A stretch of DNA of 64,000 nt from Thioalkalivibrio nitratireducens DSM 14787 (GTDB taxonomy: Bacteria > Pseudomonadota > Gammaproteobacteria > Ectothiorhodospirales > Ectothiorhodospiraceae). Where the stretch lies: the NCBI RefSeq assembly GCF_000321415.2, contig NC_019902.2, positions 186,001 to 250,000 on the forward strand, given 5' to 3'. Each line of letters begins with the position of its first letter. The first letter of the stretch is position 1. Shown one piece after another: positions 1-64,000 of this stretch. Position numbers and translations under genes: made by a program. The notes under the pieces were generated by a model that had not been told where the DNA came from, ran no database searches, and saw only the letters and a list, made by a program, of their open reading frames with translations.

Positions 1-717
1 CGGGTGATCGACCTCGGGTGCGGGCCGGGTGGCGCACTGAAGGCGTTGGCCCAGCGCTACCGCAAGGCCCGGGTAGCCGGGCTGGATTTTGCGCCGGGAA
101 TGGCGCTTCGTGCCCGTGTCCAGGGGCGCTGGTTCCGCCGGCCCTGGGTGATCTGCGCCGATATGGAACGGCTGCCGCTTGCGGATGCGAGCTTCGACCT
201 TGCGATCTCGGCCGCGGCGTTGCAGTGGGTGGCCGACCTCGACCGCGTGTTCGCGGAGGTCCGGCGGGTGGTGGCGCCGGGCGGCCTCTGGCTGTTCGCG
301 ACCTTCGGGCCGGACACGCTGCGCGAGCTGCGTGCGGCGTTCGCCTCGGTGGATGCGGGAGCGGCCACCCACGTGAACGCGTTCATCGACATGCACGATA
401 TCGGCGACGCGCTGGTGCGCGCGGGCTTTGCCGATCCGGTGATGGACCAGGAACGCCTGACCGTGACCTACCCCGACTTCAACGCGCTGTTGCGCGACCT
501 GCGCGGCGTCGGTGTCCGCAATGCGCTGTCCGGGCGTTCGCGCGGACTGCTGGGGCCGCGCCGGCTGCGCGCGGTGGCCGACGCGTATGCATCGCACTAC
601 GGCGAGCAGGGGCGGCTGCCTGCATCCTGGGAAGTGGTCTATGGTCACGCTTGGGTTCCGGCCGCGCCACCGCCCTCGCGGGCTCCGGGGCATTTCATCC
701 CGATCCGGGCCCGGTGA
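1..717 (+). CDS. bioC: Malonyl-ACP O-methyltransferase BioC, 3' part (5' end outside window)
   Basis: The reading frame is open from base 1, so the start lies upstream; about 238 codons are present. It transfers a methyl group from S-adenosylmethionine to the free carboxyl of malonyl-ACP, which starts pimelate assembly for biotin in the cytoplasm. The SAM-binding glycine motif (DLGCGPGG) is at the very start of the visible part. It is followed by the acidic motif II region and by the BioC-typical stretches FGPDTLREL and HVNAFIDMHDIGD. Few other class I methyltransferases have those last two, so the assignment is firm. Only the N-terminal 30-50 residues seem to be missing. The next gene is ccoN, about 170 bp downstream and functionally unrelated. 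Confidence 0.88.
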   Translation, partial: RVIDLGCGPGGALKALAQRYRKARVAGLDFAPGMALRARVQGRWFRRPWVICADMERLPLADASFDLAISAAALQWVADLDRVFAEVRRVVAPGGLWLFATFGPDTLRELRAAFASVDAGAATHVNAFIDMHDIGDALVRAGFADPVMDQERLTVTYPDFNALLRDLRGVGVRNALSGRSRGLLGPRRLRAVADAYASHYGEQGRLPASWEVVYGHAWVPAAPPPSRAPGHFIPIRAR

Positions 718-885
718 AGACGCGGGGGAATAGATCGGATCCGCGCTCCGTCGCCTCATTCGGGGCGCCGGAGAGGGGATGGAGCCTGTATGGGCGTTGC
801 TTTTTTCTGGTGAGTTCTTGGGGTACAGTTCACGTCCCGGCGCGCCGGGCATACCGTATTCCCCGCAGGCAAGGTGGAAATCAAT

Positions 886-2370
886 ATGTCTGAAACTGCA
901 GCAACCGCCGGGTCCGTGCCGGCTTCGACGGCTGTTCCGTCGGAACAGTACAACTACGAAATCGTCAAGAAATTCTCGATCGCGGCGGTCATCTGGGGAG
1001 TGCTCGGGATGGCCGCCGGCGTCTGGATCGCCTCGCAGCTGGCCTGGCCGTTCCTGAACTTCGATATCGCCCAGATCACCTTCGGCCGCTTCCGCCCGGT
1101 CCATACCACGCTGGTGATCTTCGGCTTCGGGGGCAACGCGCTGTTCGCGACCTCGTACTACATCGTGCAGCGCACCTGCCAGACACGGCTGTACGGCGAC
1201 AAGCTAGCGCTGTTCACCTTCTACGGCTGGAACCTCGCGCTGGTCCTCGGCGTGATCACTTACATGGCAGGTATCACCCAGGGTCGCGAGTACGCCGAGT
1301 TCAACTGGCAGATCGACATCCTGATCGCGGTCGTCTGGGTCACCTACTTCTGGATCTACCTGATGACCCTGCTGCGCCGCAGCCAGCCGCACATCTACGT
1401 CGCGAACTGGTTCTTCATGGCATTCATCCTGGCCACCGCGCTGCTGCACATCTTCAACAACCTGCAGGTTCCGGTCAGCCTGACCAGCCCGCATTCCTAC
1501 TCGCTGTTCTCCGGCGTCCAGGATGCAATGACCCAGTGGTGGTACGGACACAACGCGGTCGGCTTCTTCCTCACCGCTGCGTTCCTCGGGATGATGTACT
1601 ACTTCGTGCCGAAACAGGCCGGGCGCCCGATCTACTCGTACAAGCTCTCCATCATCCACTTCTGGGCGCTAGTGTTCCTGTACATGTGGGTGGGCGCGCA
1701 CCACCTGCACTGGACCGCGCTGCCCGACTGGGTGTCGACGCTCGCCGCGACGTTCTCGATCCTGCTGCTGCTGCCTTCCTGGGGCGGGATGATCAACGGG
1801 ATCATGACGCTGTCCGGTGCCTGGGACAAGCTGCGCACCGACCCGATCATGCTGTTCCTGATCACCGCGCTGTCGTTCTACGGCATGTCGACCTTCGAAG
1901 GGCCGATGATGTCGCTGAAGAGCGTGAACGCGCTGTCACACTACACCGACTGGACCGTCGGCCACGTACACTCGGGCGCGCTCGGCTGGGTAGCGATGAT
2001 CACCTTCGGCTCGCTGTACCACCTGATCCCGCGGCTGTGGAACACGCAGCTGTTCAGCCTGCGGCTGGTGTACATCCACTTCTTCCTCGCCACGATCGGG
2101 ATCGTGTTGTACATCGTGTCGATGTGGGTGGCGGGTATCGGTCAGGGGCTGATGCTACGGGCGTTCGACCAGTACGGCAACCTGGCCTACACCTTCACCG
2201 AGTCGGTGGTGTTCCTCCACAAGCCGTACGTGGTCCGGGCGATCGGCGGCGGGTTGTTCCTGCTCGGCATGGTGATCATGGCCTTCAACATCACCGTGAC
2301 CATCCTTTCCGCCAAGCGTGAGAGCCGCGCGACGGAGGCCTCGCGTGCCACCGCCGCCAGCGCGTCCTGA
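886..2370 (+). CDS. ccoN: cbb3-type cytochrome c oxidase subunit I (CcoN)
   Basis: Catalytic subunit of the high-affinity cbb3 oxidase. It carries low-spin heme b, heme b3 and CuB and reduces oxygen in the inner membrane. The 494-residue protein is almost entirely transmembrane. The expected ligand histidines are visible: H73 (heme b), H222 with H272/H273 (CuB), and H360 and H362 in the motif GHVHSG (heme b3 and heme b). I chose the ATG at 886 because AAGGTGG sits 9 bases upstream; an in-frame GTG at 874 overlaps that ribosome site and is less likely. It is first of the ccoNOQP operon. I looked for an FNR-type site upstream and saw none. Confidence 0.96.
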
Positions 2371-2387
2371 TCCGGAGTTGCCAGACC

Positions 2388-3122
2388 ATGAAGCATGAAA
2401 GTGTCGAGACCAATGCCGGCCTGCTGATCATTCTGACGCTCGCGGTGATCAGCATCGGCGGCCTGGTCGAAATCGTGCCGCTCTTTTACATCAACGACAC
2501 GATCGAGGAGGTCGAGGGCGTGCGCCCCTACACGCCACTGGAGCAGCGGGGGCGCGACATCTACGTGCGCGAAGGCTGCTACACCTGCCACTCGCAGATG
2601 GTACGCCCGTTCCGCGACGAAATGCTCCGCTACGGGCATTACTCGCTGGCGGCGGAGTCGCAGTACGACCACCCGTTCCAGTGGGGATCCAAGCGCACCG
2701 GGCCGGACTTGGCCCGGGTCGGCGGAAAGTACTCCAATGAGTGGCAGGTGCAGCACCTGATCGACCCGCAGTCGTTGGTGCCGGAGTCGATCATGCCGGG
2801 CTACCCCTGGCTTGCGACCACGCCGCTGGACTACTCCGACATCGAAGGGCGGATGATCGCGCTGAAGCGGGTTGGCGTGCCCTATTCGATCAACAGGGAC
2901 GAGTTCGAGGCCAACGTCGAGCATTTCGGTGGGGAGACCGCGCTCATGCTCGACATCAACCGCGCCGAGGACAACCTGATCGCACAGGCGCAGGCCGGAA
3001 ACTACGACGGCGATCCGTCGTTCATCTCGGAGATGGACGCCATCGTCGCCTACCTGCAGGTTCTGGGTACGATGGTGGACTTCAACGAGTACTCGGAGGG
3101 TTACTTTGCCGAGTTCCGATAG
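2388..3122 (+). CDS. ccoO: cbb3-type cytochrome c oxidase subunit II (CcoO)
   Basis: Membrane-anchored mono-heme cytochrome c that passes electrons from CcoP to the CcoN active site. The 244-residue protein has one N-terminal membrane helix (about residues 13-35) and a periplasmic domain with a single CXXCH heme site (C64, C67, H68), followed by the usual SQMVRPF context. Length and architecture match the family. It starts 17 bases after the ccoN stop and is surely co-transcribed with it. Confidence 0.96.
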   Translation: MKHESVETNAGLLIILTLAVISIGGLVEIVPLFYINDTIEEVEGVRPYTPLEQRGRDIYVREGCYTCHSQMVRPFRDEMLRYGHYSLAAESQYDHPFQWGSKRTGPDLARVGGKYSNEWQVQHLIDPQSLVPESIMPGYPWLATTPLDYSDIEGRMIALKRVGVPYSINRDEFEANVEHFGGETALMLDINRAEDNLIAQAQAGNYDGDPSFISEMDAIVAYLQVLGTMVDFNEYSEGYFAEFR

Positions 3123-3151
3123 GCTGTCCCGAGGACAGGGCGGAGGCTCCC

Positions 3152-3373
3152 ATGGCTGAGTTCTGGAGCTGGATCACCGATCTGGGCAACAGCAAGATCG
3201 TCGCGCTGATCCTGTTCATGAGCACGTTCGTCGCGATCGTGATCTACCTGTTCTCGAGCCGCCGGCGTTCCACCCGCTTCGAGTCTTACCGCTACATTCC
3301 GCTGGATGACGAGGACTCCCACCTGGATCCGAACGTCTCTCCCGGCGACCGCAACAAGGGCGAAAGGTCATGA
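3152..3373 (+). CDS. ccoQ: cbb3-type oxidase subunit CcoQ
   Basis: A 73-residue protein with one membrane helix (about residues 15-33) and an acidic, proline-containing cytoplasmic tail, as expected for CcoQ, which stabilises the cbb3 complex. The start at 3152 follows CGGAGG (3141-3146) at good spacing; longer upstream extensions of this frame overlap ccoO and are shadows. The stop overlaps the ccoP start by four bases (ATGA), which suggests translational coupling. CcoQ proteins are poorly conserved, so the call rests on size, topology and position between ccoO and ccoP. Confidence 0.9.
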   Translation: MAEFWSWITDLGNSKIVALILFMSTFVAIVIYLFSSRRRSTRFESYRYIPLDDEDSHLDPNVSPGDRNKGERS

Positions 3374-4299
3374 GCACGAACGAGAATCCGAGCAAGAAGC
3401 CGGGCGAGGTCGAGACCACCGGCCACGTCTGGGACGCGAACCTGCAGGAGTACAACAATCCGCTCCCCCGCTGGTGGCTGTGGGGCTTCTATGCCACCGT
3501 GGTCTTCGCCGTGGTGTACTGGATCCTGTACCCCGCCTGGCCGGTGGGCGACACGTTCACCAAGGGCCTGAATACCGTCACCTTCATGGAAGACGGCGAA
3601 GAGCGCACCATGCACTGGAACACCCGGGCACTGCTGACTCACGACATGCAGAGCGGCAAGCACGCAGTGCGCCAGCGCGAAATGCTCGAGCGCGTCGGTG
3701 AAATGGATTACGACACCATCCTGGCCGATGTCGACGCGATGAGCTTCGTGAATGCCTATGCCAAGGGTTCGTTCGGCACCTGGTGTGCCGCCTGCCACCA
3801 GACCGGCGGAGCGGGGGTCATCGGATTGTATCCGAATCTTCGCAACGACCAGTGGAAGTGGGGTGGCACCGTGGCCGAGATCGAGGAGACGCTGGTGAAC
3901 GGCCGGCTCGGCTACATGCCCGGTTACCGCGAGACGCTGAACAGCGAACAGTTGGAGCAGGTCGCCTCTTACGTGCTGTCCCTGAACAACTACGACATGG
4001 ACGGGGATCCAGTCGCCGCAGGCGCGGAGATCTTCACCGGACATCTCGGCGGTTGTTTTCAGTGCCATGGCATGGACGCGCAGGGGCTGACCTCGCAGGG
4101 TGCCCCCAACCTCAGCAACAACCTCTGGGCGCTGGTCGACGTGCCGGGCGCGGCCGACGACGAGGAGCGAGTGGCCCGGGTTGCCGAGTTCGTGCGTGAC
4201 GGAATCCAGCGCGAGATGCCGGCCTTTGCCGACCGCCTGTCCCCAACCGAGATCCGGGTGCTGACCGCCTACGTGCACTCGCTGGGCGGGGGGCAGTAA
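3370..4299 (+). CDS. ccoP: cbb3-type cytochrome c oxidase subunit III (CcoP), di-heme
   Basis: Di-heme cytochrome c subunit that takes electrons from soluble cytochrome c. The 309-residue protein has an N-terminal cytoplasmic stretch, a membrane helix near residues 38-58, and two cytochrome c domains with CXXCH sites at C139/C142/H143 and C229/C232/H233. The N-terminal GHVWDANLQEYNNPLPRWW region is the typical CcoP signature. It is translationally coupled to ccoQ by ATGA. It ends the structural operon; about 270 bp without a recognisable gene follows before ccoG. Confidence 0.96.
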   Translation: MSTNENPSKKPGEVETTGHVWDANLQEYNNPLPRWWLWGFYATVVFAVVYWILYPAWPVGDTFTKGLNTVTFMEDGEERTMHWNTRALLTHDMQSGKHAVRQREMLERVGEMDYDTILADVDAMSFVNAYAKGSFGTWCAACHQTGGAGVIGLYPNLRNDQWKWGGTVAEIEETLVNGRLGYMPGYRETLNSEQLEQVASYVLSLNNYDMDGDPVAAGAEIFTGHLGGCFQCHGMDAQGLTSQGAPNLSNNLWALVDVPGAADDEERVARVAEFVRDGIQREMPAFADRLSPTEIRVLTAYVHSLGGGQ

Positions 4300-4569
4300 A
4301 GCCGCACGCGATTTCGCTCGCGGCGGGCCTGAAGGGCGGCTGCGGGACGCGCGCACCCGCTCCGTGCGTTGCGTGCCCGCGCTGCCTTCGCGTTGCAGGC
4401 GTGTTCACTTCCGCAATTCCGCTGCGTGTACTGGCGGGGTTCCTCGCCGATGACGGTAAACTGTCCCCGGCGCGTGGGCGCGGGGCCGATCCGCCCGGTT
4501 CGGGGCGGTCCCGGACCGTCGGTCATAGCGGCCCCGCAGCGCCGTACCGTCCTTTCCACCGAGCGCCCG

Positions 4570-5970
4570 ATGTCCCAGCCCCTGTACCAGGCCCGCATTC
4601 CGATCCATCCGCGTTCCGTCGAGGGCCGCTTCCGGAACCTGAAGTACGGGATTCTGTTCCTCGCCTACGCGGTATTCTTCCTGCTGCCGTGGCTGCGCTG
4701 GGAGCGGGAGACCGGGCCTTCGCAAGCGGTACTGTTCGACATTCCACACCGCCGGTTCTACCTGTTCGACCTGATCGTCTATCCGCAGGACATTTTCTGG
4801 CTCGCCGGGCTGCTGATGATCGCGGCACTGCTGCTGTTCTTCGTGACCGGGCTCGCCGGGCGGGTCTTCTGCGGCTATTTCTGCTTCCAGACGCTGTGGA
4901 CCGACGTGTACATGTTTCTGGAGCGCCGGATCCAGGGCGAGCGCCCGGCGCGGATCCGGCTGTCCAACCAGCCGTGGAACGCCGAGAAGATCCTGAAACT
5001 CGGCGCGACTCACGCGTCCTGGCTGCTGGTCGCGTTCGCGACCGGTCTGGGCTTCGTGCTCTATTGGGCCGATGCACCCACCATGGTGCGCGAGTTCTTC
5101 ACCGGCCAGGCGGCCCACGCGGCCTACGTGACGACCGGGCTGCTGACGCTGACCACGTATACCTTCGCCGGACTCGCGCGCGAGCAGGTCTGTACCTACA
5201 TGTGCCCGTATGCGCGTTTTCAGTCGGTGATGTTCGACCGCGATACGCTGATCGTCTCCTACGATCGTGCACGCGGGGAAGGCATGGCCGGCCGCGCAAA
5301 GCCCGCGCGCGATCTCCGATCCCGTGACGAGCGCCAGCAGGCCGGTGTCGGCGACTGCATCGACTGCGGGTACTGCGTGCAGGTCTGCCCGACCGGGATC
5401 GACATCCGCAACGGGCTGCAGATCGAGTGCATTCACTGTGCGCTGTGCATCGATGCCTGCGACGCGATCATGGACAAGCAGGGCTGGCCGCGCGGACTGA
5501 TCCGTTACACCTCCGAGAACGCGCTCGAGGGCGGGAAGACCCGGTTCCTGAAGCTGAAGACGGTCGGTTATGGGACGGCCATCCTGATCATCGGTACGCT
5601 TCTGGTCCTCAGTGTGCTGCACCGGCCCGAACTCGACGCCAACGTCAGCCAGGTGCGCCAGCCGCTGTTCGTGCAGATGGCCGATGGCAGCACCCAGAAC
5701 AGCTACGAGATCGCGCTGAACAACAAGACACAGCGCCGGCTGGATCTGGAGATCCGGGTAGTCGGCCTAGAGGGCGCGGACCTGGATCTGGGGCGCGTCG
5801 AGGAGATCGTGCTCGAGCCCACCCAGCGCACGACCGTGCTCGCGCGGGTACGTTACCATCCGGAGCCGGGCGGCAGCCCGTCGCGGCTGCCGCTGGAGTT
5901 CGAGATCGTCGAGCGCGAGGGGTTGGTGGAGCCGGTGCGGGTCGGCTCGCAGTTGAGCCTGCGACCCTGA
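4570..5970 (+). CDS. ccoG: Cytochrome oxidase accessory protein CcoG (FixG/RdxA), polyferredoxin
   Basis: Membrane iron-sulfur protein needed for cbb3 oxidase assembly, in some species as a Cu(II) reductase that feeds copper to the oxidase. The 466-residue protein has several membrane helices, the conserved loops FCGYFCFQ and CTYMCPYARFQ, and two 4Fe-4S clusters (C263/C266/C269/C273 and C287/C290/C293/C297). A C-terminal immunoglobulin-like FixG domain lies at about residues 350-466. The frame is open back to 4369, but the homology begins at MSQPLYQARIPIHPRSVEG, so I set the start at 4570. Confidence 0.95.
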   Translation: MSQPLYQARIPIHPRSVEGRFRNLKYGILFLAYAVFFLLPWLRWERETGPSQAVLFDIPHRRFYLFDLIVYPQDIFWLAGLLMIAALLLFFVTGLAGRVFCGYFCFQTLWTDVYMFLERRIQGERPARIRLSNQPWNAEKILKLGATHASWLLVAFATGLGFVLYWADAPTMVREFFTGQAAHAAYVTTGLLTLTTYTFAGLAREQVCTYMCPYARFQSVMFDRDTLIVSYDRARGEGMAGRAKPARDLRSRDERQQAGVGDCIDCGYCVQVCPTGIDIRNGLQIECIHCALCIDACDAIMDKQGWPRGLIRYTSENALEGGKTRFLKLKTVGYGTAILIIGTLLVLSVLHRPELDANVSQVRQPLFVQMADGSTQNSYEIALNNKTQRRLDLEIRVVGLEGADLDLGRVEEIVLEPTQRTTVLARVRYHPEPGGSPSRLPLEFEIVEREGLVEPVRVGSQLSLRP

Positions 5971-6015
5971 AGGCCGCATCCTCCCCGTTGGGAAGGGGGA
6001 GGGGCTTTTGCGCCG

Positions 6016-6035
6016 CTCTCCCGCTTGCGGGAGAG
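6016..6035. terminator. Perfect 9-bp-stem hairpin after ccoG (CTCTCCCGC palindrome)
   Basis: CTCTCCCGC and its exact complement GCGGGAGAG are separated by TT. The hairpin sits 46 bases after the ccoG stop. No T-run follows, so a role in transcription termination is uncertain. A related hairpin lies downstream of metH (51218-51240), so this may instead be a member of a dispersed repeat family. Confidence 0.45.
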
Positions 6036-6124
6036 GAGTGAGGGGGCGGGGCCGGTGGGGTGGCTGGAACCCTTCTGGCAAGGCCGGTATGTTTTCGTGT
6101 TACGTTTAATAGCAGGTCGCTGTG

Positions 6125-6949
6125 ATGGATAATCTGGTCGTCTCACTCGGACTCGGGGTTGCGCTGATCGCGGCCCTGTTCTTCCTGATCTACCGGTTCA
6201 CCCGCTTGCGCGGCTACCAGACGGCCGGGCTGGTGCTGGCAATCACGATGATCGTGTTCGTCCCGCTGTCGGTGTTGAGCTGGAGCGGTGCGGACGTGTT
6301 CGCGATCCATCTCGCGCTCTACGTGATCGTGCCCTACGGCCTCGGGATCATCACCACCCAGATCGAAGGGGAACGTGGCACGAAGGCGAAGCGTGGCCGG
6401 TTGCACTGGGCGCCGATGACCATCCTCGCTTTCTTCGGCGTGGTGGCCACCGTCAATGCGGTGCTGCTTTCGTGGGCCAACAACGGCATGCCGACCCAGC
6501 TCGTCGGGGTGTTCCTGCCGGAGCCGCAGAGCCAGGCGTCCGAGGTCACCTCGGGTTTTCCCGGTACCGTTGCCAGGATCGGCGAGCGCAAGGAGGCGCT
6601 GGCGGTGGACTACGTGACTCACTTACGCCAGCAGCGCGAGCTCGGCTGGCAGGTGTACCAGGGTTGGCGGTCGCGGCCCACCGCGGGCGAACCGGCGCTG
6701 TTCCAGGTGCGGGTGCTCGATCGGGACGGCGAACCGATCTCGGATGCGGCGATCGAGGGTGAGTTCATGCGCGTCTCCGACTTCAGCCTGGACCAGTCGT
6801 TCGCGATGCGGCCGGTCGGGGGCGGGCTCTACGAGGCGCAGGTCGCGCTGCCGGCCGCGGGGCGCTGGGACCTGCTGTTCCGCGTGCAGCGCGGGGACGA
6901 GGTGCACGAGCAGCAGGCCAGCACGAGCGTTCGCGCAACCCGTGGCTGA
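6125..6949 (+). CDS. FixH/CcoH-like cbb3 oxidase assembly protein with an extended membrane N-terminus
   Basis: Placed between ccoG and ccoI, where ccoH/fixH belongs; CcoH assists maturation of the cbb3 complex. The protein is 274 residues, while classical CcoH is about 160. The last of its four predicted helices, with a VNAVLL-type helix end, and the C-terminal periplasmic beta domain (about residues 170-270) resemble FixH. Residues 1-100 add three further helices and an IEGERGTKAKRG cytoplasmic loop. The canonical tyrosine-rich motif after the FixH helix is not evident. The ATG at 6125 is preferred over a GTG at 6122. Position and fold argue for a CcoH role; the extra helices are unexplained. 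Confidence 0.75.
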   Translation: MDNLVVSLGLGVALIAALFFLIYRFTRLRGYQTAGLVLAITMIVFVPLSVLSWSGADVFAIHLALYVIVPYGLGIITTQIEGERGTKAKRGRLHWAPMTILAFFGVVATVNAVLLSWANNGMPTQLVGVFLPEPQSQASEVTSGFPGTVARIGERKEALAVDYVTHLRQQRELGWQVYQGWRSRPTAGEPALFQVRVLDRDGEPISDAAIEGEFMRVSDFSLDQSFAMRPVGGGLYEAQVALPAAGRWDLLFRVQRGDEVHEQQASTSVRATRG

Positions 6950-7125
6950 CGTGCCTCCCTCAGCGCCAATGGGGACGCTCGATCACCCGCGGTGCCGCCG
7001 TTCCGTGAGGTTGGCGGCGCCCGGACCGTGCCGCGCGTCATTCGAAGGATCGCGGCCCGCGGTTTCGTCCGGCCTGCGGATCCGAAACTCGTGACCGGAC
7101 CGGCTGGCGTCCGAGCATTCGACCG

Positions 7126-9678
7126 ATGACGACTGAAAATCAGCCGCAGGGCACCGATCTGACCGATGGCTGCTTCCACTGCGGTCTGCCGATTCCCCGC
7201 GCCGCGCATTACCCGGTGACTTTCGAGGGGCGGCCTCGCGAAACCTGCTGCGGCGGTTGCCAGGCGGTCGCGAACGCGATCATCGACAACGGCCTGGGGG
7301 GCTACTACCACCACCGCACCGCGCCGGCCGGAAGCCCGGGCGAGCCGCTGATCCCCGATGAACTGCGCGAACTGAAGCTGTTCGACGAGCCCGAGGTGCA
7401 GCGGCAGTTCGTGATCGACGAGACCGACCGGGCTTCCGGCAAGGTGTTGCGCGAGGCCTCGCTGATCCTCGAGGGTATCACCTGCGCGGCCTGTGTCTGG
7501 CTGAACGAGCGCCATGTCCGGGCCATCCCGGGGGTGGCCGAGTTCGCGGTCAACTACTCGACCCACCGGGCCCGGGTGCGCTGGGATCCCGAGCGTTTGG
7601 TGTTGTCCGATATCCTGCAGGCGATCCGCGCGATCGGCTACCGTGCCCATCCCTATGATCCCGGGACGCGCGACCAGGCCTTTCGGCGGGAGCGGCATCT
7701 GGCGCTGCGTCGGCTCGCGGTCGCCGGTCTCGGGATGATGCAGGTGATGATGCTGGCGGTCGCGCTCTGGCTGGGTGCCGGCGACGAGACCCATGCCGAC
7801 CTGCTGCAGTTCATGCGCTGGATTGCGGCCGGGTTGACGACACCGGTGGTGTTCTACTCGGCGCTGCCGTTCTTCCAGAGCGCCTGGCGCGACCTTCGCC
7901 AGCGCCAGCTCGGGATGGACGTGCCGGTCAGCCTGGCGATTGCGAGCACCTATGCGGCGAGCGTCTACTCCGTCGCGCTGGGCACCGGCGAGCACGTCTA
8001 TTTCGAGTCGGTGGCGATGTTCGTGTTCTTCCTGTTGACCAGCCGCTACCTGGAGCTGATGGCGCGGCAGCGCTCGAGCCAGGCGATCGACCGCCTCGAC
8101 CGGCTGATTCCCGCGCTGGCCGTGCGGGTCGACGCCAGTGGTCGCGACGAGCAGGTTCCGGTAACGCAACTGGTGCCCGGGGACCGGGTGCGTGTGCGGC
8201 CCGGCGAACCGCTTCCGGCGGACGGCGTGGTCGATGAAGGTGAATCGACGGTGAATCAGGCGCTGCTGACCGGTGAGCCGGAGCCCTGCCTGCGCCGCAC
8301 CGGGGATGCGGTCACCGGCGGCACGGTGAACGTGGACAGCCCGCTGGTGGTGCGGATCACCCGGGTTGGTGCCGAGACCACGCTGGCGGCGATCCAGCGC
8401 CTGCTCGACCGGGCCCAGACCGAGAAGCCGCGGCTCGCGCGGATGGCGGAGAAGGGTACTGGGCACTTCGTTGCGGCGGTGTTGATCCTGACCGCGCTGG
8501 TCGGGCTGACCTGGTATGTCTGGATCGCCCCCGACCGGGCCTTCTGGGTGGTGGTCGCAATGCTGGTCGCGACCTGCCCCTGTGCGCTGGCTTTGGCGAC
8601 CCCGGTTGCGATCACGACGACCACCGGCGTCCTGTCGCGGATGGGGCTGCTGTTGACCCGCGGGCAGGCGGTCGAAGATCTGGCGCGTGCCCGGGTGTTC
8701 TGTTTCGACAAGACCGGCACGCTGACGATTGGCCGTCCGGAGTGGATCGGAACCCAGGTGCTGGCCCCGGGCTGGAACGAGCAATCCCTGCTGTCGGCCG
8801 CGGCTGCGCTGGAGCGCCACTCGGAGCACCCGTTGGCGAGAGCCCTGGTCCGCGCCGCCGGTGACCGGGAATTGCCACGTGTTCAGGATCTGCGCAACTC
8901 GCCGGGCCGCGGACTGGCGGGATGCCTCGACGCACAGGAGATCCGGATCGGGACGCCCGAGTTCGTGGGCCTGGAGCGGGTGCCGGACGATGTCCGACCG
9001 CCGCCCGCGCACGGTCATGCAACGGCGGTCTGGATCGCCCGTGGCGGTCAGGTGCTGGGCGTGTTCTGGTTCGCCGACCCTCCGCGCCAGCAGATGGAGC
9101 AGACGGTGACGGACCTGCGGGAGCTGGGCCTCGAGGTGGTGCTGCTGTCGGGGGATCGCCCCGAAGCGGCCGCCGCGTTCGCCGCTCGGGCGGGTATCGA
9201 TGAGGCTCATGGCGGCATGACGCCCGAGGACAAGGTCGCCTACGTGCGCGCACGCCAGTCCCGCGGTGAGATAGTGGTGATGGCCGGGGAGGGGATCAAC
9301 GATGCGCCGGTGCTGGCCGGTGCGGATGTCTCGCTCGCGATGGGCAGCGGAACCCGGATCGCGCAGACTCAGTCGGACCTGGTGCTGATGTCCGACCGGC
9401 TGGAGGCGATTCCGGCGGCGGTGCGTCAGGCACGCCGCACATTGCGCATTGTGCGCCAGAACATTGTCTGGGCGGTGGGTTACAATGCGTTGGCGCTGCC
9501 GGTGGCAGCCACGGGACTTCTGACGCCGTGGCTCGCCGCACTGGGTATGTCGCTGAGTTCGCTGCTGGTGGTCGGCAATGCGCTGCGGCTGCGCCAAGAG
9601 GACCGGAATCTGCCGGCAAGACTCAGCGGGCAGCCGGCGCTGCACGCCGCGGTGGTCCGCCCGGCCCGCGACGGCTGA
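7126..9678 (+). CDS. ccoI: Copper-translocating P-type ATPase CcoI (FixI)
   Basis: Exports copper across the inner membrane for loading CuB of cbb3 oxidase. The 850-residue protein has an N-terminal cysteine-rich domain (C16, C19, C41, C42, C45), a heavy-metal domain with C120-A-A-C123, the transport-site CPC (C484, C486), the phosphorylation motif DKTGT (D528), and hinge and nucleotide domains. The hinge motif reads GEGIND with E722, where P1B ATPases normally have GDGIND, so the usual magnesium-ligand Asp is a Glu. Everything else is intact. It lies between the FixH-like gene and ccoS, the normal cco maturation order. Confidence 0.93.
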   Translation: MTTENQPQGTDLTDGCFHCGLPIPRAAHYPVTFEGRPRETCCGGCQAVANAIIDNGLGGYYHHRTAPAGSPGEPLIPDELRELKLFDEPEVQRQFVIDETDRASGKVLREASLILEGITCAACVWLNERHVRAIPGVAEFAVNYSTHRARVRWDPERLVLSDILQAIRAIGYRAHPYDPGTRDQAFRRERHLALRRLAVAGLGMMQVMMLAVALWLGAGDETHADLLQFMRWIAAGLTTPVVFYSALPFFQSAWRDLRQRQLGMDVPVSLAIASTYAASVYSVALGTGEHVYFESVAMFVFFLLTSRYLELMARQRSSQAIDRLDRLIPALAVRVDASGRDEQVPVTQLVPGDRVRVRPGEPLPADGVVDEGESTVNQALLTGEPEPCLRRTGDAVTGGTVNVDSPLVVRITRVGAETTLAAIQRLLDRAQTEKPRLARMAEKGTGHFVAAVLILTALVGLTWYVWIAPDRAFWVVVAMLVATCPCALALATPVAITTTTGVLSRMGLLLTRGQAVEDLARARVFCFDKTGTLTIGRPEWIGTQVLAPGWNEQSLLSAAAALERHSEHPLARALVRAAGDRELPRVQDLRNSPGRGLAGCLDAQEIRIGTPEFVGLERVPDDVRPPPAHGHATAVWIARGGQVLGVFWFADPPRQQMEQTVTDLRELGLEVVLLSGDRPEAAAAFAARAGIDEAHGGMTPEDKVAYVRARQSRGEIVVMAGEGINDAPVLAGADVSLAMGSGTRIAQTQSDLVLMSDRLEAIPAAVRQARRTLRIVRQNIVWAVGYNALALPVAATGLLTPWLAALGMSLSSLLVVGNALRLRQEDRNLPARLSGQPALHAAVVRPARDG

Positions 9679-9717
9679 TCCTGGCCATCGCCCGCGGGGA
9701 CACGCTAGACTGTCGGG

Positions 9718-9939
9718 ATGGAAGTCCTGTATCTGCTGATTCCGCTGGCGATGATCTTCGTGGTCATCGTCGGTGTCGCGTTGTTCTGGGCGATTCGGTC
9801 GGGCCAGTACGAGGACATGGAAGGTCCGGCGTATCGCATCCTGATGGACGACGATGATCCCCTGATTCCAGGCAATGAGTCCCGCGCCGATCCGACGAAA
9901 CCCGATCCCGACGGGAATGCCGGCGATCGCGATCGCTGA
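9718..9939 (+). CDS. ccoS: cbb3-type oxidase assembly protein CcoS
   Basis: A 73-residue protein with one N-terminal membrane helix and the CcoS hallmark after it (ALFWAIRSGQYEDMEGPAYRIL), then an acidic tail. CcoS is needed to insert heme and copper into the cbb3 oxidase. It follows ccoI by 39 bases and completes the ccoG-H-I-S set. The tail with its run of aspartates is somewhat longer than in short CcoS proteins. Confidence 0.94.
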   Translation: MEVLYLLIPLAMIFVVIVGVALFWAIRSGQYEDMEGPAYRILMDDDDPLIPGNESRADPTKPDPDGNAGDRDR

Positions 9940-10032
9940 TCCGTATGCCGCGGCGTGCACGCAGCGGCTCCTTGCTTCCGGCCGCCCATCCGCATACCCT
10001 TTCGGCCCAAGCTTCAGCCGAGATTCCCCGCG

Positions 10033-10137
10033 ATGCGCGACTGGTTCACGTTTGATAACCTGCCCCTGACCCTCATCATCCTCCTGATCATCGTATCCTG
10101 GCTGAGCTTTTTCTCGGTGATCCTGTTCGGCGGCTAG
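10033..10137 (+). CDS. Possible 34-residue single-helix membrane protein after ccoS
   Basis: ATG at 10033 opens a 34-codon frame. It encodes a short amphipathic head (MRDWFTFDNLP) followed by one strongly hydrophobic helix and a terminal GG. It lies 93 bases after ccoS on the same strand. I see no convincing ribosome-binding site, and the frame is open upstream to 9955. Some cbb3 oxidases have a tiny single-helix subunit (CcoM), so a link is imaginable, but I do not recognise this sequence as CcoM. Confidence 0.35.
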   Translation: MRDWFTFDNLPLTLIILLIIVSWLSFFSVILFGG

Positions 10138-10939
10138 TCTGCCCTATTGTCGGGTTCCTTTCCTGGCGTATCCAATGCGGGGGGGGCGCCCCGCCCCAGG
10201 ATCTGGCCCAGGAGGCGCCTGGAGCGATCTGCGATGAACCCCTTCGAGAGCGTCCGCTCGCCCAGCAGCAGCCGGTGGCGCAGCGGCTCGTCCTGGTAGA
10301 CCAGTTGTGCCGGTGACGGGTCGAAGGCTCGGCCGAGGCTGATCCGCAGGATCCGGCCGAGGTTGATGCCCCGGCCGTCGTCGAGCAGGACGAGGTGCGG
10401 CGCGAGGCCGCGCGCGGGGTCCGGACGCGGGAAATCGAGCACGTCCAGCAGGATGTGGCCGCGCCCGGTTTGGCGAACCGCCATGTGGGTGTCGGACGCC
10501 TCGAGTTCGACCAGGTAGACGGTCTGCCCCACCGCGGCGCGCAGGCGTTCGACTTGCCGCGCATAGGCCGTTGACGGCCAGAGCTCCCCCGGACGGTGGA
10601 TCCCCGGATCGTGCATCAGCGGCGCACTGTTTTCCTGCCCGGGCGATCCGGCGGCCTGGGGGCGCATCGCCGGATCCGGGGTGCGCGGACCAGGAGTTGT
10701 GTCGACTCGGTGATCCCGTCGTCCTTCGTTTCCCGGCCATGGCTGAAACGCAGCGCAGGTTGCTCGATATGCGGGGGCACCCGCAGCGTACGCAACACCA
10801 GCTGCCATTCGAACATCCCGGAACGGCACGCAGAACGGGCAGACGCGCCCACGTCATCGACCGCGGGCAGCATCTCGGTGCCGGTCACGCGCGTGACCGG
10901 GATGCCGACGTTGTGCTGCTGGAAACGGGTTGTGTGCAT
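10134..10939 (-). pseudogene. Conserved hypothetical gene split by an apparent frameshift near 10690
   Basis: The first part reads from ATG at 10939 (MHTTRFQQHNVGIP...) to about 10690. The second part continues in another frame to the stop at 10134 (...VGQTVYLVELEASDTHM... LLGERTLSKGFI). Both parts show the high third-position GC of real genes here, and neither is a sensible protein alone: the first runs on into arginine/proline-rich nonsense, and the second has no plausible start. The switch is one base, in the region 10680-10705. A joined product would have about 268 residues. I do not recognise the family. It is convergent with the small ORF after ccoS. It may be a true lesion or a sequencing error. 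Confidence 0.55.
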
Positions 10940-11132
10940 GCCCCTAGGATACCAGCAGCAGATGTTGCCCCGGATCTGCCCGCCGCTCCACGGTACCGCC
11001 GGCGGGTCGCCGCCGATCCGCTTTCGGTATCGCGGGTGCCCCGCCGGGACCACCGGGGTTGTGATCCCCGGGCGGGTGACCGAACCTGCGCATCGGTGTC
11101 GCGATGGACGCAGTGCTGAGGATGCTGTCCGG

Positions 11133-11522
11133 ATGAATCCGTTCGACCTTCGATGGCTCTGGCAGGCGGTTCGCGGGCGCAGCCTGACGCTTGCGATCGT
11201 ATTCCTGCTGGCGCTGCTGGGGATATCCGCGCCCGACCTGCTGCGCCCGATTCTGGATCCCCTCGACCTGCCCGGGTGGTCCGCATGGATCGTGTCGGCC
11301 ATCGCCCTCTGGGTGCTGGTCCGCCTCGAGCCGGTCGCTATTCCCTCCGACCGGGTCCGGCGGCGGCTGGCGCTGGCCGTGGTTCTCGGTGCGCTTACCA
11401 TGTTTTGGCTGTCGCGCGGGGACGACGAACACGCCTCGATGTGGTCCGACCCGATACCGGTGGCGTCGCTTGGCGCGAGCTGCGTGCCCCTGCAGGGAAT
11501 GCCGCTTCGGGCCGCGGCATGA
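11133..11522 (+). CDS. Small membrane protein of unknown function
   Basis: 129 residues with three hydrophobic segments (about residues 18-36, 48-65 and 78-93) and a short, less ordered C-terminal tail that ends soon after RGDDEHASMWSDP. The start at 11133 is the first ATG before the hydrophobic part; the frame is open further upstream but reads as low-complexity shadow. No family is recognised. It is divergent from the split gene before it and converges with rpoH after it. Codon use in the membrane part is consistent with coding; the C-terminal end is less convincing. Confidence 0.5.
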   Translation: MNPFDLRWLWQAVRGRSLTLAIVFLLALLGISAPDLLRPILDPLDLPGWSAWIVSAIALWVLVRLEPVAIPSDRVRRRLALAVVLGALTMFWLSRGDDEHASMWSDPIPVASLGASCVPLQGMPLRAAA

Positions 11523-11576
11523 ATCCTGGCCAGTGCCGTGGCCTGCGGTTTCGTCGGCTGTCGGCCCGGGATCCCC

Positions 11577-12440
11577 CTATGCCGCCAGCGCCTCACGCAG
11601 GGAACGGAACGCTCGGCTTTCGATCTGGCGAATGCGCTCGGCGGACACGCCGTATTCGGCCGCGAGTTCGTGCAGCGTGGCCTTCGGTTCGCTCAGGTAG
11701 CGCCGCACCAGGATGTCACGTGTGCGTGCATCCAGCGCATCCAGCGACTCGCGGAGGCGGTACTGGAAATGGCGATTCCAGTCGGCATCTTCCGCGACCT
11801 GGGCCGGATCGTGCTCCGGGCTGCCTGCCAGGTGCTCGGCCGGTACCAGGTGTTCCCGGTCTTCGTCGTCCTCCGGGGCAGGGTCGAAGCTGGTATCCCG
11901 GCTCGACAGCCGGCTCTCCATCTCCAGCACGTCGCTTTCGGACACCCCAAGATCCCGGGCGACCGCGGTGACCTCGTCCGCATTCAGCCAGCCCAGGCGC
12001 CGCTTGGCCTGGCGGAGGTTGAAGAACAGCTTGCGCTGGGCCTTGGTCGTGGCTACTTTCACGATCCGCCAGTTGCGCAGGATGAATTCATGGATCTCGG
12101 CGCGAATCCAGTGGACCGCGAACGAGACCAGCCGCACGCCCTGCTCGGGATCGAAACGGCGCACCGCCTTCATCAAGCCCACGTTGCCTTCCTGAATCAG
12201 GTCGCCCAGCGGCAGGCCGTAGCCCAGGTAGCCGCGGGCCACGTGGACGACGAAACGCAGGTTGTGCAGGATCAGCTGGCGTGCCGCGTCCAGATCCTGC
12301 CGGTCGCGCAGGGCGCGTGCCAGGCGCTGCTCCTCCTCCGCGTCGAGGACCTCGATCTGGCTCACGGCCGCGATGTAGTGATCCAGGTTGCCTACCGGGA
12401 CCGGCATGTCCACGGGCTTGCGCACCAGTGCTTGGCTCAT
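11577..12440 (-). CDS. rpoH: RNA polymerase sigma-32 factor RpoH (heat shock)
   Basis: Directs RNA polymerase to heat-shock promoters. The 287-residue length is typical. Visible are sigma region 2 (residues about 50-120, with GDLIQEGNVGLMKAVRRFD), the sigma-32-specific RpoH box QRKLFFNLR (135-143), and region 4 with a helix-turn-helix ending RIRQIESRAFRSLRE. GGGGGGAG sits upstream of the ATG. Its promoter region (12472-12501) overlaps a CIRCE-like inverted repeat, which suggests HrcA repression of the heat-shock sigma factor. The order rpoH-ftsX-ftsE-ftsY matches other gammaproteobacteria. Confidence 0.97.
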   Translation of the reverse strand: MSQALVRKPVDMPVPVGNLDHYIAAVSQIEVLDAEEEQRLARALRDRQDLDAARQLILHNLRFVVHVARGYLGYGLPLGDLIQEGNVGLMKAVRRFDPEQGVRLVSFAVHWIRAEIHEFILRNWRIVKVATTKAQRKLFFNLRQAKRRLGWLNADEVTAVARDLGVSESDVLEMESRLSSRDTSFDPAPEDDEDREHLVPAEHLAGSPEHDPAQVAEDADWNRHFQYRLRESLDALDARTRDILVRRYLSEPKATLHELAAEYGVSAERIRQIESRAFRSLREALAA

Positions 12441-12471
12441 GTAGGTCTCCCCCCAAAGAGTAATTCGGCTG

Positions 12472-12501
12472 ATTCTAGCAGTCTGCCCATTAGAGTGCTA
12501 A
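12472..12501 (-). promoter_or_regulatory. Candidate rpoH promoter
   Basis: On the minus strand, TTAGCA (12501-12496) and TAGAAT (12477-12472) are separated by 18 bases; they match the sigma-70 consensus at 4/6 and 5/6 positions. The predicted start is near 12465, giving a leader of about 25 bases ahead of the rpoH ATG with its strong ribosome site. The CIRCE-like repeat covers the same interval. Confidence 0.55.
12475..12501. promoter_or_regulatory. CIRCE-like HrcA operator over the rpoH promoter
   Basis: The left arm CTAGCAGTC (12475-12483), a spacer of exactly nine bases, and the right arm GAGTGCTAA (12493-12501) have the 9-9-9 layout of CIRCE (TTAGCACTC-N9-GAGTGCTAA). The right arm is a perfect match and the left arm matches 7 of 9. 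It spans the -35 and -10 elements predicted for rpoH, where a repressor would block polymerase. Confidence 0.6.
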
Positions 12502-12599
12502 GTGCGGGTGCGGTTCCCGGAAGGCGGCTGGGGGTCCGCGGGTCGACGAAGGCGTGGTCAGCGGCGGTCGCGCCGGGCAAGGGGGGTTCGCGCAGGCCC

Positions 12600-13526
12600 T
12601 CAGTCGCGCAGTGCCGCACCGCTGCCGAGTCTTGCGCCCAGCCAGCCCAGCAGTACGCCCGACGTGGCCAGCAGCAAGGCCAGTTGCAGCCGCGGTCCGA
12701 CGAACACCAGCGGCAGTCCGAACACGGCGGCGGCTTCCTCGACCGGGAGCCGGGTCAGCCCCACGCCGATCCATAACAGCCCATAGCTGACGAGACCGCC
12801 TCCCAGGCCGATCATCAGACCGCCATACAGCGATGGTCGGCGCAGGAACCGGTCAGTGGCCCCGGTGATGCGGGAGATCGAGATCTCCTCGCGCCGCTCC
12901 CGCAGCTCGGCGGCGGATGCCACGGCGAGGATCAACGTGATCCCGAGAGCGAGCAGTCCGGCAATCACCATCAGGATGCGCAAACCGGCTCCATGCAGGG
13001 CGTCCAGCTGCCGCACCCATTCGTGATCGCTGATCAGTGTCGCGCGGGGCAGCAGGTCCGTGAGCCGGGATTCCAGCGCCTGCACCGCCTCCGGGGTGTG
13101 CTGCAGCGGCACCACCTCGACGATCGCCGGCAGCGGGTTTTCGTCCAGCCAGTCGAGCAGCGCCGGGTCAGGAAGGCTCGCGCGGTACGCGTCGAGGGCT
13201 TGGTCGGCCCCGGTGGCGTCGACCCGGGCGATCCCGTCGAGCGCGCCCACCCGCTCGACGGTGGCCGCCAGCTCTTCTGCGGTGATGTCGTCGAGATATA
13301 GCGCGATCCGGGGTTCATGGTCGATATCGGACGACAGGGCCCGCGCGTTCTCCAGCAGCAACCACAGGTAAGCGGGCAACGCCAGGATGAAGCCGAGCAC
13401 CGCGATCATGATCAGCGTCTGGCCCGGCGCGGCCAGCCTGCGCCGGAACGATCGCACCGCCGCGTCCGCGTGGTTGTGCAGCCAGGCCTCGAGACAGCCC
13501 GCGCGTTCGCTGCCGTCCTTCTTCAC
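12600..13526 (-). CDS. ftsX: Cell division protein FtsX
   Basis: Membrane partner of FtsE. The FtsEX complex at the division septum activates peptidoglycan hydrolases through a periplasmic loop. The 308-residue protein has a cytoplasmic N-terminus, a first helix near residues 37-58, the large extracytoplasmic domain (about 65-185), and three C-terminal helices, the normal FtsX topology. The conserved region EISISRITGATDRFLRRPSLY precedes the last two helices. It overlaps ftsE by four bases, so the two are translationally coupled. Confidence 0.95.
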   Translation of the reverse strand: MKKDGSERAGCLEAWLHNHADAAVRSFRRRLAAPGQTLIMIAVLGFILALPAYLWLLLENARALSSDIDHEPRIALYLDDITAEELAATVERVGALDGIARVDATGADQALDAYRASLPDPALLDWLDENPLPAIVEVVPLQHTPEAVQALESRLTDLLPRATLISDHEWVRQLDALHGAGLRILMVIAGLLALGITLILAVASAAELRERREEISISRITGATDRFLRRPSLYGGLMIGLGGGLVSYGLLWIGVGLTRLPVEEAAAVFGLPLVFVGPRLQLALLLATSGVLLGWLGARLGSGAALRD

Positions 13527-14212
13527 GCCGGACTCTCGGACCGTGGGCCGTGGCGGGCCTCGAGGCGTCCGTGCTCGAGGTGCAGCATCGGCTTGCGCAG
13601 GGCCGAGATCAGTTCGAGGTTGTGGCTCGCGATCAGTGCGGTCACTCCGACCCGGTTGAAGTCCAGGAACAGCTGCATGATCTCGCGCGATAGCGCCGGA
13701 TCCAGGTTGCCGGTGGGTTCGTCCGCCAGTAGCAGCGCCGGCCGGTGCACGATGGCCCGGGCAATGCCCACCCGCTGCTGCTCCCCTGCGGACAACGTCT
13801 GCGGCGCTGCGCTTTCCTTGTGCAGCAGCCCGACCTTGTCCAGAGCGGCGCGGACCCGCTTGCGGGCCTCGGCGCGGCGGTAGCCGAGGATCTCCAGCGG
13901 CAGCGCGACGTTCGCGTGTACCGGGCGGTCGAACAGCAGCCTATGGTCCTGGAATACCAGGCCGATGCCGCGCCGGAACTGCGGCTCACGGCTCCTGGGC
14001 AGGGTCGCCAGATCCTGGTCGTTGACCAGGATCCGGCCGCGGGTCGGCCGTTCCAGCCTCGCGATCAGCCGCAGCAGTGTGCTCTTGCCGGCTCCCGACG
14101 GGCCAGTGACGAAGGCGAGCGCACCCGCGTCCACGCGCAGGCTTACGTTGTGCAGCGCCTCCGCGCCCCCGTCGAAACGCTTGGTCACACGCTGCAGCCG
14201 AATCATGGACAC
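13523..14212 (-). CDS. ftsE: Cell division ATP-binding protein FtsE
   Basis: ABC ATPase that drives FtsX. It is 229 residues with Walker A (GPSGAGKSTLLR), the signature TLSAGEQQRVGIAR, Walker B (ALLLADEPTGNLD) and the switch histidine region, all intact. The length is typical. It lies downstream of ftsY (12 bases apart) and upstream of ftsX, with a four-base overlap. Confidence 0.97.
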   Translation of the reverse strand: MSMIRLQRVTKRFDGGAEALHNVSLRVDAGALAFVTGPSGAGKSTLLRLIARLERPTRGRILVNDQDLATLPRSREPQFRRGIGLVFQDHRLLFDRPVHANVALPLEILGYRRAEARKRVRAALDKVGLLHKESAAPQTLSAGEQQRVGIARAIVHRPALLLADEPTGNLDPALSREIMQLFLDFNRVGVTALIASHNLELISALRKPMLHLEHGRLEARHGPRSESPA

Positions 14213-14224
14213 GGTGCTCGGGAC

Positions 14225-15202
<978 letters not shown>

Positions 15203-15254
15203 CGTGTCCGTGGTCAAGGGCTAAGGTTCGGCAATGCTATCACGAGGTTCACGC

Positions 15255-16598
15255 ATGATGAGACGGCTATTCGAGGCACTGTCCGGTGCCCTGCTGGTAT
15301 TTGCGCTCGTTCCAGGTGCTACGGCCGCGCAGGTGGTCGAACACCGGCTGGAAAACGGTCTGACCGTGCTGGTTCAGCAGGACTCGCGGGCCCCGGTGGT
15401 GACCCACCAGGTATGGTACCGGGTCGGGTCGATGGACGAGCACAGCGGCATCACCGGCATCTCCCACATGCTCGAGCACATGATGTTCAAGGGCAGCGAA
15501 CAGTATCCGCCCGGCGAGTTCTCGCGCATCGTGTCACGGCTGGGGGGGCAGGAGAACGCGTTCACCGGGCGCGATTACACCGGCTATTTCCAGGTGCTCG
15601 GGAACGAACACTGGGACAAGGTGATGGCGATGGAGGCCGAGCGCATGCGTGCATTGCAGCTCGCCGAGGAGGAATTCCGGCCCGAGCGGCGCGTCGTGAT
15701 CGAGGAACGCCGGCTCAGGACCGAGGACCGCCCGAACTCGCTGCTCCACGAGCAGTTCATGGCGACCGCGTTTTTCAATCATCCCTACGGTCACCCGATC
15801 ATCGGCTGGATGACCGATATCGACGCGTATACGCTCGACGATCTGCAGGCGTGGTACGACTCGTGGTACGCGCCGAACAACGCGGTCGTGGTCGTCGTCG
15901 GCGATGTCGATCCCGACGCGGTGATCGCCGCGGCCGAGCGCCATTTCGGCGACATTCCGGCGCGCGAACTGCCGGCGCGCAAGCCCCGGATCGAGACCCC
16001 GCAGCGGGGCGAGCGCCGGGTCACGTTACAGGCGCCGGCGGAACTGCCCTACCTGCTGATGGGTTGGAAGACGCCGGTGCTGAAGACGCTCGACGACCCC
16101 GCCGACGCCTACGCGCTGATCGTCGCCGCCGGCGTGCTCGACTCCGGCGACGCGTCGCGCTTTGCGCGCGGGCTGGTGCGCGGCCGGGAAATCGCCAGCA
16201 GCACTTCGGCGCGCTACAGCCCGTTCAGCCGGCTGAATTCGCTGTTCACCGTCGCGGCCGTGCCGGCCGGGGGGACCGACATCGACGCCCTCGAGGCGGC
16301 GCTGCTGGCTGAAATCGAGCGGTTGAAGGAAGATCCGATCGAGGATTCCGAACTGCAGCGCGTGCAGGCGCGGGTGATTGCCTCGGAGATCTTCCAGAAG
16401 GACTCGATCCGGGCACAGGCATTCGAGTTGGGGATGCTGCAGACCGTCGGGCTGGGCTGGCAGGTCGCCGAGGAATACGTCGACCGTATCCGGGCGGTCA
16501 CCGCCGAGGACGTGCAGCGCGTCGCGCGCGAGTATCTGGCCCCGGAGCGTCGCACCGTCGGCGTGCTGGACCCGCTGCCGATCGGGGGTGAGGCATGA
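15255..16598 (+). CDS. Zinc-dependent M16 peptidase, catalytic subunit
   Basis: Periplasmic insulinase-family peptidase. After a signal peptide (about residues 1-26), the inverted zinc motif HMLEH is at H71, E74 and H75, with the downstream glutamate region expected for M16B enzymes. The start at 15255 has GAGG upstream; an in-frame ATG at 15234 adds only seven residues. It overlaps the next gene, a second M16 protein without the zinc motif, by four bases. Such catalytic/non-catalytic pairs usually form one heterodimer. Its substrate cannot be told from sequence. Confidence 0.9.
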   Translation: MMRRLFEALSGALLVFALVPGATAAQVVEHRLENGLTVLVQQDSRAPVVTHQVWYRVGSMDEHSGITGISHMLEHMMFKGSEQYPPGEFSRIVSRLGGQENAFTGRDYTGYFQVLGNEHWDKVMAMEAERMRALQLAEEEFRPERRVVIEERRLRTEDRPNSLLHEQFMATAFFNHPYGHPIIGWMTDIDAYTLDDLQAWYDSWYAPNNAVVVVVGDVDPDAVIAAAERHFGDIPARELPARKPRIETPQRGERRVTLQAPAELPYLLMGWKTPVLKTLDDPADAYALIVAAGVLDSGDASRFARGLVRGREIASSTSARYSPFSRLNSLFTVAAVPAGGTDIDALEAALLAEIERLKEDPIEDSELQRVQARVIASEIFQKDSIRAQAFELGMLQTVGLGWQVAEEYVDRIRAVTAEDVQRVAREYLAPERRTVGVLDPLPIGGEA

Positions 16599-17944
16599 GC
16601 CGCCGTACATGGATCGCCGCGCCCGCTACGGGGCGCCGCCTGCGATGGCCGGGTCTCGGCCTGTTCGCTGCCCTCGCGCTGTGGTTCGCCCCCGCGCTTC
16701 AGGGGGTCGAGATCGAGCGTTGGGACGCCGCCGGCGGGATGCGCGTGCTCTACGCGCCCGCCGCCGGCCTGCCGATGGTCGACGTCCGGCTGACCTTCGA
16801 CGCCGGCGCTGCGCGGGACGGAGACCGCCACGGGCTTGCCCGCCTGACCAACGAGGCGCTGACCTACGGAACGGAGGCGATGGATGCCGACGCGCTGGCC
16901 GAGCGCTTCGAGTCGGTCGGTGCCCGCTTCAGCACCAGCGCGGCTCGGGACATGGGCATCGTGACCCTGCGCACGCTGACCGAGCCGGACTGGATGGCCG
17001 AGGCGATCGATACCCTGACCGAACTGCTGGCGGCACCCGCGTTCCCGGAGGACGATCTGGCGCGCGGGCGCAGGCAGCTGCTGCAGGCGCTGCAGCGCGA
17101 GCGCCAGGAGCCGGGATCGGTGGCCAGCCGCCGTTTCTACCAGCTGATGTACCCCGGCCACCCGTACGCCAACCCGACGCTCGGCGACGAGGCCACGTTG
17201 CCGACGCTGACCCGCGACGAAGTCGACGCCTTCTTCCGCGAGTACTACACCGCCGGCAACGCGGTGCTGGCGCTGACCGGGGCGATCAGCCGCGACGAGG
17301 CCGAGGCGCTGGCCGACCGCATCGCCGCGGCGCTGCCGCAGGGCGAGCGCGCGCCGGAACTGCCCCCGGTTCCGCAGCTCGAGGGTCCGGTGACCGAGCG
17401 TATCGCGTTCCCGTCGGAGCAGGCGCACATCTTCATCGGTGCCCCGGCACTGCGGCGCGACGACCCCGACTACTACGCGCTGACTGTCGCGAACCACGTG
17501 CTGGGTGGCGGCGGCTTCACCTCCCGGCTCTTCGACGAGGTCCGTACCCGCCGCGGGCTCGCGTATTCGGTCTACAGCGCCTATCGGCCAATGGCGGCCG
17601 AGGGCCCGTTCCTGATCGGAATGCAGACCGGCCGGGACCAGACCGACGAGGCCATTGAGGTGCTGCGCGAGGAGCTGCTGCGCTACCACCGCGATGGGAT
17701 CACGCCAGACGAGCTCGAGGCCTCCCAGGCCAATATCACCGGCAGTTTCCCGCTGCGGCTGGCATCGAACAGCGACATCGTGCAGAACCTGGGCATGCTC
17801 GGGTTCTACGACCTGCCGCTGGACTACCTGAGCGGCCACAATGAGCGCATCGACGCGGTGACGGTGGAGGATGTGCATCAGGCGCTGCAGCGCCGCCTGC
17901 GCCCGGACGCGCTGGTCACGGTCGTGGTCGGCGGCGAGGACTGA
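16595..17944 (+). CDS. M16 peptidase family protein, non-catalytic partner
   Basis: 449 residues, with an N-terminal hydrophobic export signal (about residues 20-40) and the two-lobe M16 fold. Where the zinc motif should be, the sequence reads HGLARLTNE, so the HXXEH residues are not conserved and the subunit is very probably inactive. The conserved R-Y region of M16 partners is present (RRGLAYSVYSAY). Its start overlaps the stop of the catalytic gene (ATGA). It is likely needed for substrate binding in a heterodimer. Confidence 0.88.
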   Translation: MSRRTWIAAPATGRRLRWPGLGLFAALALWFAPALQGVEIERWDAAGGMRVLYAPAAGLPMVDVRLTFDAGAARDGDRHGLARLTNEALTYGTEAMDADALAERFESVGARFSTSAARDMGIVTLRTLTEPDWMAEAIDTLTELLAAPAFPEDDLARGRRQLLQALQRERQEPGSVASRRFYQLMYPGHPYANPTLGDEATLPTLTRDEVDAFFREYYTAGNAVLALTGAISRDEAEALADRIAAALPQGERAPELPPVPQLEGPVTERIAFPSEQAHIFIGAPALRRDDPDYYALTVANHVLGGGGFTSRLFDEVRTRRGLAYSVYSAYRPMAAEGPFLIGMQTGRDQTDEAIEVLREELLRYHRDGITPDELEASQANITGSFPLRLASNSDIVQNLGMLGFYDLPLDYLSGHNERIDAVTVEDVHQALQRRLRPDALVTVVVGGED

Positions 17945-18029
17945 AGTCCCGGTGCGCGATCCGCGTTGCGGAACCGGCCGGTGAGCCGCAGGGCTCGGGG
18001 GGCTGCGCCGGCCGGTCGCCCGGCCCGTC

Positions 18030-18591
18030 GTGCGGATCATCGGCGGCGCCTGGCGCCGGCGTTGGCTGCCGGTGGCCCCGGTTCCGCGTGCCGTCCGGGT
18101 TGCGGCCCAGCGCCGACGCGCAGCGCGAGACCCTGTTCAACTGGCTGCAGCCGGAGATTCCCGGCGCCGCGGTGCTGGACCTGTTCGCCGGCACCGGGGC
18201 GCTGGGGCTCGAGGCTGCGTCGCGCGGCGCCCGATTCGTGCTGCTGGTCGAGCGGAATCCGGTCGCGCTGCGCCAGTTGCGTGACAGCGTGGCGCTGCTC
18301 GCTGCCGATCAGGTGGGCGTGCATCCGGGCGATGCCCAACGGCTGCTGGAGCAGGGCTGCCAGGCGGCCGGCGGAACGCCGTTCGACCTCGTGTTCCTGG
18401 ACCCGCCGTTCGGCGCGGGCCGGGTGGGCCCGGCATTGCGGGCGTTGCGGGAGGGCGGCTGGCTGGCACCGCGGGCGCTGGTGTATGTGGAACAGGAGGC
18501 GGCACTGCCTGCCCCGGAAGGCTGGGAGGTCCTGCGCGAACGCGTGAGCGGCCAGGCCCGGGGGCTGCTGTTGCGGGTGCCAGGGGGCTGA
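18030..18591 (+). pseudogene. rsmD: 16S rRNA (guanine966-N2)-methyltransferase RsmD, split by a frameshift near 18088
   Basis: RsmD methylates G966 of 16S rRNA. From GTG 18030 the frame encodes the family N-terminus (MRIIGGAWRRRWLPVAPVPR), then degenerates into arginine-rich nonsense. From about 18088 a second frame carries the rest without a break: GLRPSADAQRETLFNWL, DLFAGTGALGLEA and the catalytic DPPFG. The switch is one base in the region 18078-18092. A GTG at 18088 could in principle start a shorter protein, but it would lack the conserved RNA-contacting N-terminus. Either a sequencing error or a true loss of function. Confidence 0.82.
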
Positions 18592-18814
18592 TCCGCGCAA
18601 CCCCGGAACGCGCCAGCCGGGATGGTCTTGGCGCGGCCAGGTTCCCGTTCCGACTGTCTTGACCCCTCCCGGGGGCTGGGTCTAGGGTAGTGCGAAACCG
18701 ATCCGACGCACGCTCCCCTGCCAGGGCCGGCACGAGCGTCCGCCCACCGGGCATGGGACCACAGCCGAAGTTCTCACCCCGCCGTCTTTCCGGCGCGTGT
18801 CCAAGGAGACTCTC

Positions 18815-19315
18815 TTGAGCCAGTCGAGTCCGGAGCCCCGTTGTTTCCGACCGCGTGTCGCCGGCGTCTACGCCGTTCTGCTGCTGGCGCTGGCGGCCAT
18901 GCCCACGGTGGGGGCAGCTGGCGGCGCGGCCCCGGAGATCGGCAGTTCGGCCGAACTGGCGCGGGCCGGCTATTACCAGCTGCGCTGGGTGCTGGACGAA
19001 GCCGAGGTCGCCCGCTACCGGGTGGAAGAGGACACCGATCCCGCTTTCTCGGAGCCGGTCGCGTTGTATGAGGGCGCCGACCGCGCGACCGTGGTCAGCG
19101 GCCGCAGCGACGGCATTTTCCATTACCGCGCGCGCGCGACGCTCGCCGACGGCAGCGAGTCCGCCTGGAGCGAAACGTTGACGGTGGAAGTCGCGCACCA
19201 CCCCCGCGCGCAGGCCTTCGGGATCTTCACCGTCGGCGGCCTGGTGTTCCTCGCGACCGCGGGCCTGATCGTCGCCGGAACGCGCGCCGAACGGCGCAGG
19301 GAACGGCAGCGGTGA
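18815..19315 (+). CDS. Membrane-anchored periplasmic beta-domain protein, unknown function
   Basis: About 166 residues. An N-terminal export signal (about residues 15-35) is followed by a compact domain of alternating beta segments that resembles a fibronectin type III fold (LRWVLDEAEVARYRVEEDTD ... FHYRARATLADG), a C-terminal membrane helix and a basic tail. I chose the TTG at 18815 because AAGGAG lies 8-9 bases upstream; an in-frame GTG at 18797 would overlap that site. It is followed 58 bases later by the sodium:solute symporter and is probably in its operon, perhaps as a periplasmic accessory domain. Function unknown. Confidence 0.68.
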   Translation: MSQSSPEPRCFRPRVAGVYAVLLLALAAMPTVGAAGGAAPEIGSSAELARAGYYQLRWVLDEAEVARYRVEEDTDPAFSEPVALYEGADRATVVSGRSDGIFHYRARATLADGSESAWSETLTVEVAHHPRAQAFGIFTVGGLVFLATAGLIVAGTRAERRRERQR

Positions 19316-19373
19316 TCCCGGTGCCAGGAGTCCCGTCGATGCGTGTGCCGGTCCACGGCTCCGGAGGGACGTG

Positions 19374-20822
19374 ATGAGGGTCCAGGAAACCGCCATCCTC
19401 GATCCCGGCCAGGCCTGGTTGCTGATCGCGCTGTTCACCGCGCTCTACGTCGGCCTGGGCTGGTATTTCGGCCGGCGCGACAAGGAGCTCGACCAGTTCG
19501 TGCTCGCGGGGCGCAAGGTTGGGCTCGCGGTCGGCACCGCGACCGCGATGGCGACCTGGGTGACCAGCAACACCACGATGATGGCGCCGCAGCTCGCGTA
19601 CCAGATGGGCATCTGGGGCATGATCGGCTATTCGCTCGGGTCGGTCGGCCTGCTGCTGTTCGCGCCGCTGGCCCGGCGCATCCGCACGCTGATGCCCCAC
19701 GGCTACACCAGCGGCGACTTCGTGCGCCTGCGCTACGGGCACCTCGCCTGGCGCATCTTCCTGGCCATCTCGCTGTTCTACAGCCTCGGCTGGCTGGTCA
19801 GTCTGGGCATGGCCGGCGGCGTGCTGACGCACGCGCTTTCCGGCATTCCCTACTGGCAGGGAATGACGGTGATCCTCGCCGCCTGCGTGGCCTACACGCT
19901 GATCGGCGGGTTCCGGGCGGTCATCGGCACCGACTTCATCCAGTCGATTCTGATCCTGGTCGGGCTGGTCGTGCTGGCATGGCTGGTGATCGGCGGGATC
20001 GGTTTCGATGAGATCCACTTCAGTCTGGAACTCGAGCGCCCCGAGCTGCTGGCTTTGCTGATGCCGGCGGCGATCATGTTCCTGTTCAACAACCTGTTGT
20101 TCGGGATCGGCGAGATCTTCCACTCGAATGTCTGGTGGACCCGCGCCTACTCGTTCCGGGAAGGCGTCGGCATGTGGGCCTACCTGCTCGCGGGGCTGTT
20201 CTGGGCGCCGATTCCGATCGTCGCCGGGTTCATTGCGCTGGCGGGGCCGGCGCTCGGGGCGAACATCCCGGCCGCGGACATGGTCGGGCCGATCGTCGCC
20301 TCGGAACTGCTCGGCGTCGCGGGTGCGGTGATCGTGCTGGTGATGGTGTTCGCGGCGCTCGCGTCCAGCCTCGACTCGCTGCTCGCGGCAACCGCGATGC
20401 TCGTCGTCCGGGACATCTACCATCGGCATTTCCGCCCGATGGCGTCGGCGGCGCACCTGCGCAGCGCGACCAAGGTCACGATCCTGCTGCTCGGCGTGCT
20501 CGCCTGGCTGCTCTGCCTGCCGCGGATCACCACGCTCGCCGAACTGCTGCACTTCACCGGGGCCTTCGTGGCCAGCACCATCTGGCCGATCGCAGCCGGG
20601 CTGTACTGGCGGCGGACGAACCGTCTCGGGGCTTCCGCGGCGATGGTGCTCGGGAGCGCGGCCGGAATCACCGCCTACTTCCAGGTCGGCTTCTATGTCG
20701 GGGCATTGGTGGGGGCTGCGGTATCGATGGTGATCGTGCTGTTGACCACCTGGCTCCGACCCCAGGACTTCGACTGGGAGCGGCTCCGCGAGCCGCCCCC
20801 GGACAACGGACGGGGAAACTGA
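19374..20822 (+). CDS. Sodium:solute symporter family (SSS) transporter
   Basis: 482 residues with about 13 hydrophobic segments and the SSS pattern, including GRRDKELDQFVLAGRKVG in the first loop, the ATWVTSNTTMMAP segment and the Na+-site helix region ALASSLDSLLAAT. It most resembles the urea/proline branch by eye, but the substrate cannot be assigned. GGAGGG upstream favours the ATG at 19374 over a GTG three bases earlier. It is flanked by the beta-domain protein and a 39-residue membrane protein that starts one base after its stop. Confidence 0.9.
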   Translation: MRVQETAILDPGQAWLLIALFTALYVGLGWYFGRRDKELDQFVLAGRKVGLAVGTATAMATWVTSNTTMMAPQLAYQMGIWGMIGYSLGSVGLLLFAPLARRIRTLMPHGYTSGDFVRLRYGHLAWRIFLAISLFYSLGWLVSLGMAGGVLTHALSGIPYWQGMTVILAACVAYTLIGGFRAVIGTDFIQSILILVGLVVLAWLVIGGIGFDEIHFSLELERPELLALLMPAAIMFLFNNLLFGIGEIFHSNVWWTRAYSFREGVGMWAYLLAGLFWAPIPIVAGFIALAGPALGANIPAADMVGPIVASELLGVAGAVIVLVMVFAALASSLDSLLAATAMLVVRDIYHRHFRPMASAAHLRSATKVTILLLGVLAWLLCLPRITTLAELLHFTGAFVASTIWPIAAGLYWRRTNRLGASAAMVLGSAAGITAYFQVGFYVGALVGAAVSMVIVLLTTWLRPQDFDWERLREPPPDNGRGN

Positions 20823-20823
20823 C

Positions 20824-20943
20824 ATGGCCTCTGAAGCGTTTCTCGCTTTGCTGGTGACCGCCGCCACCGTGATCACCACGCTGTCGATCCTAGTGCTCCT
20901 CGGTCTGCTCGTCCGCGACTGGATCAAGGGGACGCTCTGGTAA
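20824..20943 (+). CDS. 39-residue single-helix membrane protein coupled to the symporter
   Basis: The ATG lies one base after the symporter stop, with GGGGA about 8 bases upstream. The frame encodes a 39-residue peptide, MASEAFLALLVTAATVI then a leucine-rich helix, ending in the amphipathic RDWIKGTLW. One membrane helix with a short cytoplasmic tail is the obvious structure. No family is recognised. Other SSS transporters have small membrane partners (for example YhdT with PanF), so a small subunit is a reasonable inference. Confidence 0.62.
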   Translation: MASEAFLALLVTAATVITTLSILVLLGLLVRDWIKGTLW

Positions 20944-20982
20944 GCCCGGCCGCGCGGAGGTATGCCGGCACCACGCTTCCAC

Positions 20983-20996
20983 TTGACTAAAATCAA
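20983..20996. promoter_or_regulatory. FNR/ANR-type site upstream of the response regulator
   Basis: TTGAC-TAAA-ATCAA differs from the FNR/ANR/DNR consensus TTGAT-N4-ATCAA at one base. Its centre is at 20989.5. If it activates from -41.5, transcription would begin near 21031, just ahead of the regulator start proposed at 21053. It lies in the 109-base gap after the 39-residue ORF. Confidence 0.6.
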
Positions 20997-21052
20997 GGAC
21001 GACCGGCAAGCGCCAGGTCACCCTCGGACCAGCGGTGGACGATAGGTGGCAT

Positions 21053-21895
21053 ATGGTTTCTGGCAAGCGCAGCTCCGTTTTCGGTGCCTGGCACGAGGGA
21101 TCGCGTTCCCCTGCGCAGGAGGGCGGCTGGCAATCCCTGTCCCGGCGGTCCGCCCCAGCGCGCGCGCTGATCGTCGACGATCACCCGCTGTTCCGCAGGG
21201 GCGCCCGGGATCTGATGGAGGCTAGCGGATCATTCCAGGTCGTCGGCGAGGCGGGTTCTGGCAGCGAGGGTCTCGACCTGGCGCTGGAGCTCGGGCCGGA
21301 CCTGGTGGTGCTGGACTTGAGGCTGCCGGACCTGGACGGGCCGGCGGCACTGATCCGCATGCGCGAGGCCGGCGTGCAGGCGCGGGTCGCGATCGTCACC
21401 GTGTCCGACGACCCGGAGGATCTGACCACTGCGCTGCGGGCGGGTGCCGACGGCTACCTTCTGAAGAGCACCGCACCGGATTGCCTGTTGGCGCAACTGC
21501 GCCGGATCGCGGCCGGGCACACGGTGCTGGGCGACGGACTGGGCGAATCGCTGGCGCAGGCGATCCGTACGGACCGCCGCTGCGAGGCGCTGGACCGGGT
21601 AGGACTGACAGACCGCGAACGGGAGATTCTCGAGCAGATTGCGCTTGGTCTGAGCAACAAGGAGATCGCGCGCCAGCTCGGAATCGCCGATTCAACCGTG
21701 AAGGTGCACGTGAAACACCTGCTGAAGAAGCTGAGCCTGAACTCCCGTGTAGAGGCCGCGCTGTGGTGCATTCAGCAGGGCCGCCATCGCGATTCGGCCG
21801 CCGCACGTTCCGGGACCGGCGTCCCGCAGCGGGCGAAGCCCGTAGAACCGCCGCGGGTCCCGATGGCGGAACACCAGGATCGGCGCCAGGGGTAG
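21053..21895 (+). CDS. NarL/LuxR-family two-component response regulator
   Basis: 280 residues. The receiver domain (about 37-155) has the acidic pair DD (42-43), phospho-acceptor D88 in VVLDLRLPD, and a lysine in GYLLKST. A linker precedes a LuxR helix-turn-helix (about 195-255) with LTDREREILEQIALGLSNKEIA and STVKVHVKHLLKKL. It is NarL-like in layout, with extra residues at both ends. I set the start at ATG 21053 because the FNR-type site would place transcription near 21031; a GTG at 21035 is the alternative. No sensor kinase lies in the window, so its signal is unknown. Confidence 0.88.
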   Translation: MVSGKRSSVFGAWHEGSRSPAQEGGWQSLSRRSAPARALIVDDHPLFRRGARDLMEASGSFQVVGEAGSGSEGLDLALELGPDLVVLDLRLPDLDGPAALIRMREAGVQARVAIVTVSDDPEDLTTALRAGADGYLLKSTAPDCLLAQLRRIAAGHTVLGDGLGESLAQAIRTDRRCEALDRVGLTDREREILEQIALGLSNKEIARQLGIADSTVKVHVKHLLKKLSLNSRVEAALWCIQQGRHRDSAAARSGTGVPQRAKPVEPPRVPMAEHQDRRQG

Positions 21896-21899
21896 TAGC

Positions 21900-21996
21900 G
21901 TGAAAATCCAGCCACGGAAGGACGCGGACAACACGGAAAGTGACAGGTATTCAACGTCCTGTTTTAATTCCGTATGCTTCCGTGGCCCGTTTTCAT
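21900..21996. repeat. Dispersed CACGGAA palindromic repeat, copy 1
   Basis: Begins GTGAAAA and ends TTTTCA. GCCACGG (21911-21917) pairs with CCGTGGC (21980-21986), and ACACGGAA (21931) with TTCCGTAT (21969). It is the most diverged of three copies; the others are at 33321 and 55405. It lies just after the response regulator stop. Confidence 0.65.
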
Positions 21997-22456
21997 CCTT
22001 CGGGGTGCGTCGGGGCGGAGGGCCATGGGAGTTGGCGTGAAAGCACGCAATGTTCACGCCCCGGTGACCCGGAGCCCTCGTTTCTGATCGAAGGTGGCCA
22101 CCCGCGCCATGACCCCGTTAGCAGCGAGACCAGGGCCAGGATCACGGTCATCCGCGTCACCGGGAAGCCGGCGGAGATTCGTAGGGCCGAAATGACGATG
22201 TGTAGCCGGTCCAACACGTCGGGAACCAGCGCGGCGCGCCGCAGGTGCGCGACCCAGTGGCCGTGTGCCGCCGGCAGCGGGGGTAGTCCGAGGCTCGCGG
22301 TCACAAGCCGCCATTGCCCGGCCCGTTGGAAGCGCGCGGCGAGCAATGTGAACGCGAGGACTGGTGGGATTCGCAGCCACGTCACCCGGTGCCCGCTTTG
22401 TAATGTCGCGCTCGAGCCGTCATTGTGCACATCATCACGTCTAGCGGACACGGAGA
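21997..22456. other. 460-bp gap with a questionable minus-strand ORF
   Basis: A minus-strand frame (22451-21993) contains a fairly protein-like stretch, VTWLRIPPVLAFTLLAARF followed by ALRISAGFPVTRMTVILAL, with two hydrophobic segments. Its third-position GC is lower than in neighbouring genes. It would be divergent from the MFS gene with only five bases between starts. It may be a decayed membrane gene. No RNA gene or clear operator was seen. Confidence 0.3.
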
Positions 22457-23665
22457 ATGACCAGGACCTGGCCCATTGCGCTGGGCATCTACGTCTTGAT
22501 GCTGCCGGTCACCGCGATGGTGCCCCTGCTGTATCCGTTGACCGAGGGTCGCTACCCCGGACTGTCGGACCTAGAGCGGCACCTGTTCATGTCCGCGCAT
22601 ATGGCGGGGGCGCTGCTGTTCGCGGTCGTCGCGGGTCTGCTGTCCGACCGGCTCGGCGTGCGCAAGCGGCTGATCGTGCCGGCGCTGTTCGTGAACGGCG
22701 GCGTGCTGCTGCTGATGGCGTGGCCCTGGCCCTACGGGATGCAGCTCCTGCTGCGGTTCATCGAGGGCTGTGCCCACATTACCGTGTTGAGCCTGGCGAT
22801 GACGCTGGCGGCCGACCGGGCCCCGCGCGGCCGCGAGGGCGGTGCGATGGGGCTGGTCGGCGGGGCGCTGAGCCTGGGCGTGGCCAGCGGGGCGGTGCTC
22901 GGCGGGTATGTCGGTGCCGAGACGCCGGAAGCGGTCTTCTTCTTGGGCGGGGGGCTGATGCTCGCGGCCGGGCTGGCCGGCGTGTGGATCCTGCGCGATG
23001 CGCCGTTGCGGCAGGCCCCGCAGCGCCTGGGGCAGATGCTGCGGCTGGCACTGCAACGGCGCGCGCTCTTGGTGCCCTATGCGTTCACGTTCGTCGATCG
23101 CCTGACGGTCGGCTTCATCATCTCCACCGTATCGCTGTATTTCGCCACCGTTCTCGGGTTCGACCCGACGCGCATCGGGTTGTCGATGGCCGCGTTCCTG
23201 CTGCCGTTCGCGCTGCTGACCTATCCCGCAGGGTTGCTGTGCCAGCGTCGGGATCCGGTGGTGCTGATGGCAGTGGGCAGTCTGCTCTACGGCCTGTTCC
23301 TGGCCGGGTTGGGGTTCGCGTCCGCACAGGCCGTGGTGCTGGTGATGGCGCTGGGGGGCGTGGTGGCCGCGATGATGTTCGCGCCGTCGCTGGTGTTGGT
23401 CACCCGCCTGGCCGATCCCGCACAGCGGGCGACCGCGATGGGCGGGTTCCATCTCGCCGGCTCGCTCGGCTTCATGCTGGGGCCGCTGGTGGGAGTGGCG
23501 GCCGTCGCGCTGCTGCGTGCACTGGGACACGAGCCCTGGCCCGGAGTCTTCCTGCTGGTCGGCGCACTGGAGGCGTTGTGCGTGCTGGTCTGCATGCCCT
23601 GGCTGCTGCGTCTGCATCGCGCGGGGGTGGTGGCCCCGGCATCGGGCCGGACGCAGGCCGGCTGA
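22457..23665 (+). CDS. Major facilitator superfamily transporter
   Basis: 402 residues with 12 hydrophobic segments. The first cytoplasmic loop has the MFS signature region AGLLSDRLGVRKR, and the central loop (about residues 190-205) is short. Substrate not assignable. The C-terminal half has the repeated GPLVGV-type helix ends of drug or metabolite exporters. The YgbA-type gene starts 43 bases downstream on the same strand, so a link to nitric-oxide or anaerobic metabolism is possible but unproven. Confidence 0.87.
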   Translation: MTRTWPIALGIYVLMLPVTAMVPLLYPLTEGRYPGLSDLERHLFMSAHMAGALLFAVVAGLLSDRLGVRKRLIVPALFVNGGVLLLMAWPWPYGMQLLLRFIEGCAHITVLSLAMTLAADRAPRGREGGAMGLVGGALSLGVASGAVLGGYVGAETPEAVFFLGGGLMLAAGLAGVWILRDAPLRQAPQRLGQMLRLALQRRALLVPYAFTFVDRLTVGFIISTVSLYFATVLGFDPTRIGLSMAAFLLPFALLTYPAGLLCQRRDPVVLMAVGSLLYGLFLAGLGFASAQAVVLVMALGGVVAAMMFAPSLVLVTRLADPAQRATAMGGFHLAGSLGFMLGPLVGVAAVALLRALGHEPWPGVFLLVGALEALCVLVCMPWLLRLHRAGVVAPASGRTQAG

Positions 23666-23708
23666 TGCCGGGAACCCGGTGCGCGATGCGATGGCCCGGG
23701 GGCGGGCG

Positions 23709-24113
23709 ATGAACCGCCCGGAGCGCCCCGTGACCGGAGAGCTGCCGTCGACGCCGCGTCTGCGGCGTGAGTACCGTACCATCGAGAGCATGCTGCGGAT
23801 CTGGTGTGCCGACCGTCATGGCGCGGTTGGCCGCACCAGTGGCCTGTGTGCCGAGTGCATGGAACTGCTCGCCTATGCGGGGCAGCGGCTGGTCAAGTGC
23901 CCGTATGGCGAGGAGAAGCCGACGTGTGCGAAATGCCCGGTGCACTGCTACAAGCGCGCGCAGCGGGAGCAGGTGCGGCAGGTTATGCGCTACGCGGGCC
24001 CGCGGATGCTGTGGCGCCACCCCTGGCAGGCACTGCTGCACATGCTGGACAAATTCCGGCGCGTCGAACACCCGCTGACCCGGCGCCGCCGCAAGCACCG
24101 CGCCGACGGTTGA
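23709..24113 (+). CDS. YgbA/nitrous-oxide-stimulated-promoter family cysteine protein
   Basis: 134 residues, with the family's cysteine pattern in the middle: CAEC, then KCPYG, then CAKCPVHCYK, seven cysteines within about 35 residues, likely a metal or iron-sulfur site. In enterics the related YgbA is under NO-responsive control (NsrR). The first 25 residues are variable; I set the start at ATG 23709. It lies downstream of an MFS transporter and not far from an FNR-type site and a NarL-type regulator. Confidence 0.78.
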   Translation: MNRPERPVTGELPSTPRLRREYRTIESMLRIWCADRHGAVGRTSGLCAECMELLAYAGQRLVKCPYGEEKPTCAKCPVHCYKRAQREQVRQVMRYAGPRMLWRHPWQALLHMLDKFRRVEHPLTRRRRKHRADG

Positions 24114-24128
24114 CCGGCCGCTGTCGGC

Positions 24129-25232
24129 TCAGGAAGCGGGCTTGCTCTCGTTGTCCCCGGCGGGTGCGGGTTCCGTCTCGGGCTCCGCTTCCGGATCGAT
24201 GGTCTGGCCCGGGCGCAGTTCCTGTCCGTCGACGACGCGCCGGTCCTCGCCCGCCAGCTTCAGGATCGTCTCGCGGTCGCGGCGGTCCTGGATCGCGTCG
24301 AAGAAGGAATACTCGCCGTTGGTCACCGCGCGCGACGTCTCGTCCAGCTCGTTGGCGAGTTCCTGGACGCTCCGGATCACCCGGATCAGGCGTTCGCCGG
24401 ACTTGGAGAGCGAGAAGGTGTTGTTGCGTTTGGCTTCCTTGATGCTCTCGTTGAGCTCGCGGATGGTCTCCTGCAAGGTGCGGTTCTCGTCGTGCATGCC
24501 GGCCGCGGCATCCTCGAGCTGCCGGATCCTGGCCTCCAGCCGCTGGATCTCGGCGTCTTTCGTGGCCCGCAGTTCGTCGAGCTTCTGCTGGGCCTCGGCC
24601 GCCTGCCGTTCGCGGAGCCCTTTCTGCTCGCTGCGCAGCGCCGCCGCGGCCTGGGCATATTCGCCCTTCAGCGTCTGCAGGTTCGCCTGCTGCTCGTCAC
24701 GCAGGGCCTCTAGCGCGCGTCCATGTTCGTCGCGGAGAATTTGCATGTTCCGTTCCATCTCGGCCCGGGCCTGCCGGGTTTCGGCGGCATGTTGCTCGTT
24801 CAGTTCGTGGACCGTGGTTTCGTGCTGCTCGCGCAACTGCGCGAGCTGCCTCTCATAGTCGCTGCGCAGTTCCTTCACGTTGGCGATGTTCGCGTCGTTC
24901 AGCTGCTGCACGAGGCCATCGTGCTCCTCGGTGATACGCTGGATCTCGGTGCTGTGTTCGGACCTGAGCGTGTCGATCTCGCGGGCGTGTTCGGTCTTCA
25001 GCCGGTCCCGTTCCTCGCTGTGGCTTTCGCGCAGCCGGTGGAGGGTCTCCGCGTAGTCGGCCTCCAGATCGGCTACGGTCCGGGAATGGGCGTTGTTCGT
25101 CGCCTGCAGCGTTTCTTCGGCCCGGCGCGCCTCCAGGCCCCTGCCGAGTGCGAAGCCCAGCACCGCGCCGATCAACGCCAGCAGGATGGAAACGATGACC
25201 ACCTCGGGGTGGAGCAAGACCGCGAAATCCAT
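24129..25232 (-). CDS. Membrane-anchored long coiled-coil protein, unknown function
   Basis: 367 residues. An N-terminal membrane helix (about residues 11-32) with GFALGRG at its end is followed by about 230 residues rich in E, R, Q, L and A in heptad order, with near-repeats of the form LRxEHxxE and LxEQHxxE. A conserved-looking stretch follows (SKSGERLIRVIRSVQELANELDE), then a globular patch and an acidic proline-rich tail. The layout recalls membrane-tethered scaffolds such as YhcB/ZapG but is much longer, and I do not recognise a family. It is monocistronic, convergent with the YgbA-type gene. Confidence 0.85.
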   Translation of the reverse strand: MDFAVLLHPEVVIVSILLALIGAVLGFALGRGLEARRAEETLQATNNAHSRTVADLEADYAETLHRLRESHSEERDRLKTEHAREIDTLRSEHSTEIQRITEEHDGLVQQLNDANIANVKELRSDYERQLAQLREQHETTVHELNEQHAAETRQARAEMERNMQILRDEHGRALEALRDEQQANLQTLKGEYAQAAAALRSEQKGLRERQAAEAQQKLDELRATKDAEIQRLEARIRQLEDAAAGMHDENRTLQETIRELNESIKEAKRNNTFSLSKSGERLIRVIRSVQELANELDETSRAVTNGEYSFFDAIQDRRDRETILKLAGEDRRVVDGQELRPGQTIDPEAEPETEPAPAGDNESKPAS

Positions 25233-25354
25233 GATGTCGACCTCGGTTGAATGATGGCAGAGCGGCTGTCGGGCCCGGTGCCGGCAGCGGCCGGCCGGGA
25301 TTCGAGGGTAACCCTAGCACCGGTCCCCGGAAATTGCTCGCCCCGAAGCTGCAG

Positions 25355-26239
25355 TCAGCGCAGCTGCGCCAGAAGGCCGAGTGCCATGCGTTCGGCCTGT
25401 GCCGCGTAACCGCCGCCGAACAGGTTGAAGTGGTTCAGGATGTGGTAGAGGTTGTAGAGTTCGCGGCGCACGGCATAGCCGGGATCCAGCGGCATCCGCT
25501 CGTTGTAGGCCGCGAAGAAGTCTGCCCCGGGGTGTCCGAAAAGTTCCATCATCGCGATGTCCGCCTCGCGGTCACCGTAATAGACGGCCGGGTCGAACAG
25601 CGCCGGCGAGCCGTCGGGAAGAAAGCCCCAGTTGCCGCTCCAGAGGTCGCCATGCAGCAGCGACGGCGGTGGATGGTACTCGGGAAAGAAGCCGCCGAGT
25701 TCCTGTTCGAGTCGGGCGACGGCGTCGAGCAGCGCCCGACGGGCCCCGTTCTGGCGGGCGAGCCGGCGCTGATGGGCCAGCCGCTCGTCGCGGTAGAATT
25801 CGACCCAGTCGCTGCAGGGGCCGTTCGGTTGCGGCGTGCTGCCGATGAAGTTGTCCATGCTCCAGCCGAATTCCGGGGCCGTGATCCGGTGCAGCGCGGC
25901 GATCCCCCGGCCGAGCCCTGCGCCATGGGCCGGGCCGCCGAGTTCCAGATGTTCGAGTACCAGGAAGCAGGCACTGCCCTGGGCGACGACGCCCAGGGCA
26001 CGGGGGATCCGCAGCTCCGCGCAGCGTGCCAGTTCCTTCAGGCCGGCGGCTTCGGCTTCGAACATCGGTCGGAGGCGAAGCTGGTTCCTCTTTACGAAGA
26101 AGCGCCGTCCGTCGATGCCCGCGAGGACAAATCCCTGGCTGATCGAACCTCCGCCAGCCCCGCTGCGCCTGGCCGGCTCAAAGGGCTCGCCGGTATCGCT
26201 CGCGATCAGGTTGCCGACAACTTCGATCCAGGGTTCCAT
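25355..26239 (-). CDS. Fructosamine kinase family protein
   Basis: 294 residues with the aminoglycoside-phosphotransferase-like fold. There is a lysine in FFVKRN for ATP, the catalytic loop LLHGDLWSGNWG, and the metal-binding aspartate in LFDPAVYYGDREAD. Bacterial members phosphorylate ketosamine adducts on proteins or small molecules so that glycation can be reversed; the actual substrate here is unknown. It is the usual length for the family and lies between slt and the coiled-coil gene on the same strand, with over 110 bases on each side. Confidence 0.92.
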   Translation of the reverse strand: MEPWIEVVGNLIASDTGEPFEPARRSGAGGGSISQGFVLAGIDGRRFFVKRNQLRLRPMFEAEAAGLKELARCAELRIPRALGVVAQGSACFLVLEHLELGGPAHGAGLGRGIAALHRITAPEFGWSMDNFIGSTPQPNGPCSDWVEFYRDERLAHQRRLARQNGARRALLDAVARLEQELGGFFPEYHPPPSLLHGDLWSGNWGFLPDGSPALFDPAVYYGDREADIAMMELFGHPGADFFAAYNERMPLDPGYAVRRELYNLYHILNHFNLFGGGYAAQAERMALGLLAQLR

Positions 26240-26356
26240 CGCAGATTTCCGGGCGCCCCGCTGCGGGAGCGCGGTGGGGGAAGAGAACGATCACGGCGAC
26301 CCGCGGCAGCCCCGCCACGCGGGCGACTGTGCGTAGCCCTGCGCTCACCGCAAAGT

Positions 26357-28411
26357 CTAGGGGCAGCGTGCGCTGGTGTACCCGGGCGCGTCGCAGAAGT
26401 CCCGCGTGGCGGCCAGGGTCGGGCCGGTGATTCCGTGGTCGGCCAGATGACGCTCCCGCGCCAGCGCCAGCTGCTCCCGGGGCGTGACCGGGAACAGCAA
26501 CGTTTGCAGTGAGGGAGGTGTCATGCCGAGCCGGACCGCGTAGATGATCCGGTACGCGAAGACCCGCTGAATGTAATCCCGTGTCTCGTGGAACGGGATC
26601 AGTTCGGCCCAGATATCCGGGTCCATGCGCTCCTGTTCGGGCAGCCAGGACCGCACGCGGTGCGCTCCGGCGTTGTAGGCGGCGGTCGACAGCAGGCTGT
26701 GCCCGCCGAAGCTGTCGAGATTGCGTCTCAGGTAGTAGGTGCCGAGGCGTGCATTGTTCGACGGGTTCAGGATGTCGTGGTCGTTGCGGATCCGGACCCC
26801 CGCGGCGTCCGCGACGGAGCGGCCGGTGGCGGGCATGACCTGCATGATGCCGAGGGCCCCCGCGCCGGAGCGCACGTCGTGGAGAAAGGCGCTTTCCTGC
26901 CGGGCGATTGCCATCGCCCAGGCGGGGTCGATCTCCTGCTCGCGCGCGCCCGCGAGGATCAGGTCGGCGAAGGCCAGCGGAAAGCGCAGGTCGATGTCGC
27001 CCCAGCTGCGTGCGCGGGCGGCGGTGAAGATCGCCCGGTCATGCCAGCCCCAGTCGGCGAACAGGCGCGCGGCGGCCTCCTGGTCGCCGGATGGCAGTGC
27101 GTCGATCCGGTGCGACCACTCGCGCCGGGCTTCCGGATACCGGTCCAGCAGCACCAGTTCCCGCATGCGCTGGATCGCCGGATCCTGCGCCACGCGCTGC
27201 ACGGCGGAAGTCGCGACCGCCGTCGGTTCGTGTCCAATCCGGTAGGGTACGCCGAGCCGGTCGGCGGCTAGGAAGCCGTGGAAGTTGCGCTCCTGCGCCG
27301 CGGCACGGTAACTCCGTATGGCCTCGTCGTCCCGGCCTAGCTGTTCCAGCGCGCGCGCGCGCCAGTACTGCCAGCGGGCCTCCGACGCGGCTTCCGCGCT
27401 CATGGCATCGACGGCCGCGAGCACGGTGTTCCAGTCGCGGTCCCGCAGCGCCGAGCGCAGCTGCCACTGGCGTAGCTGGTCGTCGAACACCGCGTCCGGC
27501 AGGCCGGCCATGAACGGCAGCGTCTCCGGGCGGCCGCGCAGTGCCAGGCGCAGCGCCAGCGCATGAAGAATGCGGTACTGGCTTTCCGTGTCGAGCCCGA
27601 GTCGGTCACCGTGACTCTGCCATGCAGCGAGCGCGCCATCGAGATCCCGCGGAACCAGGCGCAGGAGGGCCCGCTCCAGCATCCGCCCGGCCGCGAGGTG
27701 GTCTCCGGCCCGGAAGCCCGCGCGGGTCACCCGCTCCGGGTTGGCCTCGAGCTCCAGCCAGCGATCCGCCCAGGCCCGGTCATCGGCCCGCAGGTAGCGG
27801 CGCAGGTAGCGGGCGAGGCCGGTCTGTCCTGCCTCGACTGCGAGCTCCAGCCGCTGCCATGCGAGCTCCGGGGTCAGTCGTCCGTCGGCCCGCCAGGCAT
27901 CGAGCACCGGATCACAGGCCTTCGGTTGCGAATGCCCGTGCAGCCAGATCGCGTCGACCTCCACCAACGCCTCCTGACGCTGCCCGGCATTTAGCAGGGC
28001 CTGTTTCCGAAAGCAGGTCAGTTCGGTGGAGAGCCCGTCCGTGTCCCCGGCGAAGCGCAGGAAATCGTGCCATTGCCCCTCCTGCGCCAGGTGATTGAGG
28101 TAACCGTTGCGCAGCATCCGTGCCAGCGGGGTATCGCCGTGCCGCTCGAGGAAATCGGCGACCGCGCCGGGGTCCGCGCTGCCGAGGTTGCGCGCGAGGC
28201 GCCGGTACTCGAGGTAGGGCAGCAGGGGGTAGCCACCCAGGGCCGTTCGGGTCGCCTGGAAGGCGCGATCGTCGCCCTGGGTCAGCGCGCGTTCCGCGAG
28301 CAGGAACAGACTCCGCTCGACGGTGAAGTCGCGCTCGTTGGGTTCCCCGACCGCGGAACCCACGGTAAGCACAAGGGCTAGGGCAGCAATTGCAGGCGCG
28401 CCGATCCGCAT
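26357..28411 (-). CDS. slt: Soluble lytic murein transglycosylase Slt
   Basis: Periplasmic enzyme that cleaves peptidoglycan glycan strands and leaves anhydro-muropeptides. About 684 residues: a signal peptide (1-22), a long helical superhelix (about 30-450), a linker domain, and a C-terminal catalytic SLT domain with the catalytic Glu in RQESAFLHDVRSGAGALGIM followed by NPSNNARLGTYYL. ATG 28411 has AGGGAG 9 bases upstream and is preferred over a GTG three codons earlier. Length and order are those of Slt70. Confidence 0.95.
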   Translation of the reverse strand: MRIGAPAIAALALVLTVGSAVGEPNERDFTVERSLFLLAERALTQGDDRAFQATRTALGGYPLLPYLEYRRLARNLGSADPGAVADFLERHGDTPLARMLRNGYLNHLAQEGQWHDFLRFAGDTDGLSTELTCFRKQALLNAGQRQEALVEVDAIWLHGHSQPKACDPVLDAWRADGRLTPELAWQRLELAVEAGQTGLARYLRRYLRADDRAWADRWLELEANPERVTRAGFRAGDHLAAGRMLERALLRLVPRDLDGALAAWQSHGDRLGLDTESQYRILHALALRLALRGRPETLPFMAGLPDAVFDDQLRQWQLRSALRDRDWNTVLAAVDAMSAEAASEARWQYWRARALEQLGRDDEAIRSYRAAAQERNFHGFLAADRLGVPYRIGHEPTAVATSAVQRVAQDPAIQRMRELVLLDRYPEARREWSHRIDALPSGDQEAAARLFADWGWHDRAIFTAARARSWGDIDLRFPLAFADLILAGAREQEIDPAWAMAIARQESAFLHDVRSGAGALGIMQVMPATGRSVADAAGVRIRNDHDILNPSNNARLGTYYLRRNLDSFGGHSLLSTAAYNAGAHRVRSWLPEQERMDPDIWAELIPFHETRDYIQRVFAYRIIYAVRLGMTPPSLQTLLFPVTPREQLALARERHLADHGITGPTLAATRDFCDAPGYTSARCP

Positions 28412-28516
28412 CGAGAACACTCCCTGTAGGGGGGAATCCTGTAGATCCCCATGTTCCGCAAGTTTATGTCCTAATGCAATGGCTGGGCGCGATTTTCGCT
28501 GCGATCTCCCGGACGT

Positions 28517-29059
28517 TCAGACGGTCCCGATTTGGAGGTGGCAGCCCGGTTCGATGCCGTCGATCGTCCAGGATGCGACCCGATAGCGGACCAGCCGCAG
28601 TGTCGGGTGACCGACCGCGGCCGTCATCCGTCGCACCTGCCGGTTCCGGCCTTCGGCCAGCGTGATCGCGAGCCAGCGGGTGGGGATCCGCCGGCGTTCT
28701 CTGACCGGCGGATTCCGCGGCGGGAGCGGTGGTGCCGCGATCGGTTCGACCCGGGCCGGCCGGGTAGGGCCATCCCGAAGCAACACGCCCTCGCGCAGCC
28801 GCTCGAGTGCCGCTGCCCCGGGCTCGCCTTCGACCTGGACCCAGTAGGTCTTGGTGGCCCCGTACCGGGGGTCGCTGAGGCGGGCCTGCAGGCGCCCGTC
28901 GTCGGTCAGTACCACCAGCCCCTCGCTGTCGCGGTCGAGCCGGCCGGCGGCATGCACCCCGGGTACGGGCACGTAGTCCGCCAGCGTGGGTCGGCCGTCG
29001 CGGTCGGTAAACTGGGTCAGGATCCCCCAGGGTTTGTTGAACAGCAGGATGCGTGCCAC
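28517..29059 (-). CDS. rluE: 23S rRNA pseudouridine synthase, RluE type
   Basis: 180 residues with no S4 domain, the mark of the RluE branch within the RsuA family. The catalytic motif is [17 protein letters not shown], with the nucleophilic Asp in RLD, and [20 protein letters not shown] near the C-terminus is also typical. E. coli RluE modifies U2457 of 23S rRNA. It starts [12 protein letters not shown], the usual beginning. It follows the DUF1007 gene by six bases and is probably the last gene of the mdh transcript. Confidence 0.92.
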
Positions 29060-29065
29060 CGTAGC

Positions 29066-29749
29066 TTAGTCGCAGCGGACCGTGACATGTTCGGCGAAGT
29101 GGCGGCCCAGGTCGGGCTCGCCGGTCTGGCCGTAGTCCAGCGCCAGCGCCCTTGCGACCACCACCGGATCGGGCCGCGGCTTCTGCACCTCCATGTGGCA
29201 GGACCCAGTGCTCAGTTCGAGCCGTGGCGGGGTGTCGGTGTCGTGCAGAACCTCGATGAAATAGGTCGGGTCGTAGATGCGATAGCGCAGTTGCCGGGCG
29301 CGGGGGTCGACCGCCTGGTCCAGCGCGAGGCGGAATCGAAACCGTAGCCGTCCGTCCTGCAGGACCAGTTCTGCGCCACCGTCCGGGCGCGCGCGAATGC
29401 GGTGGTCCCCGGCGCGTATGTCGGTGTACCAGTCGTACTCGGCGAGGTTGTCGAGGATCTCGGCGCCGAGTCCTGCCAGTTTCGCCTCCGGCGTGTCGCC
29501 CTCGAACTGTTCCATCGCGTCATCGTAGAGGTAACGGCTGTACAGAGGATCCATGACCCAGGTCTGTGCCATCGCAACGACCCGGTCCTCCGTGTCGGCT
29601 TCCAGTTCGATGTCGAGGTCGATCCAGGCGTGGGGATGCGCCTGCAACGGGGGCAGCAGGCAGGCCCATGCCACGATTCCCAGCAGCAGGGCGCTGAGGC
29701 GCGCGCCGGGTTTGCCGCGCCGCTGCCGGTGTTCGCTGGTGGCCGTCAT
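29066..29749 (-). CDS. DUF1007 family exported protein
   Basis: 227 residues with an N-terminal signal peptide (about residues 18-38) and, right after it, the family signature HPHAWIDLD. The rest is mostly beta structure with TWVMDPLYSRYLYDD and a C-terminal TVRC. DUF1007 proteins are periplasmic, of unknown function, and often found near metal-transport genes, but no transporter lies here. The start at 29749 overlaps the stop of the exonuclease gene (ATGA), so translation is coupled. A longer open frame upstream is a shadow of that gene. Confidence 0.87.
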   Translation of the reverse strand: MTATSEHRQRRGKPGARLSALLLGIVAWACLLPPLQAHPHAWIDLDIELEADTEDRVVAMAQTWVMDPLYSRYLYDDAMEQFEGDTPEAKLAGLGAEILDNLAEYDWYTDIRAGDHRIRARPDGGAELVLQDGRLRFRFRLALDQAVDPRARQLRYRIYDPTYFIEVLHDTDTPPRLELSTGSCHMEVQKPRPDPVVVARALALDYGQTGEPDLGRHFAEHVTVRCD

Positions 29750-30711
29750 GCCGCTTGCGCTGAGCGCTGGCCGGCGATGGGCCGTCGGGCCATGTCCGCG
29801 GCAATCGCCAGTAGGCGGCTGCGGTAGGGGGGGGCGACGCCCAGCGCGTGCAGGCGCCGTTCCGCATCCGGCACCGGCCCATGCGGGTACAGCGCATCCA
29901 GCGTCGGCAGGTTGCGTACCGAGGTGACCAGGGCGGTCAGCCGCCGTGCCTGCCGGAGGGCGTCCGATCGGTCGGCCACCTGTCGGGCGATGCCGGCGGC
30001 TCCGCGGATCCGGCAATGGGCGACCTCCTGCGGCGCGGCCAGCACCGTGTCCAGGTCACCTAGCCGGCGCAGGATTCGTGCGGCACTGGCCAGACCCACG
30101 CCGGTCAGGCCGCGGACGTTGTCGCTGCGGTCTCCGGCCAGCGCCAGCAGGTCGGCCACCTGTTCCGGCCGGACCCGCAGTCTGCGTTCGAGATCACCGC
30201 GTCCGAGGGCGGTCCCGCGTTCGGGGTCCCGAAGCCGGTCGGTGGGGCCGAGGATGACCTGGGCGAGATCCTTGTCGGCGCTCAGCACGTCGACCGGCAG
30301 TCGGTGCGCGCGGGCATTCGCGGCCATGGTCGCGATCAGGTCATCGGCCTCGAATTCGGCATCCGCCAACTGGACCAGGCCAAGGGTATCCAGCATCTCC
30401 CGGATGCGGCCGAACTGGGCCCGCAGCGCGTCCGGTGCAGGCGGTCGGTTGGCCTTGTATTCGGGGTCGATGCGATGCCGGAAGCCGATGCGCAGTCCGG
30501 TGTCGAACGCGAACGCAATCGGGCCCGCTGGACACAGAGGCAACCACTGGCACAGCGAGTGCGCGAATCCGTGCACCGCTCCCCCGGGGCGCCCGAATAT
30601 GTCGGGTTGTTCACCGCGGGCGAACCAGGCGCGGAACACGAAGATACTGCTGTCGACCAGCGTCGCGACCTGCTTGCCCGCAGCCGCGCACGGTGTTGGG
30701 GAGCGGTTCAT
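29746..30711 (-). CDS. 5'-3' exonuclease / flap endonuclease family protein
   Basis: 321 residues, related to the 5'-nuclease domain of DNA polymerase I and to Xni. Acidic metal-site residues appear in LVDSS, FEADDLIATMA, SADKDLAQVI and the H3TH motif region LALAGDRSDNVRGLTGVG. The polymerase domain is absent. It acts on DNA flaps or RNA primers during repair or replication. It overlaps mdh upstream and the DUF1007 gene downstream, each by four bases, an odd mix of functions in one coupled unit. Confidence 0.9.
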   Translation of the reverse strand: MNRSPTPCAAAGKQVATLVDSSIFVFRAWFARGEQPDIFGRPGGAVHGFAHSLCQWLPLCPAGPIAFAFDTGLRIGFRHRIDPEYKANRPPAPDALRAQFGRIREMLDTLGLVQLADAEFEADDLIATMAANARAHRLPVDVLSADKDLAQVILGPTDRLRDPERGTALGRGDLERRLRVRPEQVADLLALAGDRSDNVRGLTGVGLASAARILRRLGDLDTVLAAPQEVAHCRIRGAAGIARQVADRSDALRQARRLTALVTSVRNLPTLDALYPHGPVPDAERRLHALGVAPPYRSRLLAIAADMARRPIAGQRSAQAA

Positions 30712-31631
30712 TTCAGACGATCGATGTCGGCTTTGACGCCCGCGAGCGAGGTCATGAAAGCCTCGTGTTCTGCGGCATTCAGGTCCAGTTCGACGATCCG
30801 CTCCATGCCGCCGGCACCCAGTACGCAGGGGACACCCATCGCGACGTCACTCGCACGGTACTCGCCGTTCAGCAGCGCGACCGTGGGCAGCACGCGCCGG
30901 CGGTCGAGCACGATCGCCTCGACCATGGCCTTGATCGCCGCTGCGGGCGCGTCGTACGCGCTGGAGGTCTGTTTCAGCGCCAGGATCTCGGCACCTCCGT
31001 GGCGGGTGCGCTCGACGATCCGGTCGATCGCGTCCTGGTCCATGAAGTGATGCAGCGGAATGCCGTTGATGCCCGAGTACCGCAGCATTGGCACCATCGC
31101 ATCCCCGTGACCGCCGAGCACCAGCGTGTGGATATCCCGGGTGGAGAGCCCCGTTTCGAGCGCGACGAACGCGGCCATGCGGGACGCGTCCAGTACGCCC
31201 GCCTGTCCGAAAACCCGCGAACGGTCCCAGCCCGTCTTTTCCCAGGCGCGGTAGGTCAGCACGTCGACCGGGTTGGACACGACCAGGATCCGGCTGTCGG
31301 GCGCCTCGCGCGTCACGTCGGTGATGATGCTGTCGAGGATTTCGACGTTCTTGTCCAGCACGTCGGAGCGCGACATCCCGGGCTTGCGCGGCAGCCCGGC
31401 GGTGATGATCACCAGTTCGGCACCGGCGATCACCCCGGGATCGGTGTCGCCGATGAGCCGGGCATCGAAACCGAGCAGGGGGGCTGTCTCCTGGATGTCC
31501 AGTGCGGCGCCGGCCGCAGCACCCTCCCGTACGTCGAGCAGCGCGATCTCGCGTGCCAGGTCGGATTCGGCCAGGAATTGGGCCGTGGACTCCCCGACGC
31601 GGCCGGCCCCGATGATGGCGATCTTCAACAT
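30708..31631 (-). CDS. mdh: Malate dehydrogenase
   Basis: Interconverts malate and oxaloacetate with NAD. The 307-residue protein is of the lactate-dehydrogenase-like branch. It has the nucleotide loop GAGRVGESTAQ, the substrate arginine in GLPRKPGMSR (lactate dehydrogenases have Gln here), the SNPVDVLTY strand, and the catalytic histidine in LVLGGHGDAMVP. It lies downstream of malic enzyme (211 bases) on the same strand, so the two form a C4 metabolism pair. Confidence 0.96.
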   Translation of the reverse strand: MLKIAIIGAGRVGESTAQFLAESDLAREIALLDVREGAAAGAALDIQETAPLLGFDARLIGDTDPGVIAGAELVIITAGLPRKPGMSRSDVLDKNVEILDSIITDVTREAPDSRILVVSNPVDVLTYRAWEKTGWDRSRVFGQAGVLDASRMAAFVALETGLSTRDIHTLVLGGHGDAMVPMLRYSGINGIPLHHFMDQDAIDRIVERTRHGGAEILALKQTSSAYDAPAAAIKAMVEAIVLDRRRVLPTVALLNGEYRASDVAMGVPCVLGAGGMERIVELDLNAAEHEAFMTSLAGVKADIDRLK

Positions 31632-31842
31632 GTCTGCGTCCTCCGCGTTGCATTTCGTGGGGTTGGACCGGGTGCCCGGTCCGGTGTTTCCGTTCGCCCG
31701 AGAGACATCAAGGGCGCGGTCATCGATCGGCTCCGTAGCGCTGTGGATACCCGCCCATCGCCGGCCTTCCGGGGCGGGTTACGACCGGCGCGGTCGCCGG
31801 ATACCCGGTACGGCGGTATTCTGGGAACTGCATCGTGGCGTC

Positions 31843-33063
31843 TCAGACCCGGGCCACCCCACTGTCTCGGGCAGCCTGCGCCACCGCCGCGGGGATGGTA
31901 TCGATCAGTCGCGGGTCAAACGGCGTCGGCAGGATGTACTCGGGCCCGAACTCCAGTTGCTGCGTGCCATAGGCGTCGAGCACGTCCTGCGGCACCGGTT
32001 CGCGCGCTAGCCCCGCCAGCGCGTGCACTGCCGCGACGTGCATCTCGTCGGTGATGTGCCGGGCACGGACGTCGAGCGCGCCACGAAAGATGAAGGGGAA
32101 CCCGAGCACGTTGTTGACCTGGTTCGGAAAGTCGGAACGCCCGGTGGCCATCACCAGATCGTGGCGAGTGGCATGGGCCAGTTCCGGCATGATCTCGGGG
32201 TCGGGATTGGATAGGGCGAACACGATCGGGCGCGGGGCCATCGACCGCAACATTTCCTGAGTCAGGATGTCCGGTCCCGAGAGGCCGATGAACACGTCGG
32301 CACCGGCGCAGGCGTCCTCGAGGGTGCGCAGCTCGGTCTCCTGCGCGAACAGCTGCTTGAATTCGTTCAGGTCGGTGCGCTGGTCGTGGATCACGCCCTT
32401 GCGGTCGACCATGAAGATCTGTGTACGGTGTGCGCCGAGCCGTAGCAGCAGGCGCATCGACGCAATCCCTGCCGCGCCGGCGCCGACGCAGACGATGCGT
32501 GCGTCCTCCAGTTTCTTGCCCTGGATCTCGAGCGCGTTCAGTAGGCCCGCCGCGGTGATGATAGCGGTCCCGTGCTGGTCGTCGTGGAACACCGGGATGT
32601 CCAGCCGTTCGGATAGCCGCTTCTCGATTTCGAAGCAGTGCGGTGCGGCGATGTCCTCCAGGTTGATGCCGCCAAAACCGCTGGCGATGCGGGCCACGGT
32701 ATTGATGAATTCTTCTGGGTGCGGGGCATTGACCTCGATGTCGTAGACGTCGATGTTTGCGAAGCGCTTGAACAGCACCGCCTTGCCTTCCATCACCGGT
32801 TTGGAGGCCAGCGGCCCGACGTTGCCCAGACCCAGCACGGCCGTACCGTCGGTGATCACCGCAACCAGGTTACTCTTGCCGGTGTAGCGGTACGCAGCGT
32901 CTGGATCCTCCACGATCGCGCGCACCGGCGCGGCCACCCCCGGCGAGTAGGCCAATGACAGATCGTCCTGGGTCGCCGTCGGCTTGGTGACATGGATCGC
33001 GAGCTTCCCTGCGGGTGCGCGCTCGTGGTACTCCAGTGCGCGCTGCTTGAAGTTTTTCGACAT
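31843..33063 (-). CDS. Malic enzyme, short form without phosphotransacetylase domain
   Basis: Oxidatively decarboxylates malate to pyruvate with NAD(P). About 406 residues: the N-terminal malic domain has the conserved Tyr in LAYSPGVA and the metal-site region FHDDQHGTA, and the NAD(P) domain has [12 protein letters not shown] and [12 protein letters not shown]. The long C-terminal phosphotransacetylase-like domain of MaeB is missing, so this is the small archaeal/Gram-positive-like form. The start at 33063 ([15 protein letters not shown]) is where homology begins; upstream codons are shadow. Confidence 0.94.
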
Positions 33064-33294
33064 GGTAACGGGGTCCGTGACGGGGAATGGTCCAGTGTAA
33101 TCCCTGGCCGGGCTCCGGTGCATGGGGCCGGCCGCAGCGGCACCGCACCCGGGGCCAACGGTCAAGGCGCGCGGTCACCGCCGCGGACCGGGAAAGAAGC
33201 GTATGCGCCCGGTTATCGGTCAAGCGACGTCGGGTGGGTCAAGTGCGCCGGGCCCACCAGGGGCGGCCCCGGCGCGGCCGCTGACGCCGGATTC

Positions 33295-33532
33295 TTTCAC
33301 GTCAACTCTCATGTCCAGCGGCGACCCTGCAAGGTGAAAAGGCGAGCCACGGAAAGCACGGACTGACACGGAAAAGGGGTTTGATCCGCTTCGCCTTCCG
33401 TGTGCCGCCGTGGCCGTATTTTCACGCTAACTGTCATGCCCTCGGCCGCGAGACACCCCGATTCATGAAAATGTCATTAATAATCAGCGTCATGCGATCC
33501 AGGGGCCGGTGTATTTTCACGCTATCCGTCAG
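33295..33532. repeat. Three approximate direct repeats of TTTTCACG(C)TAACTGTCATG
   Basis: Related 18-20 base strings occur at 33295-33313, 33419-33438 and 33514-33532, all in the same direction, within the 465-base gap between malic enzyme and the M48 protease. The middle one forms the right end of palindromic repeat copy 2. The last runs into the 3' end of the protease gene. Confidence 0.55.
33321..33425. repeat. Dispersed CACGGAA palindromic repeat, copy 2
   Basis: The core runs from GTGAAAA (33334) to TTTTCAC (33419-33425), with inner pairs GCCACGG/CCGTGGC and ACACGGAA/TTCCGTGT, so the transcript could fold into a long imperfect hairpin. The left end, including the preceding GCGACCCTGCAAG, matches copy 3 (55405-55518) in reverse orientation; 27 bases of it are identical. 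The rest of the gap 33064-33320 shows nothing recognisable. Confidence 0.72.
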
Positions 33533-34392
33533 CGCACCGGATGAGTTGGCAGCGGACCGCGGCGAGCCTGCTGGTACAGCGGCTGCATCTGGCTGGCGAG
33601 TGCGGCGAGGTCGCGTTGCCGCGACTGCGGCGCCGGATGGGTGCTCAGGAACACCGGGTGCCGGGAACCGGCCTGGTCGGCCATTTTCGCCCAGAGGCTC
33701 GCGGCGGCCTCGGGGCGATAGCCTGCCCGCGCCGCCAGCTCGATCCCGATGCGATCCGCTTCGGCTTCCATCTGGCGGCTGTTCGGGAGCTGGATCGCGA
33801 CCATCGCGGCCAGCGCCGCGCCTGTCAGGGCAACATCGGACCGGGTGCCGGTCGCGGCGTAGGTCGCCAGTGCCAGGTTGCTGGCCAGGGCCACCGACAT
33901 CTTCTCGGCCGAATGCGAGGACAGCGCGTGGGCGATCTCGTGACCGATGATCTGCGCCAGTTCGTCATCGGTCAGGTCGAGTTGGTCGATGATGCCCGTG
34001 TAGATCGCCATCTGGCCCCCCGCCATCGCAAAGGCGTTGATGGTGTCGGGCGCGTCGATCACCGCGATCTGCCAGTCCCAGTCGGCGGTCTCCGGGCGGT
34101 AGCGCACCGCCTGCGCGACCACGCGTTCGCTGATCGCGAGTACGCGCCGCTTGGTGCGCGGGTCACTGTCGATGCGGCCCTCTTCGCGTGCGGGTGCAAG
34201 CATTTCCGCGTAGGCCTGCCGCGAGGCGCTGATCGCGGCGCTCTCCGAAACCAGCATCAGCTGCGATCGGCCGGTGACCGGGTTGCTGGCGCAGGCGTTC
34301 AGCAGCATGGCGACTGCGGCCAGAGTCACCAGTGCCAGGCCGAAAGACAGGAGGCGGCGCGAACGGGTATGCACGGTAGGGGAGGGTTTCAT
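33529..34392 (-). CDS. M48-family metalloprotease, lipoprotein
   Basis: 287 residues. A lipoprotein signal with lipobox LLNACAS near residues 28-34 is followed by a zinc peptidase domain with the catalytic motif HEIAHALSSHSAEK and the third-ligand region EAEADRIGIELAARAGY. This is the LoiP/YcaL layout of envelope proteases that clear misfolded outer-membrane proteins. The start at 34392 (MKPSPTVHTRSRR) gives a normal signal; longer upstream reading is shadow. Monocistronic, with a repeat-filled gap downstream. Confidence 0.91.
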   Translation of the reverse strand: MKPSPTVHTRSRRLLSFGLALVTLAAVAMLLNACASNPVTGRSQLMLVSESAAISASRQAYAEMLAPAREEGRIDSDPRTKRRVLAISERVVAQAVRYRPETADWDWQIAVIDAPDTINAFAMAGGQMAIYTGIIDQLDLTDDELAQIIGHEIAHALSSHSAEKMSVALASNLALATYAATGTRSDVALTGAALAAMVAIQLPNSRQMEAEADRIGIELAARAGYRPEAAASLWAKMADQAGSRHPVFLSTHPAPQSRQRDLAALASQMQPLYQQARRGPLPTHPVR

Positions 34393-34585
34393 GGTCTGGA
34401 ACCTCGTGCCGAAAAGACGGGCTGCCCGCACCGAGGGCGGCGATACGGTTCCCATCTTAGCGCTAGCGGGATGAACGGCACCTTAAAAGACGGTCGAATG
34501 CACCGCAGGCCCGGGATCCGGTGGCTTCGGTCCGGACACCGATCCGGCCCCTGCGCGTGTCGGCGACCATCCGTCCCACAGAGCG

Positions 34586-34612
34586 AAACGGCACCCGTCG
34601 AGGGGTGCCGTT
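34586..34612 (-). terminator. Hairpin terminator downstream of rpmE
   Basis: On the minus strand CGGCACCCC, a short loop, and GGGTGCCG pair over eight or nine bases and are followed by a short T-run (GTTTCG). It lies about 55 bases after the rpmE stop, the right place and direction to end rpmE transcription. Confidence 0.6.
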
Positions 34613-34664
34613 CGGGCCGGGTTCGCTGCGGCGGCTCCCCCGCGATGGCAGGGGGCGGTTGCCG

Positions 34665-34868
34665 TCAGAAGCCGTAGCGGCGGCGGAACTTGTCCACCTG
34701 CCCGGCCGTGTCGAGCATCTTCTGCTTCCCCGTGTAGAACGGGTGGCACTGCGAGCACACGTCGACGTGGATCTCGTCTCCGGCGTAGGTGGAGCGCGTC
34801 TCGAAGGTGTTCCCGCAGCTGCAGGTGACCTTCACGTCCTGATACTTGGGATGGATGTTCGCTTTCAT
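34665..34868 (-). CDS. rpmE: 50S ribosomal protein bL31, zinc-binding form
   Basis: 67 residues. The four zinc-ligand cysteines are present (C16, C18, C38, C41), so this is the zinc-containing (C+) version that can be replaced by a zinc-free paralogue under zinc limitation. [16 protein letters not shown] is the standard beginning, and the start at 34868 is the only sensible one. A hairpin terminator follows. Confidence 0.97.
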
Positions 34869-35242
34869 GATCTGGCTCGGGTCGGGTTCCGGCGAAAAGT
34901 GAAATAGAATACAGGCTGCGCGGGCCAGCTGGCAACATCTGGCTCCGCCGGGCGAGAATGGGAGCCGTGGTCTGCGTCGTGCCTCAGTGCTTTGCCGCGC
35001 GCTGGCCGTAAGTGTCTGACCCATCGGGCCGGCAGTAGTTTTCCCCAGCTCCTGTGGATAACTCTGTGGATCGGTTGTCATCAGAGTCCGGAGGCTGTTG
35101 TGATACAAGGGTTTCCAGATGCAGGGCAGAAATTAACCGGATGTCATAAGTGAATGAAAAATAGAGATAAAAGATTTGCGCGCCCGGACTCCCGCGGGTG
35201 CCCCTCCGCGCCGCTGGCGCTACGGGCGGCAGGTGGACGACT
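34869..35242. other. AT-rich intergenic island between rpmE and rimO
   Basis: A 374-base divergent gap. The middle (35041-35073) holds a perfect DnaA box and a near match. 35131-35182 is strikingly AT-rich for this genome, with runs such as GAAAAATAGAGATAAAAG. Promoters for rpmE and rimO must be here, but I could not single out convincing hexamers. Confidence 0.5.
35053..35061 (-). promoter_or_regulatory. Consensus DnaA box (TTATCCACA)
   Basis: TGTGGATAA on the plus strand is the exact complement of the DnaA box TTATCCACA. A second partial copy, TGTGGATCG, follows at 35065-35073, 12 bases later in the same direction. Confidence 0.55.
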
Positions 35243-36577
35243 GTGAATAAGTTTGACCGCCTGTCAACCCCCCAGCCGCAGATCGGTTTCGTGAGCCTCG
35301 GGTGCCCGAAGGCGCTGGTGGATTCGGAACAGATTCTGTCCCGACTGCGTGCGGAGGGCTACGGGATCGTTCCCGATTACGACGGTGCCGACCTGGTGAT
35401 CGTGAATACCTGCGGTTTCATCGACAGCGCAATCGCCGAATCGCTGGACGCGATCGGGGAGGCGGTGGCGGAGAACGGCCGAGTGGTGGTCACCGGCTGC
35501 CTGGGCAAGGACGCGGAGCGGATCCAGCAGGCCCATCCGGGCGTGCTGGCCGTGACCGGACCCCGCGCCTTTGCGGACGTGATGGCGGCCGTGCACGAAC
35601 AATTGCCGCCGCCACACGATCCGTTCGCGAGTCTGGTCCCGCCGCAGGGCATCCGTCTGACGCCACGTCACTATGCGTACCTGAAGATCTCCGAGGGCTG
35701 CAACCACCGGTGCAGTTTCTGCATCATCCCGAGTCTGCGGGGAGATCTGGTTAGCCGCCCGATGGGCGACGTGCTGGGCGAGGCGGAGCGGCTCGCTGCT
35801 GCCGGAGTCCGGGAACTGCTGGTGATCTCCCAGGATACGTCGGCCTACGGTGTCGATCTCCGCTATCGAACCGGATTCTTCAACGGGCGGCCGATGCGGT
35901 CCGACATCGAGCAGTTGGCCGCTGCGTTGGGAGAACTCGGGATCTGGGTGCGACTGCATTACGTCTACCCCTACCCGCATGTCGACCGGCTGATTCCGCT
36001 GATCGCCGACGGGCATTTGTTGCCCTACCTCGACATGCCGCTGCAGCACGGCCATCCGCGGGTGCTGAAGGCGATGCGTCGCCCGGCCGCGACCGAGCGG
36101 GTGCTGGAGCGAATCCGGGGATGGCGAGAACGGGTGCCGGACCTTGCGCTGCGTTCGACCTTCATCGTCGGATTCCCCGGTGAGACCGATGCCGAGTTCG
36201 AGGCGTTGCTCGAGTTCCTGGAAGACGCTCAACTCGACCGGGTCGGGGCCTTCACCTATTCCGCGGTCGACGGGGCCGCGGCGAATGCACTGGCCGCCCC
36301 GATCCCCGAGGCCGAGAAGGAAGCGCGCCTGGAGGCGTTCATGCAGGTGCAGGCCGGCATCAGTGCCGCGCGGCTGCAGCGCAGGATCGGCACGCGCCAG
36401 ACGGTGTTGGTCGATGGCAGCGACGAGGACGGGACGCTGATCGCGCGCTCGCCGGCCGAGGCCCCGGAGATCGACGGTGTCGTCTACGTGGAGGGCGCGA
36501 GTGCGGCACTGGGCGACTTCCTGGAGGTCGAGATCGTCGACGCGTCGGAACACGATCTGTTTGCGCGCGTGGCTTGA
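35243..36577 (+). CDS. rimO: Ribosomal protein uS12 methylthiotransferase RimO
   Basis: Radical-SAM enzyme that adds a methylthio group to Asp of ribosomal protein S12. About 444 residues: the N-terminal UPF0004 domain has cysteines in [17 protein letters not shown] and TGCLGK for the auxiliary cluster. The radical-SAM triad is C153-X3-C157-X2-C160 (CNHRCSFC). A C-terminal TRAM domain follows. GTG 35243 has AGGTGG six bases before it and is preferred to an ATG-like extension at 35198. Confidence 0.95.
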
Positions 36578-36699
36578 TCGTGCCCGGCAGGCTGCAGTGT
36601 GTGTCGGCCGGCGGGGTTGTGAACCCTGCGTCCGGCGCAGGTTCGCGCCGCGAGTGGCGTGCTTCGTCTAGGATCGGGGAGATGGAAACGGAGGTTGTG

Positions 36700-36927
36700 A
36701 TGAAGATCGAGAAAATCGACCCGGATCACTTCCGGCTCAGCATCGGCGTGAACGAAGGCAAGAAGCTGGCCTCGGCCATCAACGGGCGCGCCAGCGCGAT
36801 GCGCAACGCCGCTCTGGCGTTGTCGTCGGCGCTCGGCGAGGCGCATGCGCTGGCGAACAACGAGTTCCGGCAGCCACCGCACGCCTTCGACGAGAAGGCG
36901 CCGAGGCAGCCGTCGATCGAGAACTGA
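36700..36927 (+). CDS. Small soluble protein of unknown function
   Basis: 75 residues, beginning MKIEKIDPDHFRLSIGVNEGKKL, then an alanine-rich helix (about residues 30-55) and a charged tail. GGAGG lies five bases before ATG 36700; an in-frame ATG at 36682 has its purine run too close to serve. No family is recognised. The next small gene starts 27 bases downstream on the same strand, so the two are probably co-transcribed, possibly with rimO. Confidence 0.65.
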   Translation: MKIEKIDPDHFRLSIGVNEGKKLASAINGRASAMRNAALALSSALGEAHALANNEFRQPPHAFDEKAPRQPSIEN

Positions 36928-36953
36928 ACCCCGCGTCAGCCCGGAGAAGCCCG

Positions 36954-37172
36954 ATGAATCTGGAAGGAATCACCGATCGCCAGGCGAAGGTGCGGATGGA
37001 TGCCTTCGAGGCCGCCGATCTGCTGACCAGCCTGAAGCGGCACGAGGCGCAGCTCGGCGACCTCGCGCAGGAGCTGATCGCCGCACTGGAGGCGCACGGT
37101 GTGGCCCCGATCGACGACGATCCCCGGCCACGTCACGAGTACGCGCCGCCGCGCGACCTGCGCCGCGTCTGA
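36954..37172 (+). CDS. Small helical protein of unknown function
   Basis: 72 residues. MNLEGITDRQAKVRMDAFEAADLL is followed by a charged, leucine-rich helical stretch (to about residue 50) and a proline/arginine-rich tail. GGAGAAG sits upstream of the ATG at suitable spacing. No family is recognised. It forms a pair with the preceding 75-residue gene and converges on glgP, whose stop lies 24 bases away. Confidence 0.62.
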   Translation: MNLEGITDRQAKVRMDAFEAADLLTSLKRHEAQLGDLAQELIAALEAHGVAPIDDDPRPRHEYAPPRDLRRV

Positions 37173-37195
37173 CCCGGTCCTGCCGGGCGGAACGG

Positions 37196-39709
37196 CTACG
37201 GTCCGCAGTCGTTCGTGTCCGCCTCGGGGCAGGGCGGCAGTACCGGTTCGGGCACCACGTTCCAGATGTTCTGGGCGTATTCGCGCACGGTGCGGTCGAT
37301 CGAGAAATGGCTCATCCGCGCGACGTTCAACAGCGCGGCCTCGGACCAGGCCTCTGCGTCCTGGTACATCCGGTCGGCCTGCGCGCAGGCGTCGCTGTAG
37401 GCTGCGTAGTCGGCGAGCACGAAGAACGGATCCTCTTCGAGCAGGTAACGCGCGATCTCGGCGTGCAGGTGGCGCCCGCCGTTGGAGAAGAAGCCGTCGC
37501 GCAGTGCCTCGACCATGCTGCGAAGGCGCGGGTGTGAATCCAGATGGGCGCCGGGCGGGATGCCCTGCGCCCGGTGGGCGCTGATTTCGTCCGCGGTCAT
37601 CCCGAAGATGAAGATGTTCTCGGTCCCGACCGCGTCGCGGATCTCGATGTTGGCGCCATCGAGCGTTCCGATCGTCAGTGCGCCGTTCAGGGCCAGCTTC
37701 ATGTTGCCGGTACCCGAGGCTTCGAAGCCCGCGGTCGAGATCTGTTCCGAGAGGTCGGCCGCCGGGATGATGATCGTTGCCGAACTCACCTCGTAGTTCG
37801 GGAAGAACACGCATTTCAGCCGGTCACCCATCGCCGGGTCGTGGTTCACGATGTCCGCGACCTCGTTGATCACCGCGATGATGTCCTTCGCGCGCTGGTA
37901 GCCGGGAGCGGCCTTGCCGGCGAACAGCACCACGCGCGGCAATACGTCCTCGCCGTCGCGAATCCGCTGGTACAGCTCGATCACGTGCAGCAGCTTCAGC
38001 AGCTGCCGCTTGTATTCGTGGATGCGCTTGATCTGGACGTCGTACATCACGTCGGAGCGGATGGTGATGCCGGTGCGCTTGTGCACCAGCGCCGCGAGCC
38101 GTTCCTTGTTCCGGCGCTTGACCGCGCGGAACGCCTCGCGGGTGGCATCGTCCGAGGCGTAGGGTTCGAATTGCTTGAGTCGGTCGAGATCGAACTTCCA
38201 GTCGCTGCTGATCCGTGATTCGATCAGTTCGGTCAGACCCGGGTTCGCCTGGATCATCCACAGCCTCGGCGTGACACCGTTGGTGACGTTCACGAACCGT
38301 TCCGGCCAGACGCGGTTGAAATCGGCGAACAGCGTCTGCTTCAGCAGGCTGGTGTGCAGAGCCGCGACCCCGTTCACCCGGTGCGAGCCGATCACCGCGA
38401 GATGCGCCATGCGGACCCGCCGCCCGTGGTCCTCGTCGATGATCGAGAGCCGCCGGAAGAACTCGTGTTCGCCCGGGAAGCGGTGCCGAACCTCCTCGAT
38501 GAACTCGTGGTTGATGCGGTAGATGATGCCCATGTGTCGGGGCAACACGCGCTCCATCAGCGCCACGGGCCAGGTCTCCAATGCCTCCGGCATCAGCGTG
38601 TGGTTGGTGTAGGAGAACAGGTTACGGGTGATCGTCCACGCCTGGTCCCACGGAATCCGGTGCTCGTCCAGCAGCAGGCGCATGCACTCGGCGACCGCGA
38701 TCGCCGGGTGGGTGTCGTTCAGCTGGATCGCCGCCTTGTCGGCGAGTTCGTCGATCGGGTATTCGAGTTGCAGGTGGCGGTCTATGATGTCCTGCAGCGA
38801 CGCGGACACGAAGAAGTATTCCTGTTTCAGCCGCAGTTCCTTGCCGATCGCAGTGGCGTCGTTCGGGTACAGGACCATCGAGATGGTCTCGGACTCGTTC
38901 TTGTCCGCGACTGCCCGGATGTAGTCTCCTTCGTTGAAATACCGCAGATCGAAGTCGCGGGTCGCCTTGGCCGCCCACAGCCGCAGGTTATTCACGTTCC
39001 GGCGCTCGTAGCCGGCGGTCGGGTAATCGTAGGCCATCGCCAGGACTTCCTCGCCGTTCTCCCAGTTGCAGGACGTTTCGCCGTCGGGTTGGTGGTGTTC
39101 GACCACGTAGCCGTAGAAGCGTACCGGGAAAGTCTTTTCGGGCCGCGGGAACTCCCAGGGGTTGCCGAAGCGCAGCCAGTTGTCCGGGTGCTCGACCTGC
39201 CGAAAATGCTCGATATGCTGCTGGAACATTCCGTATTCGTAGCGGATGCCGTAGCCGTAGCCGGGATAGCCCTGGGTGGCCATGGACTCGAGGATGCACG
39301 CCGCGAGCCGCCCGAGACCGCCGTTGCCGAGCGCCGCGTCTTCCTCCAGCCGTGCGATCTCGCGAAAGTCGACGCCGAGATCCTGCAGCGCCTGCTGGGT
39401 GACCTCGAGAATGCCCATGTTGCGCAGGTTGGCCTCCAGCATCCGGCCGATCAGGTATTCCATCGACAGGTAGTAGACCCGCTTCACGTCTTCGTCGGCG
39501 AACTGGCGTCGGGTGACCACGCGCCGCTCGATGATCCGTTCCCGGATCGCGAACGATACTGCGTGCAGCCAGTCGCGCGGGGTGGCCAGGTCCGGGTCCT
39601 TGCCCACCACCCGCACCAGCGCGTCGCGGATTGACTGACGCAGGCCGGGAGCGTCGCAGGTCAGCGGCGAGAGCCGGTGCCGTGGATTAGGCGGTGTCGT
39701 TTCGGTCAT
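37196..39709 (-). CDS. glgP: Glycogen/starch/alpha-glucan phosphorylase
   Basis: Releases glucose-1-phosphate from the non-reducing ends of glycogen, using pyridoxal phosphate. About 837 residues with the conserved [20 protein letters not shown] near the N-terminus and the cofactor lysine in [15 protein letters not shown] near the C-terminus. The start at 39709 ([12 protein letters not shown]) gives the normal family length; upstream reading is a shadow of purD. No other glycogen gene lies in the window. Confidence 0.96.
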
Positions 39710-39770
39710 CGCGTTGGAGCTCCAGGAGTCGCGGTGGCAGGCCTCCCGCCTGCCGCCCGGCAACGGGTCG

Positions 39771-41057
39771 TCAGGGGGTTCGTTCGAGCGCGCGGTGGCC
39801 AATATCGGTCCGGTAGTATATACCTTTGAACCGGATGTTTTGCGAGGCCCGGTACGCGTGGTCCCTCGCGCTGCGGAAGTCGTCGCCCAGACCGACCACG
39901 CACAGCACCCGCCCACCGTCGGTGAGCACGCGGCCGTCGTCGCGGAGCCGGGTGCCCGCATGGAACACCTTCGCGGTGTCTCGGTCGATCGTATCGAGGC
40001 CGGTGATCTCGTCGCCCTTGCGGTACTCGCACGGATAGCCGCCCGCCGCCAGCACCACGCCGAGGGCGACCCGCGGATCCCAGTCGATCGTGCACCGATT
40101 CAGGTGCCCGTCGATCGCGGCTTCGACCAGGTCGGCGAGGTCGCTCGTCAGGCGCATCAGGATCGGCTGGGTCTCGGGATCGCCGAAGCGGCAGTTGAAC
40201 TCGAGCACCTTTGGGTGGCCCTGCGGGTCGATCATCACCCCCGCGTACAGGAAACCGGTGTAGCGCTCGCCTTCGGCGGCCATTCCTCGCAGCGTCGGTT
40301 CGACGATCGCGTCCACGATCCGCCGGTGAAGCTCCGGCGTGACCACCGGCGCCGGCGAATACGCGCCCATGCCGCCGGTATTCGGGCCGAGGTCGCCATC
40401 GTCCCGTGCCTTGTGGTCCTGCGAACTCGCCAGCGGCAGGATGTGGTCGCCGTCGATCATGCAGATGAAGCTCGCCTCCTCGCCGGTCAGGAACTCCTCG
40501 ATCACGACCCGGTGCCCCGCGGCGCCGAAGGCGTTGCCGGCCAGCATGTCGCGCGCCGCGGCGAGTGCCTCGTCCACGGTCTGCGCCAGGATCACGCCCT
40601 TGCCCGCGGCCAGCCCGTCGGCCTTGACCACGATCGGCGCGCCGTGCGCGTGGATGAAGGCCTCGGCCTGCGCGACATTGGTGAAACTGCCGTACGCGGC
40701 TGTGGGGATGCCGTGGCGCTGCATGAAATCCTTCGCGAAGGCCTTCGATCCCTCGAGTTGCGCGGCCTTCGCGCTGGGCCCGAAAATGCGCAGCCGCCGC
40801 GCACGGAACGTATCGACGATACCGTCGACCAGCGGCGCCTCGGGCCCGACCACGGTGAACGCCACCCCCTCGCGCTGCGCGAGCGCAGCCAGCGCATCGA
40901 TGTCCGTAGCCGCAATGGCCACGTTCTCGCATTTCGGCTCGGCGGCCGTGCCGGCGTTGCCCGGTGCGACCAGCACACGGTTCACGCGCGGGGATTGAGC
41001 CAGCTTCCAGGCCAGCGCGTGTTCGCGGCCGCCGCCGCCCACCACCAGAACGTTCAT
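39771..41057 (-). CDS. purD: Phosphoribosylamine-glycine ligase PurD
   Basis: Second step of purine synthesis: joins glycine to phosphoribosylamine with ATP. 428 residues with the N-terminal [19 protein letters not shown], the ATP-grasp region [15 protein letters not shown], and the metal-site stretch [13 protein letters not shown]. The start at 41057 is where homology begins. It lies 182 bases downstream of purH on the same strand, the common purH-purD arrangement. It also needs glycine, as does the betaine operon nearby. Confidence 0.97.
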
Positions 41058-41239
41058 GTCATCCCTCCCCCTGTAACCGTGATTCCGGGGCCGGCTGCAC
41101 CAGCATTCAGCACGCGTGCCCGGCGGCCGAAGCGTCAGCCGCCACTGGGGGCGTGTCGAAGCGACCGGTCTGTCCGCCGCCGACCCCACGGATCGCGGCC
41201 AGCGACCTTTTCCGCACGATGCGTGCAGGCATTGTCTGT

Positions 41240-42805
41240 TCAGTGGCGGAAGTGGCGCATGCCGGTGAAGAGCATCGCGATCCCGTGCTCGTTCGCGGCC
41301 GCGATCACCTCCTCGTCGCGCATCGAGCCCCCGGGCTGGATCACCGCGGTGATGCCGGCTTCGGCGGCGGCGTCGATGCCGTCGCGGAACGGGAAGAACG
41401 CGTCCGATGCCATCACGCTGCCCGGCACACGCAGGCCCTCGTCTGCGGCCTTGATGCCTGCGATCTTTGCGGAATAGACGCGGCTCATCTGCCCGGCGCC
41501 GACCCCGATGGTCTGCTCATCACGCACGTAGACGATCGCGTTCGATTTCACGAACTTGGCCACCTGCCAGGCGAAGCGCAGGTCGCGTGTCTCCTGCTCG
41601 GCGGGAGCGCGCTCGGTCACGCAGCGCAGCTGCGCCTGGCCGAGGCTGCCGGTGTCCGTGTCCTGAACCAGCAGGCCGCCGCCGACGCGCTTGAAGTCGA
41701 GCCCGGGAGGGACTTCGGCGGGGGGTATCTCCAGCACCCGGACATTGCCCTTCGCGGCGGTTGCGTGCAGCGCGGCGGGGGCGAGCTCGGGGGCGATGAT
41801 CACCTCGACGAACTGCCGGCTGACGATCGCCTGTGCGGTGTCGGCGTCCAGCGGGCGGTTGAACGCGATGATGCCGCCGAATGCCGACGTTGGGTCGGTC
41901 TGGAACGCGCGCTCGTAGGCCATCAGCGGGTTCTGTGCGAGGGCGACGCCGCAGGGATTCGCGTGCTTCACGATCACACAGGCCGGTGCCTCGAACTGGC
42001 GCACGCACTCCCAGGCAGCGTCGGCATCGGCGAGATTGTTGTAGCTCAACGCCTTGCCCTGCAGCTGCCGGTAGCTCGCGAGTTGCCCGGCGGCCGGCTG
42101 GATTTCGCGGTAGAACGCCGCGCTCTGATGCGGGTTCTCGCCGTAGCGAAGATCCTGGGTCTTCACGAAATTCAGGTTCAGCTGCCCCGGGAACCGCCCG
42201 GGTTCGCGCGCTTCGTCCAGCGCCGACAGGTAGTTGCTGATCGCTGCATCGTAGCGTGCGACGTGGTCGAAGGCTGCAACCGCCAGCTGGAAGCGGAGCG
42301 TCGCCGGAACCGCTTGCTCGTGTCGCAGGGCCTCGACGATCGCCGGGTACTGCCCCGGCTCGGTCGCGATGGTCACGTCACCGTAGTTCTTGGCCGCCGC
42401 GCGGAGCATCGCCGGGCCGCCGATATCGATGTTCTCGATGGCCTCGTCGATCGTGCATCCGGCCCGACTGACGGTGGCCTCGAATGGATACAGGTTGACC
42501 ACCAGTAGATCGATCGGCTCGATCCCCTGTTCCTTCATGACCGTATCGTCCTGGCCCCGGCGCCCGAGCAGACCGCCGTGGATCATCGGATGCAGGGTTT
42601 TCACCCGGCCGTCCATGATCTCGGGGAAACCGGTATGCCGCGACACTTCGGTGACCGGCAGGTCATGTGCTGCCAGCAGCTTCGCGGTGCCCCCGGTCGA
42701 CAGCAGTTGGACGCCCCGGGCGTGCAGCTCGCGGGCCAATTCGACCAGCCCGGTCTTGTCGGACACCGAGAGCAGGGCGCGGCGGATCGGTCGGGAATCG
42801 GACAT
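41240..42805 (-). CDS. purH: Bifunctional AICAR transformylase / IMP cyclohydrolase PurH
   Basis: Last two steps of IMP synthesis. 521 residues: an N-terminal cyclohydrolase with [19 protein letters not shown] and [10 protein letters not shown], and a C-terminal formyltransferase with the catalytic KHANPCG stretch and [12 protein letters not shown]. Start at 42805 ([13 protein letters not shown]); the open frame continues upstream but without homology. A consensus -10 lies 31 bases before it. Confidence 0.97.
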
Positions 42806-42835
42806 GCAGTGGGCCTCGTTGCAGCAAAGCTTTAA

Positions 42836-42841
42836 ATTATA
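42836..42841 (-). promoter_or_regulatory. Consensus -10 element for purH
   Basis: TATAAT on the minus strand inside TTATAATTTAAAG, unusually AT-rich for this genome. It predicts a start near 42829 and a leader of about 24 bases. The -35 region is weak (GGACAC about 18 bases upstream). Confidence 0.5.
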
Positions 42842-43270
42842 ACGGACTTGGATGGCCGGGTGTCCCGCGGTCCCGTGCCGGCGGATGCCGCGCGGGCGGC
42901 AGGATGATGCGACGTTCGTGACCCGCCGAAAGAACAGGTGTTTTCCCACCGCAAGTCCGGAAACACCGTTGCAAACAAATGTGCCGCCCCACTACCGTGT
43001 ACGGGCAGGCCTTGAAATCGTGGCCCAGAACGTTCAGGGTAATAAAGCGCGCTTCGCTGGAGCCGGTTCACGACACCGGTCGCGAGGCGCCCCCCGGTGC
43101 CGGTGGAGCGGTGGATCTGGACTCTACCGTCGACGCCCGATGCCCCCGAGGCCTCATCCACGCGGTCTCCAGAGCCGTGCCCGAACGGGGCGCGGTCAGC
43201 CGGTCCGGGAACCCTGCTCAGCGGGAGACGATACTGCCAGGTCCGATCCGGGCGATCGGGTTCGCCTTGT

Positions 43271-43291
43271 GCAACCGGTGGCAACGGTTGC
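43271..43291. promoter_or_regulatory. 7-7-7 inverted repeat upstream of the betaine operon
   Basis: GCAACCG and CGGTTGC are perfect complements separated by GTGGCAA. The centre is 93 bases before the gsmt start. A dimeric regulator could bind; no regulator gene of this operon is adjacent. Confidence 0.4.
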
Positions 43292-43373
43292 GGGCGGACT
43301 CTGGGCTCCATTGCCTTTTCGTCTTCCCGTCCGTATTTCGGCGCCCAGCGCCCATCAGCCAGCGAGGAACGCC

Positions 43374-44186
43374 ATGTCTGCCACGATGCAACAGGATTTC
43401 GGTGACCAGCCGATCGAACGCCGGGAAACCGACAACTATCGCTCGGAGTACGTGAAGTCCTTCGTCGACAAATGGGACGATCTCATCGATTGGGACAGCC
43501 GCGCCCGCAGCGAGGGGGATTTCTTCATCCAGGTACTCAAGGATCGCGGTGCGCGCCGGGTGCTGGATGTCGCGGCCGGGACCGGGTTTCACTCGGTGCA
43601 GCTGATCGAGGCCGGGTTCGATGTCGTCAGCGCCGATGGCAGCCCGGAGATGCTGGCCAAGGCGTTCGAGAATGCCCGCCGCCGCGGACACATCATGCGC
43701 ACCACCCAGGCCGACTGGCGCTGGCTGAACCGGGACATCTATGGCCGCTACGACGCGGTGGTCTGCCTCGGCAATTCCTTCACACACCTGTTCAACGAGA
43801 ACGACCGGCGCAAGGCGCTGGCCGAGTTCTATTCGGCGCTGAACCATGACGGGGTGCTGATCCTGGACCAGCGCAACTACGACGCAATCCTGGATCATGG
43901 TTATTCCAGCAGCCATACCTACTACTACTGCGGCGACAACGTGTCGGTGGCACCGGAACACGTCGACGAGGGGCTGGCGCGGTTCGAGTACCGGTTCCCC
44001 GACAAGTCGACGTATCACCTGAACATGTTCCCGCTGCGCAAGGCCTACGTGCGCCGCCTGATGCGCGAGGTCGGCTTTCAGAATATCGACACCTATGGCG
44101 ACTTCAAGGAGACGTATCGGGAGCACGAGCCCGACTTCTTCATCCACGTTGCCGACAAGCATTACGAGGAGGCAATCACCCGATGA
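43374..44186 (+). CDS. gsmt: Glycine/sarcosine N-methyltransferase
   Basis: Methylates glycine to sarcosine and sarcosine to dimethylglycine with S-adenosylmethionine, the first two steps of betaine synthesis from glycine in extreme halophiles. 270 residues with the SAM motif LDVAAGTGFHSVQLIEAG, then SADGSPEML, VCLGNSFTHLF and the family stretch LDQRNYDAILDHGYSSSHTYYYCGDN. GAGGAA lies before ATG 43374; upstream open frame is shadow. The stop overlaps sdmt by four bases. Confidence 0.93.
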   Translation: MSATMQQDFGDQPIERRETDNYRSEYVKSFVDKWDDLIDWDSRARSEGDFFIQVLKDRGARRVLDVAAGTGFHSVQLIEAGFDVVSADGSPEMLAKAFENARRRGHIMRTTQADWRWLNRDIYGRYDAVVCLGNSFTHLFNENDRRKALAEFYSALNHDGVLILDQRNYDAILDHGYSSSHTYYYCGDNVSVAPEHVDEGLARFEYRFPDKSTYHLNMFPLRKAYVRRLMREVGFQNIDTYGDFKETYREHEPDFFIHVADKHYEEAITR

Positions 44187-45022
44187 GTGATTATTCCAGT
44201 TCCGTGGCCACGGCCCGCGACTACTACAACAGCCCCGACGCCGATACCTTCTACCATCGTGTGTGGGGCGGCGAGGACATCCACATCGGTCTCTACGAGC
44301 ACGACCGCGAGCCCATCATCGACGCCAGCCGGCGCACCGTCGCACACATGGCCGACCTGCTGGGCGAGCCACCCGCCGAATGGCGGGTGCTGGACCTGGG
44401 CGCCGGTTACGGCGGTTCCGCGCGCTACCTGGTCGAGAACCATGGCTGCCGCGTGACCGCGCTGAATCTGAGCGAGGTCGAGAACGAACGCAATCGCGCG
44501 ATCAATAAGGCGCGTGGCCTGGACGACCGGATCACGGTGGTCGACGGCAGCTTCGAAAACGTGCCCGAGGACGACGAACAGTTCGACGTGGTCTGGTCGC
44601 AGGATGCGTTCCTGCACAGCGGCGATCGCGAGCGCGTGATGCAGGAAGCGGCGCGGGTGCTGAAGCCGGGCGGGGTGCTGATCTTCACCGACCCGATGCA
44701 GCACGACGCCTGTCCCGAGGGCGTGCTCGACCCGATCCTGCAGCGCATCCATCTGGACAGCCTCGGTTCCCCCGGATTCTACGAACAGACCGCATCGGCG
44801 CTGGGGCTCGACCTGGTCGGTTTCGAGGATCACTCGCACCAGCTGCCGCGGCACTACTCGCGGGTGCGGGAGGAACTGGAGGCGCGCGAGGCGGATCTGT
44901 CCGAGCATATCTCGCCCGATTACATCGCCCGCATGAAGAAGGGCCTCGGCCACTGGGTGGAGGGCGGCAAGGCCGGTCACCTGGCCTGGGGCATCTTCCG
45001 TTTCCGCAAGCCCGGGGCCTGA
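44183..45022 (+). CDS. sdmt: Sarcosine/dimethylglycine N-methyltransferase
   Basis: Completes betaine synthesis by methylating dimethylglycine (and sarcosine). 279 residues with the N-terminal YYNSPDADTFYHRVWGGEDIHIG, the SAM motif LDLGAGYGGSARYLVE, and the SQDAFLHSGDRERV and FTDPMQHDACPEGV stretches shared with known SDMTs. It is coupled to gsmt by ATGA. Together with metK 175 bases downstream it forms an osmolyte unit: three SAM are spent per betaine. Confidence 0.93.
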   Translation: MSDYSSSVATARDYYNSPDADTFYHRVWGGEDIHIGLYEHDREPIIDASRRTVAHMADLLGEPPAEWRVLDLGAGYGGSARYLVENHGCRVTALNLSEVENERNRAINKARGLDDRITVVDGSFENVPEDDEQFDVVWSQDAFLHSGDRERVMQEAARVLKPGGVLIFTDPMQHDACPEGVLDPILQRIHLDSLGSPGFYEQTASALGLDLVGFEDHSHQLPRHYSRVREELEAREADLSEHISPDYIARMKKGLGHWVEGGKAGHLAWGIFRFRKPGA

Positions 45023-45197
45023 ATCCGGGGCGATCACCGGCCTCGGCGATCGCGTCCCGTCCCGGTGACCGGGGACGGCGATTCGCTGCCGGGCCGGACC
45101 GGTTGCGGGACGGGTATTGCGCGTTGACGTTGCGCCCCGCCAGCCACCCGGTATCCCGACATTCGATCAACAGAACACCCAAGGAGTCTTCACGATT

Positions 45198-46379
45198 ATG
45201 AACAAGCGCTATCTCTTTACTTCCGAATCTGTGTCCGAGGGCCATCCGGACAAGATGTGCGACCAGGTCTCCGACGCGATCCTGGATGCCTACCTGGCCC
45301 AGGATCCGAAAGCCCGCGTCGCCGCCGAAACCTTCACGCAGACCGGCCTGGTCCTGGTCGGCGGCGAGGTGAAATCGAGCGCGAAGGTCGAGATCGAGGA
45401 CATCGTGCGCGAGGTGGTGAAGGATATCGGCTACGACAGCTCCGACAAGGGTTTCGACTATGCGACCTGTTCGGTCGCGGTCACGCTGGGCAAGCAGTCG
45501 GCCGACATCAACCAGGGCGTCGACCGTCAGCGGCCTGAGGAGCAGGGCGCGGGTGACCAGGGCCTGATGTTCGGGTACGCCTGCAGCGAAACCGACGTGC
45601 TGATGCCGGCCCCGATCCACTTTGCCCACCGCCTCGTCCGGCGCCAGGCCGAGGTGCGCAAGAACGGTACGCTGCCGTGGCTGCGCCCCGATGCGAAGAG
45701 CCAGATCAGCTTCCGCTACGAGAACGGCCGGGCCGTCGCTGCCGACGCGGTGGTGCTGTCGACCCAGCATGCGCCTGAGATCGAGCAGAACACGCTGGTC
45801 GAGGCGGTGATGGAGGAGATCATCAAGCCGGTGCTTGGCGAGCAGTGGCTGCATGGCGACACCCGTTTCCACATCAACCCGACCGGTCGATTCGTCACCG
45901 GCGGTCCGCTCGGCGACTGTGGCCTGACCGGGCGCAAGATCATCGTCGATACCTACGGCGGGATGGCACGTCACGGCGGCGGTGCGTTCTCGGGCAAGGA
46001 TCCGTCCAAGGTGGACCGTTCGGCGGCGTATGCGTGCCGCTACGTGGCCAAGAACATCGTCGCGGCCGGGCTCGCCGAGCGCTGCGAGGTGCAGGTCTCC
46101 TATGCGATCGGCGTGGCCGAGCCGACCTCGATCGCGGTCGACACCTTCGGGACCGGCAAGATCGAGGAAAGCAAGCTCACCGCGCTGGTGCGCAAGCACT
46201 TCGATCTGCGCCCGTACGGGATCCTGAAAATGCTGGACCTGGAACGCCCGATCTACCGCCCCACCGCGTCCTATGGCCACTTCGGTCGCGAGGACGTCGA
46301 CCTGTCCTGGGAGCGGACCGACAAGGCGCAGGCGCTGGCGGACGATGCCGGAGTATCCCCGCGCAAGGCCTCGGCCTGA
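45198..46379 (+). CDS. metK: S-adenosylmethionine synthetase MetK
   Basis: Makes SAM from methionine and ATP. 393 residues with the N-terminal [21 protein letters not shown], the loop [13 protein letters not shown], and the phosphate loop [24 protein letters not shown] precedes the start. It is the only SAM synthetase gene in the window and directly follows the SAM-consuming betaine genes, with its own 175-base leader; TTGACG at 45124 could be a -35, without a clear -10. Confidence 0.97.
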
Positions 46380-46438
46380 CGCTGACTGCAGCGCCATAGG
46401 GCCCTGCCCGGGGTTCTTCCCGCGCGAGTGCGCTGGGT

Positions 46439-46467
46439 AGCAGGGGGGCGTTCGCCCCTCTCCTGCT
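46439..46467. terminator. Hairpin between convergent metK and bpt
   Basis: AGCAGG-GGGGC and GCCCC-CTCCTGCT pair around GTTC with one bulge. It lies midway between two convergent stop codons, so it may end transcription from both sides. There is no T-run on either side. Confidence 0.5.
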
Positions 46468-46507
46468 CGCTGGAACGGGGCTGGATCGGCATTGCCCGAG
46501 CGGTGCG

Positions 46508-47218
46508 CTACTGCGTGCCGATCCGCCGCCAGGCCCCGTTCGCCCGGCCTTCGACCGGCCGGAAGCGCGTCTTGTAGTCCATCTTTTCCGAGCCGGGAAT
46601 CCAGTAGCCGAGGTAGAGATGGGGTAGGCCCATGCGCCGGGCCTCGTCGATCTGGCGCAGGATCGCGTAGGTGCCCAGGCTGCGTTCCGGCCGGTTCGGG
46701 TCGAAGAAGCTGTACATCGCCGACAGGCCGCGCGGGGTAACGTCGGTTACCGCGACCGCGAGCAATTCCGACCCGAGCCGGTGTTCGAACAGCAAGACGC
46801 CGCAGGCGCGCTCGCTGAGCATTCCGGCGTAGTCGTCGCGCGTGGTGCTTTCCATGCCTCCGCCAGGATGGCGGGCGTCCAGGTAGCGCCGGAACAGGGT
46901 CATGTGCTCGTCGAGGTCCGGGCGTCGCACGTGGCGCACGTCCAGATCCGCATTCCGGTGCAGGCAGCGCCGCTGTGCCCGGCCAGGCCGGAACTTGGTT
47001 ACCGGGATCCGCACCGGGATGCAGGCGCGGCAGGACGGGCACTGGTGGCGGTACACGAACTGGCCGCTGCGACGGAACCCTTCGCCCAGCAGGCGGCCAT
47101 AATGGTCGCTGCGCAGGCGGGCCGCCGGATCGACGAGCACCGTCTGCATCTCGCGGCCCTGAAGGTAGGGACACGGCTGGGGCGCGGTGATGTACCACTG
47201 GATCGGATGCGTTTGCAT
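46508..47218 (-). CDS. bpt: Aspartate/glutamate leucyltransferase (Bpt, Ate family)
   Basis: Adds leucine from Leu-tRNA to proteins with N-terminal Asp or Glu, marking them for the ClpS/ClpAP N-end rule pathway. 236 residues with the cysteines CPYLQG and CPSCRACIPVRI near the N-terminus, and FDPNRPERSLGTYAILRQI and LGYWIPGSEKMDYKTRF near the C-terminus. The start at 47218 (MQTHPIQWY) is where homology begins. It lies between metK and metH but on the opposite strand. Confidence 0.94.
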   Translation of the reverse strand: MQTHPIQWYITAPQPCPYLQGREMQTVLVDPAARLRSDHYGRLLGEGFRRSGQFVYRHQCPSCRACIPVRIPVTKFRPGRAQRRCLHRNADLDVRHVRRPDLDEHMTLFRRYLDARHPGGGMESTTRDDYAGMLSERACGVLLFEHRLGSELLAVAVTDVTPRGLSAMYSFFDPNRPERSLGTYAILRQIDEARRMGLPHLYLGYWIPGSEKMDYKTRFRPVEGRANGAWRRIGTQ

Positions 47219-47281
47219 CCGTCTATCGTGACATTTCGCGGCGCCGGTGCAAGGGGTGGCCGCGGCAAGGACCATGCCGTT

Positions 47282-47295
47282 CAGGGGCCCCTGAC
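47282..47295. promoter_or_regulatory. 14-bp perfect palindrome between bpt and metH
   Basis: TCAGGGGCCCCTGA, with a second hairpin GGCCAC-GCC-GTGGCC at 47323-47337. Both lie in the 148-base divergent gap ahead of metH. They could be operators or leader structures; no known motif is recognised. Confidence 0.3.
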
Positions 47296-47366
47296 CCGAC
47301 GGGTGACTGCTGGCCACGCCGTGGCCTCGTGACATTCTTCCAAATCCAGACGCAGGTTTCGTGGTG

Positions 47367-50300
47367 ATGACAGACAAGCAACCGATTCAACAGGCCCTGA
47401 CCGAGCGCATCCTGATCCTGGATGGCGCAATGGGCACGATGATCCAGGAGTACCGTCTCGAGGAGGCGGATTACCGCGGCGAGCGTTTTGCCGACTGGAA
47501 CAGCGACCTGAAGGGCAACAATGACCTGTTGGTGCTGACCCGGCCGGACGTGATCGAGGCGATCCACAACGAGTACCTCGAGGCCGGCGCGGACATCATC
47601 GAGACCAATACCTTCAACGGTACCCGCATCGCGATGGCCGACTACGCGATGGAGAACCTGGTGCCGGAGCTGAACCGCGAGGCCGCGCGGCTCGCGCGCC
47701 GGGCCGCCGACGCCTGGACTGCGAAGACGCCGGAGAAACCGCGCTTCGTCGCTGGCGTGCTCGGCCCGACCAACCGCACCGCCAGCATCTCCCCGGACGT
47801 CAACGACCCGGGCTATCGCAACGTTGATTTCGACACGCTGGTCGCGAACTACCGCGAGTCCGCCGCGGCGCTGGTCGAGGGCGGCGCCGACCTGCTGCTG
47901 ATCGAGACCGTGTTCGATACGCTGAATGCGAAGGCCGCGGTGTTCGCGGTGGAAACGCTGTTCGACGAGACCGGGCAGCGGGTGCCGGTGATGATCTCCG
48001 GCACGATTACCGATGCCTCCGGGCGCACGCTCTCCGGCCAGACCACCGAGGCATTCTGGAACAGCCTGCGCCATGCCCGGCCGCTGTCGATCGGCCTGAA
48101 CTGCGCGCTGGGGCCGAAGGAATTGCGTGCCTATGTCGAGGAATTGTCGCGGATCGCGGACACTCACGTCTCGGCACATCCCAATGCAGGTCTTCCGAAC
48201 GAATTCGGCGATTACGACGAGACACCGGAGCAGATGGCGGTCGAGATCGGCGAATGGGCCGCCTCGGGTTTCCTGAATATTATCGGGGGCTGCTGTGGGA
48301 CCACGCCGGATCACATCCGTGCCATCGCCGGGGCGGTGCAGCAACATCCCCCGCGCCCGATCCCGGAGATCGCCCCGGCCTGCCGGCTGTCCGGCCTGGA
48401 ACCGCTGAACATCACCGAGGATTCGCTGTTCGTGAACGTCGGCGAGCGCACCAACGTGACCGGCAGCAAGCGCTTTGCCCGGCTGATCCGTGACGAGGAC
48501 TACGAGACCGCACTCGAGGTCGCGAAGGACCAGGTCGAGAACGGCGCCCAGGTCATCGACATCAACATGGACGAGGGAATGCTGGACTCGCAGGCCGCGA
48601 TGCAGCGTTTCCTGAACCTGATCGCCGGCGAGCCCGACATCGCTCGGGTGCCGATCATGATCGACTCGTCCAAGTGGGAGATCCTCGAGGCGGGTCTGAA
48701 ATGCATCCAGGGCAGGGGCATCGTGAACTCGATCTCGCTGAAGGAGGGCGAGGCGAACTTCCTCGAGCAGGCGCAGCTGGTACGCCGCTACGGCGCAGCG
48801 GTGATCGTGATGGCCTTCGACGAGCAGGGCCAAGCGGATACCGAACAGCGCAAGGTCGAGATCTGCGGGCGCGCCTACCGGATCCTCACCGAGCAGGTCG
48901 GCTTTCCGGCCGAGGACATCATCTTCGACCCGAACATCTTCGCGATCGCGACCGGGATTGAGGAGCACGACAACTACGGCGTCGACTTCATCGAGGCGAC
49001 GCGTGCGATCAAGCAGCGGCTGCCGCACGCGCTGGTCTCCGGCGGGGTGTCGAACGTCTCGTTCTCGTTCCGTGGCAACGAGCCGGTGCGCGAGGCGATT
49101 CACGCGGTATTCCTGTACCACGCGATCCGCGCCGGCATGGACATGGGCATCGTCAACGCCGGGCAGCTCGCGGTCTACGACGAGATCGAACCGGAACTGA
49201 AGGAGGCGGTCGAGGACGTGGTGCTGAACCGCCGTTCCGACGCCACCGAGCGGCTGCTGGATCTGGCCGAGCGCTACCGCGGCACCGGCGGGGCGGAGAA
49301 GAAGGAGGACCTCGAATGGCGGAGCTGGCCGGTTGCCAAGCGTCTGGAACATTCGCTGGTCAAGGGCATCGACAGCTTCGTGGTCGAGGACACCGAGGAG
49401 GCGCGCCTGGCCGCCGAGCGCCCGATCCACGTGATCGAAGGCCCGCTGATGGACGGCATGAACGTCGTCGGCGATCTGTTCGGCGAGGGCAAGATGTTCC
49501 TGCCGCAGGTGGTCAAGTCGGCACGGGTGATGAAAAAGGCGGTCGCCCACCTGATCCCGTTCATCGAGGCCGAGAAGGCCGGCTGCGGCGAGAACAACGG
49601 CCGCATCCTGATGGCGACGGTCAAGGGTGACGTGCACGACATCGGCAAGAACATCGTCGGCGTCGTGCTCCAGTGCAACAACTTCGAGGTGATCGACCTC
49701 GGCGTGATGGTGCCGGCGCAGAAAATCCTCGAAACCGCGCGCGAGAACAACGTCGACGTGATCGGGCTCTCCGGCCTGATCACGCCGTCGCTCGAAGAAA
49801 TGGCCCACGTCGCCGCCGAGATGCAGCGGCAGGGCTTCGAGACCCCGCTGCTGATCGGCGGTGCGACCACCTCGCGCGCGCACACCGCGGTGAAGATCGA
49901 GCCCAACTATGGGGCCGGCCCGGTGGTTTGGGTGAAGGACGCGTCACGCGCGGTGGGTGTCGCCCAGAGCCTGATCAGCCCGGAGCTCAAGGGTGACTAT
50001 GCCGAGAAGACCCGGGCCGAATACGCGGAACTGCGCGAGAGCCTCGCCGGGCGCAAGCAGCGCATCCACTGGCTCGGCCTCGAGCAGGCGCGCGCGAACC
50101 GGCCGCAGATCGACTGGGAGTCGTACCAACCCGTCCGGCCGCAGGCGCTGGATCCGGATTTCCCACTGCCGCAGGGCGTTTCCCGGCTGCAGCCCCATGG
50201 GCCGGATTCGGTATTGCTGCGTTTCGACGATTACGACGTCCGCGAGGTCGCGCGCTTCATCGACTGGACCCCGTTCTTCCACGCCTGGCAGCTGCATGCC

Positions 50301-51140
50301 GCCTACCCGCGCATCCTCGACGACGAGGTGGTCGGTGCCGAGGCACGCAAGCTGTTCGACGACGGGCAGAAGATGCTTGAACGGATGATCGACGAGGGCT
50401 GGGTGCGACTGCGCGGCGTGGTCGGGCTGTTCCCGGCCAACAGCGTCGAGTCCGACGACATCGAGGTTTACCGCAACGCAGGACGCAGTGACGTGCTGAT
50501 GCGCCTGCACCACCTGCGCCAGCAGGTGCAGAAACGCCGCGGCGCCCCCAGCCATTCGTTGGCCGACTTTGTTGCGCCGAAGGAGACGGGCGTGCCCGAC
50601 TGGATGGGCGCGTTCGCGGTCAGCGCCGGCGGTGACGTCGACGCACGCGCGAAGGCGTTCGAGGACGCCCATGACGACTACCACGCGATCCTGGTGAAGA
50701 GTCTGGCCGACCGCCTTGCGGAGGCTTTCGCCGAAGCGATGCACCAGCGCGTTCGGCGCGACTTCTGGGGCTACGCCCCGGAAGAAAGCCTCGACAACGA
50801 CGATCTGATCCAGGAGCGATATACCGGTATCCGCCCGGCTCCGGGGTATCCGGCCTGCCCCGAGCACACGGAGAAGGGCCTGCTCTGGGAGCTGATCGAT
50901 CCGGTCGAGAACGCGGGCATGACGCTGACCGAGAGCTACGCGATGCTGCCGGTTTCGGCCGTCTCCGGCTGGTACTTCGCGCATCCCGATTCGCGCTACT
51001 TCGGCCTGGGCAAGATCAACCGCGACCAGGTCGAGGACTACGCCCGCCGCAAGGACTGGAGCGTCGGCGAGGCCGAGCGCTGGCTGGCGCCGAATCTCGG
51101 CTACGACCCGGCGGAGCGGAAACTATCCGAGTCCGCCTGA
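47367..51140 (+). CDS. metH: Cobalamin-dependent methionine synthase MetH
   Basis: Transfers a methyl group from methyltetrahydrofolate to homocysteine through cobalamin. About 1257 residues with all four modules: the homocysteine domain (about 1-330, zinc cysteines in LNCALG and [10 protein letters not shown]), the pterin domain (about 355-620), the cobalamin domain with cobalt ligand H757 in DVHDIGKN, and a C-terminal SAM-dependent reactivation domain (about 900-1257, with [12 protein letters not shown]). ATG 47367 is preferred to GTG 47361. It complements metK and the betaine genes in the methyl cycle. Confidence 0.97.
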
Positions 51141-51155
51141 GCCATGGTCCTCTTT

Positions 51156-51245
51156 CCCGTCCGCGGGAGAAGGGCGAGGGCGAAGGTGAAGGCACTCGGG
51201 CGGCGCCGTCCGTCCCTCCTTCCCCGCAAGCGGGGGAAGGGGGCT
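51156..51245. repeat. GC-rich hairpin cluster after metH
   Basis: Two hairpins, TTTCCCGTCCGCGGGAGAA (about 51156) and CCTTCCCC-GCAAGC-GGGGGAAGG (51218-51240), resemble the CTCTCCCGC palindrome after ccoG. They may terminate metH transcription or belong to a small dispersed repeat family. Confidence 0.4.
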
Positions 51246-51399
51246 TCCCATTCAAGCGAAGTGGGCGATGTTGCCCCACGCTACTGGCTCCGCGGCGCTT
51301 CGCTCGCGGCCGCGCATCGGCGGCGGGTTCCGGCAATCGATACCGCTTTGGCCGCGGCTTCTGGCAAACTGTGGTTCTTGGAATTTCAGGGGGATTGCC

Positions 51400-51873
51400 A
51401 TGACGAATCAGAACGAGCCTGCCTACGACTCCCATCCGGCGATGTTCCGGAACCACCCGCTCGGTTACCTGGTCACCTGGGTGCTGATCATCGCGCCGGT
51501 GGTGCTCCTGTTGCTGTTCCGCAAGCCGATCGCCGAGATGGGGGATTTTCCGCCGGCGATGCTGCTCGCTGCGACCGGCCTCGGGATCGTGGTTCTGATG
51601 TACTGGTTCGTGAAAACGCGGGCGACCCGGCTGCGCATCAACGGTGACCAGGTGCATCTCGAGGAGGGGCTGCTCAGCAAGCATCACGTCGACCTGCACG
51701 TCGGGCAGGTCCGGGCGGTGCGGGTATACCAGGGATTCCTGGACCGGATCTTCCGGGTCGGGCGGATCGAGGTCTTCACCACCGGCGATTCAGCCGAGTT
51801 CACCGTGGGGGGCATGCCCAACCCGAACCGCGTGCGCGACCATGTGCGCAATCGCCGGGAGTCCGCCGAGTGA
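51400..51873 (+). CDS. Membrane protein with bacterial PH (DUF304-like) domain
   Basis: 157 residues. Two membrane helices (about 24-45 and 53-72) are followed by a small beta domain with TRLRINGDQVHLEEGLLSKHHVDLHVGQVRAVRVYQG, the pattern of bPH_2 domains. AGGGGG is well placed before ATG 51400. Its stop overlaps the start of the next membrane-protein gene, so the two are coupled. Role unknown. Confidence 0.82.
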   Translation: MTNQNEPAYDSHPAMFRNHPLGYLVTWVLIIAPVVLLLLFRKPIAEMGDFPPAMLLAATGLGIVVLMYWFVKTRATRLRINGDQVHLEEGLLSKHHVDLHVGQVRAVRVYQGFLDRIFRVGRIEVFTTGDSAEFTVGGMPNPNRVRDHVRNRRESAE

Positions 51874-52193
51874 GCAGCAGCGATCTGCGCGACAGCCGGT
51901 TGGCGCTGCGGATCCTGCTCGGCTTTTCGGCGCTGGTCGCGCTGCTGGTCGCGCTGGTCGTGCTGGCTGCGGCCGTCACCCTGCCGGGGCTGTCCGAGTG
52001 GGTGGCCGTGACCTTCGACAGCGGCATCGGGCTGAAGAACGCGGCGATCATCGCCGCGGTGATCGCGGTGACGGTGATGATCGTGTTCGCGCTGGCCGCG
52101 GGCGAGGGGATCATCGGCGAGATCCAGTTCATGATCCCCGGATTCTTCCTGTTCTTCGTCTTCTTCTGGCTGATGATCGCCTGGGTGTTCTGA
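51870..52193 (+). CDS. Small membrane protein coupled to the PH-domain protein
   Basis: 107 residues with three membrane helices (about 15-38, 58-77 and 86-106) and GEGIIGEIQFMIPGFF between the last two. GTG at 51870 overlaps the previous stop (GTGA). No family is recognised. Tight coupling suggests that it forms a complex with the PH-domain protein. Confidence 0.75.
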   Translation: MSSSDLRDSRLALRILLGFSALVALLVALVVLAAAVTLPGLSEWVAVTFDSGIGLKNAAIIAAVIAVTVMIVFALAAGEGIIGEIQFMIPGFFLFFVFFWLMIAWVF

Positions 52194-52517
52194 TCGGGCT
52201 TGGTGCCCAGGCCCGGTACTTCCCGGGGTGATGCGCGTGCGGGCCGGCGACGCCGCTCGCGAACGCGGGAGCGGGGTGCACAGGCAGTGCGGACCGGGCG
52301 AACGCGCGGCCTTCAGGCTTCATAGCTCTGCACCACTCGATCGAAGAGCCGGGCGCTGGCGTTGGCACCGTGGCGGGCGATCGCCGCAGCTTCGCGCCGC
52401 AGAGCGTCTCGTTGGACCCCTCTACCTGAAAGCGGGTGGATGCGTGCCGGAGGTTGCCGGGATCCCGGGCGCGGGCCAAAATCCGGAACCGCCCACGCCG
52501 ACCGGGAGCCCGTGCCC
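52194..52517. other. 324-bp gap with a minus-strand coding remnant
   Basis: On the minus strand, 52313-52414 reads like the last 33 codons of a real gene (QRDALRREAAAIARHGANAS, ending RVVQSYEA and stop) with good codon use, but no start or upstream part is found. The rest of the gap shows nothing. Confidence 0.3.
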
Positions 52518-54065
52518 ATGACCGACAGCCACGACTCGGGCGTTACGCCCCACCACCTCACCCTTCGGCAGACCCGGCTGGACGATTATCCCGACATCTG
52601 CGAGATCATGGAGCGCGTGTACCCCGACTTGGACGGGGCGTGGAGCCTCGATCAGTTCACCTCGCAGGTTACGCGCTTTCCCGAGGGCCAGATCTGCATC
52701 GAGGACAACGGCAAGGTCGTTGCGGCCGCCATCAGCCTGATCGTCGAATACCGCCGTTTCGGCGACCAGCACAGCTACTGGCAGATCACCGGGAACGGCT
52801 TTTTGACCACCCACGATCCCGACGGCGACACGCTCTACGGTGTCGACATCTTCGTGCACCCGGATTACCGCGGCCTGCGCCTGGGCCGGCGCCTGTACGA
52901 CGCCCGCAAGGAACTGTGCGAGAAGTTGAACCTGCGCGCGATCGTCGCAGGCGGACGCATCCCGGGGTACGCGAAATACGCGGATCACCTGACGCCGCAG
53001 CAGTACGTGGAGAAGGTGAAGAACCACGAGATCACCGATCCGATCCTAACCTTCCAGCTCGCGAACGATTTCCACGTCCGCCGAATCATCACCGACTACC
53101 TGCCGGCCGACGACAAGTCCGGGGCTTACGCGACGCTGATCGAGTGGCTGAACATCTACTACGAGGAAGAGGAGAAGGTGATCGGCGGCAGCCGCTCCGA
53201 CGTTCGGGTGGGCGTGGTGCAATGGCAGATGCGCCCGACCGCCACGCTGGATGAGCTCTTCCTCCAGATGGAATATTTCGTCGATGCCGTGTCCGGGTAT
53301 CGGGCCGACGCGGTGCTCTTCCCCGAGTTCTTCAACGGGCCATTGATGGGACAGTTCAACCAGGAGAACACCGCCGAGGCGGTGCGCAGTCTGGCCGAGT
53401 TCACCGAGGCGATCCGCGAGGAAATGGTGCGCCTGGCGCTTGCGTACAATATCAACATCGTCGCCGGCACGATGCCCGAGTACCACGATGGTGTGCTGCG
53501 CAACGTCTCATACCTGTGCCGGCGCGACGGTACCTGGGATCACCAGTACAAGATCCACGTGACTCCCGACGAGATCAGCTTCTGGGGCCTGCAAGGCGGC
53601 GACGACGTAAAGGTCTTCGATACCGACTTCGGCAAGATCGGCATCCTGATCTGCTACGACGTGGAGTTTCCCGAACTGCCAAGGCTGATGGCCGAGCAGG
53701 GCCTGCAGATCCTGTTCGTGCCGTTCTGGACCGACACCAAGAACGCCTACCTTCGCGTGCGCCGCTGTGCCCAGGCGCGGGCGATCGAGAACGAGTGCTA
53801 CGTGGTGATCTCGGGAAGCGTCGGCAACCTGCCGAAGGTCGAGAACATGGACATGCAGTACTCGCAGGCCGCGGTATTCACCCCTTCAGACTTCGCGTTT
53901 CCGCACGACGCGGTGGCGGCCGAGGCGACCCCGAACACCGAGATGACGCTGATCGTCGACCTCGATCTCGACAACCTGAAGGAGTTGCGCAACCACGGCT
54001 CGGTGCAGAACCTGCGCGACCGGCGGCGCGATCTCTACGATGTCGTGTGGAAGGGGAGGCGCTGA
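52518..54065 (+). CDS. Fused GNAT acetyltransferase and nitrilase-family amidohydrolase
   Basis: 515 residues. Residues about 15-205 are a GNAT domain with the acetyl-CoA loop in DIFVHPDYRGLRLGRRLYDAR. Residues about 230-515 are a carbon-nitrogen hydrolase with the triad E270 (FPEFFNG), K345 (YKIHVTPDE) and C379 (LICYDVEFPE). Such fusions are known as a conserved family, but their reaction is not established. The start at 52518 (MTDSHDSG) is the first before the GNAT domain. Single gene; a 22-codon ORF overlaps its stop. Confidence 0.92.
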   Translation: MTDSHDSGVTPHHLTLRQTRLDDYPDICEIMERVYPDLDGAWSLDQFTSQVTRFPEGQICIEDNGKVVAAAISLIVEYRRFGDQHSYWQITGNGFLTTHDPDGDTLYGVDIFVHPDYRGLRLGRRLYDARKELCEKLNLRAIVAGGRIPGYAKYADHLTPQQYVEKVKNHEITDPILTFQLANDFHVRRIITDYLPADDKSGAYATLIEWLNIYYEEEEKVIGGSRSDVRVGVVQWQMRPTATLDELFLQMEYFVDAVSGYRADAVLFPEFFNGPLMGQFNQENTAEAVRSLAEFTEAIREEMVRLALAYNINIVAGTMPEYHDGVLRNVSYLCRRDGTWDHQYKIHVTPDEISFWGLQGGDDVKVFDTDFGKIGILICYDVEFPELPRLMAEQGLQILFVPFWTDTKNAYLRVRRCAQARAIENECYVVISGSVGNLPKVENMDMQYSQAAVFTPSDFAFPHDAVAAEATPNTEMTLIVDLDLDNLKELRNHGSVQNLRDRRRDLYDVVWKGRR

Positions 54066-54437
54066 TGGCCACGCAGCGATTGAAAATCCGTAATCGTCCT
54101 GCCGGCCACACCCCGACCATGGCAGACGCGTAGACCCGATGTGATCTAACTCGGGGCGGAAGAGGCGCAAGGCCGTCATCCGCCGTGCCCGCGCCGGGGT
54201 TGCCCAGGCCCCCGCAGCGGCGCCAACTCTGTCTGGCGGATGACGCTGCGCTCGTCGGCCCTACAGGTCTCCCCAATCGGGACCAGCCGATCCCGTCGCG
54301 TTAGCCGGCCTGACGGATCTGTAATACCGCCAAAGCGGTCTGCGGCGACAGGTGCGGTCACCGGGTTGCCTGTCCGACACGTTCCAGCGTCGCTGCGCTT
54401 GTCCGTTCACAGCCTTCGGCCTTCGCGGCGAAAACAA
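54066..54437. other. 372-bp gap without a recognisable gene
   Basis: A 22-codon ORF (54065-54133, MATQRLKIRNRP...) overlaps the nitrilase stop by one base; nothing else coding is visible. CGGATGACG-type strings recur at 54170 and 54237 in inverted orientation. No terminator with a T-run was found. Confidence 0.35.
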
Positions 54438-55238
54438 TCAGACCCGGTCGTTGAGGTAGGCGATCAGCCAGTTCCACGAGTCACGGTCGGCGCGCGCGTT
54501 GTAGCCCACCGGCATATCGAACTGCTCGGCAATCGCGTCGGCTCCGGGGTTGGTGAAACTGTGCGTCGCGCCGGCGAAGTCGATGAACGTGTAGTCGACG
54601 CCGGCGGTCGCCATTTCCTCGCGGAACGCGGCGATCTGTTCCGCCGGAACCAGCGGGTCGTCGACGCCGTTGAACACCAGGATGTCGGCCTTCACGCTGT
54701 CCGGCCTGGCGGGGTGCTCGGTGGCGAGCGCGCCATGGAAGCTCGCGACCATCGCGAGGTCGGCGCCGCTTCGGGCCGCCTCCAGCACCACACTGCCGCC
54801 GAAGCAGTAGCCGATCGCAGCGAGCGGTTCGCCGCCGGTCAACCCATGTTCCCGCAGCAGCGCCTCGGCGGCCTGGAACCGGCCCAGCATCGTGTCGCGG
54901 TTGCTGCGCACCGCAGTCGAGAACTCACGCGCTTCGCTCGGGTGCTCGGCGAGTTTGCCGGTTCCGTACATGTCCAGCGCGAAACCGACGTAGCCCGCCT
55001 CCGCGAGCATTTCCACGCGCCTGCGCGCGTGCGTGTCGTGCCCCCACCATTCGTGGACGACGATCACGCCGGGGCGCGGGCCCTCGCGCGATGCGTCATG
55101 GGCAAGATAGCCGGTCAGTTCGACTCCGGCGTGTTCGTAGGTGATTTCTTCGACATGGATCTCCGCCGCGGTCTGGGCGAAGGCGGTATTAATGGTCAGC
55201 AGCAGGGCAAACGCGACAACGACGATCATCCGGCGCAT
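54438..55238 (-). CDS. Dienelactone hydrolase family protein, exported
   Basis: 266 residues with a signal peptide (about 1-22) and an alpha/beta hydrolase fold. The catalytic cysteine is in GYCFGG, the aspartate in GVDDPLVP and the histidine in GATHSFTNP, so the triad is complete. HEWWGHDTHARRR gives the typical oxyanion region. Periplasmic location is inferred from the signal. Substrate unknown. It is divergent from a second dienelactone-hydrolase-fold protein 446 bases away that has lost its catalytic residues. Confidence 0.9.
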   Translation of the reverse strand: MRRMIVVVAFALLLTINTAFAQTAAEIHVEEITYEHAGVELTGYLAHDASREGPRPGVIVVHEWWGHDTHARRRVEMLAEAGYVGFALDMYGTGKLAEHPSEAREFSTAVRSNRDTMLGRFQAAEALLREHGLTGGEPLAAIGYCFGGSVVLEAARSGADLAMVASFHGALATEHPARPDSVKADILVFNGVDDPLVPAEQIAAFREEMATAGVDYTFIDFAGATHSFTNPGADAIAEQFDMPVGYNARADRDSWNWLIAYLNDRV

Positions 55239-55404
55239 GGGGGCTCCTCGTTCGGTGGGTCAGGAGTGGGTGGCGGCCCGGGGCCCGGTCCGGTCGCGTC
55301 ACTCTGGCGGTCGAGAATATCCGGCGCTTCGATCCCGTGCAATCGCACCTATTCGCACCGTCGCCGTGGAATGCGGACAGCTGGCTGGAAGTCTACTTTC
55401 TTAC
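55239..55404. other. First part of a 446-bp divergent gap
   Basis: The gap 55239-55684 separates the two dienelactone-hydrolase-fold genes. This part shows no gene or clear promoter. Repeat copy 3 (55405-55518) fills the middle, and 55519-55684 is again featureless apart from the ribosome site AAAGGAG just before 55685. Confidence 0.35.
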
Positions 55405-55518
55405 GGGAAAAGACGGCCGCGGTTGAACACGGAAAGAACGGACGGACGCGGAAAAGAGGTTCAACCCGTTTCCTCTTCCGTGCTTTCCGTGGCTCGCCTT
55501 TTCGTCTTGCAGGGTGGC
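55405..55518. repeat. Dispersed CACGGAA palindromic repeat, copy 3 (inverted relative to copy 2)
   Basis: Read on the minus strand it begins GCCACCCTGCAAG and continues into a stretch of which 27 bases are identical to copy 2. AACACGGAAAG and CTTTCCGTG give the internal pairing. It lies between divergent genes. Confidence 0.72.
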
Positions 55519-55684
55519 CGCTGGCCATGAAGGTCAGCCCGTCGTTCCCTGTCAGCGCTTTCGCGATCCGGAAGCATTCAGGAGCCGGACGAATGGCCCC
55601 AGTTGCGCCACGCGGTGTACCCTCCCGATGGGTCGTTATCCGGAGTCGTGCAGCAGCGCACCACCAATGAAAGGAGTGCAGGCT

Positions 55685-56539
55685 ATGGCGTACCGACTGA
55701 CCGTGCTCATGTTTTTGCTGTTCGTGGCCGACCCTGCCGCCGCCGATGACCGCCACGAGTGGCTGGATCCGGCCTGGTGGTCCGAGGGGCAACTGCCGGT
55801 TCCTCCGAACCACAAGGTCACGTCGACCACCGAGACGCTGATCACGGACGAGGCCGATATTCCGATCTTCATCGCTCGCCCGGAAACGGAGGGTGAATTC
55901 CCCGGGGTGTTGTTCGTGCATGGCCGCCGCGGAGTGGACCCGCTGATAGAAGGGCACGTGCAACGTCTGGCGGCCCGCGGTTTCGTGGTCTACGCGCCCG
56001 ATCTCTATGTCGGGCGCTTCGTCGAGGCCATGCCGATCGAGCACGACTACGCACTCGAGGCCGATCTTAACGACGTGCTCGACCACGTGCTCGCCACGGG
56101 GACGCATTCCGGGGATCGCGTTTGCGTGTACTCGCATACCCGGGGCGGGTACAAGAGTCTGAAACTGGCCGTGACCCTCGATCGCCAGTCCGATGCGCTG
56201 GCCTGCTACGTCAGCTATTACCCGCACATGCAGGATCCGAATGCCCCGGAACCCATGCAGGTGTACCGCTATGCGGGCGAGGCGGACCGGCTGACCCTGC
56301 CGGCGCTGATTTTCGTCGGCGAGCATGAACAGTACCAACGCAAGCGGGGGATCGACATGGCCGTGGGCAGCATGCAGGGCAGGGGACTGCCGGTGCAGCT
56401 GGTGACCTATCCAGGGGTGGGCCGGGGGTTCGATTTTCGGGAACCCCCGGTGCGGACCTTTGCCGACGATCTCGCCACCCGTGACGCGTTGATGCGGGCC
56501 ACGGCGTTCATGAACCGGCAGCTGCGGGCCGGACACTGA
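55685..56539 (+). CDS. Dienelactone-hydrolase-fold protein lacking catalytic residues (probable pseudoenzyme)
   Basis: 284 residues: a signal peptide (about 1-20), then the alpha/beta hydrolase fold with GVLFVHGRRGVDPLIEGH and APDLYVGR. The nucleophile elbow reads YSHTRGG where the active family has GYCFGG, so Thr replaces Cys. The acid region reads GEHEQY and the histidine position reads GVGRGFDF, where GxGHGF is usual. All three catalytic positions are altered while the fold is kept. AAAGGAG before ATG 55685 fixes the start. It may be a binding protein. Confidence 0.82.
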   Translation: MAYRLTVLMFLLFVADPAAADDRHEWLDPAWWSEGQLPVPPNHKVTSTTETLITDEADIPIFIARPETEGEFPGVLFVHGRRGVDPLIEGHVQRLAARGFVVYAPDLYVGRFVEAMPIEHDYALEADLNDVLDHVLATGTHSGDRVCVYSHTRGGYKSLKLAVTLDRQSDALACYVSYYPHMQDPNAPEPMQVYRYAGEADRLTLPALIFVGEHEQYQRKRGIDMAVGSMQGRGLPVQLVTYPGVGRGFDFREPPVRTFADDLATRDALMRATAFMNRQLRAGH

Positions 56540-56593
56540 TCTCGCGCAGGCGCGCTGATGGCGTCCACAACGCGGATGCTGCACGGACGTTCA

Positions 56594-56610
56594 CCCGCCC
56601 ATCGGGCGGG
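56594..56610. terminator. 7-bp-stem hairpin
   Basis: CCCGCCC-ATC-GGGCGGG lies 54 bases after the pseudoenzyme stop and 34 bases before the Slp gene. There is no T-run, so function is uncertain. Confidence 0.3.
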
Positions 56611-56644
56611 GAACGCCGCCGTCGCCGCAAGGGTCTTATTAAAC

Positions 56645-57208
56645 ATGGACAGGTTGCGCCGATACGCCGGGTCCGTTCTGCCGGTTCTGTGCTGTGCTGC
56701 ATGGCTGCTGGCGTCGTGCGCGACCGTGCCCGAAGCGCTCGAGCCAGTGCCTGAAGCCCAGCCGGGCATCGCCGAAGTCCGGTCTAACCCCGACGCCTGG
56801 GTCGGTACCGAAGTGGTCTGGGGCGGTGTAATTGCCCAGGTTTCGAACGAACCCGATGGCACGCGTTTCGAGATCGTCGCCCGGCCGCTGGCGCGCGAAC
56901 AGCGCCCGCTGGCTGGCGATCGCAGCGAGGGCCGGTTCCACGTGTTTTTCGCCGACTTCCTCGATCCACAGGTTTACGCGCCGATGCGCGAGATGACCGT
57001 ACGCGGCCGGGTCACCGGTGTCCGCTCCGGCAGCGTTGGCGAGTACCCGTATCGCTTTCCCGAAGTCGCCGCGGCATCGGTCCACCTCTGGCCCGTGCCG
57101 GAACCGGCCGTGATCTACCGGGATCCCTACTGGGATCCGTTCTGGGATCCCTGGCGTCCCTACTACCGGTATCCCTGGGCACCCCGGCGATGGGGGCCGT
57201 GGCCATGA
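56645..57208 (+). CDS. Slp family outer-membrane lipoprotein
   Basis: 187 residues with a lipoprotein signal (lipobox LLASCAT near residues 21-27) and the Slp domain: the WGGVIAQVSN strand, then GRFHVFFADFLDPQVYAPMREMTVRGRVTG. The C-terminal 30 residues are unusual: RDPYWDPFWDPWRP and following, a run of tyrosine, tryptophan and proline with DP[YFW]W repeats. Slp proteins in enterics are starvation- and acid-induced. The stop overlaps the start of a second Slp gene. Confidence 0.9.
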   Translation: MDRLRRYAGSVLPVLCCAAWLLASCATVPEALEPVPEAQPGIAEVRSNPDAWVGTEVVWGGVIAQVSNEPDGTRFEIVARPLAREQRPLAGDRSEGRFHVFFADFLDPQVYAPMREMTVRGRVTGVRSGSVGEYPYRFPEVAAASVHLWPVPEPAVIYRDPYWDPFWDPWRPYYRYPWAPRRWGPWP

Positions 57209-57699
57209 CGTCGCGGCCGCCGCGCGCGGTCGTGGTGCTATTGTTGTCGGTCGTGGTCGCCGCCTGCGCGACGCTGCCGCTTCCGGTACCGGAGGCCGGT
57301 ACGCAGGTTACGCCCCGGCAGGCGGTCGAGATCGGCCAGCCGGTGCATGCACAGCTCTGGGGCGGCGTCATCGTCGGCGTCGACAACCGTTCGGACCACA
57401 CGCTGCTGGAAGTCGTCGGTTACCCGCTGCGCAACCAGGAGCCCCGGACCGACCGGATGACCCATGGCCGATTCCGGGTGCAGGTCGCCGGATTTCTCGA
57501 CCCGCTGGACTACCGGGTCGGTCGGAGGATCACTGCGTACGGGCCGGTCGAGCGAACCGAGGCCGGGCACATCGGCGCGGTCGAGTATGTCTTTCCGGTG
57601 ATGGTCGGCACCGCGGTGCAGCTGTGGCCGGAGCCGGAGGTACGCGACCGGCGTTCCGGCGGTGTGACCTTCGGAATCGGGATCGGCATCGGCCTCTGA
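57205..57699 (+). CDS. Slp family outer-membrane lipoprotein, second copy
   Basis: 164 residues with lipobox VVAACAT and the Slp core (AQLWGGVIVGVDN, HGRFRVQVAGFLDPLDYRVGRRITAYG). It lacks the aromatic tail of its neighbour and instead ends in a Gly-Ile repeat (FGIGIGIGL). ATG 57205 overlaps the preceding stop (ATGA); an in-frame ATG at 57190 is possible. The pair probably arose by tandem duplication. Confidence 0.88.
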   Translation: MTSRPPRAVVVLLLSVVVAACATLPLPVPEAGTQVTPRQAVEIGQPVHAQLWGGVIVGVDNRSDHTLLEVVGYPLRNQEPRTDRMTHGRFRVQVAGFLDPLDYRVGRRITAYGPVERTEAGHIGAVEYVFPVMVGTAVQLWPEPEVRDRRSGGVTFGIGIGIGL

Positions 57700-57718
57700 C
57701 CCCAGGCCGGGGCACGGA

Positions 57719-58939
57719 TCAGTTCCCCGCGCCGAAGAGATGTCCGAAGATGCGCGCACCGCCGATGTAGGTGCCGAGCGCCGAGCCGACCGTGGTCAGC
57801 AGAAACACCAGCAACACCCGCGAAACCCGGTTGCGCCACCAGCCCCTTGCGCTGGTGGTGTCGCGGCGCAGCTGGGCGAAGTCGCCGACTTGCGGCTTGC
57901 GCAGGTACAGTTCCACTGCGGCCGCGACGAACCCCACGCCAATGGTGGGATTCAGCGACGTCAACGGTGCCGCCAGCGCGGCGGTCACGATCGTCACGGG
58001 GTGGGCCAGTGCAATGGCTCCGCCGAGCGCGGCCAGGCCGCCGTTGATCATGATCCAGTCCAGCACCATCTGCAGACCCAGCTCGGGGTTGCGCGTGAAG
58101 CCGATCACGAAGCCGGCCAGGATCACGCTGACCACCACCCAGGGCAGATAACGGGGCCAGCGCGCCCGTGGCGGGGACTGCTCGAGTTCGCGCAACACCT
58201 CGGGCGGTGGCTGCCGGTCCAGCGCCACGTAGTTCTCGATCCCCTTGAGGTGTCCCGCCCCGACCACCGCGAGGATGCGTCGGTGGCCGCCGTCGGCCGC
58301 CAGCCGTCGCAGGTGCGCGGCCATGTAGCGGTCGCGCTCGTCGATCAGCGGGAGGTAGAGTTCGCGCGACTGCTCGGCAAACTCGCTGAAGGTCGATTCC
58401 AGCATGTCGCCCTGCTTCAGGCGCTCGATCTCCGATTCGTCGATCTTCTCCCGGCTCAGCACACTGGCGAACAGGCCGCCGACCAGCCCCATGCGTTGCC
58501 ACCAGGGCACGGCCCGGTACGCGCGGCGCAGCGTCAGTCCGATGTCGCGGTCGATCAGCGCCAGCGGCAGCCCCCGGTCCATCGCGCCGTCGATCGCCGC
58601 GCGCATCTCGGCCCCGGGCTCGATCCCGTACTGTTCGGCCAGGCGCTGCTGGTAGGCGCCAAGCGCCAGGCTTGCGGCGACCATCGGAACCTGGCCTCCG
58701 CGGATGACGCTGAACAGGTCGAGCCTGCGCATCGCGTCCGGGTCGAGCATTGCGCGCTGCCGGCTCAGGCAGAGCTCGATCGCGACGGTGTCGAAGGCCT
58801 TGGTGGCAATCAGGTCGCCGACGATGCGGGCGCTGGCCGGGGATACGTGTGCGGTACCCAGCAGCACGATCTCGGTGTCGCCGATGCGGATGCGCCGATG
58901 CGGTTCCTCGGCGAGCAGGGGTTCGATGGCTTGGCTCAT
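57719..58939 (-). CDS. TraB/PrgY-type membrane protein
   Basis: 406 residues. The N-terminal TraB domain (about 15-245) has the conserved LLGTAHVSPAS, IELCLSRQ and VVGAGHLKG motifs. The C-terminal half has several membrane helices (about 265-285, 300-350 and 380-400). PrgY of enterococci lowers peptide pheromone activity, and the TraB fold is related to Tiki-type proteases, but no function is known for gammaproteobacterial members. Monocistronic, convergent with the Slp genes. Confidence 0.88.
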   Translation of the reverse strand: MSQAIEPLLAEEPHRRIRIGDTEIVLLGTAHVSPASARIVGDLIATKAFDTVAIELCLSRQRAMLDPDAMRRLDLFSVIRGGQVPMVAASLALGAYQQRLAEQYGIEPGAEMRAAIDGAMDRGLPLALIDRDIGLTLRRAYRAVPWWQRMGLVGGLFASVLSREKIDESEIERLKQGDMLESTFSEFAEQSRELYLPLIDERDRYMAAHLRRLAADGGHRRILAVVGAGHLKGIENYVALDRQPPPEVLRELEQSPPRARWPRYLPWVVVSVILAGFVIGFTRNPELGLQMVLDWIMINGGLAALGGAIALAHPVTIVTAALAAPLTSLNPTIGVGFVAAAVELYLRKPQVGDFAQLRRDTTSARGWWRNRVSRVLLVFLLTTVGSALGTYIGGARIFGHLFGAGN

Positions 58940-59107
58940 GTCGGCAAGAAGACGGAAAAACAGCCGGCCATCCTATCCGGAATATGCCCGGGGAGCGAGC
59001 GCAGCCATCCGCCGTGGGCTGAATGTGGCCCGGCATTGCGGCGGAACCCGCCTGGAAGTGCAGCGCGCCGCGCAGGAGTCGGTGCAGCCAGGATCTGCAG
59101 AGTGCAT

Positions 59108-60151
59108 CTACTGGGTCCGCACCGCAGCGTTGCGGTCACGGAGGCTCTCCAGCCGTTCCTGTACCCGCTCCGCACGTTCCAGCGCCGCCTGCAACTCCGC
59201 GTGTTCCGGCGCCAGTTCGTGTCCGCGGCGCCACCGGTCGATCGCGGCATCGATGTCGCCGGTCGCGTACAGACGCCGGCCCTCCTCGAGCCACGCCTCG
59301 AGTTGCATGGCCAGCCGCTGTTCGATGTCCTGGCACAGCGCCGCGAGCGCGCCGTCGGTTCCGGCTCGGGCCGCATCCGTGCAGATGCGCTGCGCTGACT
59401 CGAGATCGTCGCCGGCAAGGGCCTGCTGGAGATCCGCGACGGTCGGACTGGCCGGCGTGTCGCGGGCTGGTGCGGGCGTCGACGGTTGCAGCGCAGCCAG
59501 CGTTTGTGCGCGCTGCTCCGACGGGACCAGCGCCTGTGCGAGCTGGAGCAGGGCCTGGCGTTCTGCCGGATCCTCGTGCGTCGCGGCCCGAGCGTCGAGC
59601 GCCCGGGCGAGTGCCCGGGCCTCGCGCTGCAGTTCTTCCGGGCCCATCGGCAGTTCACCCGGGCCGGTGGCCAGGCGGCTCATGCTCTCGATCAGGCGCT
59701 GGCGTTCCAGCAGGCTGGCGGCCTCCAGTCGCAGGTAGTCGGTGTTCAGCGCCTCCAGTTCCACGGTCCGGGTCGCGGTCAGCAACTCGATCTGACGCTC
59801 CAGCCGCGGGTCGTCGGGCAGCCGGTCACGCGCCTGACGCAGCGTGACCAGCGCCAGTGCAAGGTCACCGTCGGCGGCCAAGCGTTCGGCCTGCCCCAGG
59901 ACTTCGCGACCGGCGCGGTTGGCGGCGGCCGCGATCTCGGGCTTGCGTTCCAGCAGCGGCTCGAAGCGGGCGGACTCCAGGTTGTCGAGGAGATCCAGCG
60001 CGGCGCGGTAGTCCTCGGCCGCAAGGAACCGTTCGAGGCGATCCTCGTGCATCTCGGGAGGCAACACCACGGCGCAACCCTGCAGGATCAGCAGCAGCAA
60101 TCCCGCCGCGAGCGGAACCGAGGGGGTGGTCCCGTGTAGGCTTGGGGTCAT
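59108..60151 (-). CDS. Lipoprotein with TPR-like helical repeats, partner of the cyclase
   Basis: 347 residues. A lipoprotein signal (LLILQGCAV, about residues 19-27) is followed by helical segments with TPR-like pattern (ALDLLDNLE..., ALALVTLRQARDRLPDDPRLE, and YATGDIDAAIDRWRRGHELAPEH near the end). The start at 60151 overlaps the cyclase stop by four bases, so the two are coupled. No family name is recognised. It could be an envelope binding partner of the cyclase's extracytoplasmic sensor. Confidence 0.82.
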   Translation of the reverse strand: MTPSLHGTTPSVPLAAGLLLLILQGCAVVLPPEMHEDRLERFLAAEDYRAALDLLDNLESARFEPLLERKPEIAAAANRAGREVLGQAERLAADGDLALALVTLRQARDRLPDDPRLERQIELLTATRTVELEALNTDYLRLEAASLLERQRLIESMSRLATGPGELPMGPEELQREARALARALDARAATHEDPAERQALLQLAQALVPSEQRAQTLAALQPSTPAPARDTPASPTVADLQQALAGDDLESAQRICTDAARAGTDGALAALCQDIEQRLAMQLEAWLEEGRRLYATGDIDAAIDRWRRGHELAPEHAELQAALERAERVQERLESLRDRNAAVRTQ

Positions 60152-61491
60152 CGTTCCTCCAACACGCACAGCAGTTCCACCTCGTCTGCCACGCCCCGGA
60201 GCTGCCGGCGCCCGCAGGATCGGATGCGGAACCGCCGGGCGAGTTCGTCGCGGTCCATGAAACCGTCGGTAACCAGAAGCGAATCCGGCTTCGCGATCTC
60301 GGTCAGGCGCGAGGCGAGATTCACCGGATCGCCAACCACGGTGTACTGCATCCGGTCCTCGGCGCCCAGGTTGCCGGCGAGCATCCGCCCGGCGTGGAGG
60401 CCGATGCGGAATTCGGTACGAACTTCGCCGCGTTGCTCGCGTTTGCGGTTGATTTCGCGGATCGTGTCCAGCAGTGCGAGGCCTGCGCACAGCGCCTTCA
60501 GGCGATGGTCCGCGTCGGGCCGGGTCACGCCGAACACGGCCATCGTACAGTCGCCGATGTACTTGTCGACCACGCCGCCGTGCGCCGCGATGGTGCTTGC
60601 CATCGGCCCGAAGAACTCGTTGAGAATCCGTCCGAGTTCGGCCGGATCGAGCCCCTCGGAAAGCGTGGTATAGCCCTTGATGTCGGCGAACAGCACCGAT
60701 CCCTCCACCGGGCGGCCCCCGAGTTCGACCCGGTCCAGGTTGTCGAGAATGTCCTGCGCTACTCCGTCCGACACGTAGCGGCGCAGCGCGTCCTCGACCT
60801 GATCCTTGCGCAGCAGGTCGGTACTCATGCTCTGGAACGCGTGGATCAGTTGCCCCAGTTCGTCCTGCACGAGGCTGGGACTGGGCGCAACCGCAGCATG
60901 TTCGCGTGTCGCTCTGGCCAGACGCTCCAGCGGCCGGACCATCCGCTTGCTGATCGTGATTGCGAGCAGCAGCCCCAGGATCGATATCACGACCGCGGTG
61001 GCGACACCGGCCCGGATCGTGTTCTGCAGCAGTCCCTGCATCGGGGCGGTGTCGATGTAGGCCTCGACCCATCCCACCTCGACGCCCTGGAACAGGACCG
61101 GTCGGTACTGGTAGTGGCTCGATGGAACCAGCGACCAGTGCGGGTGTGCATCCAGCGGCTGGGTGCCCGGGCGCTGGCCGGCACTGGCCAGCAGGCCACG
61201 GTCGTTAGCATGGACCGCGAGGAACTCGATGTCGCCGTCCTGCAGTTGCGCCTGGACCAGCGTCTGCACCGCCAGCCGATCATCGGCGAGGATCGGTTCC
61301 GCGGAAGCCCGGGCGATGTGCCCGACGATCAGTTCGGCCTGCACCCGGATCTGATTGTGCAGCACGTCGCGTACTTGGTAGAGAACCAGTGTTGCCAGCG
61401 CCACGACGGTGAGCAGCGTCAGTGCGGAGATGACCGCCGCCAGTTTCCACGCGATCGGCAGGTAACGGGGCAGGACGGGGGCCAGTGCCAC
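60148..61491 (-). CDS. Membrane-bound class III adenylate/guanylate cyclase with HAMP domain
   Basis: 447 residues: a helix near 13-38, an extracytoplasmic sensor (about 40-155), a second helix near 160-180, HAMP (about 180-235), and a class III cyclase domain (about 265-447). Metal-binding aspartates are in LFADIKGYTTLSEG and DKYIGDCTMAVFG, and the transition-state Asn/Arg in GDPVNLASRL. The catalytic residues look intact; the ATP versus GTP choice is not certain. It is coupled to the downstream TPR lipoprotein and follows the inositol-phosphatase gene by 11 bases. Confidence 0.91.
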   Translation of the reverse strand: MALAPVLPRYLPIAWKLAAVISALTLLTVVALATLVLYQVRDVLHNQIRVQAELIVGHIARASAEPILADDRLAVQTLVQAQLQDGDIEFLAVHANDRGLLASAGQRPGTQPLDAHPHWSLVPSSHYQYRPVLFQGVEVGWVEAYIDTAPMQGLLQNTIRAGVATAVVISILGLLLAITISKRMVRPLERLARATREHAAVAPSPSLVQDELGQLIHAFQSMSTDLLRKDQVEDALRRYVSDGVAQDILDNLDRVELGGRPVEGSVLFADIKGYTTLSEGLDPAELGRILNEFFGPMASTIAAHGGVVDKYIGDCTMAVFGVTRPDADHRLKALCAGLALLDTIREINRKREQRGEVRTEFRIGLHAGRMLAGNLGAEDRMQYTVVGDPVNLASRLTEIAKPDSLLVTDGFMDRDELARRFRIRSCGRRQLRGVADEVELLCVLEER

Positions 61492-61502
61492 GGCAGCAGG
61501 GG

Positions 61503-62309
61503 TCAGCGCCGCTGGTCGAGCCAGCGCAACCAGTTTTCGTACAAAGCCGGCGTGCGGGCGGCAACCGCCGAGGGTTTTTCCAGCGTGCGCCGGAACACCG
61601 GTCCGCGCTCGAGATCACTGGCCTTGCCGCCGGCCTCGGCCAGCATCAGGCCGCCCGCAGCGCTGTCCCACAGAGCCTGCCCGCCGTGCAGGTACAGGTC
61701 GGCCCGGCCGGCGGCCAGCCAGGCCCATTCCAGTGCGCAGGCGCCCAGGTTACGCTGCGATCGATAGGGCGGATTCTCGACCAGCGCGCCGGCCAGCTTC
61801 GGGTGCAGTCGCTTGTAATCGATCAACGCGGTGCATTCGCGAAGCTCGGTGTTCTCGCGCAATCGCCGGGGAATCGGCTCTCCGTTCAGACGCAGCCCGG
61901 TCGAGCGCGTGGCGCTGAAGAGCTCGTCCCGGACAGGATCGCAGGTCGCACCGAAGAGGACGCCGGTGTCGTCGACCAGCGCGAGCGAAACCGCGAAGAA
62001 CGGCAGACCGCCGGTGAAGTTGGTGGTGCCGTCGAGCGGATCGAGCAGCCAGAACGGGCCGTCGCCGTTCAACACTTCCTGCTGGTGCTCGCGGGTCTGT
62101 TCCTCGCTCAGCACCGGAATACCGGGAAACCGGGCTGCAAGTACTGCCCGCATGCGTTCGTCGACCGCGTGGTCGGCACTGGTGACCAGGCTGCCATCGG
62201 CCTTGCGGGTTACCGCCAGTCGGCCCTCGAAGCGGGACAGCAGTTCTTGCCTCGCGACGTCGCGCAGGGCTATCAGCAGGGAATCGATCGTATCGGGTGT
62301 CGGGATCAT
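61503..62309 (-). CDS. Inositol monophosphatase family protein
   Basis: 268 residues with the family's metal-site motifs: SEEQT (about residue 70), LDPLDGTTNF (about 90) and WDSAAGGLMLAEAGG (about 215). The family includes SuhB, CysQ and fructose bisphosphatases; which substrate this one takes is not clear. The start at 62309 (MIPTPDTIDSLL) gives the usual length. It is the first gene of a minus-strand unit with the cyclase and TPR lipoprotein, divergent from the DUF3301 gene. Confidence 0.88.
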   Translation of the reverse strand: MIPTPDTIDSLLIALRDVARQELLSRFEGRLAVTRKADGSLVTSADHAVDERMRAVLAARFPGIPVLSEEQTREHQQEVLNGDGPFWLLDPLDGTTNFTGGLPFFAVSLALVDDTGVLFGATCDPVRDELFSATRSTGLRLNGEPIPRRLRENTELRECTALIDYKRLHPKLAGALVENPPYRSQRNLGACALEWAWLAAGRADLYLHGGQALWDSAAGGLMLAEAGGKASDLERGPVFRRTLEKPSAVAARTPALYENWLRWLDQRR

Positions 62310-62407
62310 CTCGGGACCACAAAAAATGGGCGGGGCGGACGGCGGAGCCGGCTGCGGGGCACGCCGGGGGTGAGAGCCGTGGAGCCTTGCGCGTATCATA
62401 CCCGTTC

Positions 62408-62764
62408 ATGACTGGACTCTTCGTGATTCTTGCGCTCGTGCTGGCCGCCGTCTACTTCAACGATGCCTGGCGCAGTATCGAACGGGCGCGCAAGGTGGCG
62501 CGCGATGTGTGCGCCCGTGCCGGGGTTCAGTTCCTGGACGGGAGTGTGGTGGCGGCAGGGGTGCGCCCGGAATGGAGCGACGGTCGCCTCGGTCTGGTGC
62601 GGCGCTACCGGTTCGAGTTCGCCACCGACGGCAACGCGCGCTACGTGGGCGAACTGTCGCTGCGGGGGCGCCGTGTCCGGGTCGTCAGCATGGACCTCCC
62701 GGAAGGAGGGCGCCTGCTCGACCCGGACTCGACCGGTTCGGAATCCGGCCGCGAACGCCCATGA
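62408..62764 (+). CDS. DUF3301 family membrane protein
   Basis: 118 residues. One N-terminal membrane helix (about 2-18) is followed by the family stretch WRSIERARKVARDVCARAGVQ, where an invariant cysteine precedes QFLDGSV, then RRYRFEFATDG. Function unknown. Its stop overlaps the oxyR start (ATGA), so the two are co-translated. Confidence 0.85.
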   Translation: MTGLFVILALVLAAVYFNDAWRSIERARKVARDVCARAGVQFLDGSVVAAGVRPEWSDGRLGLVRRYRFEFATDGNARYVGELSLRGRRVRVVSMDLPEGGRLLDPDSTGSESGRERP

Positions 62765-63765
62765 CCCTGAACGAACTGCGCTATGCGGTGGCGGTGGCCC
62801 GGGAACGGCATTTCGGCCGCGCAGCCGAAGCCTGCCACATCAGCCAGCCGTCGCTGTCGGTCGCCGTGCGCAAGCTGGAGGAGGAACTCGGGATCACCCT
62901 GTTCGAGCGCGGGCACGGCGAAGTCACGGTCACACCGGCAGGTGAAGCGCTGATCCGTCAGGCGCGACGGGTGCTGGACGAGGCGGGTGCGTTGAAGGAG
63001 ATGGCGGCGCGGCAACAGGATCAACTGTCGGGTCCGCTGCGGCTCGGAGCCATCTACACGGTCGCCCCGTACCTGCTGCCCGAACTGATCCCGGTGCTGC
63101 ATGAACGGGCCCCCGGGATGCCGCTGGTGATCGAGGAAAACTTTACCGCGGTGCTGCGTGATCGGCTCAAGGAAGGGGAACTCGACGCGATTGTGGTGTC
63201 CCTGCCATTCGACGAGCCAGGCGTGGTGACCCTGCCGCTGTACGACGAGCCGTTCGTCGCGGTCCTGCCGGCCTCGCATCCGCTGAACAGTCGCGAACCC
63301 CTGACGATGGACCGGCTCGCCGAGGCGACCCTGCTGCTGCTCGGAGCCGGACATTGCTTCCGCGACCAGGTGCTCGAGGTATGCCCCGGATGCCTGCATC
63401 AGGCCCGCGCGGCGGGCAGCCCGTCCAGCAATCTAGAAGGTTCTTCGCTGGAAACCATTCGGCACATGGTTGCCTCGGGAATGGGGGTGACGATCCTGCC
63501 CTGCACCGCCGCCGGGGCCGATCGTTATGCCCAGCGGTTGCTCGCAGTTCGGCGTTTTGCCGAACCGATACCCAGCCGGCGGGTCGCGCTTGCCTGGCGA
63601 ACGAGCTTCCCCCGGCCCCAGGCGATCGAGGCGCTGCGCCGGGCGGTGCTCGACACCGGCCTGAGCTGCGTACGCTTCATCCGGCCGGGCGAGCGTTCCG
63701 ACCAAGATCGCGGCGCGACGGTCGGCGCGGGCGGCGGAAGCCGCACCCCTCGGGGATCGCCGTGA
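62761..63765 (+). CDS. oxyR: Hydrogen peroxide-sensing LysR-type regulator OxyR
   Basis: 334 residues with an N-terminal winged helix (LRYAVAVARERHFGRAAEACHISQPSLSVAVRKLEEELG) and the regulatory domain. The redox pair falls at exactly C199 and C208 (GHCFRDQVLEVC), the same numbers as in E. coli OxyR, so peroxide sensing by a disulfide is expected. The last 20 residues are low-complexity. Translationally coupled to the DUF3301 gene. Confidence 0.94.
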   Translation: MTLNELRYAVAVARERHFGRAAEACHISQPSLSVAVRKLEEELGITLFERGHGEVTVTPAGEALIRQARRVLDEAGALKEMAARQQDQLSGPLRLGAIYTVAPYLLPELIPVLHERAPGMPLVIEENFTAVLRDRLKEGELDAIVVSLPFDEPGVVTLPLYDEPFVAVLPASHPLNSREPLTMDRLAEATLLLLGAGHCFRDQVLEVCPGCLHQARAAGSPSSNLEGSSLETIRHMVASGMGVTILPCTAAGADRYAQRLLAVRRFAEPIPSRRVALAWRTSFPRPQAIEALRRAVLDTGLSCVRFIRPGERSDQDRGATVGAGGGSRTPRGSP

Positions 63766-63768
63766 TCG

Positions 63769-64000
63769 TCAGTCCGCTGCGGCCTGGCGCGCGGCGATCC
63801 GCTCCAGGATCAGGCGTGCATCCCGGGCCTCCAGGCCGTGTTCGAGGGGACTGGGGATCACGGTGGCACGGCCGCGCAGTGCCGGAACCTGGTTCAGATC
63901 CTGGCTGAAGGCCGGAACCAGGATATCCCCGCCCATCCGGAAATCGGTGTTGCGGACTACCGCGTCATAGGTGATGTCGGGGTGTTCCTGCGTGTTCAGC
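63769..64000 (-). CDS. 3' end of an unrecognised gene (start outside window)
   Basis: The last 77 codons of a minus-strand gene that continues past the window edge; it ends in EARDARLILERIAARQAAAD and stop. TYDAVVRNTDFRMGGDILVP is the most distinctive stretch. Codon use is that of a real gene. I do not recognise the family. It converges with oxyR, three bases between stops. Confidence 0.7.
   Translation of the reverse strand, partial: LNTQEHPDITYDAVVRNTDFRMGGDILVPAFSQDLNQVPALRGRATVIPSPLEHGLEARDARLILERIAARQAAAD

Follow-up and report, generated by a model that had tools for sequence, protein, structure and literature searches.

A CIRCE operator over the predicted rpoH promoter of Thioalkalivibrio nitratireducens and the probable coupling of two heat-shock systems in Gammaproteobacteria

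HrcA with its operator CIRCE, on the one side, and the heat-shock σ-factor RpoH, on the other, are commonly treated as two systems that are separate or run in parallel. In the classical HrcA/CIRCE system the repressor acts on groESL and on hrcA-grpE-dnaK, and the locus described here shares with that system the repressor, the operator code, the 9-9-9 geometry of the repeat and a site at groES. It differs in that the target is a σ-factor gene, dnaK has a perfect σ32 promoter and would be reached through it, and hrcA itself is preceded by a remnant with five mismatches. One comparable prediction exists: in Geobacter sulfurreducens a CIRCE with perfect arms was predicted at position -51 of rpoH, and groESL is also CIRCE-marked (Rodionov 2004, PMC545781, Table 8). 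The table concerns one species and the passages available from that paper give no promoter layout. Unlike the Geobacter prediction, the present operator belongs to gammaproteobacteria, is tied to the presence of hrcA across a class-wide sample, and lies over one or two promoters.

Two further systems resemble parts of this arrangement. According to the passages available, the P3 promoter of Escherichia coli rpoH is RpoE-dependent (PMC2215328, PMC8103513), and an RpoE-type promoter may also precede rpoH here; however, a control search of E. coli found no match to hrcA, whereas in the present locus the σE-like -10 element overlaps a CIRCE arm. In Helicobacter pylori two heat-shock regulators, HspR and HrcA, are interwired and GroE raises HrcA binding, as described in the passages seen of PMC6032397, but both regulators there are repressors, whereas here a repressor would control a σ-factor. 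In the open-licence literature that we examined, partly by passages and with incomplete cover of older work, no other report of rpoH being controlled by HrcA or through CIRCE was found, and it is only as far as this search reaches that the class-wide link to hrcA and the merged promoter layout are new.

The operator and predicted promoter elements at rpoH

The window, the whole stretch of DNA that was analyzed, comprises 64,000 nucleotides of the T. nitratireducens DSM 14787 genome (NC_019902.2, positions 186,001 to 250,000), and its features at rpoH are collected in the table. The repeat at 12475-12501 is confirmed as a real CIRCE: set against TTAGCACTC-N9-GAGTGCTAA it agrees at 16 of 18 arm bases and has a spacer of 9, no other CIRCE with three or fewer mismatches occurs in the window and none arose in 100 shuffles, and it is the top-scoring CIRCE of the 4.0-Mb genome, for which 0.02 sites with two or fewer mismatches are expected at the base composition of the window. 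The original prediction had described a 9-9-9 inverted repeat with one perfect arm and another matching at 7 of 9 positions, and the letters, read again, agree. It was also right to place the repeat upstream of the rpoH ATG (12440), although the gap is 34 bp and not the 35 bases given. Its further claim, that the repeat spans a predicted -35 and -10, holds as a prediction, in that the only promoter-like site found is covered by the repeat. That site, the sole one in a scan of 12380-12700 on either strand, reads TTAGCA-18-TAGAAT with a TG extension (12501-12472); with its hexamers spaced within the 16-18 bp range it matches at 9 of 12 positions, a match to consensus only. The T three bases past the right arm, which would form the last base of the -10, is conserved in all 46 rows of the order alignment and in 55 of 61 class rows.

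Features at the rpoH locus of T. nitratireducens (window coordinates)
Feature	Coordinates	Strand	Basis
rpoH, heat-shock σ-factor RpoH, 287 aa	11577..12440	-	TIGR02392, 387 bits (cut-off 323 bits)
Likely ribosome-binding site of rpoH, GGGGGGAG	12447..12454	-	Read from letters
Extended -10 TGC-TAGAAT of σ70-like promoter (right-arm end plus 3 bases)	12472..12480	-	Consensus scan and row alignment
CIRCE (predicted HrcA operator)	12475..12501	-	Direct reading and motif scan; present in 46/46 order upstreams
CIRCE right arm GACTGCTAG	12475-12483	-	7/9 match
CIRCE spacer taatgggca	12484-12492	-	9 bases
σE-like -10 TCTAA (last 2 bases of left arm plus first 3 of spacer)	12490..12494	-	16 bp after -35
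CIRCE left arm TTAGCACTC	12493-12501 (12501-12493 on rpoH strand)	-	9/9 match
-35 hexamer TTAGCA of σ70-like rpoH promoter, within left arm	12496..12501	-	Consensus scan
σE-like -35 GGAACCG, 5/7 to GGAACTT	12511..12517	-	Register comparison of upstreams
ftsX, gene preceding rpoH	12600..13526	-	FtsX, 190 bits, under curated model cut-off of 255

A conserved σE-like element lies under and beside the operator, an additional layer that was absent from the original prediction. RpoE promoters have GGAACTT and TCAAA as their canonical boxes (passages of PMC4890791). T. nitratireducens itself carries GGAACCG-16-TCTAA, a weaker match than in its relatives, among which a GGAACTT-type -35 recurs, beginning 16 bases ahead of the left arm or, in some cases, 17. 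Within one base of the register of T. nitratireducens, 45/45 order rows and 45/66 class rows have a -35 with at least 5 of 7 matches, the background averaging 1.5 and 2.3 (maxima 7 and 8, respectively); at the level of at least 6 of 7 the counts are 31/45 and 33/66, against means of 0.07 and 0.36. The order count uses 45 of 46 rows, one upstream (G036) being too short, and these rows, drawn from closely related genomes, are not independent of one another. The strict -10, TCnAA, stands at the register in 31/45 order rows and 25/66 class rows, and A occupies the third position of the spacer in 39/46 order rows and 46/61 class rows. Judged from this register, one operator may therefore cover two promoters, with the σE-like -10 sharing the left arm and the spacer.

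The gene order at the locus is ftsY-ftsE-ftsX-rpoH. With this one sequence folded by itself, an RNA thermometer in the rpoH leader is not evident: the fold of the leader with the first codons (12225-12466) is no better than that of shuffles (z 0.76), and over 11500-12900 every Rfam family stays below its cut-off.

Distribution of the operator and of hrcA

The order was represented by 47 genomes, 46 of which yielded rpoH (G031, 58% complete, did not), and all 46 upstreams contain CIRCE with 0-2 mismatches. The left arm is identical in every row, whereas variation in the right arm falls mainly on its third position (25 rows with C, 19 with G and 2 with T), an asymmetry between the arms; the spacer diverges in its middle and at its end. 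hrcA is present in 44/47 of these genomes and in 38/38 of the near-complete ones. The comparison of sites at groES and hrcA covers the 34 order genomes listed. In 33 of them a second CIRCE is located 60-77 bp upstream of the groES domain, and the remaining one (G027) has no groES match; nine of the listed genomes possess a third CIRCE, located before hrcA in eight but not in G007.

For the class we used 96 gammaproteobacterial genomes from 95 families, approximately one per family, 70 of which have hrcA. CIRCE with three or fewer mismatches precedes rpoH in 58/64 genomes with hrcA and in 3/23 genomes that lack an hrcA match (Fisher p=1.3e-11, uncorrected for kinship), whereas 1 of 2660 shuffled order and class upstreams reached three mismatches. 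The 87 upstreams behind this count exclude six genomes of the 96 with no rpoH match at the cut-off, two counted in the order set (T. nitratireducens, G000, and G007), and G079, which is CIRCE positive with three mismatches; adding G000, G007 and G079 brings the figure for hrcA-positive genomes to 61/67. The best-matching rpoH of each genome was scored, and second copies in G072 and two in G117 were inspected without entering the count. The hrcA-positive genomes without the site are G101, G132, G072, G067, G056 and G137, of which G072 carries CIRCE at its second rpoH. The three with the operator but no hrcA match, L155 (G118), L177 (G104) and L194 (G059), are drafts of 97-99% completeness, in which a missed gene is possible. 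Further gammaproteobacterial genomes from a phylum sample gave 4/4 with hrcA and 0/4 without, the four hrcA-negative ones being those newly read.

A third view comes from named RpoH loci, the best 80 of 583, among which CIRCE is found in 44 of the 79 with enough upstream DNA (L014, where only 37 bases separate the gene from the contig end, was left out). Listed loci with the operator include Woeseiaceae, Lysobacterales, Thiothrix, Methylocaldum and Rheinheimera, and it is absent from the listed Pseudomonas, Halomonas and Endozoicomonas upstreams. A tree of these best 80 of 583 loci, scored for CIRCE state alone, implies at least seven changes of it. A second CIRCE-like site with 1-3 mismatches stands near the rpoH one in L060, L154 (G088) and L183 (G053), possibly as tandem operators. 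Spread beyond the Gammaproteobacteria was considered and rejected: among 31 of the 61 hrcA-positive non-class genomes of the phylum sample, read at the best-matching rpoH of each, two have a site with three or fewer mismatches and one has a site with four.

HrcA, other CIRCE sites and a proposed circuit

The genome of T. nitratireducens encodes HrcA (G000:C1:3263483-3264145, minus strand, E 3.7e-64; TIGR00331, 328 bits). The reading frame is open and complete, its product is related to the solved HrcA 1stz (E 3e-22), and it is followed by grpE and dnaK. Only two CIRCE with three or fewer mismatches occur in this genome, at rpoH (two mismatches) and 62 bp before the groES ATG (three). Because sites with three mismatches arise by chance (approximately 0.4 per genome, with one instance of a reversed control pattern in this genome), the case for the groES site lies in its location and conservation. 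No CIRCE with three or fewer mismatches was found before dnaK in the genome-wide scan. Instead, dnaK has a perfect σ32 promoter, CTTGAAA-13-CCCCAT (13/13; L001 790-765; pattern CTTGAAA-N11/16-CCCCAT), and HrcA should therefore reach dnaK via RpoH. This promoter lies near the end of grpE, and dnaK may thus be transcribed separately from hrcA. A σ32 promoter at rpoH, groES or hrcA was sought and rejected, the best matches being 8, 9 and 9 of 13, as in shuffles (means 8.6-8.8, maxima 11-12). Before hrcA there is a CIRCE remnant with five mismatches (L001 2496-2522); since eight listed relatives (G001, G004, G005, G006, G010, G016, G017 and G022) keep a site with two or three mismatches there, autoregulation of hrcA may be weakening in T. 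nitratireducens.

The original prediction had read the repeat as a site at which HrcA represses rpoH, placing the two heat-shock systems in series, and had named hrcA itself and conservation among relatives as points on which this would turn, with a search for CIRCE before groES and dnaK as a further check. At the level of sequence comparison the interpretation is supported. hrcA is present and the repeat is conserved, in all 46 order upstreams and in the 58 of 64 hrcA-positive class genomes; the search for further CIRCE succeeded at groES but not at dnaK. The serial arrangement survives for dnaK, with its σ32 promoter and no CIRCE, but groESL would be a direct HrcA target as well as rpoH, and the circuit should accordingly be described as series plus parallel.

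We consider it very likely that the repeat functions as a CIRCE, that HrcA, together with free GroEL, blocks rpoH there, that heat frees rpoH and groESL, and that RpoH then turns on dnaK. Within this proposal we infer HrcA binding, repression, use of σE and control by GroEL, the last by analogy with Bacillus, Chlamydia and Helicobacter. At low temperature, free GroEL would keep HrcA active and bound to CIRCE, where it would shut RNA polymerase out of rpoH and mask a σ70-type promoter (-35 in one arm, -10 in the other) and, probably, a σE-type promoter that its footprint also spans. Once heat or misfolded protein has taken up GroEL, HrcA would release the DNA, and rpoH and groESL would be transcribed together, after which newly made RpoH would switch on dnaK and the remaining regulon. 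GroE raises HrcA binding and misfolded protein draws GroE off (passages of PMC6032397, citing Bacillus, Chlamydia and Helicobacter work), and thus a shortage of GroEL would free rpoH and groESL jointly. Points against the circuit are the two right-arm mismatches here, the 6/64 hrcA-positive genomes without the site and the 3/23 hrcA-negative ones with it. In addition, in Xylella under nitrogen starvation hrcA rises 4-fold and rpoH also rises 2-fold (passages of PMC3224663), a joint rise that would ill fit a simple repressor.

Several other explanations have to be weighed. That the repeat is kept only as a promoter, with HrcA uninvolved, we regard as most improbable. Both arms do hold promoter hexamers, but the left-arm CTC falls outside the σ70 hexamers and is present in 46/46 order rows, and the three bases of the right-arm GAG, likewise outside the hexamers, are kept in 59, 59 and 57 of 61 class rows, although the third varies within the order. 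Moreover, 20 of the 23 hrcA-negative class genomes are without the repeat at rpoH, and the same operator code recurs before groES in the 33 of 34 listed order genomes. A real operator with a minor HrcA effect is the more serious possibility, if still an unlikely one: translation and degradation would set the level of RpoH while CIRCE trims basal transcription. E. coli rpoH is controlled largely post-transcriptionally, and the two mismatches in the right arm, together with a C instead of G at position R3 in 25 of 46 order rows, would suit an operator of modest effect. However, the left arm is invariant, the site tracks hrcA in the class sample, and the leader offers neither a notable fold nor an Rfam family that would point to an RNA thermometer.

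The σE-like element could also be something other than a promoter, namely a site for an activator or one portion of an extended contact with HrcA. The -35 of T. nitratireducens matches at only five of seven positions, the strict -10 is limited to part of the order and class rows, and the relaxed σE pattern is scarcer where CIRCE is missing (1/26 vs. 21/66). Even so, we judge this to be improbable, given the excess of -35 matches of at least 6 of 7 at the register over background, the identity of GGAACTT with the canonical RpoE -35 box and, as far as the passages of PMC8103513 describe it, the RpoE-dependent P3 promoter at E. coli rpoH.

Meaning for the σ32 response

With HrcA repression of rpoH as the preferred reading, HrcA docking on the start signal of rpoH probably lets one heat-shock system switch on the other, in T. 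nitratireducens and in many relatives that possess hrcA. We also put forward, tentatively and as rather less than an even prospect, a broader model in which hrcA-positive gammaproteobacteria would hold a single CIRCE over σ70 and σE promoters at rpoH, envelope stress, via σE, would raise RpoH only when free GroEL is short and HrcA has left the DNA, HrcA would gate the whole σ32 response, and lineages such as Pseudomonas and Halomonas would have lost the gate. With the merged σE/CIRCE/σ70 layout, it becomes simple to test if two stress inputs are gated by a single repressor. If HrcA controls rpoH in most of the gammaproteobacteria that keep hrcA, then the HrcA-less wiring of E. coli may be derived. 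Furthermore, the supply of GroEL would then be a transcriptional input to the whole σ32 response.
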